From: Porodaedalea pini
Lineage: Eukaryota > Basidiomycota > Agaricomycetes > Hymenochaetales > Hymenochaetaceae
Assembly (NCBI GenBank): GCA_002794775.1
Contig: NBAY01000048.1
Span: forward strand, 248,001-312,000
Length of the DNA stretch: 64,000 bases
Reading direction: 5' to 3'
Below are positions 1 through 64,000 of this stretch, one piece after another. The notes beneath the pieces were generated by a model. It had not been told where the DNA came from. It searched no databases and saw nothing but the letters and a program-made list of their open reading frames with translations. Within the stretch, counting starts at the first letter, position 1, and the number at the start of each line of letters is the position of its first letter. Both the position numbers and the translations under genes were made by a program.

Positions 1-1149
1 CGCGCCCTACTTCTCCTCAGCAGCCAAAAGTTTTTCCTCGCAACTTGCTCGATTGGTGCAGGTATAGGTGCGGTTCATGATTCCCGGGGATAGCTTCGGC
101 ATACTGAACAGAAAATATATGGTTGTCAGCCCTTACATTTGAGCTATTCGCGGTGGACTTGTTGATGGCAAATCTTTCGGAGGCGAAAGTAATGGTAGGT
201 GGACTAGCGCCATTTGGGAATGGATGCTGTTGACGTAACATCGTACTTAGATATGCGTAGGCCTCGCAACATCGTTTGCGGCAGCCTGCGATCTGGTATC
301 CACCGCGGCGATGTGCTATTTCCTAGCTTCCTACCGATCAGCGTGCAAAGAGTTGGTATTCTTCTTGCTCGATGCTAAGCCTGAATGCTAATTGTGCTAT
401 ATCTTCACATCTATGAAGGACGAATACACTCTTGAAGACACTCCTTTTCTTCACCGTGAATCGTGGGGTATTGGCCGCTGTTGCGCAAATCGGGTATCTT
501 GCAATGTTCGTGGCTTATCCTTCAAGAGTCTACTGGTAAGTCAAGCAAGCTTCTTGAAAGGTATCCAAATCATGACTTCAAACTCTAGGATGCCGTTCCA
601 TCTGAGCCTAAGCAAGTTGCATGTGAACACCCTATGTGAGTAATCTCGGGCCTGTACCGATGAACTGCGCTGACCTTTTCTTGCAGTGGCCATGTCAGAG
701 CCGTTCCTCAACTTCGGCAGAGTTACCGTTGCTAACATTCACCTTGCGATCTAGGCTCAATTCGCGTGCAGCACTCCGCGCTAGAGCAAATGCCACAAAA
801 CTCGAGATCTCGACGGAATTCGCATCGGCGGGCAATAACTCTCCGAACTCTCCAAGCCCGTGCACGCCATCTAAGAGGCAGAGTGCAGGTTTTGCCACGT
901 TTGAGCTCGTTGATCTTCCGAGGGACCGAGTTTGTCTTGTTTTACTTTGTTTTTGCTACGAGCCAGTGTTTTAACTAACACCTCTTGTCCGTTCTGCAGA
1001 AGCGGCCGAGCGTAATATTTTCAAATATACGCAAGCCGCATCCTGACATTGAAGAAGAAATCGGTGGATCTGAGGTGGATGTTAGCGCGTATGGAAAGCC
1101 CAGCTCCATGCTCTACACTGGCGGCGCCGAGCCGATCACCTTCGCCTGA
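1..1149 (+). CDS. DUF6534-domain membrane protein, 3' part (runs off left edge)
   Basis: Partial gene; hand-spliced join(<1..61,112..198,261..351,419..535,589..635,687..693,755..929,1000..1149), in frame to TGA at 1147-1149. The DUF6534 family is a multi-pass membrane protein family abundant in mushrooms and of unknown function. Seen here: the hydrophobic segment FAAACDLVSTAAMCYFLAS, then KETNTLLKTLLFFTVNRGVL, the helix ending FVAYPSRVYW, the family hallmark SKLHVNTLLAMLNSR, and a polar cytoplasm-like tail ending GGAEPITFA. The N-terminal helices lie outside the window. Exon 687-693 is only 7 nt long and is needed to restore the hallmark; the second DUF6534 gene at 10.8 kb has the same micro-exon. 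Family assignment is from recalled family patterns. The first exon/intron junctions (61/112 and 198/261) are the least certain. Confidence 0.8.
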
Positions 1150-2345
1150 CTATTGTGACAATCATCTGGTCCCGGCTCATTATCTACGGCAATATCAAAG
1201 CGCCTATGATTTATCGTCATTCGGCCTAGACCAAAGTCGACACTACTATGTTGTGCATGTGCACTGTTATACTGTACTTTGATGTAATTTCGCTTTTCAA
1301 TAAGTATTCTATGAGTTCATTTGAACCAGAGCGAAGTTGTCGTCTTCGTCTAAAGCTCTGACAGAAGCCATTGGCTGTGTCGCAAAAATTTGATTCGAAA
1401 GCCTTGAAACCCAGCACGGCTCGTCAGATCCAACTTAGAGTGGCCGGCCTTCATAACTCTTATTGATACCTATGTCTGTAAGTGCGCACTATTAGGAGCC
1501 AAATTAAGTCGTATCAGTATCATTTACAGCACCAGTATCTTATGGCTCGCTTCAATTTCTTTAGGCATTTCTCGAAGATAACATGAAGGGCTCTTCCTCA
1601 TCCAACTCCCAGTCCAACAGAAATTTTGAAGTAGACGAGACCTGACCCTTGTGGATGATGATATTGTCAACCTTCACAGACATTCTAACAGCTCGATGAG
1701 AAAGACTTAGTTATATATATATGCTTTATTTGTTAGCCTTCTTCTTTTCGTTTGGGATGCGACTCATGCGAGCGTGAAGATTAGAGTTCAAAAGTAGTGG
1801 AACGCGCCGCGTCGCGCGACTGATGCACTCTTATTCTTACTACCATCATCCCCATTGTGGGAAAGTCGCTCTGAGACCTTGTCCCGTTGACGACGAGCGA
1901 TCCTTCCATGCATTCACGTCGAACCTCCCTTCGCTTTAATCGTGTCCTTGACCGCATTGCATCTATGGTCTTGGATCTTAGATCGTCATTGGTGTCACCT
2001 CTGTGCCACCCCATCACTTTTTATTGCCCTCCGCCCTGTCGCTGACACCATAGCCACCGCCGGGCGAGGAATCCCACATCTACGAGTCCCGCCATGCCTC
2101 CTGCCATTGGTGGGCAATCACCAGCGCTGCTCTCACCGGCCTCATCAGTTGAGATCCTCATTACACCAGGGGTTGCCATTGAGTCCCCTCCGAATCCTCC
2201 TGAAAGGAAATTTTCACACATTCGGAAATGTTGATCGAAGCAGATCATCGTCAATCATACACGTGGCACCGTGGTCACCTGATCTTGACGGATACTTGCC
2301 CAGGCAAAAATCTGTCAGTCACAGTCACGCTACACCGTCACACCT
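1150..2345. other. intergenic, no supported gene
   Basis: The 3' flank of the first DUF6534 gene, then about 1.1 kb in which only short, unconvincing reading frames occur on both strands. I recognise no RNA gene, repeat or promoter here. Confidence 0.5.
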
Positions 2346-2349
2346 TGTG

Positions 2350-2999
2350 ACATGGCACGTAAACGTCAAGAAAGCAAAGGACACCCCATGGAGGTTGACC
2401 CCCAATGCACCAAGTGCATGCTACTACAGAACGTAGCACAGAAGGTCCCAGAACTCCTGAAGACAATAGGATTAATGGACCAGGATGTCACATTATGAGC
2501 ACACAAGTGGGAAGGCCAATCCCCATACTTTGAAACAGGACAGGCAATCTACTATCAAGATGCCAAGACATATAAAGTCCATATCAGTAAAGAAGAACGT
2601 GGCATGGAGAACTACAAATGGGATACAGTCATCCAATACAATAAGGAACCACACGAAGAATGCAGGAACTGCAAGATGATGATATGAATACCTACCCCAA
2701 GTCCAGTACAAGGGAATGATGTACCAATACACATAACGACAGCACTCAAGCACTGTTGGGCATACCTCAGGGACATAAAGCATCAAGGCACGATTACGCT
2801 ATACGAATTTGAGCACGTGTCAGGAAGACGAACATTCAAGATCACTCTAGCCTTAGGAGTACATGACCCACCATTCACAATGGAGACATGTCTCGGCGGA
2901 GCAGCCCTATCACTGAATGGACCTGACACTGAATGGCGAGCCAAGAATAACCCATGGATCCACATGGTTATCCCCAATGGATTTGAATGGGAAGAATGA
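2350..2999 (+). pseudogene. decayed ORF of retroelement type, two in-frame TGA stops
   Basis: One reading frame stays open from ATG 2350 (MARKRQESKGHPMEVDPQ) to TGA 2997-2999 except for TGA at 2496-2498 and at 2685-2687. The text has a protein-like composition in all three segments, with CTKC and CRNC pairs that could be zinc-binding, and it ends NPWIHMVIPNGFEWEE. I do not recognise the family. It is followed after about 130 bp by an AT-rich, LTR-like stretch with a TATA box, so a fossil of the 3' part of an LTR retrotransposon is my best guess. A gag remnant or an accessory ORF are both possible. Confidence 0.45.
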
Positions 3000-3129
3000 C
3001 CACCCGAACGCAGCAATGCAACCCGATAGGCTATGCAGTGCCACAACCGAGGAAGACACTTCAAGAAGTAGGGAAGTAAAGCCCCGATATAGAAGCACAC
3101 GGGAGAAGCAGGAAGTTAATTAAACCGAA

Positions 3130-3780
3130 GCATGTGGAGAACGCGGGAGCCTGACTACCAAATTAGTCTGCTCACACTTCAGCACGCATGTGCAGACATC
3201 ACGTGACTCACACCCGCAGTCCAAATTGCAGAATGAAAGCAAACCGTTGGATAGAGTACATGTGCATACATCCCCATCACAGCAGCCAAGTGCTGTGGCC
3301 ACCTGAAACATAGGAAGAAGACGGAAGGGCATCTGGTTGGACAGAACATAAAGAAATTAGAAATTCAGTAGGCTATATAAGGCCGAGTAACTAGCACCCC
3401 AGATCCCCATTCTCTATCACTTTCAGAAGGTTACAGAACACTGCTACTTCTTACCCCTACCTCTACATCTATAACTACCACCGTGTAATATCCTCCTTGG
3501 TTGAATAACGAGTCCGCCCCCTACTGGGTTAAGGATTTGTCCCAAGTTGAATAAAGATTGACTTTGATTGAGTAGACCCTCGGCTATGCCACGCTTAGAA
3601 GGTTCCTCTCCTTGTCCACAGAACCAAGTCTGGTTGAGTGCATCTCGGCTACGCCAAGCCTTGCAGTTTGCCTCCTAGACAACATCGCAGCATAACTGAA
3701 CGTCTCTCGACCCTCTAGGGCATTACCTCCCCTATCTGCTGTAACTAAGTGCTTTCAATACCAACCTCAGGTTCCACCTG
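3130..3780 (+). repeat. putative LTR or LTR remnant (boundaries uncertain)
   Basis: The block starts near TGTGGAGAACGCGGG. It contains a TATA-like box (CTATATAAGGCC, about 3373), a tract of C/T-rich leader sequence, and an AATAAA-like signal (TTGAATAAAGATTG, about 3550). It lies directly downstream of a decayed coding region, as a 3' LTR would. No second copy occurs in the window, so neither ends nor target duplication can be proven. Confidence 0.3.
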
Positions 3781-3805
3781 ATAAGGGCAGCGAAGGAGAA
3801 GCTGG

Positions 3806-4392
3806 TTGCGGGATCGGTCGAAGATAAGTAAAGTTGTCTCGGTAACACACCACTCAGAGGACCATACAGTCTGGAAGGCAACACCTTCGTGGTTAAAGAA
3901 TTGGAATATTCGCCTGACCCTAATACCTCCTCACATACCCATGCTGGTCAACTCGCAAGCCAGCCTCATTTACTCATTGGCCAAATGGTACCGACAAATT
4001 GCTCTTTCATCGACCCTCAACCCCCAGGCCCCATCCTTTCAGCCTGCTGTGGCACTTGAGACCGAACTTGCCTTTTACGCTCGCCGCCCGCCGGCTATTT
4101 CCATTTTGAATTATGACGCCATACATAACATCACGTACATATGCCTCCCTCCCTTTTTCAAAGCTGTCAACCCATATGACTTCCTTTATGACAATCTTTT
4201 TGAAACAGAGGATATTATTTCTCTCTTTCCTCTTGAATGGTATATACATATTACACGTCCACCCATCCATCGTCGCTACTTACATAGCTTTTAAACTTTA
4301 CACGCCCTGACATGGGCAGTCACGCATTCTTACCAGTTTTTTTTTCCATCCCTCCTTTTTTTTTCCTTTTTTTGTCGCTAGTAGTGTTGTAG
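3806..4392. other. no supported gene; one unconvincing 162-codon frame
   Basis: A plus-strand frame at 3806-4294 is open for 162 codons. It shows no domain, no intron logic and no recognisable motif, and it lies between the LTR-like stretch and a TIR element. I treat it as non-coding or element debris. Confidence 0.3.
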
Positions 4393-4400
4393 TGCAGAGT

Positions 4401-5137
4401 TAGGGACTACAGTGGTATCCGTCCGCACTTATCCACATCCGCACCGCGGATGGCTATCCACGGATGAAATTCCCATAGATACCACGGTTTTTGCAGATGA
4501 ACTGCGACACTCTGCCAATGTTCGATCCCTGCTCAGGCAACAAATTTTGAGAGTAATAAAAGTCATTCACAATGTTCATTTTTGCCAATTCATAGTCAGA
4601 CTGAATAATTAAAACACACAATGTGACCATTAACTGTTTACTATTAATTCTAAAGGATGAATTAGGTATGAAAGATAAATGTACATGGAAATGATAAAAG
4701 AGGTATGAGAAAATTTACCACAGAGGTGTGAGCATGAGACTTCTGTGTTCTGAATGTATACCATCACATTACTGTGCCACATAAAAGGTAACTTGGTGAC
4801 AGTGGAACATGGGAGTTGAAGGACCTGGTGTGACAGGCACTGTGGGATAGAAAACCCCCTTTATATGAGTGTTGAAAGGGCATGAAGGAGATGTTTGAAA
4901 CATAGAATATAAATTTATAACAGGGTAGATATATCCTTTGATGATTATGAGATGAAAATATTAATGCTAAGGAGTGTGGACAGTGAGTGATACTGTGACA
5001 CAGCATAATGCACAAAGTGACGCGCCCATCCGCAAAAACCGTGGTATCCGTGGGAATTTCATCCGCGGATGTGGCATCCGTGGGAACGTCCATCCGCGGT
5101 GCGGTGCCGCGGATAGGGCCATCCACTGTAGTCCCTA
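4401..5137. mobile_element. MITE-A copy 1: 737-bp non-autonomous TIR element, 8-bp duplication
   Basis: The ends are inverted repeats. The left begins TAGGGACTACAGTGG and the right ends with its exact complement. Imperfect inverted similarity continues for about 100 bp, with runs such as GCACCGCGGATGG and GAAATTCCCA. Perfect 8-bp direct repeats TGCAGAGT flank it (4393-4400 and 5138-5145). The interior has no convincing ORF. An 8-bp duplication and short TIRs fit a hAT-type non-autonomous element; the superfamily is inferred. A related 161-bp element lies at 8966-9126. Confidence 0.85.
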
Positions 5138-5320
5138 TGCAGAGTAGTGCAATATTACAAAGACTGATGCACGTGATCGCGAGCGTTTCTGCCAGATTCG
5201 CTCCGCTCAACGAGTCCCAACAGTCAAGGCTCTCTTTGCAAATATTCAAACGAAAAGACTTCATGTCTGCAAAGGTACGTCAACTGTTCCCCATATAGAA
5301 ACCGTATGAAAATATAACTG

Positions 5321-6393
5321 ATGAAGATATCAAAGCGATTCGCAGGGCAAGCTTTTTGCAACTCAAGATGTTGGCACGGGCCCAGCGTTTCCCAAGCAGC
5401 ACGTATACGCAAGTCACGACTCTCAACAGTATCTTCAGCAACTTCGTCTGTCAATCAAGAGGAAATTCAGTTCTTTTCACGACTATCATCTCAGTGGTGG
5501 GATGAAACAGGCGAGTTTGGGCTGTTGCACAAGATGAACCCAGTGCGGGTACAATTCATACGAGACAAGCTTCTTGAGAGCGCACGCGACGATGGACTCG
5601 ATGCCGAAGGCGACAGAAAACTCAGCGGAAAGATTCTGGATGGACTTGACATTCTGGATGTTGGCTGCGGAGGAGGGCTGTTGTCTGAGGTGAGCAAAGT
5701 CCGGTTTTGTGAGGTGCATCCTGAGTTAACAGCAAGCAAAGAGCCTAGCACGGCTGGGAGCAAGGACTTTAGGTGTCGACGCATCGTCTTCAAACATTGC
5801 TATTGCGTCTCTCCATGCATCGCAAGACCCTGCCTTAAGTAAGTCGGCTCGGTCCGCTCTCGCCTATCGGAATACGTCAGCAGAGGAACTCGTCGGCGAG
5901 GCCACACGCTTCGATGTCGTGTGCTCAATGGAAGTTTTGGAGCACGTTGATAATCCGGCAGCGTTCATCCGGTCCTGTGCTGACTTAGTGAAGGTACATT
6001 GTTCGTACATGCTTCACTTTGTTACAAGGCTAAACGATACCTCAGCCTGGCGGGCATCTCTTCGTTTCGACAGTCTCACGCACCCCACTCGCGTACTTCC
6101 TCACCATTTTCGCTGCGGAGAAGCTGCTTCGCCTCGTCGAACGCGGCACACATTCTTATGACAAGTACGTCAAGCCATCTGAGCTCGTTGATTTCTTTCG
6201 GAGGCCGTTGGGAGACACCGAACGACCGTGGATATCAAATCTGCATGGTGGCGTGCCGCCGCGCCGTGAAGCGGAGGTACGCGGAGTAGCTTTCTTACCA
6301 TGGAAGGGCTCTTGGGAGCTGGCTCCGCGTGGCGCGTTTGGATCAACAGAATGCAACTATTTATTCTGGATACGGAAGCCGCTACCTGCCTGA
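5321..6393 (+). CDS. COQ3: ubiquinone biosynthesis O-methyltransferase, mitochondrial
   Basis: join(5321..5689,5733..5993,6046..6393), 325 aa, all junctions GT-AG. COQ3 uses S-adenosylmethionine for the two O-methylations of the ubiquinone head group on the matrix side of the inner mitochondrial membrane. The first about 45 residues are rich in Arg and Ser and poor in acidic residues, as in a mitochondrial presequence. The UbiG/COQ3 signature WWDETGEFGLLHKMNPVR follows at about residues 59-76. SAM-binding motif I is LDVGCGGGLL at about 112-121, then LGVDASSSNIAIA, the acidic-loop motif FDVVCSMEVLEHV, and the C-terminal STVSRTPLAYF block. The protein ends NYLFWIRKPLPA. No frame damage is seen; a normal single-copy housekeeping gene is likely. 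Confidence 0.93.
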
Positions 6394-7008
6394 TCCACAT
6401 GACGAAGTCGGAAGTCCACTGGTCAGTAACTCACTCACCGCAACTCGGAAATGTAGTTTGATGCGTATACATATTTTAGTACTCGGTACAAATCGCGTGC
6501 GTAAGCTTAAGGTGACGCTCACAATTTATAAATATGACTGACCATAAAAGGTATAGTAGAACTTTCATTTTTGTCCACCCTGCATTTTCTACTTCGAAGT
6601 GAGTTTATTGTGTATTGTTGCTATCTGCATGGCTGGTCTGATCCCTCGTCTGTAAGTCCTATCCACCAATGGTTGAGGAAGAACAGCGTGCTTCGGCAGC
6701 TCCATTACGGGACTACCGCTCCATTATCTTTGATGCGCTTACGAGCCAGTATGATGGCTATCTTCAGCTGATCGAGAAGCCAGGCCATCGCTTGGAAAGA
6801 AGATTATCCTCTGGCGTCTTTCCCCGCACACGTGTATTGCAGCTTACATGTGAATGCGGTTTGCAGTGCGAAGTCGGCTTGCTTCTCCCTTCCTTACCCG
6901 TTATCACGTCCGCAAACACTACATGAACATCCTACACCTATATAAGTATTAACCGCACTGAGAGGTGAGCCTCATTGACCTGCGACTTCCGTCCTCTCAA
7001 GCCTTACT
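6394..7008. other. intergenic between COQ3 and the MFS gene
   Basis: Short frames only. The last 100 bp hold a TATA-like CCTATATAAG (about 6937), roughly 70 bp before the transporter ATG, which could serve as its core promoter. Confidence 0.4.
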
Positions 7009-9536
7009 ATGAGCGAGAAAAAGCAGACACACGAGCATGTTGACGTAAACATATCCAACGAGAAGCGAGATGTCGAAGATGCTCGCGCAGGGGCTGAGGC
7101 TGATGGCGAGGCACTTGACAAGCCTTTGTCGGTCGGTCTCGAGGAGCGTGAGCTGGTCAGGAAATTAGACTGGCGAATCCTTCCTATCGCCTGTGCAATG
7201 TACCTTTTTGCATGTGAGTCTATCCTCTAAACAAAAACAAGACTCCTAAGTATGTTAACTTGTTGCAGACTTGGATCGCTCGAACTTGGGGAACGCTCGT
7301 CTGCAAGGCCTGCCTGAGGACGCGCTCGGTGGCGATCCCAGTGGCTTGCTTTTCAGCTGGATCAACTCAATGTTCTTCTTCCCATATGTACGTACCCATC
7401 TGCAGTCCGGATGATCTTATTGAAGCTGGCTCATACTCGCAGATTCTTCTGCAAGTGCCTGCAACTGTCTCGACGAAGCTTTTCCCGCCGCGATTATGGT
7501 TAGGCATTGCGGCTCTTGGCTGGGGTACTTGCTCTACTTTGATGGTGAATCTGCCGTAAATAGCCTCAGCTATGTAGGGTTTCTTACGAGCGATGACAGT
7601 CGACGGGCTTCAATTTTGCTGGCTTAATGGTTACACGCTTTTTCTTAGGTGTCTTCGAGGCCTGCTTCGGACCAGCCATACCACTTTACATGTGTGCGTC
7701 TTGTTCACAGGCATTGGACTGCTTCACCCTTTTTATCTTTCATCTATCGGATATAGCCTACTTCTATACCAAGGAAGAAATGGGCCTCCGTATGGCCTAC
7801 TGGATCGGCTTCGCTGCTGTCGCTGGTGCGTTCGGGGGACTGATCGCCTTTGGCATACAACACGCACATGCAGCTGTCGCGGACTGGAGGCTTCTCTTCA
7901 TCGTTGAGGTTTGTCATTATGCATAGTCAGTCAGATTGGCCGCTTCAAAGGCTAAGACATTGAGGATCTATAGGGAATACCCTCGTTCCTCTTGGGCATC
8001 ATTACCCTGATCTTTCTTCCCAACCGACCAGAAACGACGAGTTTCTTCAACGAAGATGAGCGTAAGCTCGCCGTCGAGCGTATGAATCGTTCAACCAGTT
8101 CGGACAGTGGATTTACCATCAAGAAAGGTGGAGGTTTTGCCTCATTGGAAGTCATGCGCTCACCGACCCATCGGCTTTCTTATTCAGCTCATATCCTGAA
8201 TGCGCTGCAAGACTGGCGGGTAAATAAACTTTCCTTTGAAATCTGATGTTGAACTTATTGACCATATGCTCAGGTATACTGCGGCGGTGTTCTGTATTTT
8301 GGCGCGAATTGTGCGCTCTCTTCTATTTCAGCTTTTCTTCCGACAATCATCGAGACATTTGGATACAGTACGTTAACTCATAATCTCCTTACTCTATATA
8401 CGAACCGACTGGGCGAATTGTTAACCTCTGGTTTGTTGTCTACAGCGAACGCCCACGCGCAACTTCTGAGCGTTCCGCCATACGCTGTCTCTACGGTAGC
8501 TATGGTTCTCACATCCTACGCGTCAGATAGACTACAAAGTCGTGGTATACTCATTTCTGGCGCAAATCTTGTCGGTGCAACCGGATATGCGTAAGTTCGA
8601 CTTCGCAGTGTAACATCCGGCCTCAGCCGCATGTGTTGGCATGCTGAAAGTGACCTATAGAATTCTCCTGGGCGTAGCTGAAAATGAGCACGCCCGTTAT
8701 TTCGCGACCTTCTGCATCACCAGCGGAACGTATACAACCATTGGCCTCGCCATCGCCTGGTGTACGTCTTGCTTCCGCTCTTCTGTCTTCCCATTACTGA
8801 ACTGACAACTGTGTGATGCGCAGACGCTCATAATTTGGGCTCAGAGACGAAGCGTGCTACGGGTATACCTCTTTTCATGGCTATTGGACACTGTGGTAGT
8901 GTGCTTGGCTCGCATATCTATCCTTCAACTGAAGGACCGCGATACACGTGATTGCATTCAATTTGTAGGAACTGCAGTGGTATCCGCAAGAGGGTTAACC
9001 AATCCGTGGGAGTGGGAATTTCAACCGCGGATTGAATAGAAAAACCGCGGTACCACTCAATCCGCGGTCGAAATTCCCACACCCATGGATCGCTTAAGCC
9101 TCTTGCGGATACCACTGCAGTCCCTAAATCATTCAATCATACATGATACTCTATAATGGCGCTGACGAGTGACTTTCAGGAAAGGCTTCGCTTGTAACCA
9201 TCCTTCTCGCTCTTGCAAAATCAGTTTTTTTAAGTGTTCGTTATATAGTGTGCTGCGCGCTGGAAGTGCTCTCGGCCGCCTGTGCATTCATCTTAACCGT
9301 GAGGTTTTAGCCAAACCTGAGTTGTTTCGAGACCTCATTTCTACTTCTTTACGCAGGCGTCATATCGGTACGCAAATCGCCGGCGCAATCGCATCTACGG
9401 TCGTCCTGCTCAGGGTGCGAAGGTCGACACCTCCGAATTGGCTGATAAGGTGAGCACTCTGCTGTCACCATGTTGGATTGGAGAGAAATGATTACATTCA
9501 AAAAAACAGGCTCACGACTTCCGATACATCCCCTGA
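7009..9536 (+). CDS. MFS transporter of the Dal5/anion:cation symporter type
   Basis: join(7009..7213,7270..7387 or 7269..7387 by phase,7443..7544,7600..7693,7757..7908,7974..8219,8274..8367,8446..8590,8661..8761,8824..8947,9180..9193,9249..9298,9357..9449,9510..9536). With exon 2 starting at 7269 the gene gives 521 aa in frame. The family takes up allantoate, vitamins or other organic anions across the plasma membrane; the substrate here is unknown. Seen: a polar acidic N-terminus, KLDWRILPIACAMYLFAYLD and RSNLGNARLQGL (family loop after helix 1), about 12 hydrophobic segments, PNRPETTSFF in the central loop, and the family-type tail NRRRNRIYGRP...DTSELADKAHDFRYIP. Exon 11 is only 14 nt. Intron 10 (8948-9179) hosts MITE-A copy 2 and is about four times longer than its neighbours; splice sites are intact. 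Confidence 0.9.
8966..9126. mobile_element. MITE-A copy 2: 161-bp near-palindromic element in an intron
   Basis: It runs from TAGGAACTGCAGTGG to the inverted complement ending at 9126, and almost the whole unit folds on itself (arm motifs TGGTATCCGCAAGAGG and GAAATT). The sequence matches the terminal parts of MITE-A copy 1. No perfect 8-bp duplication abuts it; ATTCAATT/ATTCAATC lie a few bases off each end, so the exact ends are uncertain. It lies fully inside intron 10 of the MFS gene. Confidence 0.8.
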
Positions 9537-9927
9537 TACACGCTGGAAGGACGCAGTCGTATATGACGGCTGGCTCTCATGAAATGAATTGACGAGCAAC
9601 GTGCCCCGGGAGCTCGTGAGAATTGGTCTCACGCCTCGAAGCTGCCAGGATTATGATTTCAAGTCAATACCATGTTGTATTAGATCTGTATGAACAACGC
9701 TGACACCGTCTACATCAGTGCGTACGCGCTGTAGGATTTCTGACGCGTGACAAGACCATGAGTTTTCTACTATGGCAAGTGAGTTCTTCCGGATAAATGG
9801 AGCCGCGGTCGGTCCATGGTCTAAAGCTAGATCAAAAGTAGTTGAATTAAATGTCTAGTAATGCTACAATGTAAGCCTTATATGACACTTGTATCATCGC
9901 CTTCTCAATTCAGGACGGGCTTGCCGT
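9537..9927. other. 3' flank of the MFS gene
   Basis: About 390 bp of non-coding sequence before MITE-B copy 1. Nothing recognised. Confidence 0.4.
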
Positions 9928-9935
9928 GGGGAGCT

Positions 9936-10558
9936 AGGACCCCCGGCAATCCGAATTGAGGCCTCTTCCGAATCCGGATAACTTTGGCTGATTTTGGAGC
10001 CCGAGGCCTGAGGAAATCCGGATAAGTTTCATCCAAATTGGGTCAAAGGCCTAAGGAAAAATCCGGATAAGTATTGCTCGCAGATCTCCGAGGCCTGAGG
10101 CAATCCGGATAAGGGGACTGACCGTGACCAATGATATTTGACAAAATGACATTGGATTGTGTGAGACAGCATTCCATAAATGGAAATAACTTTATTTGTT
10201 TATTATGCAATAACACAGACAAGCATTCCTGTGTATAAGCATTGGCCAACGTGTCCACCGAGGCCAATGCTTATACACAGGTTCAACTGTATTCTGATTT
10301 CTATTTACTTGTGCAAACTGGATCAAAAGTCGTGCAAAAATTGATTACTTTTCATATATACAGTCTCGGCAAGTCTAGTACTAAATCCGGATAAAATTAC
10401 CCTTTTGGAGGCCTGAGGCCAAAATCCGGACGTTTCCTGTGCAAATACCTGTGAGGCCTGAGGTAATCCGGATAAAACAGGTGTGTGAGCGCCAGAGCCA
10501 ATCCGGATAAAATGTCCCAATCTGGACTCAGGCCTCAATTCGGATTGCCGGGGGTCCT
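9936..10558. mobile_element. MITE-B copy 1: 623-bp TIR element with 8-bp duplication
   Basis: TIRs of about 29 bp start AGGACCCCCGGCAATCCG and are mirrored at the right end. Perfect 8-bp duplication GGGGAGCT at 9928-9935 and 10559-10566. Both sub-terminal regions carry repeated copies of a GAGGCCTGAGG-AATCCGGATAA type motif (about eight copies of ATCCGGAT), all reading the same way on the plus strand. No coding capacity. Copy 2 of the family is at 31380-32075. A hAT-like non-autonomous family is inferred from the 8-bp duplication. Confidence 0.88.
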
Positions 10559-10836
10559 GGGGAGCTGCAGCGAAGGCAATACGCCACGGCCATCGTGCGA
10601 TGCGGCATATCTAAAACTCTATTTAAAAAAAACATCCGTTGTCCACCGGCGTGCTCTCCAGGCTTCTCCAGGCCGCCGTCTCCTTGACCACTTATTCGGC
10701 CGGAATATTCTAAAAGAGTGCTTACGATCGGCTAAATAGACTTAGATCCAACTACAATTTTTAATTCTCTGCCTCCCTGAATTGCGGAACCAAAGGATAT
10801 ATACACTCCCTCGATGACCCTTCGTTCCCCTCTCCG

Positions 10837-13033
10837 ATGGCGCCCATGACATTGTTCAACTTCGACACATCGACGGATCCAAACATGTTTACACTGACTG
10901 GCATAAGTCGATCAGCTTTGAACTGCATCTATTGGGGTACGTTACTGCGATTTGAAACCATACTTGCGGTCATTTAATGTGCACGCGACAGGTTTTGTGG
11001 TGGCCACCATGTACGTAGACACCCATCGTATTCGCCGTTCAAAATGGGATATTGCTTTTGAACGAGTCAGGCTCACCGGGTTCAAAGCTTACTGGGCGTC
11101 ACTCTCATTCAAGGCTTCATCTACTTCAAGAACTATGACGATAAACGACCGTTAAGATTCCTCGTAACTACGCTAATGTGAGTGATGCTAATATCATTCT
11201 ACTCTGGGAAGTGCACTAATCGCTGCCTTCTATTCAGTATTATGGATGTTCTTTCTTCCTGTCTGACGGCTCACGTACTCTATTTCTACCTGGTACCTTT
11301 CGCTTTGAACTATTCGGAGCACAAACTTACTTCTTCCCGACTCTTTTCTCAGATCGAAAATTACGGCAACACTGCATCTCTAGAAAAGCCGGCACCACCG
11401 TACATTCTTGAGCTAATAGTGACGAGGATCTCATTGCTCATGTCTCCTTGGATGTAGGACCTTCACAATCGAGTACCTATTCACCTCGATTGTTACTTTC
11501 TTGTAAGCCCCCAGTCTTTCATTCGTCATTTTTACAGGACAAATCTACTCATATTGGGCCTTAGGTCCCAGCTGTTCTATGGGTTCCAAATCTATAAATG
11601 TGCGTTTTAGATTCACTGAGTTCATGTCGCCTGCGGGATAATGTTGTCGTATAAACCCTCCAAATCTGACATGCCTTGAGGACAGTGCATAGGCATTCGT
11701 TTTGGTGCATCATCCCTTCTGCTGCAATGGCGAGTGTTTTGTGTCTAATCCACGACCAGAAGTCCTCATCTGTCCATGCTTCAGGTTTTCCTCTCACTTA
11801 CTGCTTTTAGTGAGTAGCATTCTTCCTCAACGAGACGTTCTGGTGTCTAGTTTACTGATGCACTCGCTCTTTAAACAGTATCAAACATCGGTAAGTTGTT
11901 CAACAGTGTCATTGCTCTTCCGTCTTACTATTTTGACCGTTTGAACGGCTCGCCTCTCCGTCCATTTATCAACAACGAAATCTCAATTCGCATACTTGCT
12001 TGGAAAAGCCTCGACGGCTCTCATACTGAATGTGAATTACTTTGCGGCGACTATCAGTATCAGTCTGCTGAAGGTATGGCTGTCAGACTTTCATATTTTG
12101 TCTCACGTCAGCTCACGTACCGTATCGCCATCTACACTTTACGTATGCCTTTAATTTGCTTGTTGAAAGGTCTTCACGAGTCTGGGAAACTGTTGCGCCA
12201 CTGCAAGTGATCTCATAGCATGCACGGCTCTCTGCTTGTTTCTTGCATCGCACCGCGCAGACCTTGGCCGGTAAGTCAAGCCCTCTGCTTTTACTCTCCT
12301 GAAGTCCGCGACTAATGTTTGCGGCTGCTTGTTGTTGGCGAAAAAACCTCGGTTGCATGCATGAAGGGGGCACACGACTCTGGTCGACACATTGCTATTT
12401 TATACAATCAATCGTGGCGTCCTTTTCTCTGTTGCACAGTTAGGCCGCATGATCGCATATCTTAGCGCACCTGCAATGCTATACTGGTGTGTTCCCATGC
12501 CTACAGATAATTTGACCATTTCGCTGTCGAGTTAAGTATGCGGATGCCATTTGTCCAGGGTACCATTCCATTTTTGTCTCAGCAAGCTACACGTCAATTC
12601 CCTTCGTACGTGCTTTCGATTTCCTGCAAATGACAATTTATAATGACGTTCATGATCCGGTCAGTGATGCTGTAAGAACATCCTCATTGTTCCCGTATCG
12701 TAATTTCTTCACTTGACAGACCAACTCTCACGTTTACCTCGTTTGCGCCGCTTTCATCTTTAAGTCTCAACTCGCGACAAGCACTGCGTGGAGTCGCGCA
12801 AGAGGTCAGCAAAATTGACTTCCGCATGGACCCAACGTCTGCTGTGCCGCGAGCGGCGCAGACGAGCCCGACCGTCCTAAGACCTATCGAACTTCATCAT
12901 CTCGCAGACGGTCTGAGTATAGAGGATGATGCTAAAGTGAGTTGCCTAGTGCGAAACTTATCTCTGGCTATCGCTGATAGTAAAAGCAATGCGAGTAGTT
13001 TAGTCCGTCTTCGCAAGAGACCAACGATCATAG
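10837..13033 (+). CDS. DUF6534-domain membrane protein, second paralogue
   Basis: Supported exons: 10837..10936, 10992..11010, 11088..11177, 11238..11292, 11353..11399, 11458..11502, 11565..11599, 11686..about 11784, then a stretch I could not splice with certainty (11.8-12.2 kb), about 12181..12270, 12367..12486, 12559..12605, 12665..12671 and 12765 to the end. The start MAPMTLFNFDTSTDPNMFTL leads into helices typical of the family (LLGVTLIQGFIYF, IIMDVLSSCLTAHVLYFYL). The C-terminal half mirrors the first DUF6534 gene: ASDLIACTALCLFLASHR, LVDTLLFYTINRGVLFSVAQ, YWVPFHFCLSKLHVNSLL and LNSRQALRG. The stop is either TAG 13031-13033 (after one more intron) or TAA 13096-13098 (no intron). Function unknown; membrane location inferred. 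Confidence 0.75.
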
Positions 13034-13381
13034 CGATCGCTCCTCCAGGGTGGTATTCCTCAATGATCAGGAAGCACAATAACGAACCTCCGTGCTAAGA
13101 GTGAGGATGGCCGCCTGTCATGTCGATGCTCTCTAATTTTGACGTTTGACATCGCTATCTGTCTCAATTATGCATGCATTTATTTCTGGGACATTGTTGT
13201 GGCCAGTTGTTAAACATACAACACAGGTGCATAGAGAGAAAACGCGAGAAAAGATATTAAGTCTGCGCGACCGTGTATCGTTATGTATTATTATGCACTT
13301 ACACAGCAGTAAATAATCGCATTAGCTATACCAAGCTTGATAAAAACCAGAAAATGAACGATTCTGAACTGTGCTTCAGAT

Positions 13382-14614
13382 TTACGCCAGATCGTACATC
13401 GCCATCGACCCAGTATGACACATCAGCCGCGACCAGACGCTGTCCGATATCTCGGTTACACCTTCGCGCGCTAATTTGATGACTCTCGTCTTCTTCACAC
13501 CCCTGCCTTCCTTTCCAAAATATCGCGAGCTTTCGAAGCTCCAATGGAGGCTCCCGATAATCCAGTCCTCGAGTCCACGCGTGTACACAGCGATCTCGTG
13601 ATCGATACGTCCGCCGCGGTCGAAGGAAGGTAAACGTCTCTTTGCTGCAATGAAGCGCGATATAGCTGCCTCGCAGAGCTCCCCGACAAAATCAACGGCT
13701 TCTTGCAGATCAAGGCCTAAAGTACGCATCGCGATGGATATCATGTTGTGTGTGTCCTCACGCGCGTTTTCGACCTTGAACGAGAAAATATCCTATGGAA
13801 GACGGGAAAAAAGGGCATAAACTTCTGAAACCGTCTGAAAGCACGTAGCGGAGATGTACGTTTGACCATGCCACTATGTCGTTGGTAGTTTCTCCAAGAC
13901 TTTCAACAGCTTCATGTTCCATAGCAAAGTCCGGTATATCCAACCCGTTCGCATATTCGATGAGTGCCCAGCACGGCTTACATCCACTCGTGTCACGACG
14001 CAGTGTTATGTACGAGTCGAGATCCATCACCACACCCGCACGGCGATCAACGGCCTGTTGAGAGACCGCTCGGAAGAACAGGTCGAAGGTACTGATAAAA
14101 CGCGCCTTTGCTCCCTTTGATGCGGAAGGGGCCATACGCGACCAGATGCTTTACATGGCAGGGAAAAACTCTTAAGTTCTTTTTTCTAGGTAAACGGTGG
14201 AAGCTTTACTTACTCTCTTCCCATCCGCCCCACCTTTGTGTCGGATTCAAATGTAGGGTCGCACATTGAACCGATCACCATCTTACGCGTATCCAACGTT
14301 CCAGACTTGTCCATCTCATCAGAAAGGTCGTCGAGGTGAAACAGGAAGCTTAGAAAATCGCAGACCACGCGGAGCTCATTTGCAGGAGCATCTGGGTAAG
14401 TCATCGCTGTGAGCAAGCCGCATTTTAATCCACGGAGCGCCACTAGTTTCCTTGCACCAAGACTGCCCTGGGAATACAACCATGCGTCAGACTGGGCTCC
14501 AACTTCAGCGCCATTGGGATTAAGGCGTAGTTTGAAGGGGCAATCGGAAACGAGATCAGGAATGATGAGTTTCGTCCTTTTGGATGGAAAGTGTGTAGAC
14601 CTCGAATGACGCAT
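13382..14614 (-). CDS. sesquiterpene synthase (class I terpene cyclase)
   Basis: complement(join(13382..13792,13860..14148,14214..14614)), 366 aa, intact. The enzyme ionises farnesyl diphosphate with three Mg2+ ions and cyclises it in the cytosol; the product cannot be read from sequence. Seen: the Asp-rich metal motif in HLDDLSDEMD (D95, D96, D99), the NSE triad NDIFSFKVE with N230, S234 and E238 in perfect spacing (the second intron lies right after the N230 codon), and the pyrophosphate sensor pair R320-Y321 in SFESSRYFGKEG. Length fits basidiomycete enzymes. Start chosen at 14614 because PDLVSDCPFKLRLNP, the usual N-terminal block, follows within 20 residues. Neighbours (DUF6534, Het-C) are not obvious tailoring enzymes, so no clear biosynthetic cluster is visible. 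Confidence 0.92.
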
Positions 14615-15519
14615 GATATAAACAGAAGCTTAGGAAGGTGAGTCGTACACCACTGAGGTATAACTGACGGTCCTGCGATACAAGCGCGCTTGCAGTGGGT
14701 CTGCAGAGGTGAAGTGGCGGAGAGGGTGAACCAAGCTACAAAGCGCTGTCTTTTATGCCACAGCTTAGAGTGAACTTCAAGACCCGGGATAAGGATAGAC
14801 AATTATCTGGCCCGCCAGAACGCCTCTTCACGGTTCATTTGGCACGAGTAAGCCACTAGATAAACGCTGTCAGATGAGCCATAACGGCGGCTGCGGTGCA
14901 GTTTTTGCTGCGACGGTTGAAGTCATCAGCAGATCCATTTATAGACAACTGCCATCAACGCCTAAAAGCTTCCTTAGTCGCGGTAGTCAGACAGAGAGAT
15001 ATTTACCATCATGTAATGCGCAGTCATAGCGATGACCATGAAGCTTCCCGAGCTGCGGCTGTTGAGTTGTCTAGCGATGTGAAGTGAGCCGTCGCTGAGC
15101 TTTCAGTTGACAAGATCATTTCTTGCAAGCAAATCGAATGCATGAAATGCAAAATCAATGAGTGATAGGACAACGGAGAGCTGCTCAGTCGAGGCATGCT
15201 GACGAAGAGACGTTCTGCGTACGTCTGGTCAAAAGCCTGCCAATGAAGTGTCAGTTCGTGCCGGGTGCAGGTCATGATGTGATTCGTGTGAAAAGGCCAC
15301 ACTTTTATGGTCTAAATCGATCAGCATTCCCAAATCAAGAATTCTCTGCAAACAAATGACAATATTGATATGGACCAGAAGATACGAATTCAATACATCA
15401 ATTCTGGGTATCTGCACGACTTCGCTATCGCTACACCGAGGCCACACAAGAAAGAAAGGGTGGGAGGCTTAAACTACCTACGTACACGTTCACTACTTAT
15501 TTACTCATTAACAACCGCT
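14615..15519. other. intergenic between terpene synthase and Het-C
   Basis: About 900 bp holding the upstream region of the terpene synthase and the 3' flank of Het-C. Only short frames on both strands; no repeat or RNA gene recognised. Confidence 0.4.
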
Positions 15520-18500
15520 TCACCAACCTCCAGGCGGACCAGGAGGGCGCTGATATCCACCTGGCGGTGGACTGCTGTAGTAGCTTCCCCCTTGTGGCGA
15601 CCCATACGCATCATGGCTTGGGAACTGAGGCGGTCCACCAGCTCCGGGGAATGGAGGTGGTCCACTACCCGGCATGGCGAACCCTCCAGGAGCGTCGGGG
15701 TTAGGGAACGACGGTCCTCCGAAAGACGATGGTGGAGGTCCAGGGGGTGCGTTGTATGATGGTGCGTAGCCCGAATTTGAATAGTTTTCAGGTCCGCTGC
15801 CAGCTCCTGGGAATGACGGGAATGACGGGGGTGCACCAGGCGGTGCGGCGTAGGAAGATGCACTTGGAAAATTCGGTGTGGGATGGTGATGACCACCTGA
15901 ACTACTAATTCGAGTACTTGAGCTTCCGGAATAGTATCCCGCTGCCTCCCCTGACGAAGATACAGGCATAGGTTCCGACGCGCTCGCATGCATACCAGGG
16001 GCAGCGCTGAGTTCAGAATTAGAGCCCCCAGCAGGAAATGAGGTATGTGAATAACTAGTGTAAGTGCTGGTTTCCCTAAAGCCATGAGCGTATTGGTTAG
16101 GGCGAGGCGAGTTGGCCTGGTTCAAGAAGGACTGCGCCTGAGAGACACCGGGAATGCCGCTAAGGTAACCGCCGATCTGCTGTTGTGCATTGTGACCAGC
16201 ATTCCAAGCAGCACCACCTTCAGCGCTTCCTGCACCACCCTCTCCCTTTGCGCGAACGTTATGGTGCTCACGTACGTTCTCCTTCGTCAAACGCGACAAA
16301 ATCGAATGCTGCTTATCTCCAAGGCCCTGAACCCAGTCACGCATCTTCTGCAGCATCTCCCGCTGGATCTGCGAGTTCGGGTTATGGAATTCCGGGTGGA
16401 ACCTTGTGTTGTGTTTAATAATACATCAAACTACAGGTTGAAATGGAACATACATGCACTGCAAGATCTCTTCCGTCGTTTGATGAACGTTAACTGAGTT
16501 GTCACCCCATGCCTTCACGATAAGCTTGGCAGAATAGGCAACGACAGCCATAGCGATTTTTCCAGCCGGCTCGTTCAAAATTAGATTCTGTAATTGGAAA
16601 TATCAGACTGATGATCAATGTATAAGACTCTAAGTTAGTACTTACGAAATGGTCCTTGCTGAGGAACGAGTGTGTAGGATCAGACTGCAATGTTATGTTA
16701 ATCGAATTGCGCGTATGAGTCTAGCTCGCGCTACTCACAGCGCCGGGATCATTGAAGACCTTGAAAGGCTCAGTAAGATGAGAGTCTACATGTCACAAAG
16801 GACATAAACTTACTTCATACTGATCGTGACTATCAATAACCTCCCCAGAAGCTGACATGAGTCCAGTCGTAGCAGTCTTCATTATCGGCTTGAGGTATGG
16901 CTCAAGTGTCGTGAAAATAAAAACAGAAATAGAGTCCATAAGCTTCTCAATGAGGGGCCCCAAGCCCGGAATCTTTTCTGTGGAGATAAGTCAAGAGTCA
17001 AACCTCGTGTGAAGATGCCGAAGAGAGCCGGGAGCTCACCAATCGTCTTTTCAATTTTCTTGACAACTGTACGATGCAGTTGTCAGTTTGTCTGGGAACT
17101 TACCTGCCAAGGCGGAGTCAGACATACCGGAGTCTCTGAAGGCCAGAACGCGCCAAAGGACCGCATGCAACTCCTGCGGGCTCATGTCCTCCGGACGCTT
17201 TCCACCAGCAGCTGGTCCCGCACGGATACGTTCAATGTCATCCATGCCGCGACTCATCTCGTTGCTTGACATGTCCGAGCCGGAGTCGTCGCCGAAAGGG
17301 ATCTTGGCGAGCAACTCACGGATGACAGTGGCGGAGACGCCGCCGTCACTTGCTCCGCCAGGACCCGAGCGTGCGCGGTTGTTGGCTTTGTTGAGCTCCT
17401 TGTTGAGATCGGAGACGGAGGCTTGGCTCTGCATAGTGCATGTCGATTTGTCAATCACCCCGAAAATATCGAAATGAAAGACGCACGATGTGATCCGTTG
17501 CTTCTCCTAGTAAACTATGAATGAAGTCACTTCCTCCGAATGTGCCTTTTAATACGGTATGTTAGACTTGATGTCGTACAATTTGTACTCTTGGCTTACC
17601 GGTGATAAGTGGAGCCACAGATTTGCCGTTGGGAGCCTGTACCCTCACACGATCGCCAACATGCACGAACACATGACTATGGCCTATCGACACGAGAGCG
17701 AGTTCGCAGAAGTTAGAATGCGCCGTGAAGTCCTCAAGTGTATGCATCTGAGAAAGTACTTTGTTAATTAACTATATCTGGGCTCGAATAAGTAATATCC
17801 TCACGGCTTGACCAAGCAGCCGGTAAGATTCATATAGATCCCTCTTCTGGCTATTTGAGCGATATTGCTGGCCAAGACGTATGCATTGCTCCAATGTCCG
17901 ACGGACTAGTGCTTTCGAAGTATCCCAGGAGCCATTCTCTGATTAAACTTCGAGATTAGCATATACAACAACCTAGCTTGAAGAGAAAAGAGAAACCATT
18001 TGCGATGTAATTTTTCATCCCTGTACGCGGGTCGATTTCAAGTTCACGAGGATCGACTGGTCCACGAAGTTTCGGATGGTACTTGCGTGCATCTTCGCCC
18101 TCACCGTAGCCTTTAGGGTTATCAATGTGTTCCGTCTATGCGAAACAATCAGATAGCTAGTGAGCCGCGATGCCATTTCAGAGAAGAAAAAAAGACTGAC
18201 CGGCAGATATACACCAAGACGATCTTCTGTGACCTCGAATTCGTTGGTTGCATATCCATGCGCAAGAAAACCGAGCGCCATGCATAAGTTGATGATCGTC
18301 TGAAAATATTCGTGGATTAGATGAACTGCTTTCGAACACGATCATATCCGGAAAAAATGGCGGTCATCTCATTCATCCAAGCCAAAGGCCGCCGACGACC
18401 GCCCGAGCTGTACGAACCAAAGTACAATACTCACCTGTAGTGGGAGTTTCTTCAGAGTACCAATGTCCACTGCCTGCGAGTAATCGCGAAGCCAGTTTCT

Positions 18501-18927
18501 AAGGAGGACACAGAGCATATTGCTCGGATCAGTGGCCATCAATCACGGCGACTGTATGCGACACTCACCCAAAGTAAATTCTCTTGATATCCAACCCACC
18601 AAATTTGCCTCTTCCTGCTAGCGCACCCATGATACCCCCTCCCGACTTCTTCGCTATTTCGGCAAGAATGTCTTCCTAGATGTATTGCCGGCATCAGATA
18701 CTGTGTCGCGGATTTCAATGAGCAAACAAACAATATCTCCATGACGAAAGGCGCGACCCTCCATATATGCAAAGCTGAACGCGTTTGAACTTGCGAAATT
18801 TGATCCACAGAGTAGCCGACACACACCTAGGGATATTCCCTGCTCCAAACGCATATACTCCGTTTCCTGGCATGCATACTGCCAGGACGACGAGCAAAAC
18901 GAGCAAAATCATCAGATTAGACGGCAT
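15520..18927 (-). CDS. Het-C family protein (heterokaryon incompatibility type)
   Basis: Multi-exon minus-strand gene, about 800-850 aa after hand splicing, ATG at 18927-18925 and stop at 15522-15520. It begins with a signal peptide (MPSNLMILLVLLVVLAV) followed by FGAGNIP. Conserved Het-C blocks appear in order in successive exons: FAYMEGRAFRHGDI, EDILAEIAKKSGGGIMGALA, GKFGGLDIKRIYFG, MALGFLAHGYATNEFEV, NPKGYGEGEDARKYHPKLRG, HTLEDFTAHSNFCELALVS, MSPQELHAVLWRVLAFRDS and LQKMRDWVQGLGDKQHSIL. The last exon (15520-16356 and upstream) ends in a long Gly/Pro/Ser/Tyr-rich tail, as in the founding Neurospora protein. Known role in Neurospora: a cell-surface protein controlling non-self recognition; in basidiomycetes the role is not established. 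No frame damage was seen in the exons checked. Confidence 0.88.
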
Positions 18928-20034
18928 CTTGACTCCCGCGACGCTGGATCGGATTCTGTTTCGTTTCGTTGGAAATATTGCAGTGTGTACAGAAGGGACG
19001 TCGTTGTTGATGGAGGTTAAGAACAAGATTAAGCTGTCTGGAATTGGGCGCCCGCGTCCGTAAATGCAGTGCTGTCTGTGATGGGCAGCGCCCAAGGCGG
19101 TTGTTTACCAAATATGGCACTGAAAGCGCGTCATATACGCGCATCGCTCAACGGGTTCAACGGCATTATATACGCGAAAATCGGGACACTAAAAATGGTA
19201 AATACAACATGTATCTGCATATATATATTCCATCGACGCTGTAAGAAGTATAACAATGACCCGACAAACGAGTCAGCACCTAAATTGAAAAGGTCATCGT
19301 TGAAGTTTGGTGCTGCATAGCTTCAATCACGATCGCAGAGAAGTATCGAGGCCTATCCAGAATACTCGGAAGGTGTGTCCTTGCAGATCGGAAGATTATA
19401 TCCCGTTCCATGAAGAGGCTCGGTCCATTTTAAGCTCAAGCTCGAGTTCGTCCGTCATTTGCCAAGCTGGAGGTTAACCTTGCTTCCTCTCGAGGAATTG
19501 CCTGTGATGCACCAGATAAGCCTTTCCGAGTTACTTCACTGTTTAGTTTCAAACTCCAACTTGCATGGCTCGTGCAGGGTGTAAACCCTCGTGAGGGTCG
19601 ATGCTTCTCGTTTAGCTTTGCAGATTCGTTGTCGTCCAACCTTCCCACAGGGTGAGGGGAAATGGGTGAACTTAAGAACAAGTAGTCGGCCAAGCTGGGG
19701 GATTCCGGATGCCTTGCTAAGGATAGACTGAGCATTCATATCAAGATGAAGCTGGTGATGATCAAGTTCTACGCGAGCAACGCATCGAATTGATGCTACC
19801 AAGGAGCATCAGAACTAGCATATTTGATTCCACCGGTTGGCAGCAAGATCCCAGTGCATTTTGGGTGTGAGATAGATGAGAACAAGAGAGGAACGAGCAC
19901 TAGTACTGACAGCATGATGATCACAAAAACGTCCGGTCACGTGGAGCTCATAAAAACGCGGCGGCTAACGTGTCTGTGGAAGTCGGAAGTATATTTCGTC
20001 TCTCAAACTCTTTCCACTTACATCCTCTGCATAC
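18928..20034. other. divergent intergenic region
   Basis: About 1.1 kb between the Het-C start (minus) and the hypothetical gene at 20035 (plus), probably holding both promoters. No gene, repeat or RNA recognised; frames at 19436-19802 are short and unconvincing. Confidence 0.4.
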
Positions 20035-21003
20035 ATGGCCACCGCCACACAGGTACAAACGACGTCGCCTGTGCGCAGACGCTTTCCGCACCTCTCGCCT
20101 CCCAGGGCTGTCGTCAATATCATCGCACCGAAGCGGCACGCCAGTAGTGTGGAACTGAACGCAAGCACCAGCGCATCTAAGCAACGCCGCACGGTCTCGA
20201 CGCCTCTGGTTTCCGACAAATCGGACACAGACTCAGAGCCGGAAGGGGAGGCATCTCATACTGTGCCGAGCGCGGTGAAGGCAGTCTCAGGACGCCATCA
20301 ACTATCTTTCCCGCACGCCGCGAATATTTTTGTGAAGCTCCGTCGGGTGCAGAAGAAGGTCAAGGCGCATCATATCGACTCGAAGTCGGGTGACGAGCCT
20401 ATGACAAATGGCTCTCTTCTTGCCGCCAATGGCGAAACGGACGTGACGAACAAACTAGCGCGTCTTGAGATACAAGATGTCTACGTCTGTTCTGATGGAG
20501 TGGATGTTGCAAAGCTCTTGCGTGCAAGCCGTGCAGCTGTCCTCGACCGTGCCAGTCCTCTTCATGCGGACGTTCTTATTGATGAACAGTATGTTCCATT
20601 ATCTATTTGCAATCATTTACATTGTATGCATGCTAATGGTGATCAACAAAAGATGGTCGTGTTCAATCTGCGGTCCAAAACATAGGAGCGATGGGAGCTT
20701 TAGGGTGCATGTGAGTGTGATAAGAAGCTCTTGGCATTTATATCTCGCTTTATCACATTTCCTTTGCTTCTTCATCTCCATGCGTTCTCTAATGTCTCGC
20801 TGACCACTATCGGTTTTCCGTCTTCTGACTTCTAGATCCGCTACGCTGCAACCGCCGCCTCTTCATCCAAGCGCGACCCTCGACAGCCCGTTGCGCTCGA
20901 GAAAACAAGTGGTGTTCCAGGCCTTATGACCATTGCTACCCGCGAGACCGTAGGCCTCAGCATCGTCGAACTCTACGAAGACGTGCAGATCACCCAGAGT
21001 TAG
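20035..21003 (+). CDS. hypothetical protein, disordered N-terminal part
   Basis: join(20035..20588,20653..20710,20836..21003), 259 aa, GT-AG introns, in frame. The first about 90 residues are rich in Ser, Thr, Arg and Pro with an acidic patch (DKSDTDSEPEGE), typical of a disordered region. The middle is mixed charged (KLRRVQKKVKAHHID). The short second exon adds WSCSICGPKHRSDGSFRVH with a CSIC pair. The C-terminal exon is a compact fold-like segment ending VGLSIVELYEDVQITQS. I do not recognise a family; location cannot be told. The exon phases support a real gene. Confidence 0.65.
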
Positions 21004-22274
21004 ATCTCCCTTGCTTCGCGCTCTTCTTACCTCTTCCTTCTTTCACAAAAGCCCTCGGTTCGATTCACAGTAGCGTCCCTTTGTCCATTGACTTCCTTCC
21101 TCTACGTCCACATTATTTCCCTGTCGACTCCACGGGCTCGTTCTTCTCCGCTTTAAACTCGCAATCGCACTCAGAAGTGTATACCTTTATATTATAGACG
21201 TCCCCATTAGTATGTATTGTATGATCACCTCTCTTCATTTTGTATTCAATTCTGGACTACGGCTACCTCACTTCGTTTCCTCAGCTTCACTTGCTCTCTC
21301 GCTTTCACATCACAAGGCCCTTGCAATTGGCTTCTTCTTGCTCCGCGGTTCAATTAGTACGTTCTTGTTGGCTATAATCATTCACTTAACTGTAACAGTA
21401 TTTCGTGGTTAGGTTCAATTAAATCGACGACTAGACTCATAATTGCAGCTCGAAATACTCAAAACTCATCGAGCCGGGTTTCTCTCAAGGGAGTGCAATT
21501 GGAATATGCAGGACGCTTTCCTGTACCACTAGCAATGGATTTCCGATGGTATGCTCATTGTCGATTCTATACGCGCAGACGCGTCGATCGATGTAACCGG
21601 AAGTTTCGGACCGTTTGGATCCTACAAGCCTCCCACCGCCGGTTAAAAGACTCCGATCCTCCAAGATAGACTTGTTCGGAGCTTTATGACGCACTCTGTG
21701 CTGCCGTGCCGTCGACTTTGGTTTCATGCACGTTTCATAACGGTGCATATTTCCTTCTTGTGATCAGGAAAACGATGGGTACGCTGCTTCCATCTACACA
21801 TACATGCTGAGTAGACCTTATCCATAGTTTATCAGCATTTTTCGAGATTTTCAAATCTGTATCTAGGAACCACGCGATCAAGGAAAACCATCTGACCGAA
21901 TGCTTGCCTGCCGTTTTCCATCGAAGCGCCTCAGGCAGTGCTCTCTCCTTCTCTCGGCTTGCTATGACTTAATATTTGGCCTTCGGCCGCGTTGTCGCCT
22001 GACTCGCACTGGGCTCTCCGCAGACGTTTGCCTCCTGTTTCCTCCGCCTATGCCACGGCGCTGAGTAGCCTTTGCTCCACATCCTCTCGACTACCAATGC
22101 TCAGGACTTGACCGTTCAGCCCCGATCAACCCTAGCTTATCGTCCCTAATCCTGACGAGTACTTCCTTCTTGCCTGCAATCGTAGGGCCGAATCTTCGAA
22201 TCGATTGATCGGCGGACGTCCGAAATACAAACTACCTCGAGATATTTGGTGGCTGCCATCCCTCGACGCCACGC
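21004..22274. other. intergenic, no supported gene
   Basis: 3' region of the hypothetical gene and about 1 kb more. Only short frames; nothing recognised on either strand. Confidence 0.4.
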
Positions 22275-22962
22275 ATGTCTGTGTACTACCAGACCTCTCC
22301 TCCGACAACTCCTCCACGAGCGTACTATGTACCGGGCTCGCACCGCGGTTCAGGCTACTATGGTCGTGGATCGCTGTATGGTGGCTCTGAATATGCGCGT
22401 CCGTACAACGAGTACACGATTCCGCAGCCAGCTTCACAATACAATTATTACGCGCCTAATTCCGGATACTACCAACGTGCGTTCATTGTCTGTCGTACTT
22501 CTTTCATGCTGAACCTTCCGATTTATTCACACCGCCCGACGTGGTCTCGATCCGTCATCAGCAGCCCAAGTCATGGCCCTCGCTCAGCCGCGCTACACCA
22601 TGCCAATGGTCTACAACTACCTAGCTCCCCGAAACCGGCTCCACCGGCTCTATCGAGGGCGGCAGTATTACAATTATGCCTACCAGGATGACGGATGCTG
22701 TGGATGTGGGGGTACTAGCGGGCGAAGTAGGAGGGGAGGATGCTGCGGAGACGACGGGAGATACGACACATATGGCTATGGTGGAGAAGATGACTGCTGT
22801 GGGTGTTGCGGGTGTTGTGGGAGCGGGTACGTATATCGGATTTGAAGTATATGTCCAAAAATTGGGATTCTGACGGGCTATTGCTTCTTGTGATTTTACA
22901 GCCAAAGCGGCGCGTATTACTATCCTAGACGTCGGCACCGGCGAGACGACGATTGTTGCTGA
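22275..22962 (+). CDS. small Gly/Tyr/Cys-rich protein
   Basis: join(22275..22476,22565..22826,22902..22962), 174 aa, phases consistent. The N-terminus is Pro/Tyr/Gly/Ser-rich (YYQTSPPTTPPRAYYVPGS). A basic Arg/Tyr stretch follows (RLHRLYRGRQYYNYAY). Then come clusters of paired cysteines: DDGCCGCGG, RRGGCCGDD and DDCCGCCGCCGSG. It ends PRRRHRRDDDCC. No signal peptide is evident. The layout recalls tail-anchored or metal-binding Cys-rich fungal stress or wall proteins, but I do not recognise a named family. It may be cytosolic, because it has no secretion signal. The last exon is short but needed for the terminal Cys pair. Confidence 0.65.
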
Positions 22963-23268
22963 TTATTTAACACGTTCGGTGTGTTGCCGAACTCACGTTG
23001 ACTGCCGTCCGTCTCACGTCCTCTTGTTCTCACCTGTCTATCGTATGGTATTGTATGCCCTATTTCACTTTCTCAGTGTTGTGTCCGACCAAACTTCTCC
23101 GCAATTTCTTCTCTTCATGTATGGCACAAGTCCTTTTAGTAGACTGTAACATGCAATTGAAACCAGTGTATTGTTTTAATCGGAGGTCGAAGCTGCGACT
23201 GTTGGTATTCACCTCTTGCGACGCAGACCATCTCATAAAGCTATCAAACAAACACTCCGCGAAAGCGA

Positions 23269-24050
23269 TCATCCTGCGAGAAACGAACTCGGTGTCATTC
23301 CGTCATTCAGAAGCTGACAAGCGCAGCAGCTTCTCCGTGGCGAAGGCACCGAGAAGATACGCGAGAGGTATGCGTGCAACGAGGAAAAAAAGCTCCGCCA
23401 GACTAAGGCATCGATCAGTCTAAGAAGGAGGTGAATGTGTAGGAGCAACATACCTTCAGAGGGCAACACGCCCAGGAGGCTCGCCTTCGCTGACGTGCTT
23501 TGATGAAGCGAGGACGTGTGAGTCGAAATGTACTGACTCCCTGTTTGTCGTCAAAGTCGACACCCCCCAGCCTCCACGTAGTATATGCCGAGCGGAAGTT
23601 TGCAGCAAGAACGTATGCTGGGCTTTGTTCTCGGCAACCTCGAGGGCGAAATGCTGCCAGTCGGTAAATAGCCCATTCGAATGTCCCGCGCACGTCATTC
23701 GCAAAATAGACATCGATTTCGCGGGTAAGGGCGATGCGGATGGAGCTGGGCAGAGGAGGAACTTCGTGCGATGCAGTCGTCGATGGACGACCTAGATAAG
23801 ATCTATTTGGAGTGAAGAGACCAAGTTTATGCGCAATGAGAGGGCGAGGACGACTTCTGTATGGGTCCACAAGCAGTGAACATGGAACAGATACGCAGAG
23901 CCATAGCAGATGAAGGTGAGAGCGCGCATCTGGAAGCATACGACTCGGCAAGTAAATGCGATGGCTATACTTTCTTAGCCGATTGGATGAGGGCGCGATA
24001 ACCGCATCTTCTTGTTCCGTGCGAGTTACCACAGAACGGCCAAGAGGCAC
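23269..24050 (-). CDS. possible gene, structure not resolved
   Basis: One minus-strand frame is open for 211 codons (24050 down to 23415). An overlapping frame, 23713-23456, reads more like protein (WQHFALEVAENKAQHTFLL). No family is recognised. Either a short intron switches frames or one of the two is chance. Listed so that the stretch is not taken as empty; transcript data would settle it. Confidence 0.25.
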
Positions 24051-24195
24051 CGCAGAATCGTCTCAAAACTAAGCCAGAATAGAACTTTAGTCTATAACAT
24101 TGGCATCCGAAGCAGACTCACATGCACAGTATATCTTTCTAACCGCCTTTCGCGCCCTACCTTACACCCCCCTAGACAAGCACATATGTCCAAAC

Positions 24196-25054
24196 TTATA
24201 TAGCCTGTGCATCGCTCCGAGCCGCCGGCGCGGCGGCGATATTCGCAGGCAAGCCGTTGCCCACATTCGCGCCCGCAGCAGCACTGTTGTACCCGGATTT
24301 GAAGTACTGCACGACCCGCTCTCCCGCCGGCCCCGCTGGACCTGCTGGGCCTGGCGCCGCCGCTGCGCTGGGGCCTACAGGACCACCTGCAGCGGCTTCG
24401 GCGGGCCCACCAGGCTCTGCGGCAGGACCGCAGCAGCCCCAGCAACTTCCAATGCCGCCTTCCTCGGCCTCTTCTTCCTCTGCAGCGCCTTCTGCAGCGC
24501 CTTCGTTGGCGGCGGCGTTGACAGCGGTAGGGTTGGGAACTCCACGTGCTGCAGCTGGAATGGCGACTGCGGCGCCTCCCGCTAGGCTTCGGCCTGCACT
24601 TGCATCTGCACCAAGCCCGGCGGTGGGTACCATTGAAGCGATCGCGCCTGGCTGGGTACCCGTCAGAACTTGCGGAACGGCACCTTGTGCTTGAAAGGGA
24701 GACGCGCCCGCGCCAAGTGCTGCTATTAAATAATTAGAAAAAAAATAAGATAAAGAGAAAGTGGGATATGCCTTGATTATAGGTCGTGCCAGGCGCGTAG
24801 TATTGGGCCATTGGCTGTTGTGCGAACCCAGAACCAGCGACTCCCGCGTTCATGCTCGTACCAAGACCAGTACTTCCCATGCCGCCTCCTCCCATGCCTC
24901 CTCCCATGCCGCCTCCCATGCCGCCTCCCATTCTGCCTCCCATAGCTGTACCTGCATTGGCGGCTGCCGGGTTGAACGGTATTACTCCGGCAGACGTGGA
25001 CAGATATGCGCGGTGGGGCGCTGCGGGCTGAGCTTGCTGGTAGTAGGCAGCCAT
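24196..25054 (-). CDS. Ala/Gly/Pro-rich low-complexity protein with MGGG repeats
   Basis: complement(join(24196..24722,24772..25054)), 269 aa. It starts MAAYYQQAQPAAPHRAYLST, then a Met/Gly repeat array (five GG-MGGG units, about 24880-24960 on the plus strand). It continues with Ala-rich sequence, an acidic run (AAEEEEAEEGG), the Cys island SCWGCCGP and a collagen-like PGPAGPAGPAG segment. No signal peptide or membrane helix. The single intron must use a GC donor (AAG|GCATAT) with a normal AG acceptor; no GT donor keeps the frame. Function unknown; probably disordered. Strong antisense frames here are shadows of the GC-rich repeats. Confidence 0.65.
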
Positions 25055-25444
25055 GCTCGAGAAATAATGACGGCCATTGCAGACGAGGAGCTGCTTTATA
25101 TCCGTTTGAATGTTCCCTACGTCACGCTAGCGGGGTGCGAAGAGTTGTTGTTCGGCGTGAATGTGGTGCTTGATGATCGCCCTTGACGCGCGGTTCATAC
25201 TCTGCGACAAGAAAACAGTCTATCATTCTAACAGTAGCACGTAACATCCGATAATAATAATAATACAATATCCAAGTATAGAGTCCATCCAGCTCAAGCC
25301 TCAAGCCACAATCACAGTGCTGAACACCTGCACTAACAGCAGCATAACGTCGAGCAACCTACGCACGCGATGCAGCAACACGGCATACTGCATGAAATTT
25401 AGTGTCAGTATTCTTGCTAGTTAAGATTCATAAGAGAGCCAAGT
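25055..25444. other. flank of the Copia-B insertion
   Basis: About 390 bp with no gene recognised. Its last 5 bp (CAAGT, 25440-25444) are the left target duplication of Copia-B. Confidence 0.5.
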
Positions 25445-25620
25445 TCTTATGATAATACTGTTTATGCAACTTGAACTTATTTACTTATGACTTCACTTGT
25501 TTACTCACATGACTATTACTTCCTACTTGTTATAGTATGCTATTCAATTGTACTGTATATAAGGACGGGCATTCTCGCCCCTAATCTATAGCTTTGTCCC
25601 ACTTTTCTGCTCGTCTAAGA
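25445..25620 (+). repeat. Copia-B 5' LTR
   Basis: 176 bp, with promoter-like GTATATAAGGACGG near 25555. Identical to the 3' LTR except for a 6-bp GAACTT extra and about two transitions. Confidence 0.95.
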
Positions 25621-25640
25621 GGTTATGAGCCTTGGCTCCC
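25621..25640 (+). other. Copia-B primer binding site, initiator-tRNA type
   Basis: GGTTATGAGCC directly follows the LTR. It is complementary to the anticodon loop GGCTCATAACC of eukaryotic initiator methionine tRNA, which is the half-tRNA priming known from Drosophila copia. Copia-A has the same site. Confidence 0.7.
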
Positions 25641-25668
25641 TCCTACTCATTGCACTCCTCACTATTGC

Positions 25669-28600
25669 ATGTCAGACCGTCCTCCTCATTCACCAACACC
25701 ACCACTACCAACTACTCCTAAACCAACTACTAGCACTCGTCCTCGCACTCGTGCACAAACACAGGGTGAACAACTAGCCGCAACCACTAGTGGTACTACT
25801 CAAACTCCTACTCCACCCACATCTACTGCCACACCAGCGCAACTTGAGTGCGACTTTGAACAAACACTACCGCCTATACCAGAGCGCGTTACTCCACCTA
25901 CTGAATCATCAGAAGGCGAACTAACTGATCCTACTACAGTGCCGCCTACTCGCACTCAGCGTATTCCCCGCCGCGAATCACCAATAATGTCAGCACTAAA
26001 AGCGGGTGAAATTATCAAATTATTTGATGGCATCGAACCACTCGACGGTGTCAAAAACTGGAAACTCTGGATATTCTGCATCTTCCAGGCTATCAATGCC
26101 ACTGGCCACCCAACTCTCATGGAGGCAGGGCCATCCAGTCCAGAAGAAAATGCCATTGCGAATGCCATCTATGCGGGTGTAATCAAAAACATCCCTGACA
26201 AAATACTCGGCAACTACTTAGGCGTAACTCAAGTACACGTCCTACTGAAACAACTAAAGGCGCGTTACGACATTCAAACCACAGTAACTAACGCATTAAA
26301 TGAAGGAGCATTATTCAACATCCGAGGCCATGTGTCCCAACTTGATAAAACTTTGGACGAACTCAAACGACGCCACGCTGAACTTTGCACTCATGGAAAA
26401 CATCCAGCCGACTCAACTTACTTGGCAGCGATAACTGCGGCAATACCACCGCAATATAAATATGTTATAACTCAACTTGAACTTCAAATAAACACCGTGA
26501 ACGAATACAATAAAACTAACGATGACCACGAGGATCTTGTACTCACTCCCAACCGACTTATTCAAGAAACTCGTCAGGCTTTTGCAAACTGGAGCGCGGC
26601 AAACACTCGAAGGAACCCAATCGCCGCCGCGCACCCTTACCAAAGCGAGGCTACTCACCCCTACTTTAGAGGGCGAGGCGGACACACTCGAGGTCACGGC
26701 CGAGGCCGTGGCCGATTTGGAACTTACAGAGGCCGAGGACGTGGCTGCGGAGGATACTCAAATAACTCCGATAACTCAAACTCGAACTCAGGGAACTCTA
26801 ATCCCTTTGTTAAATGTTATAACTGCAATAACTACGGGCATCAATCACCTAACTGCCCTCAGCCGTGGACTCAGAAAACTAAAGATGCCATGGCAAAGAA
26901 AGGGATTCAGGAGCACGCAAAACCTCTGACCACTGCCCACTCGCATCAGGCGAGCACGTCGAATGCGGCAAACATACCTATGACCGCTTCCACTTCCACT
27001 GCAGTCGCTCAAGCACACCAGGCGACAAACATCGAAATGCCCAACTTTCCTCAGATGCCACCGTTTACTGCAACAATAACTGAAGTACCCGATGACGTTA
27101 CTATGCAGTTTGACAACAAATCTGCACTTTTCGACTTTCTACGCGACGATCACTACATGGATGCTATTGAAAATTTTGAGGCGAATCATGTAAGCGCCAC
27201 AGCCATTTACTTAAAAGAAAATTATGCTAATAAACTTTATCATACTATGGATATCATTGATTCTGGCGCCACTCTTCACTTAACTCCTTATTTCAACCGA
27301 CTTACTAATGTTAAACAAACTGACCCTATCTCTGTTATAACCGCTAACTCACAAACTTTTATTACTTCAACTATAGGGATTTTAACTGTTGAGATCCCGA
27401 ATGGTGATACTGTAAGCACCATTACTATTAAAGATGTTTATTATGCTAAAGAAATGCACATGACACTACTTAGCCAGTCTAAACTTTGCGCAGAAGGATA
27501 TGAATTTATTTATAAAGGAAATTTGTGTACAATAAAGGCACCTAGTGGTGAAATATGCAGTCAAATTCAATGTAAAAATAACCTGTACTCTATATTAAAA
27601 TATTACCAAATGAGCACTGTAAAATCAATTACTTTGTTCGAACTTCATAAGAAACTCGGTCACTTAAGTTATACTTACCTCAAATGGCTACTTAAAAATC
27701 ATCCTGAATCAATCCATTACAAAATTACTGACTCAACTGAAACTCAATGTTGTGTTTGTGTCGAAGCAAATATCAAAAGAAATGTTATACCTAAAACTCG
27801 AACTTCTGAATTAGCTAAAAACTTTGGCAATCATTTTCATATGGATATTTGGGGACCTGTGCCGACAACTGCTATTGGAAATTTTAAATATCTGTTAACT
27901 TTAGTCAACGACTGTACTAGATGGGTCCAAATGAGTTTACTTAAAACTAAAGTGGATGGTTATACTGCTTACATTAAATGGGCTACTTTATTATCAACTC
28001 AATATGGAATTAAAATCAAAATACTTCAATCTGACAATGATACTGTCTTTTTATCAAATGACTTTCAACTCTTTTTAGACAGTCAAGGAACTGTGCGAAA
28101 ACTAACCGTACATGATACTCCACAACAAAATGGTGTAGCTGAGCGAACTCATCAAACAATACTAAATCAAGTTAGATCAAATTTACTAGGACATAAATTA
28201 CTGAATAAGCTCTGGGGAGAAGCCGTTAACTACTCAACTTTTATACATAATAGAACACCTAAAGCAGCAATTAACTTTATCTCTCCATACTTTAAGTGAT
28301 TTAATAAAGCTTATATTTTTGATAACTTACATGAATTTGGCACTCACGTCATTTTCAGAGAAGAAAACACTAATAAACTAACTCCCAAAGGATCCTATGG
28401 CCGATGGCTATGTTAGGATGAAGAAAGTAAAGGACATAGAATTTACCATGATCAGAAAATAACTGTTGAAAGAAATGTCCAATTTCTCGAAGTCGCACCT
28501 TCTCAAATTGAAGGGGAGCAAACTGATACCCCACTAGAAAACAATCAAAACAACCCTACTGAAACTACTGAACCAAGAAGATCAGAGCGACAAAGAAAAC

Positions 28601-30285
28601 CAACTAAATGTTCTAGAGGACTAGACTATACTGAAGAACTTAACCTCACTATTTACCTAACTGAATTCAATGAATTCAATAATGAACAACTTGGCGACCC
28701 CATCACTTTCCAACAAGCAATTAAGCGACCAGATGCACTTAGATGGGCTAAAGCCATGAAAGATGAAATTGAAACACTAAAAGAAAGACAAACTTGGGAA
28801 TATGTTTACCCACCTACTAATGCGAATATCATTGGCACTAGATTTGTTTACAAAACTAAACGGTTAGCCGATGGCCGAATTGACAAATACAAAGCAAGAT
28901 TAGTTGTGCAAGGATATGCACAACAAGAAGGAATTGATTTTTACTCAGATGACTTATTTGCACCAGTAGCACGACTTAGTACTGTGCGAACTATACTTTC
29001 CTGGGCAGCAACTAATGACTATGAAATACATCAAATAGATATTAAATCAGCCTACTTATATGGTGAACTAGAAGATGATGAAGAAATTTATATCAAACCA
29101 CCACCAGGATACAATAAACTATTACCTGACTTAAAACCTGGACAAATACTGAAACTAAAGAAAGCATTATATGGACTTAAACAAGCAGGAAGACGTTGGT
29201 ACAAAAAACTAATGTTGATCTTAACTAAAATAGGACTAACTAGGTCAGACAATGACAATGCAGTCTTTTTCAAAACAAAAAATAACAAAACTATACTTGT
29301 ATTATTTGTACATGTCGATGACATTACAATAGCTGCGAAATCAACTCAACTATTAACTGAACTAAAAACTCAAATTGGAAATGAAGTTACTTACACTGAC
29401 GGAAATGAAATTCACTGGTTACTTGGAATTGAAATTAAGCGTAACCGTCAAACTAAAACTATAGTGTTAAAACAACAAAACTATATTGAAACTATTATCA
29501 AACACTATAATTTAGAAAATGCTAAACTGAAGAATTCTCCCATGGAGCCAGGGAGACAATTATCAACTGATGACGCACCAGCCGATGATGAAGAACTTAC
29601 TTACATGGAAAAGGTACCTTACATGAACATGGTTGGAGCACTGCGATATGCAGCAGACTGTACCAGGCCAGATATTGCCTATACATGTGGAATACTCGCG
29701 AGATATTTAACTAACCCTGGTATTAAACATTTTGACGCCGCAAAACAATGTTTTCAATACTTACACTCAACTAAAGACTATTGGCTCATACTCAGCGGAA
29801 CTGAAAATACTCAACTTACTGGATACACTGACTCTGATGGAATGACAACTGAAGGGCATAAAGCCATATCCGGATACTTCTTTAAACTTGGCAATTCAAT
29901 AACATCATGGTCAAGCAAAAGACAAACTTTAGTATCATTAGCCATAGCTGAAGCTGAACTTATTGCACTAGCCTATGCGACTCAGGAAGCTATTTGGCTA
30001 AAAAGACTTGTGAATGAGGTTCTGCAGGCTTTGTTTGCACCTACTACAATCTTTACTGATAATCAAGCTATTATTACTATGGCAACTGATCCTGAGCGTA
30101 AATATTCTCAAAGAACTAAACATATTGACATACAAAAAGATTTCTTTAGAGATCACATTGATAAAGGAACTATTACTGTTAAATACATCCCCACTGAACA
30201 TAATATTGCTGATTTACTCACTAAAGCACTTTCAGTAACTTTACTCAAGCGCTTTGTAGAACAACTTAGACTAACATGCGCTTGA
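25669..30285 (+). pseudogene. Copia-B gag-pol polyprotein with two in-frame stops
   Basis: A single frame from ATG 25669 to the stop at 30283-30285, broken only by TGA 28297-28299 and TAG 28414-28416. Domains in order: copia Gag, a GRG-rich linker, zinc knuckle CYNCNNYGHQSPNC (about 26815), protease IIDSGATLHLT (about 27253), GAG-pre-integrase, integrase with FHMDIWGP, LQSDNDT and GVAERTHQT giving the D,D,E triad, reverse transcriptase with the active site HVDDI (29311-29325), and RNase H with GYTDSDG and FTDNQAI. Both stops fall between integrase and reverse transcriptase. An upstream in-frame TTG at 25594 lies inside the LTR, so ATG 25669 is preferred. Confidence 0.93.
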
Positions 30286-30292
30286 AGGGGAG

Positions 30293-30462
30293 TCTTATGA
30301 TAATACTGTTTATGCAACTTATTTACTTATGACTTCACTTGTTTACTCACATGACTATTACTTCCTACTCGTTATAGTATGCTATTCAATTGTACTGTAT
30401 ATAAGGACGGGCATTCTCACCCCTAATCTATAGCTTTGTCCCACTTTTCTGCTCGTCTAAGA
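30293..30462 (+). repeat. Copia-B 3' LTR
   Basis: 170 bp copy of the 5' LTR, preceded by the polypurine stretch GAAGGGGAG and followed by the CAAGT duplication. Confidence 0.95.
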
Positions 30463-30522
30463 CAAGTCGAAGGGATAACAATGCATAGACCGGCACAATC
30501 CAGAGGCAGAATATGACATGGC

Positions 30523-30892
30523 TCACAATTCGCAGCAATCTGCCATGTGCGGCCCTCCGAGTTGCCATTTCTGAGGCGACGGCGGCTCTTCATAACCAAA
30601 GTCTATGTCCCCATCATCTCCCTGCCTTCTGTTGAAACCATAGCGACCTTGGCCAAGGACATTGCCATAGGGTGACATGTTCACATGGACCGGGCGAGGC
30701 ATGCCTCCGTGAGGGCGTCGTTGTGCGTTGTGTACACCAGCAGGGACTACAGACGCGTACGGAGGAGGCTGTGAAGTCGGTCCATCAGCTGTATGGGTAG
30801 ACAGTGGGTACAACTGTGGTGTGATTGGGCCGCCTTTTCCATGTATGCATTTCAGCCATGCAGCAAATGCTACAGTGAAGTTAAGGGAGATG
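30523..30892 (-). pseudogene. truncated last exon of an unidentified gene
   Basis: Minus-strand frame from a good splice acceptor (CGCAG at 30897-30893) to the stop at 30523: starts ISLNFTVAFAAWLKCIHGKG and ends in a Pro/Gly/Arg-rich tail with DDGDIDFGYEEPPSPQK. It is open for 123 codons and has an acceptor at its start, so it looks like a real last exon. Upstream exons are missing: the tRNA-bearing repeat starts 14 bp away. Family not recognised. Confidence 0.4.
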
Positions 30893-30905
30893 CTGCGTAC
30901 CTCTT

Positions 30906-31098
30906 GTTGGATTACATAATCCTACAGCTTATATAAGATTATAACCATGCAAAACTACCTATGTGTACAAAAGCCTCTGAGTTTATATCTTAAAAGCTAA
31001 CCTTGGAGTACTGGCTGGATAGCTCAGTTGGTTCAGAGCACTCAGGAGGTCCTTGGTTCAATTCCAAGTCCAGCTAGTATACTTTTCTATATGTGCTG
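30906..31098 (+). repeat. dispersed repeat carrying a tRNA-like segment, copy 1
   Basis: 193 bp that match, in reverse, 59447-59651. Shared edges are GTTGGATTACATAATCC and TATGTGCTG. A tRNA-like part lies at 31013-31075. TACCTCTT precedes it and TACCTCTC lies 4 bp after its end, possibly a target duplication. Confidence 0.8.
31013..31075 (+). tRNA. tRNA-like pseudogene lacking part of the anticodon arm
   Basis: Acceptor arms GGCTGGA and TCCAGCT pair. The D arm GCTC-AGTTGGTTCA-GAGC contains an A-box-like sequence. The T arm CTTGG-TTCAATT-CCAAG contains a B box. Compared with the copy at 59470-59543, 11 nt of the anticodon arm are missing, so no anticodon can be assigned and it cannot be functional. 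Confidence 0.55.
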
Positions 31099-31371
31099 CG
31101 AATACCTCTCACAATGTTGCTTGATGTTGGGTTGTTGTGTGGAATCGGGAACATTGGTGGTGGTGAATGTGACTGTACACTCGCACTCGGGAAACGTGGT
31201 AGTGACATACCATCACTAAAGAGTGCTGGTGCAGGCATTGATATTCACTGTGTTCTCAGTAGATCTGACAGTATGAGGTCAGGTGCTATAACGTAGTATA
31301 GTGTAATCTGGCAATATATGTGATTAGTTTATCCGTGTGAAGTTTTTGTCAGATCTGAATTTAAAGCCTGG
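31099..31371. other. no gene recognised
   Basis: About 270 bp of non-coding sequence between the tRNA-bearing repeat and MITE-B copy 2. Confidence 0.4.
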
Positions 31372-31379
31372 AATAATAT

Positions 31380-32075
31380 AGGACCCCCAGCAATGCCTTT
31401 TGATGTATCTGAAAAAAATGGGAAGTTTTATCTGGATTAGGTCAGCCAAAAAGTGTCATTTTTATCCGGATTGTCAGAGGCAACATAATTTTTTCAGTCA
31501 TCTTGTCCGGATTTTCTCAGAGGCACCCCTGAAAAGTGGCATTTTCCCATGCTTTCTATTTAAAAAATTGATTTTTGCGCGATTTTCTCCTCATAACTCA
31601 CTGACCTCCATAATGTGATCAGTAGTGCGCTGGGTGTGTAATAGGGAGCTCTACTAGTAATGCTGTTCATGGCCAAATGTGGGTTGGGAAATAAGCAAAA
31701 TTTTCATGTTTGACTTTTCCCCTCTTTTCCTTCACAATTGATTACACTTGTCTTACTTGAACTAAATCATAGATTTGATATTATAAATTACATATATAGA
31801 TAAATGCTTCCACAGTCCATGTGGAAATTTGTAATGTTACCAAGTTTGGTCAAGTTGCTTGTCAGCGCATCATATTTGTCATGATCGGCAGATTACTATT
31901 ATCTGGATTGTCAGAGGCCTAGGTGATCTCCGAGCACTACTTATCCGGCTATTTTCAGAGCCATTTTCGACATTTTCACCCCAAATTATCTGGATTTTCA
32001 GATGCATCATGCAAATTTTTAGCCAAAAGTTATCTGGATTTGTCAGATAGATATGGATGGATTGCTGGGGGTCCT
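31380..32075. mobile_element. MITE-B copy 2: 696-bp TIR element with 8-bp duplication
   Basis: Ends AGGACCCCCAGCAAT and its inverted complement. Perfect 8-bp duplication AATAATAT at 31372-31379 and 32076-32083. Sub-terminal arrays read TTATCCGGATT-TCAGAGGC, the reverse of the motif in copy 1, so it is inserted in the other orientation. No coding capacity. The middle is A/T-rich and unlike copy 1. Confidence 0.88.
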
Positions 32076-32300
32076 AATAATATGGAACCGCCGCTTACCG
32101 GACCATGTGATAATAGATAAGATGAGATAGTCGAGGATGATCAGTGAGGATCTGCGTCGAGGACTTGTTAGGCGATATAGATTACAATTAGACTCAGTAC
32201 TCCTGACACGATCTGTCGCAATGCGTCCCAGGTGCTGGACTTTGTGGATTCGTAATGAGTGACACCCCTGGCATGCGCTTGTGCCTCTCATCACGCATCC

Positions 32301-33361
32301 ATGATGGCCAAGGCTAATTCTGTGAGTTCAATATAGTCCTTTACTAAATGAAATATATTAACTTTTAACAGAAATCGAAATCAAAGCGCATGGCCTGGTG
32401 CTCATGCAAGTTGTGCGTTGTGGTCTCACCAAAGGGACGCTATATCGAAGCCTCCACGCAATGCTCCCATGTCAAGCGCTTCACTGCTGCTCAAGTGAAG
32501 GACATGCAAGATTTGAAGGACATCGGTGCAGCTGGCACCTCTACTGTTGCTGCTGCTGCTGCTACGGCTGCTGGTCTTGTTATTGCTACTGTTGCTGCTG
32601 GTACTGCTGTTGCTTCAGGGCTTGCTGCTGCTGCTGTTGGGCTAGGGATGGGTGGGAGCACTGGTACATGGGACGAGGCAGCTGTTGGGAGTGATGGGCA
32701 CTTTTTGCCTGAAGACGCGTCTGATGACTGCATGGACATCGACAACGACGGACTCAATAACTTTTGGCATCTGGATGATCTCAATGAACTTACACATGAA
32801 ACAGAGCAGCAAGAAGCTGAAGGAAGCCCGCCGCCACCGCCTGTAACTCAAAATGCAGCTGACTCGAACAAATGCAACAAGCTTTGGCATGTCATTTTGC
32901 TTCTCATTGCATGCCTTAATCTTCGCTTCCATCTGCCGTTTCACAGCTGTAACCTCATTCTTTCAGTCCTCAAGTGCCTTATTTTTAATCTCGGCATCTT
33001 CTCCCCTGATTACAAGCCTATAATCACACTCAAGACCACATTCAAAGCACTAGGGCTCCAAGATTGCTTCAAGGTCCTTCCCATGTGTCCTACATGCCAG
33101 CGCGTCTTTCCTGCAGACTCCGAGTGTGACCTGAGGTGCGAAGTTTGCGATATACCCCTCTTCAAGACCAGGACGCTCCTACGGGGTGATTTTGACAGAA
33201 CAGTGGATGGAGAAGAGCATCAAACACAGACGCCTATCCTCCAGTACCCGCATCTTTCTATCAGCAGTCAGTTAACAATGCTTCTCACTGTTCCAAGAAT
33301 GAAGGAAGTGCTAGAGAGCTACAAGAAAAAATTGCGGCTCACTGGAGTTCTAGGGGATATT
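32301..33361 (+). pseudogene. tnp2/CACTA-like transposase, N-terminal part (split by Copia-A)
   Basis: Exons 32301..32321 (MMAKANS) and 32372..33361, open throughout. Seen: Cys/Lys-rich start SKRMAWCSCKLC, a long Ala/Gly-rich segment (about residues 55-100), an acidic stretch, then the zinc-ribbon-like block MCPTCQRVFPADSECDLRCE followed by VCDIPLF, which is characteristic of the basidiomycete tnp2 transposase family. The frame runs to GVLGDI, where Copia-A is inserted (duplication ATATT, 33357-33361). Reading continues at 57785 with MDGEVWNSME in the same frame. Confidence 0.75.
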
Positions 33362-33591
33362 TATTAGCAGCAGTGAACCAAAAGGGGTCACACTTCACAC
33401 CTGAGTCCAATGGATGAGTGCAACAGATAGGGACACTCATACATTGTCTCAGCCGCTTTGAAGCTAATATTATATAAGACAAAAATCATGTGATGTTTGC
33501 ACATGCATGTGCATGTGTGAACAGAGGTGTGGGAATAAATCAAGAAAAGCATGGAAAACATAAAATAAGTGTCAGAATCACACTTCCAACA
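33362..33591 (-). repeat. Copia-A 3' LTR
   Basis: 230 bp, nearly identical to 57550-57779; only a few transitions are visible, for example ATGTGATG against ACGTGATG. Confidence 0.95.
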
Positions 33592-33619
33592 CTCCCACCT
33601 AATCTGACACATCTGTAAG

Positions 33620-34385
33620 TCACCTAAGACCTAACATCCCACACATTTCTCCAACCTTCAACCGCCCAAGGGCTTTGGTCATGATATCAGCTGGCATAGA
33701 CTTAGTGGGCAAGTACCTCACATCCACATAGCCTGCTTCAACCACATCTCTCAGCCAGTAATGACACAAATCCAGGTGTTTTATATGCCCATGATGTTCA
33801 GGATTTCTGGCAACTGCTAATGCAGACTGGTTGTCAACATAGAGAACAGATGGGGCATCAAAATGATACCCAAACTCAGTGAGCAAGTTGCGCAACCATA
33901 TGATCTCTTGTCCTGATTGTACAGCAGCAATGTATTCTGCCTCAGTAGTAGAGAGAGTCACAATAGTTTGCAATCGACTTGCCCAACTGATTGCACCAGT
34001 TCCCATTTTAACCACCATGCCACTTGTAGAGCACCTGTCATCCTCATCACCACCATAGTCTGCATCAGAGAACGTGGTGAACAGCTCAGCTGAGTTGGGG
34101 TCAGGTGCATAAGTCAACTTGTAGTCTTTGGTACCTTGAAGGTAACAACATAAGTGCTTTGCAGCCTTCCAGTGAGCCATGCCAGGATTAGCACTAAAAC
34201 ACGCTAGAACTCCTACTGCATAAGCAATATCTGGGCGTGTAGCCACAGCAAGATACATGAGAGCGCCAACCAACTGCTTGTAAGGAACAGTCTTCATGAA
34301 GGCAGTCTCTTCATCATTCTTGGGAGCCATAGACTTGCTAAGCTTATGACCTTCAGGTAATGGGGTTGTCACAATGCCACAATTG
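33620..34385 (-). pseudogene. Copia-A reverse transcriptase end and RNase H
   Basis: Open frame ending 33620. It carries VGALMYLAVATRPDIAYAVG, TFSDADYGGDED, GAISWASRLQTIVTLSTTEA and LYVDNQSALAVARN, the copia RNase H series, ending ADIMTKALGRLKV. It is cut on the right by the left LTR of Gypsy copy 1 and rejoins at 40664. Confidence 0.9.
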
Positions 34386-34827
34386 TGTTAGGTGGGAGTC
34401 CAAGAGATGGCTCGGACTGGGCAGGCCTCGGCTGACTGTCGTCTGGGACGTGTTATACTTGAGCAGGGACTTGGGACACGCTACACTCAGGCTAGGTTGT
34501 CACGGAGGTAAGAGGATTAATACAGTGTACTCTACTACAGGAGGGGGGACGTGGTCTCACCTAGGTCGTCACGGAGGTAAGAGGAAAAGCAGAACAGGTG
34601 TTCAGATGCAATTCCTCTTCCTTATATACAGTGATCACCTCATGAGAACCGGTTGCCCAATTGTCTAAGATTACATAAAGGGAGCGGAATGGAACGAATG
34701 AAGGTCAGGTGTAAGGGGGTGCGGGAAATGATTGAAAAGATGCTTAATTATAATGAAAAGGAGCAATTAAAAGAAAAGAAAATAGTAAAAGGGAAAATAA
34801 AAGAAGAGAAAAGTTTGAGTCCTGACA
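34386..34827 (-). repeat. Gypsy copy 1, 3' LTR
   Basis: 442 bp. It contains a 70-bp internal segment, flanked by GTCACGGAGGTAAGAGGA repeats, that copy 2 LTRs lack. TATA-like CTTATATACAG near 34620. Confidence 0.93.
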
Positions 34828-37800
34828 TTACTTCCCCCTCAAGGTTGGGCGTCCCAACCAACCAAGATCACAGTCATCTGGCTCGGTGTCGACAAAGAGT
34901 GGGCGGAGTCGTTGGTGAGGAATGTCGAGTTTTTGAGGAGCGCCGGGGTGTTTCTGATAGAACTCAGCGATCACCTCCTTTGCGTTCTCACTGAAGTCCA
35001 TCTCAGGCTGCCAAGTTGGTTCATTGTATCTGACCCACTTGACGAGGTACTGCAGTTTTCCTCGATGCAGACATGAGTCGATGACTTCCTCGACCTTGTA
35101 TTCTTCCTCATTGTCAACAATCTTTGGTGGTGGCGGTGGCTGCTGTTTCTGGCCTTCAAAGGCTGGTTCAACAGTGGGCTTTAGTAGAGCTTCGTTGAAG
35201 ATGGGGTGGACTTTTTTCCATCGCTTTGGGAGCTTGAGCTTGTACGCACTTGCTCCCACCTTGTCAACAACGTCGAAGGGACCATACCACTTGTCAGCAA
35301 GCTTCTTCGTTGGCGAGTCTGTACTGATGTTTTGTCCGTCGAGGAAGACCTTGTCGCCAGCCTGGTACTTCACTGATGTTCCTGCCGTCCAGTCATGGTA
35401 GCGCTTCATGTCCTCCGCTGCCTTGACCAGGTTGTCCTTCACAACACGATGAGTCTCCTTGATGTGCTTCACGAATTCTTCCACTGACATGTTGGTCGAG
35501 GAAGTTCGTACTGCGTCAAAGCTCATAGGGTGACGTCCAGTATTCGCGTAGAAGGGAGACATCTTTGTCGCTGAGTGTTCATGGTTGTTGTATGCAAATT
35601 CTGCGAGGGGGAGCCAGTCCTTCCAGTCCAATTGTCGATGGTTAACAAAGAGCCTAAGGTACTGTTCAAGTTCTTGGTTAACGCATTCAGTCTGACCGTC
35701 CGTCTGCTGGTGATATGCCGTTGACGGGTTGCCTTCGATGTGCAGGAGTTTGTATAGCTCCTTCATCATCGACGCGTCGAACTACGTGCCACGGTCATGG
35801 ATGATCTTCTTTGGTAGGCCGTGGAGGCGGAAGATGTGGTCGCGGTACAACTGAGCCATGCCTTCCGCTGACAGCTTTGTCATCGTTGGGATCATGTGCA
35901 TCTGCTTTGAGAATCTATCCACGATGACGCAGATCGTGTTATGTCCCTTCGAGTCTGGGAGTTCTCTGATGAGATCGACCATAACAATTTCCCAAGGACC
36001 TTCAGGGACTGCGTTTGGGTGAAGTGGCCTTGACCTCGACGTTCTCAGCGCCTTTGTTTGCTGACAATGATCACATCCTCGGACATACGTTCGGATGTCG
36101 GAGAACATCGACACCCACCAGAAGTCTTGCCGGACAAGCTCCACCGTTTTCGATGCTCCTGGATGCCCAGCCAGTACTGAGTCGTGACACTCCTGCAACA
36201 CAGATTCCTTTATTGTCGACGGGACGTATACCCTCCCCTTCATCCGCCACAAACCGTCGATCTCCATCATCCCTGTCGGCCTTTCCGACTCGTGTTGTGC
36301 CCTCTGCGCTTCACCCACTCTGTCTAACACCTCATCACGCGACGTCCTCACCACTCCACGATTCAGCCACTTCTCCTTGATGAACACGACACCATCATTG
36401 TCATCCTTGCCCTCGTCATAGCCAGTCTTACGCAACAGTAAGTCCGCCTTGCCCATTGTCTTCCCCGACTTGTGCTCAAGGTGGAAGTTGAATTCCTCGA
36501 GTTCTGTTCACCAGCGAGCTTGTTGATAGCTCAGCTTCTGCGCCGACTTGAAGTAAGTAAGGTTGGTGTGATCAGACCAGATTTCGATAGGGTGACAGGC
36601 ACCGAGAAGGTACTGTCTCCACTCCTTGAGTGCCAAAATGATTGCGAGCATCTCCTTGTCATAGATCTCATAGTTTCATTCTGCCAGTAGGAGTGCTTCT
36701 GACCTGTAGGCGATTACCCTCCACTTGCCTTCCTGCTTCTGCAGCAACACGCCTCCAAGTGCGAAGTTTGATGAGTCCGCTTCAATGCGGAAAGGGCCCT
36801 CATTGTTCATGATGGCCAGGACTGGAGGTGAGCAGAGACATTGTCTCAACTCCTCGAACGCTTCCTGCTGTTTGGTCTCCCATACCTAGTCCTTCTTGCC
36901 TGTTAGCGATGTTAGCAGATGGACTACCTTGCTGTAGTCCTTGATGAACCGTTGCAGCCAGTTGCCCATGCCGAGGAATTGTTGCAGCTGTTTGAGGTTT
37001 CGTGGGACCGGCCAGTCTGCGATTGCTGCCGTCTTCGCTGGGTCCACCCTGATCTCGCCATTACCTATGATGTGGCCGAGGTACTTCACAACTTTGGTGT
37101 CAAACTCGCATTTCTCCGGTTTCAGGTACAGGCCGTTCTCTCGCAAGATCTGAAGGACACGTCTCGATGTCTCGATATGTTCCTCGAGAGTTTGCGAGAG
37201 AATCAGTATGTCGTCGAGGTAGACGATGATCAAGTTGTCATAGATCAATCCCTTGAAGATGTGGTTGACAAAAGCCTGAAACGTCACCGGTGCATTGCAA
37301 AGACCAAAGAACATGACTGTCGGTTCGAAAAGACCCATGTTCGTGCAGAACGCTGCCTTCCATTCATCGCCTTCTTGGATCCGGACATTGTAGTATCCCC
37401 AGCGAAGATCAAGTTTGGTGATGAACTTTGCCTTCTTGACCTTGTTGACCAGTTCGTCGATGAGGGGGAGAGGATACTTGTTCTTGATTGTACCGTCATT
37501 GAGTTTACGATAGTCCTGGATTGGGCGTAGTGATTTGTCGGCCTTCTTAATAAAAAAGAAGGGCGACACCATCGGTGAGATCGACTTTCGTATGCGGCCC
37601 GACTTCAAGTTCTCTTCGAGGAAGTCCTTTAGTGATTGCTGTTCTGTCGGTGTCAGCGGATAGATCTTGCAGTCGCTTGGCTTGAAGTCGGGTTTCAAGT
37701 CGATGACATGATCCCAGGGGCAATGTTCCAGTAGCTTCTCGAAACCTTTCTCACTGAAGACGTCAGCAAAGTTGTTTAGATATGCGGGCCAGGACGTCTT

Positions 37801-38448
37801 GTCCATTTGCACCTCTCTCACCCTCCTCACCTCCTCTACTCCCTCCTTCTCGATCACGCACTCTTCTGGACAATGGGTGAATTCAATCGAACCTGTCTTC
37901 CAGTTGACCTCCAGGTTGTGGCGTTGAAGCCAGTCATAGCCCAGGAAGATGTTCGACAATGCCAGGGATGTCACCGCAAGGACGATCTTTTCCTTGTGAT
38001 GTCCAATCATTAGCTCAACGTTGACGTATTTCTCGATCAAACCAGCCTCATTGTGCATGCCGTCTGCATTGAGTACCGCAAGGGGTCTGATGTATTGCTT
38101 GGTTTCCAACCCATAGTGTTCGACGAACCTCACATCAATGCACGATCCCGTACACCCCGAATCCACGAGCGCATGCGCATCTACCTCCCTCGTCTCACCC
38201 TCCACGTTACATCCGACGTTCAGGAGGAGGTCCAGCTGGCGTCTGCCAGTTCCCCTCATGAACAATTGCTCGTATTTGCTTTTCTCATTCACACTGGTGG
38301 GGACTTCGTAATTGGGAAAACCATCGCCGTCGTTTGCATCTACGTGTTGTACAGACGGTTGGTTATATTTTATCGAGTCTGGATATGAAGCCCCTTGTTC
38401 TTCTCGGTCAGTCGCCCTGATGGTTATGCCTGACCACTTGCAAAACCC
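34828..38448 (-). pseudogene. Gypsy copy 1 pol (PR-RT-RH-IN-chromodomain), nonsense-damaged
   Basis: Enters from gag by a -1 shift at 38442-38448. Seen in order: protease ALVDSGCTGS, RT with LDLRWGYYNVRI, GLCNAPVTFQ and YLDDILIL, RNase H, the integrase zinc finger HPGASKTVE...GCDHCQQTK, integrase core (VDLIRELPD, VIVDRFSKQMH, HDRGT, TDGQTECVNQ), and a chromodomain with LQYLVKWVRYNEPTWQPEMD. Stops interrupt it near 36885, 36674, 36507 and 35780. The family integrates with the help of the chromodomain, which may direct it to heterochromatin. Confidence 0.92.
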
Positions 38449-39776
38449 TGCGAGTCGATGACCTCTTCATCATCTCCTTCCTCCTCCACATAGTCCTCCA
38501 CTGTTGCCTTTCGAGTGTCTACGACTTCCTCAAATGCCGATTCCTTCATTGCCCCTAGCTCATCGGCGAGGAGGCGACGTTCACTGGGTGCCATCATCTG
38601 CAGCATACACTGCATGATCATCTTCCCTTGTGGGCATGCGTCCTTAAAGTGACCGAGCTGGCCACAGATCCAGCACGTGCGTCGGCGTTGCACCTCATTC
38701 ATCAAGACGTCCATGGGCTGGCCAGCGCCTCCAAAGGTAATGCCGGTCGCGTCGCGTTTGTCGACGTGGGGGGCGGCCGTCTGACGGCGAGCCAGGGGTG
38801 CTTGTTGTTGCTGTTGATGCGGTGGAAGCGGGAATGTGCGACCTCGCTGGATTGCGTGGATTTGCTGTTCGCCTCGGTTGATCTCGATGGCCTTCTTCTT
38901 CCAGTCGTCATACGTTGTCGGAACCAGCGTCGACCTCAACACTCCACACACCACCTCTATGTTCATCGCCCTCTTCAGGTGGTCACAGATGATGCTGTCA
39001 TCTGTCAGCCCCGCTCTCGTGATGACGACGTCAAGATCCTGGAAGAATTCATCGGCGGTGAGATCCTTCTGAACCTTGGTTCGGAACTTTGCCAGCGCCT
39101 TTTCCTTTCGGTTCGGATCGTCGAACAAAGCATCTAGGTGCTCTTGAAACCTCATCCAACTGTCTGTGAAGGTCACGATGCCCGCTGTTGTCGACTCCTC
39201 CACATAATTCTGCACCCACGTCACCACATTGCCTCCCTTCAAGTAGGAGAGAGCAACGTATATCTTACTCTCCAATGTGGGGTATCAATTTGGGTTTGCG
39301 GAGACGAAAAGGAGGACCTCGCGTTTGAAGTCTAGATAGTCGTCGCCACCAGTGAATTCACGTGGCCGGGCGACGTCGATGTTGGGGGTCGGGGGGTTAG
39401 CTGCAGCGACCGGCGCCAGGGCATTGTTCGCCTGATGGGCAAAGGCGCCTGCAACGATGGCCACGATCTGCTCCATCTGCTGCTGACTGAAACCTCCTGC
39501 TGACATTGCGGGTTCGGGCATTGGCGTCAAAGGTTCAGGGGGGGTTGGCGGTGAAGGGTCTCTACGAGCCTCACGGTAAGGGCCTGGAGTCGGAGGCAGA
39601 AGGACCGTGGACATTGATGGTGCTGGTGATGATGGAGCAGCCGGGGGCCACCTTGCTCTCCTTCCTTGTTCGTCTGATGAATACCAGCTGTGCCAGACTT
39701 CACTCCACCAGATATCGTGTATGACGCCGCTGTTGTTGGTCGCGACGTAGCCTGGTCGGTCTGGATTCCAACGCAC
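38424..39776 (-). pseudogene. Gypsy copy 1 gag with one in-frame TGA
   Basis: Pro-rich N-terminus, then the Gag core and zinc knuckle CWICGQLGHFKDACP (about 38680). TGA at 39287-39285 splits it after LLFVSANPN; copy 2 has a stop at the same codon. Ends DSQGFASGQA and a stop at 38424. Confidence 0.9.
38442..38448 (-). promoter_or_regulatory. candidate -1 ribosomal frameshift site, Gypsy copy 1
   Basis: Coding strand reads CAG GGT TTT GCA in gag phase, that is the heptamer G GGT TTT in exact X XXY YYZ register, 4 codons before the gag stop. The pol frame is -1 relative to gag and is open from here. The same site is in copy 2. Confidence 0.6.
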
Positions 39777-40216
39777 CGATGCAGGAAGGGCCCGTCGCTG
39801 TTCGTCGGTGAGATCTATCTTGACAATGGCGGAGGAACAGGGATGGGTTGTGCGTTTGATCCGGGGTTACGCCAACGTTGGACGGGTTCATCGGCAAAGT
39901 TGATGATGAGGTGGAACGATGCGGCAGAGATAACAATCGACAATGACGTTGACGACTGAACACGTAATGTCACCCACGTCCAGGTCAAGTGGCTCCTCCA
40001 CCAAAGGGAGATGTGGAGAGCCAGGGTCGGGGAAAGTCGGTTGGAAGTATTACTTAATACACGAACATCCGAAAACGTCTGGGCAGGGTTAAGGGTTGTC
40101 GTTTAGGGGGTTCTCACGTCAAGTCTGTTGAGGGGAGCGCTCCTCTAGACCGAATGAAGGCGAGTCGACAGCGACGACGTATGCTGGGGATGAGCCTGGG
40201 TGTGGTTCTGCTTTTA

Positions 40217-40658
40217 TGTTAGGTGGGAGTCCGGGAGACGGCTCGGACTGGGCAGGCCTCAGCTGACTGTCATCTGGGATGTGTTATACTTGAGCAGGGA
40301 CTCGGGACATGCTATACTCAGGCTAGGTCATCACGGAGGTAAGAGGATTAATACAGTGTACTCTACTACAGGAGGGGGGACACGGTCTCACCTAGGCCGT
40401 CACGGAGGTAAGAGGAAAAGCAGAACAGGTGTTCAGATGCAATTCCTCTTCCTTATATACAGTGATCACCTCATGAGAACCGGTTGCCCAATTGTCTAAG
40501 ATTACATAAAGGGAGCAGAATGGAACAAATGAAGGTCAGGTGTAAGGGGGTGCGGGAAATGATTGAAAAGATGCTTAATTATAATGAAAAGGAGCAATTA
40601 AAAGAAAAGAAAATAGTAAAAGGGAAAATAAAAGAAGGGAAAAGTTCGAGTCCTGACA
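40217..40658 (-). repeat. Gypsy copy 1, 5' LTR
   Basis: 442 bp match to 34386-34827 with scattered, mostly transition, differences. No clear tRNA primer site is visible just inside it. Confidence 0.93.
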
Positions 40659-40663
40659 AATTG

Positions 40664-41006
40664 CCAAGTTCAAAATGCTCAAGTATGTCAATGATATACT
40701 GGCACTAAGATATGGACAAAGAGTGCTGAGAGCAATCACGCTCAATGTGAACTCCCAAGAGGAATGAAGTTGGCCCAAGGTCATGTAGCTTGAAGTGCTT
40801 CTCCAACTCACTCATCACAAACTGGTACTGCTCCTTCGACTTTGCAGCAATGGTCATGTCATCAACATAGACAGGAATGATAATGCACACATCCTCTCTG
40901 CGATAGACCCATATGCTGTTGTCGCAGCGTACCAGTTGGAAGTCCATATCCTTCAATACTGAATCGAGTTTCTTGTGCCACTGGCGTCCAGCCTGTTTCA
41001 GTCCAT
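40664..41006 (-). pseudogene. Copia-A reverse transcriptase, catalytic part
   Basis: Reads NGLKQAGRQWHKKLDSVLKD, then IIPVYVDDMTIAAKS with the YVDD active site and LGPTSFLLGVHIERD, open on the minus strand. It lies between Gypsy copy 1 (left) and the gene-fragment element (right), which cuts the codon series KSIY|GLKQAG; the other side is at 47130. Confidence 0.9.
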
Positions 41007-41502
41007 TACGATTACTGAGTTTACGAAGTATCGTCTTTTGTTGTGGGCCAATTTTTGGAGCCCGATTTGGGTTTTTGTCAGCTTCATAAGCTGATTGCAT
41101 ACCATATATGTTAATTTTGGACCCCATTTCTGCTAAATTGAGCAGTGGCGATGAAGTCGTTCACTGCTTTTGTGGCTGTACAGTGCTCACTTTCTTCATT
41201 GACATATTTAATTTTATGCAACCATCCAAATCTCAAGCTTGAGGCATGTAAAAAAACTTCAGACAATTCACTATCTGTCTATATATTTTCTGTAAAATAA
41301 AGTGGCCTGGTTGAATTAAAAATCGGTCGAAAGCAGAGTTGACGACAGTGCCAACATGTGATCTCCAACCTGCCAGTGGACGGTCTGTTTTGCTGCAGCA
41401 AAGACACTTGCTTCGCTCCCTCCACTTGAGCTGAATCGTCTCCTTCACTTTTCTCTTGGGCTTTCTCTGCTTTTTTCTTATTCACACAACATCACTGCTT
41501 CT

Positions 41503-41935
41503 CATGGTAGCCGTCCTGTCACAGCTGCCTGCCTGCCCACCCGCGCTGCTCGAGGCAACGAAGAGGTCGATGACAGCATGGCAAGAGGACCTCCAATTGC
41601 TCTTTCATCGCACGAAAGATTGCTTCCCAGACGTCGTCTGGGATCTAATGGATGAGGACGCGATGGACGAAGGCAGCAATGCGGACTCGGAGGTTTGGGG
41701 ACATAAAGGTGAGCACAAGCGCAGAACCTTCCACCTGTCCTTGAGACCAACAGATGCTAGCTATCGTTTATGCTCGTGCACTATTCAGTTTACAGGCATG
41801 CTATTTCTCGTTCCACCCGGCACCTATCGCGTCCCCACTTCCTTTCGCTGCCTCTCAGACACCGTCTCTTCCAATGCCGACGACATCTGCACTCTCTTTC
41901 AACCTTGGCATTGAGTTCCCCTACCTGTCCTCCAT
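41503..41935 (+). pseudogene. captured fragment of a BTB-like protein gene
   Basis: Exon MVAVLSQLPACPPALLEATK ... DSEVWGHK ends at a GTGAGC donor (41709). The next exon begins after CCAACAG (about 41754) with MLAIVYARALFSLQACYFSF. The H-K-x-I-V-Y-A-R-A pattern across the junction resembles basidiomycete BTB/POZ proteins. Assignment is tentative; the fragment ends before eIF4G begins. Confidence 0.4.
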
Positions 41936-42007
41936 GCGCTCCACTTCACCTTCTCAATTCCGGCCTATCTCCCCTGCGCCCGCTGTATTCGGCTCCCTCA
42001 CGCACAT

Positions 42008-43045
42008 ATCTCTCAACCATAATCCCGCTTGGACCGCTCGACCTCTCCTCAACTCACAAATCCATCCCTCAACCTCTCCCATCCGCCCTTGCTACCGCTC
42101 GCCACATCCAAGATGTTTACCAGGTCCGGTATCCGGAAGGCATCAAGAATCCCAAGCCAGAGCTTAACACGAACACGAAGGATGGCAAATTCCGGTTCGT
42201 ATTTATTGTCTCGCTTTCTTTCCATGACTAACAAGTTAACACTATATTTCTGCGATTAGCTATGATCGAGACTTCCTTCTCCAATTCATGTCCGTGTGCA
42301 ACGAAAAGCCGTACAATCTCCCTCCTCTTAAGGCTATCGGTCTCGAGTCATCCGACCAATCGCACTCTATGGGACGGGGTGGCTCTGGACGCCGAGGTGT
42401 ATCTGGTAGTATGGGCCGGCCATCTTCCACTGCTTCAAGGCAAGCATCGATTGGGCTTGGCATGGGTGCTTTGAACGGCTTCGGCGGCGAACCTGGTTCA
42501 GGCTTTGCGATGGGCAACTTCTCTGCACCGAACAAACTGTCAAGTGAAGAGCGCTGCATGCGCTCGACGTCGATGAGCGATGAGCCCGGTGGCCTTCCAT
42601 TAGCAAGCGGGCGCCCATCGCCTATTGTTCGCTCTTCCAGTCAGGATGGCGCGGGCGCTTTGGGCAACAAGTGTACGCGTAGCAAACGTGGCGACTCAAC
42701 ACGCAACGAGTCAAACCGAATCCGCGCTTCTGCCAATCAGTTCAACACGAATGCTGCTTCCTCCGTCGAACCTGTCGCGCCGCTCGAGCAGTCTGCGAAC
42801 CGCTGGGTCGTGGGGAGCGTGTCCAGGCGTGGGGCCTCGAATGACCCAGACCCACCCGAGATCGCGGACAAGAAGGTCCGTTCGCTGCTCAACAAGCTCA
42901 CTATGGAGAAGTTTGAGTCTATCTTAAACCAGATCATTGTGTGGGCAAACAAGAGTGAGAGCGAGAAGGATGGGCGTACGCTTATTCAGGTCGTCCGGCC
43001 TGTGTTCGAGAAGGCGACGGATGAGGCGGCTGGAGTAACCCTGTC
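42008..43045 (+). pseudogene. captured fragment of translation factor eIF4G
   Basis: Two exons with the intron kept (42195-42258). They carry [37 protein letters not shown], a Gly/Ser-rich linker, and the start of the MIF4G domain ([20 protein letters not shown], then [20 protein letters not shown]). It stops within MIF4G, where PRP8 sequence begins. Known role of the intact protein: scaffold of the cap-binding complex. This piece lacks both gene ends. Confidence 0.88.
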
Positions 43046-43059
43046 TCCTCTCATGGTTT

Positions 43060-45553
<2,494 letters not shown>

Positions 45554-45555
45554 GG

Positions 45556-46884
45556 AAGTGAATCCCGTTTGGCTTCAGGCATCGCACACTACCTCACTTT
45601 ACGAAGGATGACTTCAGCCCAGAGACGCGCGGTTTCGTTGAGAACTCGTATCTTCGTGGAGTAACTCCGCAAGAGTTTTTCTTCCACGCTATGGCTGGTC
45701 GCGAAGGTTTGATCGATACCGCTGTCAAGACGGCCGAGACTGTTTACATTCAGTGTCGACTTGTAAAGACACTCGAAGACGTGACTGTCTGCTACGACGG
45801 GACTGTACGAAACTCACTGGATGACCTGATCCAATTCGTGCATGGCGAGGATGGTATGGACTGTGCTTTTATTGAACGGCAAACGATCAAAACGTTCGGT
45901 ATCAATGATCGCGAGTTCGAACATCGCTATCGGGTCGACGTCACTGACCCGAAGGGTGGATTCCTTCCTGGTGTTTTGCAAGTCGGTATCGACGACTCAT
46001 CCCGCGAGCTCCGGCAAATACTCGACGAGGAATACGATTGTCTTCATGAGGATCGTAAATTGCTCCGTGAATTCATTTTCTCGGGCCGTGACAATTCCGC
46101 TGCCCACTATCTTCCTGTCAACCTGAACCGCATCGTGCAGAACGCAATGCAGAATTTCCATATCGACCGCAGAAAACCGAGCGATCTGAGCCGATTTACA
46201 TTATTGAGCAGGTGCAGTAGCTGGCAGACCGCCTCATCGTTGTGCGCGGCGATGATCTTTTAATAAAGGAGGCTGCCGAGAACACTTCTCTTGCATTCCG
46301 CATACACCTTCGGGCGACTTTTGCCGCGCGTCCAGTCCTAGAGGAGTTCCATCTCAACAGAGAAGCATTTGACTGGGTTTTGGGCGAGGTGGAGACGAAG
46401 TTCAACGAGTCGGTCGCTCATCCGGGCGAGATGTGCAGCACACTCGCTGCCCAGTCGATCGGTGGGCCGGCGACGCAGATGACACTAAATACCTTCCATT
46501 ACGCCGGTGTTTCGAGTTAAAACGTCACGCTCGGTGTGCTGCGTCTTAAAGAAATCATCAACTTCGCCATGAATATCAAGACTCCGTGTACCTGGACCCA
46601 GAAATTGCTGCTGTCGACACGAGGGCCAAGTCGGTGCAAACAGAACTTGCGTACACATCGCTGCGTACCGTTACAGCGGCGGTTGAGATCTACTACGATC
46701 CTGATTCAAGTACGACGATCATTGAAGAGGATAAGAAGTTTGTTGATGCATTCCTCGCCATCTCCGACGAGGAAATTGAGTCGGGTCTTCATCTTCAGTC
46801 GCCATGGCTACTTCGTCTTGAGCTCGGTCGCTCGAAGATGCTTGACAGGAAACTTACAAACGTTGCTGGTCGTATTACGGAAAG
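45556..46884 (+). pseudogene. captured fragment of RNA polymerase II largest subunit RPB1
   Basis: Begins [20 protein letters not shown], then [71 protein letters not shown] (normal subunits have SIGEPATQM), LRLKEIINFA, and ends at MLDRKLTNVAGRITESFA. A TAA at 46518-46520 and several frameshifts disable it. It lacks both ends and the heptapeptide tail. The next sequence belongs to the CAP-Gly-like gene. Confidence 0.92.
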
Positions 46885-46953
46885 CTTTGCCATTGCCGAA
46901 AATGCCATCTAAGGAAAATATCAACCTTGAAGATCCTCCCAATACAGGCAGTA
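46885..46953 (+). pseudogene. start of a CAP-Gly-like gene fragment, cut by MITE-C
   Basis: About 70 bp reading [19 protein letters not shown]. The same text follows RPB1 in the copy at the right edge ([18 protein letters not shown]), where the gene continues. Here it stops at AGTA, where MITE-C begins. Confidence 0.7.
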
Positions 46954-47129
46954 CTTGAGGTAGTGGGCCATTAGGATGGCAAGCTACGATTACTGTTTTC
47001 TGTGTCTTTCATCATATGAGAGGACTAAAGCTTGCAAATTATACTAAAATATTATTCTCATTAGTGAATTATTTAGTATTCAGTAAATAGTAATCGTAGC
47101 TTGCCATCCTAATGGCCCACTACCTCAAG
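46954..47129. mobile_element. MITE-C copy 1: 176-bp TIR unit, TA on both sides
   Basis: Terminal inverted repeats of about 45 bp, CTTGAGGTAGTGGGCCATTA and onward to GCTACGATTACT. TA at 46952-46953 and 47130-47131. No coding. Closely matches 62235-62412. Confidence 0.85.
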
Positions 47130-47678
47130 TAGATAGACTTTACTAGCTTAAGAACAAACCCAGCACCATAATACTCCTCAAACCCTTCAGGCTGGTCCAT
47201 GTAGACATCATGATCTATCTCACCATTGAGAAAAGTGGTGGAGATGTCTACACTGTAAAGCTCAAGGTCCTCAAGTGCAGCTATAGCCAGAATTGCACGT
47301 AGTGCTGCCCACTTTGCAGTTGGTGCAAACACCTATGAAAACTCCAATCCTAGGCACTGTGAGTATCCCTTTGCAACCAGTCTTGCCTTGTACCTGTTCA
47401 CAGAGCCATCTGCCTTGCACTTGAGTTTGAACACCCAGTGACAACCAATAGTCTTACGACCAGTTGGAAGTCTGACAGGCTGGAAAGTGCCATTCTCAAT
47501 CAGACTGATGAACTCTTCCATTGCAGCCTGTTCCCAAAGATGGGCATTAGGGTGCCCCTTGATATCCTTCTATTGGTAGGGCTCTGGACCATATTGCTTG
47601 CGCACTTCTGCAGAGAATACATGCTCAAGACGATTTGTAGACTTGAAAACATAGTCAAATGCATCATCAAAAGCAATG
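47130..47678 (-). pseudogene. Copia-A reverse transcriptase, N-terminal part
   Basis: Reads MEEFISLIENGTFQPVRLP, TIGCHWVFKLKCKADGSV, VFAPTAKWAALRAILAIAAL and YMDQPEGFEEYYGAGF, ending KSIY at the insertion point. TAG codons interrupt at about 47334 and 47570. The right side is cut by Gypsy copy 2 (duplication CAATG 47674-47678). Confidence 0.9.
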
Positions 47679-48050
47679 TGTTAGGCGGGAGTCTGGGAGA
47701 CGGCTCGGACTGGGCAGGCCTTGGCTGACTATCGTCTGGGATGTGCTATACTCGAGCAGGGACTCGGGACATGCTGTACTCAGGCTAGGTCGTCACGGAG
47801 GTAAGAGGAAAAGCAGAACAGGTGTTCAGATGCGATTCCTCTTCCTTATATACAGTGATCACCTCGTGAGAACCGGTTGCCCCATTGTCTAAGATTACAT
47901 AAAGGGAGCGGAATGGAATGAATGAAGGTCATGTGAAAGGAGTGTGGGAAATGATTGAAAAGATGATCAATTATAATGAAAAGGAGCGGTTAAAAGAAAA
48001 GAAATGGTAAAAGGAAAATGAAAGAAAAGGTGAAAGTTCAAGTCCTAACA
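47679..48050 (-). repeat. Gypsy copy 2, 3' LTR
   Basis: 372 bp, TGTTAGG...CCTAACA on the plus strand; the pyrimidine run CCCCCCCTC just inside is the complement of the polypurine tract. Confidence 0.93.
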
Positions 48051-51000
48051 TTACCCCCCCCTCAAGGTTGGGTGTCCCAACCAACCAAGATCGTGGTCGT
48101 CTGGCTCGGTATTGATGTAGAGCGGACGGAGTTGTTGGTGAGGAATATTGAGTTTTCGAGGAGCGCCGGGATGTTTTCAATAGAAATCAGTGATCGCCTC
48201 CTTTGCGTTCTCGCCAAAGTCTGTCTCAGGCTGCCAGGTTGGTTCGTTGTACCTGACCCACTTGACAAGGTACTGTAGTTTCCCTCGGTGCAGACGCGAG
48301 TCGATGATCTCCTGAACCTCGTATTCCTCCTCATTGTCAACGATGTCGGGCAGCGGCGGTGGAGGTTGCTTCTGGCTTTCGAAGGATGGTTCAACGGCGG
48401 TTTTCAACAGGGCTTCGTTGAAGACGGGGTGGACCTTTTTCCATTGCTTGGGGAGTTTGAGCTTGTACGCGCTTGCGCCCACCTTGTCGATGATTTCGAA
48501 GGGTCCGTACCACTTGTCTGCTAGCTTCTTTGTTGGTGCGTCTGTGCTGATATTCTGACCATCCAGGAAGACCTTGTTGCCTGTGTGGTACTCCACTGGT
48601 ACTCCCACTGTCTGGTCATGGTAGCGCTTCATGTCCTCCACTGCCTTGACCAGATTGTCTTTTGCGACGCGATGGGTCTCCTTGACGTGTTTTGCGAATT
48701 CTTCCGCTGACATGTTGGTAGAGGAAGTTCGTACCGTATCGAAGCTCCTCGGATGGCATCTAGTGTTCGCGTAGAAGGGAGACATCTTTGTCGCCGAGTG
48801 TTCGCGGTTGTTGTACATGAATTTGGCGAGAGGTAGCCAGTCTTTCCAGTCCGATTGTCAATGGTCAACGAAGAGTCGAAGGTACTGTTCGAGTTCTTGG
48901 TTGACGCGTTCCGTTTGACCGTCCGTTTGCGGGTGGTACGCTGTTGACAGGTTTCCCTCGATGTGTAAGAGCTTGTACAACTCCTTCATTATCAACGCGT
49001 CGAACTGCGTGCCACGGTCATGGATGATCTTCTTCGGTAAGCCATGGAGACAGAAAATGTGGTCGCGGTATAGTTGGGCCATGCCTTCCACTGACAATTT
49101 TGTCGTTGTCGGGATTGTGTGCATCTGCTTCGAAAACCTATCCACGAAGACACAGATTGCGTTATGTCCCTTTGAGTTCGGGAGCTCTCCAATGAGGTCG
49201 ACCGTGACGATTTCCCAAGGACCTTCAGGGACTGTGTTTGGGTGAAGTGGCCTTGACCTCGACACTCTCAGAGCCTTTGTTCGCTGACAACGATCACATC
49301 CTTGGACATATGCTCTGACGTCGGAGAACATCGACACCCACCAGAAGTCTCGACGGACAAGCTCCACTGTTTTTGACGCTCCTGGATGTCCAGCCAGTAC
49401 TGAGTCGTGACACTCCTGCAACACAGATTCCTTTATTGTCAACAGGACGTATACCTTGCCTTTCATCCGCCACAAACCATCGACCTCCGTCATCCCTGTC
49501 GGCCTCTCCGACTCATTCTGCGCCCTCTGTGCTTCACCCACTCGTTCCACCACCTCGTCACGCGACGTCCTCACCACCCCACGATTCAACCACTTCTCCT
49601 TGATGAACACGACACTCTCATTGTCATCTTTGCCCTCGTCATAGCCAGCCTTGCATGACAGTAGGTCTGCCTTGCCCATCGTCTTCCCCGACTTGTGCTC
49701 GAGGTGGAAGTCGAATTCCTCGAGCTCTGTCTGCCAGTGAGCTTGTCGATAGCTCAGCTTCTGCGCCGACCTGAAGTAGGTGAGATTGGCGTGGTCGGAC
49801 CAGATCTCGATCTTGTGACGGGCGCCGAGAAGGTACTGTCTCCATTCCTTGAGTGCCAAAACAATCACGAGCATCTCCTTGTTGTAGATCTTGTAGTTTT
49901 GTTCTGCTGGCAGGAGCGCTTCTGACCTGTAGGCAATTACCCTCCACTTGCCTTCCTGCTTCTGCAACAACACTCCTCCAAGTGCAAAGTTTGATGAGTC
50001 TGCTTCGACACGGAAAGGGCCCTCATCATTCGCGATGGCCAGGACTGGAGGTGAGCAGAGACGTCATCTCAACTCCTCGAATGCCTCCTGCTGTTCGGTC
50101 TCCCATACCCAGTCCTTCTTGCCTGTCAGCAACGTTAGCGGATGGACTACCTTGCTGTAGTCCTTGATGAACCGTTGCAGCCAGTTGCCCATGCCGAGGA
50201 ATTGTTGCAGCTGTTTGAGGTTTCGTGGGACCGGCCAGTCTGCGATTGCTGCCGTCTTCGCTGGGTCCACCCTGATCTCGCCATTACCTATGATGTGGCC
50301 GAGGTACTTCACAACTTTGGCGTCAAACTCGCATTTCTCCGGTTTCAGGTACAGGCCGTTCTCTCGCAAGATCTGAAGGACACGTCTCGATGTCTCGATA
50401 TGTTCCTCGAGAGTTTGCGAGAGAATCAGTATGTCGTCGAGGTAGACGATGATCAAGTTGTCATAGATCAATCCCTTGAAGATGTGGTTGACAAAAGCCT
50501 GAAACGTCACCAGTGCATTGCAAAGACCAAAGAACATGACTGTCGGTTCAAAGAGACCCATGTTCGTGCAGAACGCTGCCTTCCATTCATCGCCTTCTCA
50601 GATCTGGACGTTGTAGTATCCCCAGCAAAGGTCAAGTTTGGTGATGAACTTTGCCTTCTTGACCTTGTCGACCAGTTCATCGATGAGGGGGAGAGGATAC
50701 TTGTTCTTGATCATGCCTTCGTTGAGTTTACGGTAGTCCTGGATTGGGCGTAGCGATTTGTCGGCCTTCTTAATGAAAAAGAAGGGTGACGCCATTGGTG
50801 AGATTGACTTTCGTATGTGGCCCGACTTCAAGTTCTCTTTGAGGAAGTCCTTTAGCGACTGTTGTTCCGTCGGTGTCAGCGGATAGATCTTGCAGTCGCT
50901 TGGCTTGAAGTTGGGTTTCAAGTCGATGATGTGATCCCAGGGTCTATGTTCCGGCAGTTTCTCGAAGCCTTTTTCGCTGAAGACATCAGCGAAGTCGTTG

Positions 51001-51671
51001 AGATATGCGGGCCAGGACGCCTTGTTTATTTGCACCTCTCCCACCCTCCTCATCTCTTCTGCAACCTCCTTTTTGATTGCACACTCCTCTGGACAGCGGG
51101 TGAATTCAATCGAACCCGTCTTCCAGTCGACTTCTGGATTGTGGCATCGAAGCCAGTTATAACCAAGGAAGATGTTTGATGATGCTAGGGATGTTACCGC
51201 AAGGACGATCCTTTCCTTGTGGTGCCCGATCATTAATTCAATGTCGACATAGTTTTTGATCAACCCGGCCTCATTGTGCGTGCCATCTGCATTGAGCACC
51301 GCAAGGGGTCGGATGTATCACTTGGTTTCTAATCCGTATCGTTCGACAAACCTCACATCAATGCATGATCCTGTACACCCTGAGTCCACGAGGGCATGCG
51401 CATCCACCTCTCTCCTCTCACCCTCCACGCTACATCCGACGTTCAGGAGGAGGTCCAGCTGGCATCCACCAGTTCCCCTCATGAACAGCTGCTCATACTC
51501 GCTTTCCTTATTTGCACTGGTGGGGACTTCATAGTTGGGAAAACCATCAACGTTGTTTGCATCTACGTATGGTACAGACGGTTGGTTATATTTTAGCTGA
51601 TCCTGATTTGAAGTCCCTTGTTCTTCTCGGTCAGTCGCCCCGATGGCTATGCCTGACCACTTGCAAAACCC
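48051..51671 (-). pseudogene. Gypsy copy 2 pol, nonsense-damaged
   Basis: Same domain order as copy 1: RT with YLDDILIL, RNase H (VIAYRSEALLPAEQNYKIYN), integrase (GCDRCQRTK, VDLIGELPN, HDRGTQFDA, TDGQTERVNQ) and chromodomain (LQYLVKWVRYNEPTW). TGA stops near 51319, 50597, 50062 and 48177 break it, plus a short break at 48819-48857. The middle (48858-49973) is open for 371 codons, longer than the matching part of copy 1. Confidence 0.92.
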
Positions 51672-53002
51672 TGCGAATCAACGACCTCTTCATCATCTCC
51701 TTCCTCATCCACACAGTCCTCCACCATCGACCTTTGAGTGTCTACGACTTCCTTGAACGCCGATTCCTTCATTGCGCCCAGCTCGTCGGCAAGGAGGCGA
51801 CGTTCGCCTGGCGCCATCATCTGCAGCATACGCTGCACGATCGTTTTTCCCTGCGGGCATGTGTCTTTAAAGTGGCCCAGCTTGCCACAGATCCAGCATG
51901 CCCTTCGTTGTTGTGCCTCATTCATCGAGACGTCCATGGGCTGGCCGGCGCCTCCAAAGGTAATGCCGGTCACATCGCGTTTGTCGACGTGGGGGGCGGC
52001 AGTCTGACGGTGAGCCAGGGGTGCCTGTTGCTGCTGCTGATGCGGTGGAGGCAGGAATGCACGACCTTGCTGGATTGCACGGATTTGCTGTTCGCCTCGG
52101 TCAATCTCGATGGCCTTCTTCTTCCAGTCGTCATACGTTGTCGGAACCGGCGTCGACCTCAGCACTCCACACACCACCTCGATGTTCATCGCCCTCTTCA
52201 GGCGGTCGCAGATGATGCTGTCATCTGTCAGCCCCGCTCTTGTGATGACGACGTCAAGGTCCTGAAAGAACTCATCGGTAGTGAGATCCTTCTGAACCTT
52301 GGTTTGGAACTTTGCCAGCGCCTTTTCCTTCCGGTTCGGATTGTCGAACGAGGCGTCTAGGTGCTCTTGGAACCTCGTCCAACTGTCAGTGAAGGTCACG
52401 ATGCCTGCCGTCATCGACTCCTCCACGTAATTCTGTGCCCATGTCACCGCATTGCCTCCTTTTAAGTAGGAGAGAGCAACATATATCTTACTCTCCAATG
52501 TGGGGTATCAATTTGGGTTTGCGGAGACGAAAAGGAGGACCTCGCGTTTGAAGTCTAGATAGTCATCACCACCAGTGAATTCACGTGGCCGGGTGACGTC
52601 GATGCTGGGGGTCGGGGGGTTAGCTGCCGCGACCGGTGCCAGGGCGTTGTTTGCCTGATGGGCAAAGGCATTTGCAACGATGGCTGCAATCTGTTCCATC
52701 TGTTGCTGGCTGAAACCTCCTGCTGACATTGCGGGTTCGGGCATTGGCGTCAAAGGTTCAGGGGGGGTTGGCGGTGAAGGGTCTCTACGAGCCTCACGGT
52801 AAGGGCCTGGAATCGGAGGCAGAAGGATCGTGGACATTGATGGTGCTGGTGATGATGGAGCAGCCAGGGGCCACCTTGCTCTCCTTCCTTGTTCATCTGA
52901 TGAATACCAGCTGTGCCAGACTTCACTCCACCAGATATTGTGTACGATGCCGCTGTTGTTGGTTGCGATGTAGCCTGGTCGGTCTGGATTCCAATGCGCC
53001 AA
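51647..53002 (-). pseudogene. Gypsy copy 2 gag with one in-frame TGA
   Basis: Collinear with copy 1 gag: Pro-rich start, core, knuckle CWICGKLGHFKDTCP, end DSQGFASGQA. TGA at 52510-52508 after LLFVSANPN, at the same codon as in copy 1. Confidence 0.9.
51665..51671 (-). promoter_or_regulatory. candidate -1 ribosomal frameshift site, Gypsy copy 2
   Basis: G GGT TTT in gag phase (CAG GGT TTT GCA), 4 codons before the gag stop TAG; identical in place and phase to copy 1. Confidence 0.6.
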
Positions 53003-53448
53003 TGCAGGAAGGGCCCGTCGCTGTTCATCAGTGAGATCTATCTTGACGATGGCGGAGGAACAGGGATGGGTTGTGCATTCAATCCGGGGTTACGCCAACA
53101 TTGGACGGGTTCGTCGGCAAAGTTAATGATAAGGCGGAAAGACACGGCAGAGATAACAATCGACAACGATGTTGACGACTGTACACGTAACATTACCCAC
53201 GTCCAAGTCAAGTGACTCCTCCACCAAAGGGAGACGCGGAGAGCCAGGGTCGAAAAGGTTGGGAAAAGTTGGTTGGTGGTATTATGTAATACACGAACAT
53301 CCGAAAATGTCTGGGCAGGGTTGAGGGTTGTCGTTTAGGGGGTTTACACTTCAAGTCCGTCGAGAGGAGCGCTCCTCTAGACCAAGTGAAGGTGAGTCGA
53401 CAGCAATGATGTACGCTGGGGATGAGCCTGGGTGGGGTTCTGCTTTTA

Positions 53449-53820
53449 TGTTAGGTGGGAGTCCGGGAGATGGCTCAGACTGGGCAGGCCTCGGCTGACT
53501 ATCATCTGGGACATGCTATACTCGAGTGGGGACTCGGGACATGCTGTACTCAGGCTAGGTCGTCACGGAGGTAAGAGGAAAAGCAGAACAGGTGTTCAGA
53601 TGCGATTCCTCTTCCTTATATACAGTGATCACCTCGTGAGAACCGGTTGCCCCATTGTCTAAGATTACATAAAGGGAGTGGAATGGAACGAATGAAGGTC
53701 ATGGGAAAGGAGTGTGGGAAATGATTGAAAAGATGATTAATTATAATGAAAAGGAGCGGTTAAAAGAAAAGAAATGGTAAAAGGAAAATGAAAGAAAAGG
53801 TGAAAGTTCAAGTCCTAACA
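53449..53820 (-). repeat. Gypsy copy 2, 5' LTR
   Basis: 372 bp, partner of 47679-48050, followed by the CAATG duplication. Confidence 0.93.
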
Positions 53821-55608
53821 CAATGTACTTGTCTTCAAGACCATGAGCCCAGTGAACATGAGCGCTTCTGCTTGCATCTCCTCTTCAGACATGACATCAA
53901 GTTCATCATGCTGTTCAGCATCCTCCATGTGCACATCCATTTCTGACTGATGCACAACTTCAGGCTCTGGTGTGGAAATAGGATCAGGTCTAGGAATGTG
54001 TCGACCTGGATAATCCATGAGTGGATTGATCATTCTGTCCCATGCACCAGTGGTAGTGCGTGGTTTTGGCCTGGAAGGAGGAGCTGGTGATGGAGTTTGA
54101 GTCTGATTAGGGTGCTCACTCCTTGGTTTCTTAGCAGGAGTCTGAGAAGGTGGAGGAGACACAGTGTGTTTACGTGCAGAAGCAAGTGGAGAAGGGGAAC
54201 GAGTTGGTAGAGGTACAGGAGGGTCCACTGGATGAACAGGAGGTGGAGGAGATGGCAGAACATCATCATCATCATCATCACTCTCTACTTCCACCTGTTC
54301 TGGCAGATCTTTTGCCTCTGGAGGAGATTGTACTTGCAAATCAACAGGAGTCCTAGAATTGCCTGGAAACACGTGTTCATCAAACTGAGCAGAGTCACTA
54401 ATGATCTCCTTGTATGTAACAGGGTTCCAGAATAGCCATCCTTTGTAATTTGCAGGGTAGCCAAGGAAGACACATTTCTGTGTGTGGGATTGCAACTGTT
54501 TGCGTTGATCTTTCTGAACATGCACATATGAAGTGCAGCCAAAAATGCAAAAATGAGAAACATCTGGTTTAGACTTGTACCAGAGTTGATAGGGTATGTT
54601 GTCATTCAACGCAGATGTAGGAGAGCGATTATGGACATGAACAAAAGCAGCAACTGCATCCCACCAAAAACTAGCAGGTAAGTGCGCTTCATTCAGCATA
54701 GTGGTGATGCCCTCAGCTAACGTCCTGTTTGCATGCTCAGCAACACCATTTTGGTGGGGTTCATTTCTGACAGTGTGCTGGCGATGAATGCCTTCATTTT
54801 CACAGAGTTGATCCCATTCCTTTGGCATGTATTCTCCTCTCTTATCATCATGAGTGGCCTTAATCTTCAAATCCAACTGATTCTCTGCATATTCCTTAAA
54901 ATGCTTAAAAGCACTAAAAGTGTCACTCTTCTTCTTCAAAGGCAAGACTGCCCAGAAGCAACTGAAATCATCAATGAAGGTGATCCAGTACTTGTAACCA
55001 TTCCTTGACTGAATGGGAAGAGGACCATGCACATCTAAGTGAACCAATTGAAGAAGACTTGATGCACAATGCAATGCAAGTTTTGAGACATTAGAACAAT
55101 GCTGTTTGCCTGCAATGCAAGGCTCACAGATCGGATCTGGCAAGTCCTTCAACTTAATCACCATTCCCTCAACTAAATGCTCATTGAGCAGTTTCTTTAC
55201 ATCACCATGGTGTAGGTGTGCAAAACATCGATGCCACAGGGTCAAATCGAGTGGACAAGTGCTTGTAAGTGCAGAGAATGCACTCATGGGCACAACTTGG
55301 CCATTGAGCGATGCAGCATTGTTGGGAGTGATGTTTGCAGTGAAGAGAAGAGTGCCATTTTGATTGAACAGAATCTTATCACGCTGAATGGTGACAATAT
55401 ACAATTTGGCACGAGTTAAATACAGGACTGAGAGGAGATTGTTTTGCAAATCAGGTACATGAAGTACACGTTCAAATTTGAGTAAGTGTCCATCTTTGCC
55501 ATTGATTACTGGTTGAAATTGTACTGTGCCCACTCCAACAGAATAGATGATTTCGTTGTTTGCAAGGCGTATAGGGGTGTGATTTAGTGAATACTTGTGA
55601 AACCAGTG
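53821..55608 (-). pseudogene. Copia-A integrase region
   Basis: Open from just after TGA 55611-55609 to the Gypsy copy 2 junction. Seen: GAG-pre-integrase with LWHRCFAHLHHGDVKKLL and CEPCIAGK (HHCC), integrase core with HLDVHGPLP, THDDKRGEY and HQNGVAEHANRT, then a Pro/Ser/Asp-rich linker (SDDDDDDVLPSPPPP) before RT. Several core residues differ from the usual (for example KATHDDKRGEY), which suggests decay. Confidence 0.9.
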
Positions 55609-56565
55609 TCAGTGGGGTGTCATGTGGCAAGTGGCACCTGTATCAACGATCCAATCAGTTTCTGCATCAAGAATGAGGGGTGTATGAGGGTTGGTGAAGT
55701 CTAGGGTACTTGCATTTCCAGCAAATTCAGCAGATTGGACAGACTCGGAGTTGTCCTGCTGAGCAGATTGTGCTTTCTCCTTAGTCTTCCCTTTGTTATC
55801 CTTCTTCTTGGCCCTAATTGCCTCAATTGCATCATGTCTCTTGAAGCACTTCGACTCTGGATGACCTTTAATGCCACAAAATTCGCAGACAATAGGCTGA
55901 GATGATGAGGAAGGCTTAGAGGGAGCAGAGGACGCTTTCAGGGCCATGGACTGATCATCAGCATGTGATTGACGGTTCATCTGCTCCTGCATAAATGCTT
56001 CCTTAAGCGTCTTTAACTTGAAATCCGTCAGGAGCAGGAGTGCAGAGCGGAAGGATGAGTACTCTTCAGGCAGGGAGCGAACCAGAGCAACACATGCAAG
56101 CTCATCCTCAAAATCTTCGAGTTTGAGAGTGCTGGTGCATGTATTTCTGATGTTATGAAGTCCATGCTCGACTCTGCTGACTAGTGCAGTCAGAGACTCA
56201 TCCTCCTTCTTGCTGATACCAAAAAACTCGTCATAGGCAATAAAATGTGCAGCTGGGTTGTCCTGCTTGTGCAGTTTCTCGAGCGCTTTCCACATCTCTA
56301 CAGGGTCACCCATGTGTGATTGTACCAAAATCTGCATGCTTTTTTCAAGTTTCTGGTAGATAAGGCCAGCTGCTTGCTCAGCCCTTTCTTCCCAGAGTTT
56401 GACTTTATCAGGAGGAGAAGATGGCTTCGACTCCTTGCCTGAAACTAGGCACCAAAGCTTCTTGTACTGAAGGGCAGCCTGCATGTCGAATTTCCAAGTG
56501 GGATAGTTGTTTTCACCCAACTTGTTAAACAAAGACAGCGAGTCAGCAGGGGTAGATTCGGACAT
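55609..56565 (-). pseudogene. Copia-A gag and protease start
   Basis: MSESTPADSLSLFNKLGENN begins a copia Gag (UBN2-like), with zinc knuckle CEFCGIKGHPESKC and protease motif WIVDTGATCHMTPH, then TGA. The downstream frame is the same, so one nonsense codon separates gag from integrase. Confidence 0.92.
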
Positions 56566-57549
56566 GACGATTCACAGATAGGTAAGGGACGATGGTTATG
56601 ATGTATGTGAGACGTTTGGGAGAAATTGGATACGTGAGTGGGGCACAGTGAAGGAAAGTGTGTACAGACCACAATGACATGATTACAGATGACAGTTCAA
56701 TGCAAGCCAATAAAGGGTACCAGATACCCAAAACGTCGAAGTATACACAGAGTCACCGCAAGACAGTGCTGGTCTGTTGGTCTGCTAAGACCCCGCAGGC
56801 ACCGCTGACTGAGAGAGGCTCTAGGCTTAAGTGACACTCAAAAAGCATCACAATCAGCGAACTAAGGCTGAACAGTCAAGCTTCACAGACAATAGGCTAG
56901 TCTGATCCAACAACAACAGAATGGAGTAAAATGGGCCTTAATCAACTCACACCAGAGCTGGTAACCATGCAAAATGGGACACTGAGGGAGAACAAGTGGT
57001 GCAATTGTGATGAAAATCAACACACACTGAGGAGGTGTGAACACGAGCATGCACACGAAGTTTTGAGAGAATCGGACCAAGGGTTCTGCAGAAAATGCAA
57101 TAACCACGTGATGCAGCAAAGTGCAGAGTGTAATAAGAGTGGCTGCTCAGTAGGATGTTGCAGCACACTCAAATCAAGTCAAATGTTGATGTAAGTTGGC
57201 ACGAACGTAGATCACACATAACCCCAACAATACGCCAAGGTATAGTGCGAACAGTCAAGCCAATATCGAGTGATGGGTGATAGAGGTTTTAAATTCAGGT
57301 GGTGAATGAATGCAGTGTAAGGCAATGGGAAGTGGATGTGGTGGCACAAAACTTGGCAGAGACGCAGCAGACACACTAATTTCCCAATCAACAAAGATCC
57401 AGCTCAATCCAACCATCAGGAACGTTGCAATTAGCAAAAAACTGCATGTAGGGTGTGCAGATCAGGTCCAATCAGTCTATAATTGAAGCAGGGGGTGCTT
57501 CTCGAAGTCCAGAACCAGTGTGCAAAGTTAGAGCACAAGGCTCATAACC
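56566..57549 (-). other. Copia-A leader and primer binding site
   Basis: About 980 bp without a gene between 5' LTR and gag. The LTR is followed (minus strand) by GGTTATGAGCCTTG, the same initiator-Met tRNA anticodon-loop match as in Copia-B. Confidence 0.7.
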
Positions 57550-57779
57550 TATTAGCAGCAGTGAACCAAAAGGGGTCACACTTCACACCTGAGTCCAATG
57601 GATGAGTGCAACAGATAGGGACACTCATACATTGTCTCAGCCGCTTTGAAGCTAATATTATATAAGACAAAAATCACGTGATGTTCGCACATGCGCATGC
57701 ATGTGTGAAGAGAGGCGTGGGAATAAATCAAGAAAAGCATGGAAAACATAAAATAAGTGTCAGAATCACACTTCCAACA
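57550..57779 (-). repeat. Copia-A 5' LTR
   Basis: 230 bp, partner of 33362-33591, followed by the ATATT duplication at 57780-57784. Confidence 0.95.
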
Positions 57780-59446
57780 ATATTATGGATGGAGAGGTCT
57801 GGAATTCTATGGAGACTGCTAACAGCGATGATTTTTTTAGTCTCAGTCCTCAGGACGAGCTTCGGCTCGCCCTTGTTCTTCTCTTTGATGGGTAGGTTTT
57901 TTTTCTTTTCTTTTCTTTTCTTTATTGCTTTCATTTCTCCTTCTTTTAGCTTCGGCGGTGAGGGAGGGAAGAATGGACCAACCTACAGCTCCGGAGTCCT
58001 CTCGCACTGTATCGCAAATCTGCCGGTGCATCTAAAGTGAGTCAGCATTCATTTATTGAGTATAATTAACTATGGTATCTTAGGTATCAGCCCCACAACC
58101 TTCTCCTGACGGGAATCGTACCTGGTCTGAAGGAAGCGACAGCCGACGAGCTCCAGCACATCCTCAAAGTTAATATAGACAAAAAGATACGCCTCTATGA
58201 GGAGGGTATCGTCGTCCCTACACCAAAGTATCCAGGAGGTAAGCTCTTGATACTCTCTATATCCCAGACTCTGACTCTCTTCGGGAGACAGGCCGTTTAT
58301 GTTGAGTAGTGTGCATAGCACATTGCTGCGACCATCCTGCCCTCTGCCGTGTCAATGGACTTGCAGACCACGCCTACATGCTCTGCTTCTGCCCTCGTTG
58401 CAAAGCAAAGCGTAAGGAGCTCTACACTAAGAAAGGCATGATGAACGGTAAGTAAATTAGTGCCTCTTATTTTATTTAATTAATATATGTATTCTATAGA
58501 TTTTCCACCGTGTACCACCACTGAACATTGTGCTCACTCCGATGAGTATCGAGATGCAGATCCAGATGAATGGGAGGCACTTTTCAAGAAAATCAGCATG
58601 CATTATGCTGAGTGTACGCGCCTCCCTTATTACAATCTGATTACAATGGGTGTGCTAGACCCCATGCACAATATTTTACTTGGTAAGTCTCTTTTGTTTT
58701 CTTCTTAAATGCACATATAGTTACTAATTTTTGTTCCAAGGTGTCTGCAGGACGCAATGGCTCAATGCATGGATTAGGCAGGGCGTCCTCCGCAAATGGA
58801 TGGCCAAGAAACGTCAGGAACTCAATAAGATACATTCGAAATGTAAGCTTTTATTAAGTATGCGACTCGGACATTCTTACGACGTGATCTGCTCCCAGTT
58901 CGAAATGCCATCGTGGGTCGGCCAACTACCTCGTGAGGTTGGATACCCCGCTGGCGGCTCACTCTTGGCAGACGAGTATAAGACTCTCGTCTTAGTATAT
59001 TGTCCAATAATAGTAAGTATTCTCTATTTTATATTTAATTAAATTTACTTTATTTTGTTTAATTAGATCCCGCTTATCTGGCAGGAATGGCAGCCACGAG
59101 CTCAAGTCGAGTTCAAGCGATGAATGCACCACTGGGAGTCGAAGGAGCAACAGCGACTCCAGCACATCAAGGAAGGCACCACAAAAGAGGATGACGAGAA
59201 GCCAGCCAAGAAATCGAAGCCTGTTCATATGCAGGCTGGCGATTCCGCCAACTTTCTCAAGCCTGCCACAGCTCTGAAGATCATTCTCGGCCACTCTGTC
59301 AGAGTTGCCAATATTCCTCACACGGAGAGGCTTCTAAAGGAGTACCTACATGATTATCTTGAGGTACTTGATGTTTTTTTTTTTGAGCTTCTATACTAAA
59401 TTTAATAAACAGATGCATCTGTCTTGTGTAAGGCCTAATCTATTTA

Positions 59447-59651
59447 CAGCACATATAGAAAAGTATACTAGCTGGACTTGGGATTGAACCAAGGACCTCC
59501 TGAGTATATACCAGATGCTTTAAACCAACTAAGCTATCCAGCCAGTACTTCAAGGTTAGCTTTTTAAGATGTAAACTCAGAGGCTTTTGTACACATAGGT
59601 AATTTCGCATGGTTATAATCTTATATAAGCTGTAGGATTATGTAATCCAAC
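59447..59651 (-). repeat. dispersed repeat carrying a tRNA-like segment, copy 2
   Basis: 205 bp, reverse of 30906-31098 and about 93 percent alike by eye. It interrupts the transposase after MHLSCVRPNL. Confidence 0.8.
59470..59543 (-). tRNA. full-length tRNA-like sequence (anticodon position TAT), likely nonfunctional
   Basis: 74 nt that fold as a tRNA: GGCTGGA/TCCAGCT acceptor, GCTT/AAGC D arm, TCTGG/TCAGG anticodon stem, CTTGG/CCAAG T arm with TTCAATC loop. The anticodon loop TATATAC puts TAT at 34-36 (isoleucine) but has A at position 33 instead of T, and the stems carry wobble pairs. It lies in a repeat inside a dead transposase, so a tRNA-derived repeat is more likely than a working gene. 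Confidence 0.5.
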
Positions 59652-60459
59652 ACATGAGTCTATATTTCCCCTCTGATTGTCTTATCATTGGAGCCAGAGA
59701 CAAAGTGTGCTAAGGAAAATAATGAATTACTATTCTTACAGGTGACAAGCCTTTCTCTCTTGGTCCAGTGGTTATGAAGAGGCTTTCGGAGGGGCTCCAA
59801 CAGCCTCTGCTCGAGTACTACCAAGAGACGCATCCAGTGGCTAACGTCATATCACGAACTTTGCATCTGACTGATGCCTCCAATATCCTATTGGCGCAAG
59901 CTGAGTTCCACTCGTTTCTCATCCTTGATGGCCACCGCATCACCCCTTCCACCAGGGCTTTGCATGCTCTGAACTCCATCGTTCAGATGGAGCTTGATGG
60001 CAACCTCTTCGCCAGCCAGGTGATCAGTATCCTCTCTCACACACAGAACCGTATCACCGGGCCCAAAGTATTCTTGCATATCAAATGGTTCCGCCCCCGA
60101 GAAGATATTGACATGAGCGAATGGGACCCTTAGTAAGTCAATTAATTTTCTTATCTATTGCTTTACATGCTAACTTCTTTTATTCACGTACAAGCCTGCA
60201 ACTTGAAGTGAAATTCTGGGTATACAATGACTATATATGAGCAGGTGAAGAAGGACCACCCAATTTAATCCCCCCTTCCCTCATCAGGTCCCAGGCCTGT
60301 CGCGTATCAATAAGTCTTCCACATGCTCTCATATTGGCACAGGAAGTTGGGGAGGTGGCAGGAGAGGGAGAAGGAGAAGAGGAGAAGAAAGATGAGAATG
60401 AGGACAAGGACAAGGACAAGGATGAGGATGAGGACGGCAAAGGAGATGACACTGATTGA

Positions 60460-60814
60460 GAGCTTGTATGGGCTGTGATCAGGCTTTCAAGGGTTCGTCT
60501 TTCATTCTCAGATATACTTGAAAATGACCAAGCTTAAGCTTGTCTTTAGAATGACCTGGTTATCTGAAACTGACCGTGCCGCAGTCTGTTTCATCACATC
60601 AACATTATTAATATTTATTTCTACTTTACACTGTGTGCTACAGGTGAGTGTCTAAGTATTTCTACATACAGGGTCTTTGACTGAGTTTTACAGGTGTGAA
60701 TAGAGTCCTCCAAGAATAATAATATGCCTTTATGCGAGTCCGAGCAGCCAGAGCCGTGTTCATGTGAGTCCAAGTCTTTTCTACAAGTTTGGGAAGCCGC
60801 TGCATGTCTGAGCT
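60460..60814. other. convergent 3' region inside the tnp2 element
   Basis: About 350 bp between the ends of two convergent genes. No feature seen. Confidence 0.4.
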
Positions 60815-62234
60815 CTACTCGTTCTGCAAGCCGCTTGCCTCTCCCTTTCTTGTTCCAAATCCAATAGGGTCCTGGTGATGAATCTTGAGGTCACGTTCGA
60901 GGATTGTTCCCCTGATGTGGTCGCTGAACCAGCCTTTGTCTTTCATGAAGGGGAATATCATGCGGTTTGGCAGGTTTACATCAATGTGTTCAAGGTTGAT
61001 TCGCTAGACCGACAGATACGTCCTCTGAGATGCAGACCTGCATGTGATATGAAGCTCGTCAAGAGCTTCATAGACTTGATTTACCTACGGAAAGTGAGTA
61101 GGAATTTATTATAAAGAGAAAAAAAAAACTCACCTCCTTCGAACAAAAGAGCTTTGTGACCTTCTCCCAGGCCTTTGCTCCCTGCTGTACTTGGGCCGTG
61201 ATAAGTCCTGCTTTGGCACAGAGCATCACCTGGTGCTCGACCTTCTTGATCTCATCGTCGGTATCAAGGGAGCTCATGAGATCCAATATCCAGTCCGTCA
61301 GAAGAAGTGGAGTTGGATCGGCTCCATATTGTACGATGTAAGTGTCAACTTCTGCAAGCCAATCACTCTTTTTCTGAAATTATATAGTCAGCTGATGATC
61401 AAGAGATACACAAGACAGCAAAGGGTATCTTACCTGCTGACAGTGCTGAACACGCTGGTTCATTCGCTTCCGCTTCTTCAACCTCTCTTTAACCGCATTG
61501 TCAACCTGCGCTCTGTAGTTGGTCCTCCAGGTACGTAACACGGTCTTCACGAACTCATGAAGGTTGTCTCTTGTGTATGCGATGTCTGGGCTCCGAAGGA
61601 CTCTCTTTGCTTTGTCCTAAAGGTACATTCATCAGCACATATACTAAGGTTTTCAGCTGATTTACTTACTTTCTGTTCCAGGTCAACAATTTTTGCAGCC
61701 TGCTCAATGAGCCGAATGTTTGTGGCATCGGTGACCTCTGCCTCGAGGTTTGGCACAAAAAGGAGCTTGCCCGTTTTGTCCACTTGCTCACCGGAGGATT
61801 CAGGCCCAGGTAAGTCTTGCCCTGGCTTGATTCTGGACAAGTCTTCCATCTCATGTTTAATTGCAGCCTAAATTTAATTTAGGTGAGTTTTTTTTTAGCT
61901 GAGCATTTACGGTTGTAGGGCATACCAGCAGGGCCTTTTGGGCCTCTTTCCCGTCATGGTCGAGTGAGTTGGACTCGACTCCGAGTATCAGGACCTGACC
62001 GGACTTTTTCCCTCCTCGCTTCCTCTTTCTGGGCCGTGTCCCACCCTCTCCCTTGTCATCTGCATCCTCATCGGCATTTGGGAGTTGGTTTTCCAACTGG
62101 GCAAGCTGTGTCATAAGCTGATTGAGATGCTCAGACTGGTGCTCCAGTTGGGCTTTCTTTCACTGGTCTTCGGCAGAAATGCGTGCTAGCATGGCTGAGA
62201 GGGCCTCTTTGGTGCTCGGGCCAGGTTCAGAGGA
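60815..62234 (-). pseudogene. second gene of the tnp2 element (coiled-coil, basic), damaged
   Basis: Minus-strand multi-exon gene. Exons in order: KSSEPGPSTKEALSAMLARI, a Gln/Leu-rich coiled coil, a basic nuclear-signal-like RPRKRKRGGKK, MEDLSRIKPGQDLPGPESS, TNIRLIEQAAKIVDLEQK, an Arg/Lys-rich exon ending RVQHCQQ, LLLTDWILDLMSSLDTDDEI, and a last exon ending GFGTRKGEASGLQNE with stop at 60817-60815. TGA near 62160 disables it. The 5' end is cut or bordered by MITE-C copy 2. Such a partner gene beside tnp2 is common in fungal elements; its role is unknown. Exon edges are approximate. Confidence 0.5.
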
Positions 62235-62412
62235 CTTGAGGTAGTGGGCCATTAGAATGGCAAGCTACGATTACTGTTTACTGAATATCAAATGATTCAC
62301 TAATGAGAATAATGTTTTAGTATAATTTGCAAGCTTTAGTCCTCTCATATAAAATGAAAGACGCAGAGAACAGTAATTGTAGCTTGCCATCTCAATGGCC
62401 CACTATCTCAAG
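62235..62412. mobile_element. MITE-C copy 2: 178-bp TIR unit
   Basis: CTTGAGGTAGTGGGCCATTA...mirrored at the right end, about 90 percent like copy 1. No TA duplication is visible (GA left, TT right). Confidence 0.8.
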
Positions 62413-62884
62413 TTCTCTTCTAGGTAGCTTGATTGGACTCTAGTTATGTAACTACATATTATTGCCTTATTCATCATGCCTTCATTATATTACTATTATA
62501 GCACTGACTATGTGTCCAATTGAAATGCAATGCACAACTCATCTGTACAACTCATCTGTGTGCTAACATACTCCAAAATGACTTCTAACTTATTGCATGA
62601 GGCACAAGAATGCTGTTTGTACAGAAACTGAACACAAATGTACTAACTAAAAAACCGACAGCATTCAAATCCTGATTAAAATTTTCAAAAGGTGCAATTC
62701 GAGAATCCAGAGCAATCTGATTGAGTAGATAAGAGAGGAATATGAATGAACATGCCAACAAGTGATTTCGGTGATGAGGGCATCTGCCCAGAGCAAGGAG
62801 TGACTAAACATGGGAGTAGGGTAAAAGAAAGAAAGAAAGAAAAAGAAAAGGAGCAGGAATCCGAACTTAAATATGTTCCAAGAT
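62413..62884. other. A/T-rich stretch without recognised features
   Basis: About 470 bp between MITE-C copy 2 and the CAP-Gly-like fragment. The GAAAGAAAGAAAGAAA run near 62830 is a short simple repeat. Confidence 0.4.
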
Positions 62885-63635
62885 TCACAAGCCCGAACCG
62901 ACAGCATCTACAACATACAGCACCTGCTGTGGCCTCACAAAGAGACCTCGATACTCCACGTTCGACACGTCCGACACTGACGGTGACGTGCTACGGAAAC
63001 GCTTCTTGCGGTCAACGCTGAGCTGCTCCCCCTCGCGCTTTGTGCCCTTCCAGCCACTAATAATGCTAGTTCCATAGTTATTCATCAAATCAACATGTTG
63101 CCGGCGGGTCATGCATCGGTCGTCGCCCCATTCCGATGCCAAAGTCCAGACGTCAAAGTAGCGCACGCCACCCCATGAGCCGTCATTCCACTGGCGGCCC
63201 TCGAGCTGATCGTCTGCCCAGTCATCGCCCACGGGCACCTCGACACCAACCCATGGCCCGCTCTCACCCTCAACCTCGCCGATATAACGGGCAAACGCAT
63301 GGAACCGCTTCCGCTTTGAAGTAATGATACGTGGAATGCCGATGTCCAATGTAGCACCACAGGGTTGCAGCATGACCGTCTCGCCTGCAGACACCGTCTC
63401 CCCCGCAGGTACTCGATTGAGGGTAATGGTGTCATTCGATTCCTTGTGCCGCAATGTAGCGAGAGTTGTATTTGATCCGGTGTCGCTCGATCGCAGAGAT
63501 CTGTCGTCTGCGATGATGGCATCCACCCGCCCTTTCCCCTTCCCCTTCCCTTTAATCGTCAATGTACTACCTGTACTGGGAGGATCTTCAGGGTCAATAT
63601 TTTCCATAGATGGCATTTTTGGCAATGGCAAAGCT
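62885..63635 (-). pseudogene. captured CAP-Gly-like gene fragment
   Basis: Open for about 250 codons on the minus strand: [18 protein letters not shown], a KGKGKGKG run, then a CAP-Gly/SH3-like fold with YIGEVEGESGPWVGVEV, WNDGSWGGVRYFDVW and a C-terminal GLFVRPQQVLYVVDAVGSGL. CAP-Gly domains bind C-terminal EEY/F motifs of tubulin and partners. It is fused directly to RPB1 sequence at about 63635, exactly as at 46885. Confidence 0.65.
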
Positions 63636-64000
63636 TTCTGCGATACGGCCAGCAACGTAGTTCATCGTAAGTTTCCTGTCAAGCATCTTCGAGCGACCGA
63701 GCTCAAGATGAAGTAGCCATGGCGACTGAAGATGAAGACCCGACTCAATTTCCTCGTCGGAGATGGCGAAGAATGCTTATCCTCAATGATCGTGGTACTT
63801 GAATCAGGATCGTAGTAGATCTCGACCGCCGCTGTAACGGTACGCAGCAATGTGTACGCAAGTTCTGTTTGCACCGACTTGGCCCTCGTGTCGACACCAG
63901 CAATTTCTGGGTCCAGGTACACGGAGTCTTGATATTCAGGCGACGTTGATGATTTCTTTAAGACGCGGCACACCGAGCGTGACTTTTTAATCAAAACACC
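63636..64000 (-). pseudogene. captured RPB1 fragment, second copy (runs off right edge)
   Basis: Minus-strand RPB1 sequence with VYLDPEIAGVDTRAKSVQTE and LRTVTAAVEIYYDPDSSTTI, shifted out of frame by a 16-bp deletion after ATTGAGGATAAG. It shares with the 46-kb copy the deletion that joins AAGACTCCG to TGTACCTGG, so both come from one ancestor. Confidence 0.88.

Follow-up and report, generated by a model that had tools for sequence, protein, structure and literature searches.

A probable Helitron2/Helentron-like transposon family carrying joined fragments of host genes in Porodaedalea pini

Fragments of unrelated host genes that lie head to tail within a retrotransposon raise the question of what joined them and what moved them. 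We investigated such a locus in a window of 64,000 nucleotides from Porodaedalea pini (C48:248001-312000; the window is the whole stretch of DNA analysed), using searches of the 53.3 Mb of the genome (201 contigs). The insert occupies window positions 41006-47129 (6124 bp; Table 1) and represents a single precise insertion that splits a Copia reverse-transcriptase gene running on the minus strand. The original prediction had located the segment inside a retrotransposon, and this is confirmed by Copia reverse-transcriptase sequence on either side (PF07727 on one, translation for the upstream half); of the limits it had given, 41007-47129, the right one is correct and the left one is one base off, the true start being 41006. 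The two flanks joined form an empty site, CTGTTTCAGTCCATAGATAGACTT, which occurs in 36 genomic copies within 3 mismatches (0 for the reversed control), and the insert is bordered by host A (41005) and host T (47130) with no target bases gained or lost. Because the element itself starts with T, the joint is ambiguous by one base. Given that copies occur on many contigs and that the empty site is exact, misassembly is very unlikely, and we rejected it on the 36 empty sites together with this spread of copies. As Copia runs on the opposite strand, antisense transcription from it across the insert is possible, judging from the arrangement of the sequence.

Table 1. Features of the insert, its target and a second partial copy (window positions)
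Feature	Position	Strand	Basis and remarks
Copia reverse-transcriptase gene, downstream half (target)	40644..41005	-	PF07727, E 1.1e-18; empty site; host A adjoins insert
5' terminus	41006..41045	+	TTACGATTACTGAGTTTACGAAGTATCGTC; outer copy of asymmetric inverted repeat one nt from tip
Family-specific 5' region	41046..41422	+	Common, at least partly, to L024, L026, L039, L063; L064 by eye
Recurrent family module (earlier 'BTB-like'), candidate identity only	41423..42031	+	Shared family sequence
eIF4G fragment, end of 4E-binding region to MIF4G start	42032..43035	+	Left limit approximate
PRP8 fragment, PROCN to RRM_4, introns kept	43036..45547	+	92.6% to parent; Pfam
RPB1 fragment, domains 4-7	45545..46887	+	92.3% to parent; Pfam; 3-nt overlap with PRP8
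CAP-Gly gene piece, ~68 bp	46887..46954	+	89% to corresponding piece of second copy
3' terminus, 176-bp palindrome ending CCTCAAG	46954..47129	+	Inner inverted-repeat copy ends 31 nt from tip
Copia reverse-transcriptase gene, upstream half (target)	47130..47680	-	Translation, empty site; stops break frame; host T adjoins insert
Second partial copy, inverted	62231..64000	-	3' palindrome, CAP-Gly piece with domain, RPB1; extends past window edge

The genome search for copies, termini and target duplications yielded many copies (478 candidate places, 36 of them scored), two different termini and an exact empty site without duplication. The tips of the family are TTACGATTACTG at the 5' end and CCTCAAG at the 3' end; the 5' tip is present in 113 genomic copies and the palindrome loop in 99, each within 3 mismatches, and the five 5' tips that were aligned have five different outer flanks. 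The segment, predicted to be mobile, does belong to a mobile family with about 100 copies of each end; Copia is the target only. A 10-nt inverted repeat, located one nt from the 5' tip, has its inverted copy 31 nt from the 3' tip; among 20000 random pairs matched in size, 9 attained an inverted match of this length. The 3' palindrome, folded one base shorter, forms one long hairpin (z -16.4), and the stem-loop at the 5' end, where Helitron2 elements have a hairpin too, is weak and not better than shuffles (z -0.77). When the 100 listed of the 113 5' tips were paired with all 99 loops, duplicate loci included, the nearest 3' end lay 5.4-9.2 kb downstream, a range chosen after viewing the distances, for 49 of the 100 tips, and within the same range upstream for 7. 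The tip-to-tip size classes are tight (~5.5, 6.1, 7.6 and 7.8 kb). Moreover, one CAP-Gly/palindrome joint, present at ten loci, is backed by 7 different outer flanks, and several alternative junction points between the palindrome and the CAP-Gly stretch were seen.

It is highly improbable that this cluster was spread without transposition of its own, by segmental duplication or by recombination in repeat-rich regions. Such a process fits the outer flanks common to L004/L024, L005/L008 and L014/L016, the loci that are 99.7-100% identical over PRP8 (L032-L034, L043/L044, L046/L047) and the several copies near contig ends, but it is contradicted by single elements with exact empty sites inside retrotransposons and by the same joint being backed by different flanks. 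Given the shared flanks and near-identical loci, duplication or haplotype copies do inflate the copy counts.

How the element inserts is seen best where an uninterrupted target is available. The window copy inserted without target-site duplication or loss, and a second exact empty site, in another Copia, belongs to the element at C75:162784-170297 (T|T, 58 of 60 flank bases identical). Eight further 5' ends were fetched to pair with known 3' flanks, and six of these elements had a reference: one joins exactly (that on C75), one, in a Gypsy element on C25, supports the absence of duplication (39/60 ungapped, with 0 of 500 shuffles as good), one joins weakly and with gaps only (C7), and three do not join (C26, C42, C3). 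Perhaps the paired ends of these last three do not stem from the same element; as they stand, they count against a Helentron-like reading. So do the elements on C41 and C1, which have a common 5' outer flank, different 3' flanks and no reference, and L063, in which the palindrome is found at both ends in inverted orientation (96% over 184 nt). The joined flanks of L063 gave no empty site within 3 mismatches in the genome searched. Of 11 insertions with an uninterrupted reference, 10 have host T next to the 3' end (the window copy, L002, L005, L009, L013, L016, L017, L018, L022 and L032, L005 having T in one of its two references; the eleventh, L027, is ambiguous), and the opposite side shows no constant base.

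Absence of target duplication or loss, an asymmetric inverted repeat, a 3' palindrome and T-side insertion are features of Helitron2/Helentron elements, and we consider the element to be probably a non-autonomous Helitron2/Helentron-like (HINE-type) rolling-circle transposon with serial DNA-level capture. Pack-type TIR elements and Helitrons had been named as known to capture genes; the latter kind probably applies here, in its Helitron2/Helentron-like form, and the former does not, as the window copy has different ends and no target duplication, although L063 does have matching ends. A canonical Helitron1 (5'-TC, 3'-CTRR, strictly A|T) was also rejected, the tips being TTACG and CAAG and the targets N|T. 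We regard as rather unlikely a composite, Pack-MITE-like TIR element, in which the 176-bp palindrome would itself be a MITE, and a pair of such palindromes would move together with the host DNA between them: the inverted palindromes bounding L063 and the folding of the palindrome into one long hairpin speak in its favour, but the comparisons made show no target duplication, the window and C75 copies have the palindrome at one end and exact empty sites, and none of 30 palindrome loci (L001-L030) has both flanks on one continuous window sequence. On the flanks of L001-L030 we also set aside the reading of the 3' unit as a solo MITE, although L063 is still in its favour.

The Helitron2/Helentron-like reading can be compared with described systems. 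According to the part of PMC4067079 used here, Helentron/HINE elements have an asymmetric subterminal inverted repeat, a 3' palindrome and T-side insertion that leaves the target unmodified, and Helentron gene capture comprises two histone fragments in Culex and one gene in Phytophthora. The family described here is like Helentrons, HINEs and DINE-1 in repeat layout, 3' palindrome, T side and fragment capture; however, judged against the same part of PMC4067079, its palindrome is 176 bp long and at the very end (5-10 bp in HINEs), its repeat is 10 nt long and one nt from the tip (12-15 bp and two to four nt in Helentrons), and its core-gene captures are many, unlike those of Helentrons/HINEs. 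Asymmetric inverted repeats of 12-16 bp, located ~20-60 bp from the 3' tip, are given in the portions of PMC4067079 and PMC5148889 consulted. Among fungi, the Helitron2 elements FoHeli of Fusarium oxysporum carry the 3' inverted repeat ~20-40 bp inside, have termini confirmed by pre-insertion sites and vary in ORF orientation by subgroup, with 27 putative captures for which the portion of the article cited found no important role (PMC5148889); they share with our family the fungal host and the asymmetric inverted repeats and differ in their tip sequences and short hairpins. HELPO1 and HELPO2 of Pleurotus ostreatus, as portrayed in the section of PMC4289320 consulted, insert at A|T with near-canonical ends and no target duplication, and no intact element with P. 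ostreatus gene fragments is described there; the family analysed here is like them in mushroom genome, similar size and carried genes, and unlike them in having fragment parents in the same genome. As far as these two fungal Helitron surveys (PMC4289320, PMC5148889) were covered, they report little or no host-fragment capture, unlike the situation here. Within titles and abstract openings on fungal Helitron capture, Helentron structure and PRP8/RPB1 capture, most subscription journals lying outside this set, the assembly is undescribed.

Regarding the captured DNA, four of the five proposed host donors are recognisable in this copy (eIF4G, PRP8, RPB1 and a CAP-Gly gene), and the fifth, a BTB-like part, was not substantiated, its hand-spliced product being without Pfam match. 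The eIF4G, PRP8 and RPB1 fragments do follow one another head to tail on the plus strand, with joint overlaps of 0-3 nt, and all captured fragments have the same sense as the element. The parent of the PRP8 fragment is L061 on C12 (6532-3950; 92.6% over window 43036-45547), and that of the RPB1 fragment is L062 on C5 (4246-5605; 92.3% over window 45545-46887). Pfam recovers PROCN (E 2.6e-43 and 5.5e-48) and RRM_4 (1.9e-44) in the former, and Rpb1_6 (5.7e-33), Rpb1_5 (1.4e-26) and Rpb1_7 (1.3e-26) in the latter; additionally, the parent PRP8 aligns in blocks with seven public PRP8-type proteins, the frame changing at introns. By Pfam alone, eIF4G stays under the cut-off (23.6 and 20.2 bits). 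Among the best 120 of the 916 protein matches of both kinds to the eIF4G-PRP8 reading frame, MIF4G-domain proteins match at up to 69% identity with 58% of the query covered. Over the protein searches made, the best named proteins, from Phellopilus nigrolimitatus (69%) and Hermanssonia centrifuga (49%), both of which we take to be mushroom-class fungi, are not close. Genomic sequence on C33 matches the eIF4G part (window 42091-43035) at 91% in two places; at the one that was read on past the joint, the next part of MIF4G follows (positions 51-84 of the profile, the window having 2-49), its 26.5 bits being below the cut-off for so short a piece.

The CAP-Gly-like fragment is real as a piece of ~68 bp that precedes the domain in the gene, but the CAP-Gly domain itself has been lost in this copy; it is present in the second copy (window 62885-63661). 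The module formerly called BTB-like recurs: of 108 candidate places, 40 were scored, and all of these show 90-100% identity to window 41430-42031. Some lie far from any listed 5' tip, and one might be the parent of the module. For this module (40 of 108 candidates scored), as for the CAP-Gly parts (40 of 54), the parent is not distinguishable from the copies. Elsewhere in the family, pieces of CNOT1 adjoin the palindrome (PF16415, E 8.5e-90, in L021; PF16417, E 3.3e-45, in L003), and the L021 sequence recurs in L022 and L023 with 99% identity. The expectation that the donors act in core gene expression is upheld, also by CNOT1, the CAP-Gly gene being the exception among the recognised donors; the processes represented are transcription, splicing, translation and mRNA decay. 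We do not claim a donor bias, as the donors are few and long conserved genes are the easiest to recognise. Some copies contain, close to their 3' end, a frame of 355 aa that gave no Pfam match and a single homologue, at 27%. In plants, maize Helitrons and Pack-MULEs join several intron-bearing gene fragments head to tail and amplify them, the former with canonical ends and the latter with TIRs and target duplication; our family is like both in its head-to-tail multi-gene chimeras and unlike both in its end types.

The predicted PRP8 intron at ~43536-43586 is indeed kept: the parent has it, as do 13 of 13 distinct copies that were aligned (four near-duplicates omitted). So, by length, is the eIF4G intron kept, since C33 has 947 nt for 945 nt of the window. 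Because the PRP8 intron is found in all 13 distinct copies, capture took place at the DNA level, as originally suggested, and retroposed genes, in which intron loss is expected, were rejected as a source.

With joints counted as the same when within 2 mismatches of 16 nt, 16 of the 20 best-matching loci have PRP8|RPB1 at one and the same base, and 9 of the 20 have eIF4G|PRP8 so (the window copy included in both; L042 shows eIF4G|PRP8 by alignment), and these counts are not independent, the 20 loci having been picked by similarity to the window and some being near-identical duplicates. The joints, which are either abrupt or marked by overlaps of 1-3 nt, were copied along with the element, since many copies have them at the same base. 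Other arrangements were seen in fetched stretches: in L037, L038, L040, L043 and L044, PRP8 reaches further upstream (to 7661) and eIF4G is absent; in L042, L046 and L047, PRP8 extends further downstream and contains an internal deletion, and RPB1 is missing; and in L049 and L050, the RPB1 pieces are rearranged. About 100 copies per tip, the fragment parents and a series of intermediates are thus together in one fungal genome, i.e., different PRP8, RPB1 and CAP-Gly breakpoints and alternative 3' ends; hence, the family allows capture, joining and 3'-end replacement to be ordered and lets the question of bias in the donor set be asked.

Regarding the enzyme, Rep_N (PF14214) coding sequence is present at 8 loci in the genome, and none of these eight was found to be a Rep-helicase bounded by these exact tips. 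At 6 of the 8, a listed 5' tip lies within 20 kb downstream in opposite orientation, which is no more than suggestive. The autonomous partner of the family is putative; in Helitron2/Helentron families such a partner carries a Rep-helicase, and in Helentrons an endonuclease as well. The palindromes beside a Rep-type Helitron gene on C77 and C79 were rejected as marking this partner, since they look like nested insertions: the L009 palindrome is inserted in sequence that is uninterrupted in L021, whose own palindrome lies ~420 bp further upstream. A Rep-helicase acting in trans would nick the 5' end, copy to the first palindromic 3' end and insert the strand; a palindrome lodged at differing points of the CAP-Gly stretch would provide a new terminator and yield alternative 3' ends, and the capture step itself may occur by end-bypass or by filler-DNA repair.

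After capture, the fragments show the behaviour of near-neutral passengers. Identity of the copies to the PRP8 parent, gaps set aside, is 94.7-96.6%, and that to each other over PRP8 is 92.5-95.9%, duplicates (99.7-100%) apart, which is a star-like pattern. Differences at codon positions 1, 2 and 3 and in the intron amount to 5.7, 6.6, 7.6 and 4.6% between copies, and to 3.7, 3.9, 5.7 and 4.1% between copy and parent; the excess at the third position is mild, which indicates little coding constraint on the copies, and the reading frames of the captured fragments are broken. C-to-T changes are raised at CpG in the window copy, L032 and L037 (3-4% of CpG versus ~1-2% in other contexts), and in L042 they are as high at CpC as at CpG. 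The rise, in three of the four copies examined, may reflect methylation; classical CpA-type RIP is not indicated in these four. Given such marks, together with donors that are mostly core gene-expression genes, the fragments might be kept for RNA action on their parents, as small RNA or decoy, in the interest of the host or of the element; we find this most unlikely, as the broken frames and codon positions hit almost alike argue against a coding role and the donor set may reflect long conserved genes that are easy to capture and to recognise. Similarly, it is quite improbable that capture of core genes (RPB1, PRP8, eIF4G, CNOT1) was selected on the element as hostage or camouflage, leaving the host unable to silence it; if it were, small RNA against the element would also strike the parent genes.

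Recombination between lineages of the family may also have occurred. In a scan of four copies, the left edge of PRP8 leans to one lineage and the right edge to the other (eIF4G-PRP8 versus PRP8-RPB1). The informative sites number only 5; L035 and L036 switch lineage at them, and the window copy and L032 do not.

Besides the probably Helentron-like, non-autonomous family, a second dispersed repeat bears an eIF4G piece, starting at the position of window 42516, and window 42516-43035 is matched at 26 further scored places with 87-89% identity, including C17:179185-179704 (C-numbers denote contigs of the same genome). In this C17 copy, the only one read, MIF4G runs on in frame past the eIF4G|PRP8 joint of the window, and the left break of the piece differs. 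The second repeat thus appears to belong to a different repeat family, which captured its eIF4G piece independently.

One Rep-type Helitron gene holds two family members at different points, in the fetched loci L009 and L021 (C77:156317 and C79:17277), whose flanks are 98.5% identical over 1080 nt. The window itself bears a second family copy, of which 62880-63640 matches C15:3429-4189 at 100%. In several loci, the palindrome, which is the 176-bp 3' terminus of the element, has an open frame beside it that reaches 355 aa; this frame has one distant homologue, at 27%, and is possibly a remnant of an autonomous element.

Family-associated features and Copia element (L-numbers denote fetched loci)
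Feature	Location	Remarks
Copia element	window 25474-30462	147-bp end repeats, 99% identical
Second family copy	window 62231-64000	partial, inverted; includes CAP-Gly domain
Frame beside palindrome	L018 1663-2682	apparently antisense to captured genes
Frame beside palindrome	L026 1-361	apparently antisense to captured genes
Frame beside palindrome	L029 1725-2789	on the outer side

The Copia element at window 25474-30462 contains long open frames of 904 and 622 aa and is apparently young. Window 30905-31104 and 59441-59652 form inverted repeats (92-97%) lying approximately 28 kb apart, each with a tRNA-like sequence inside.
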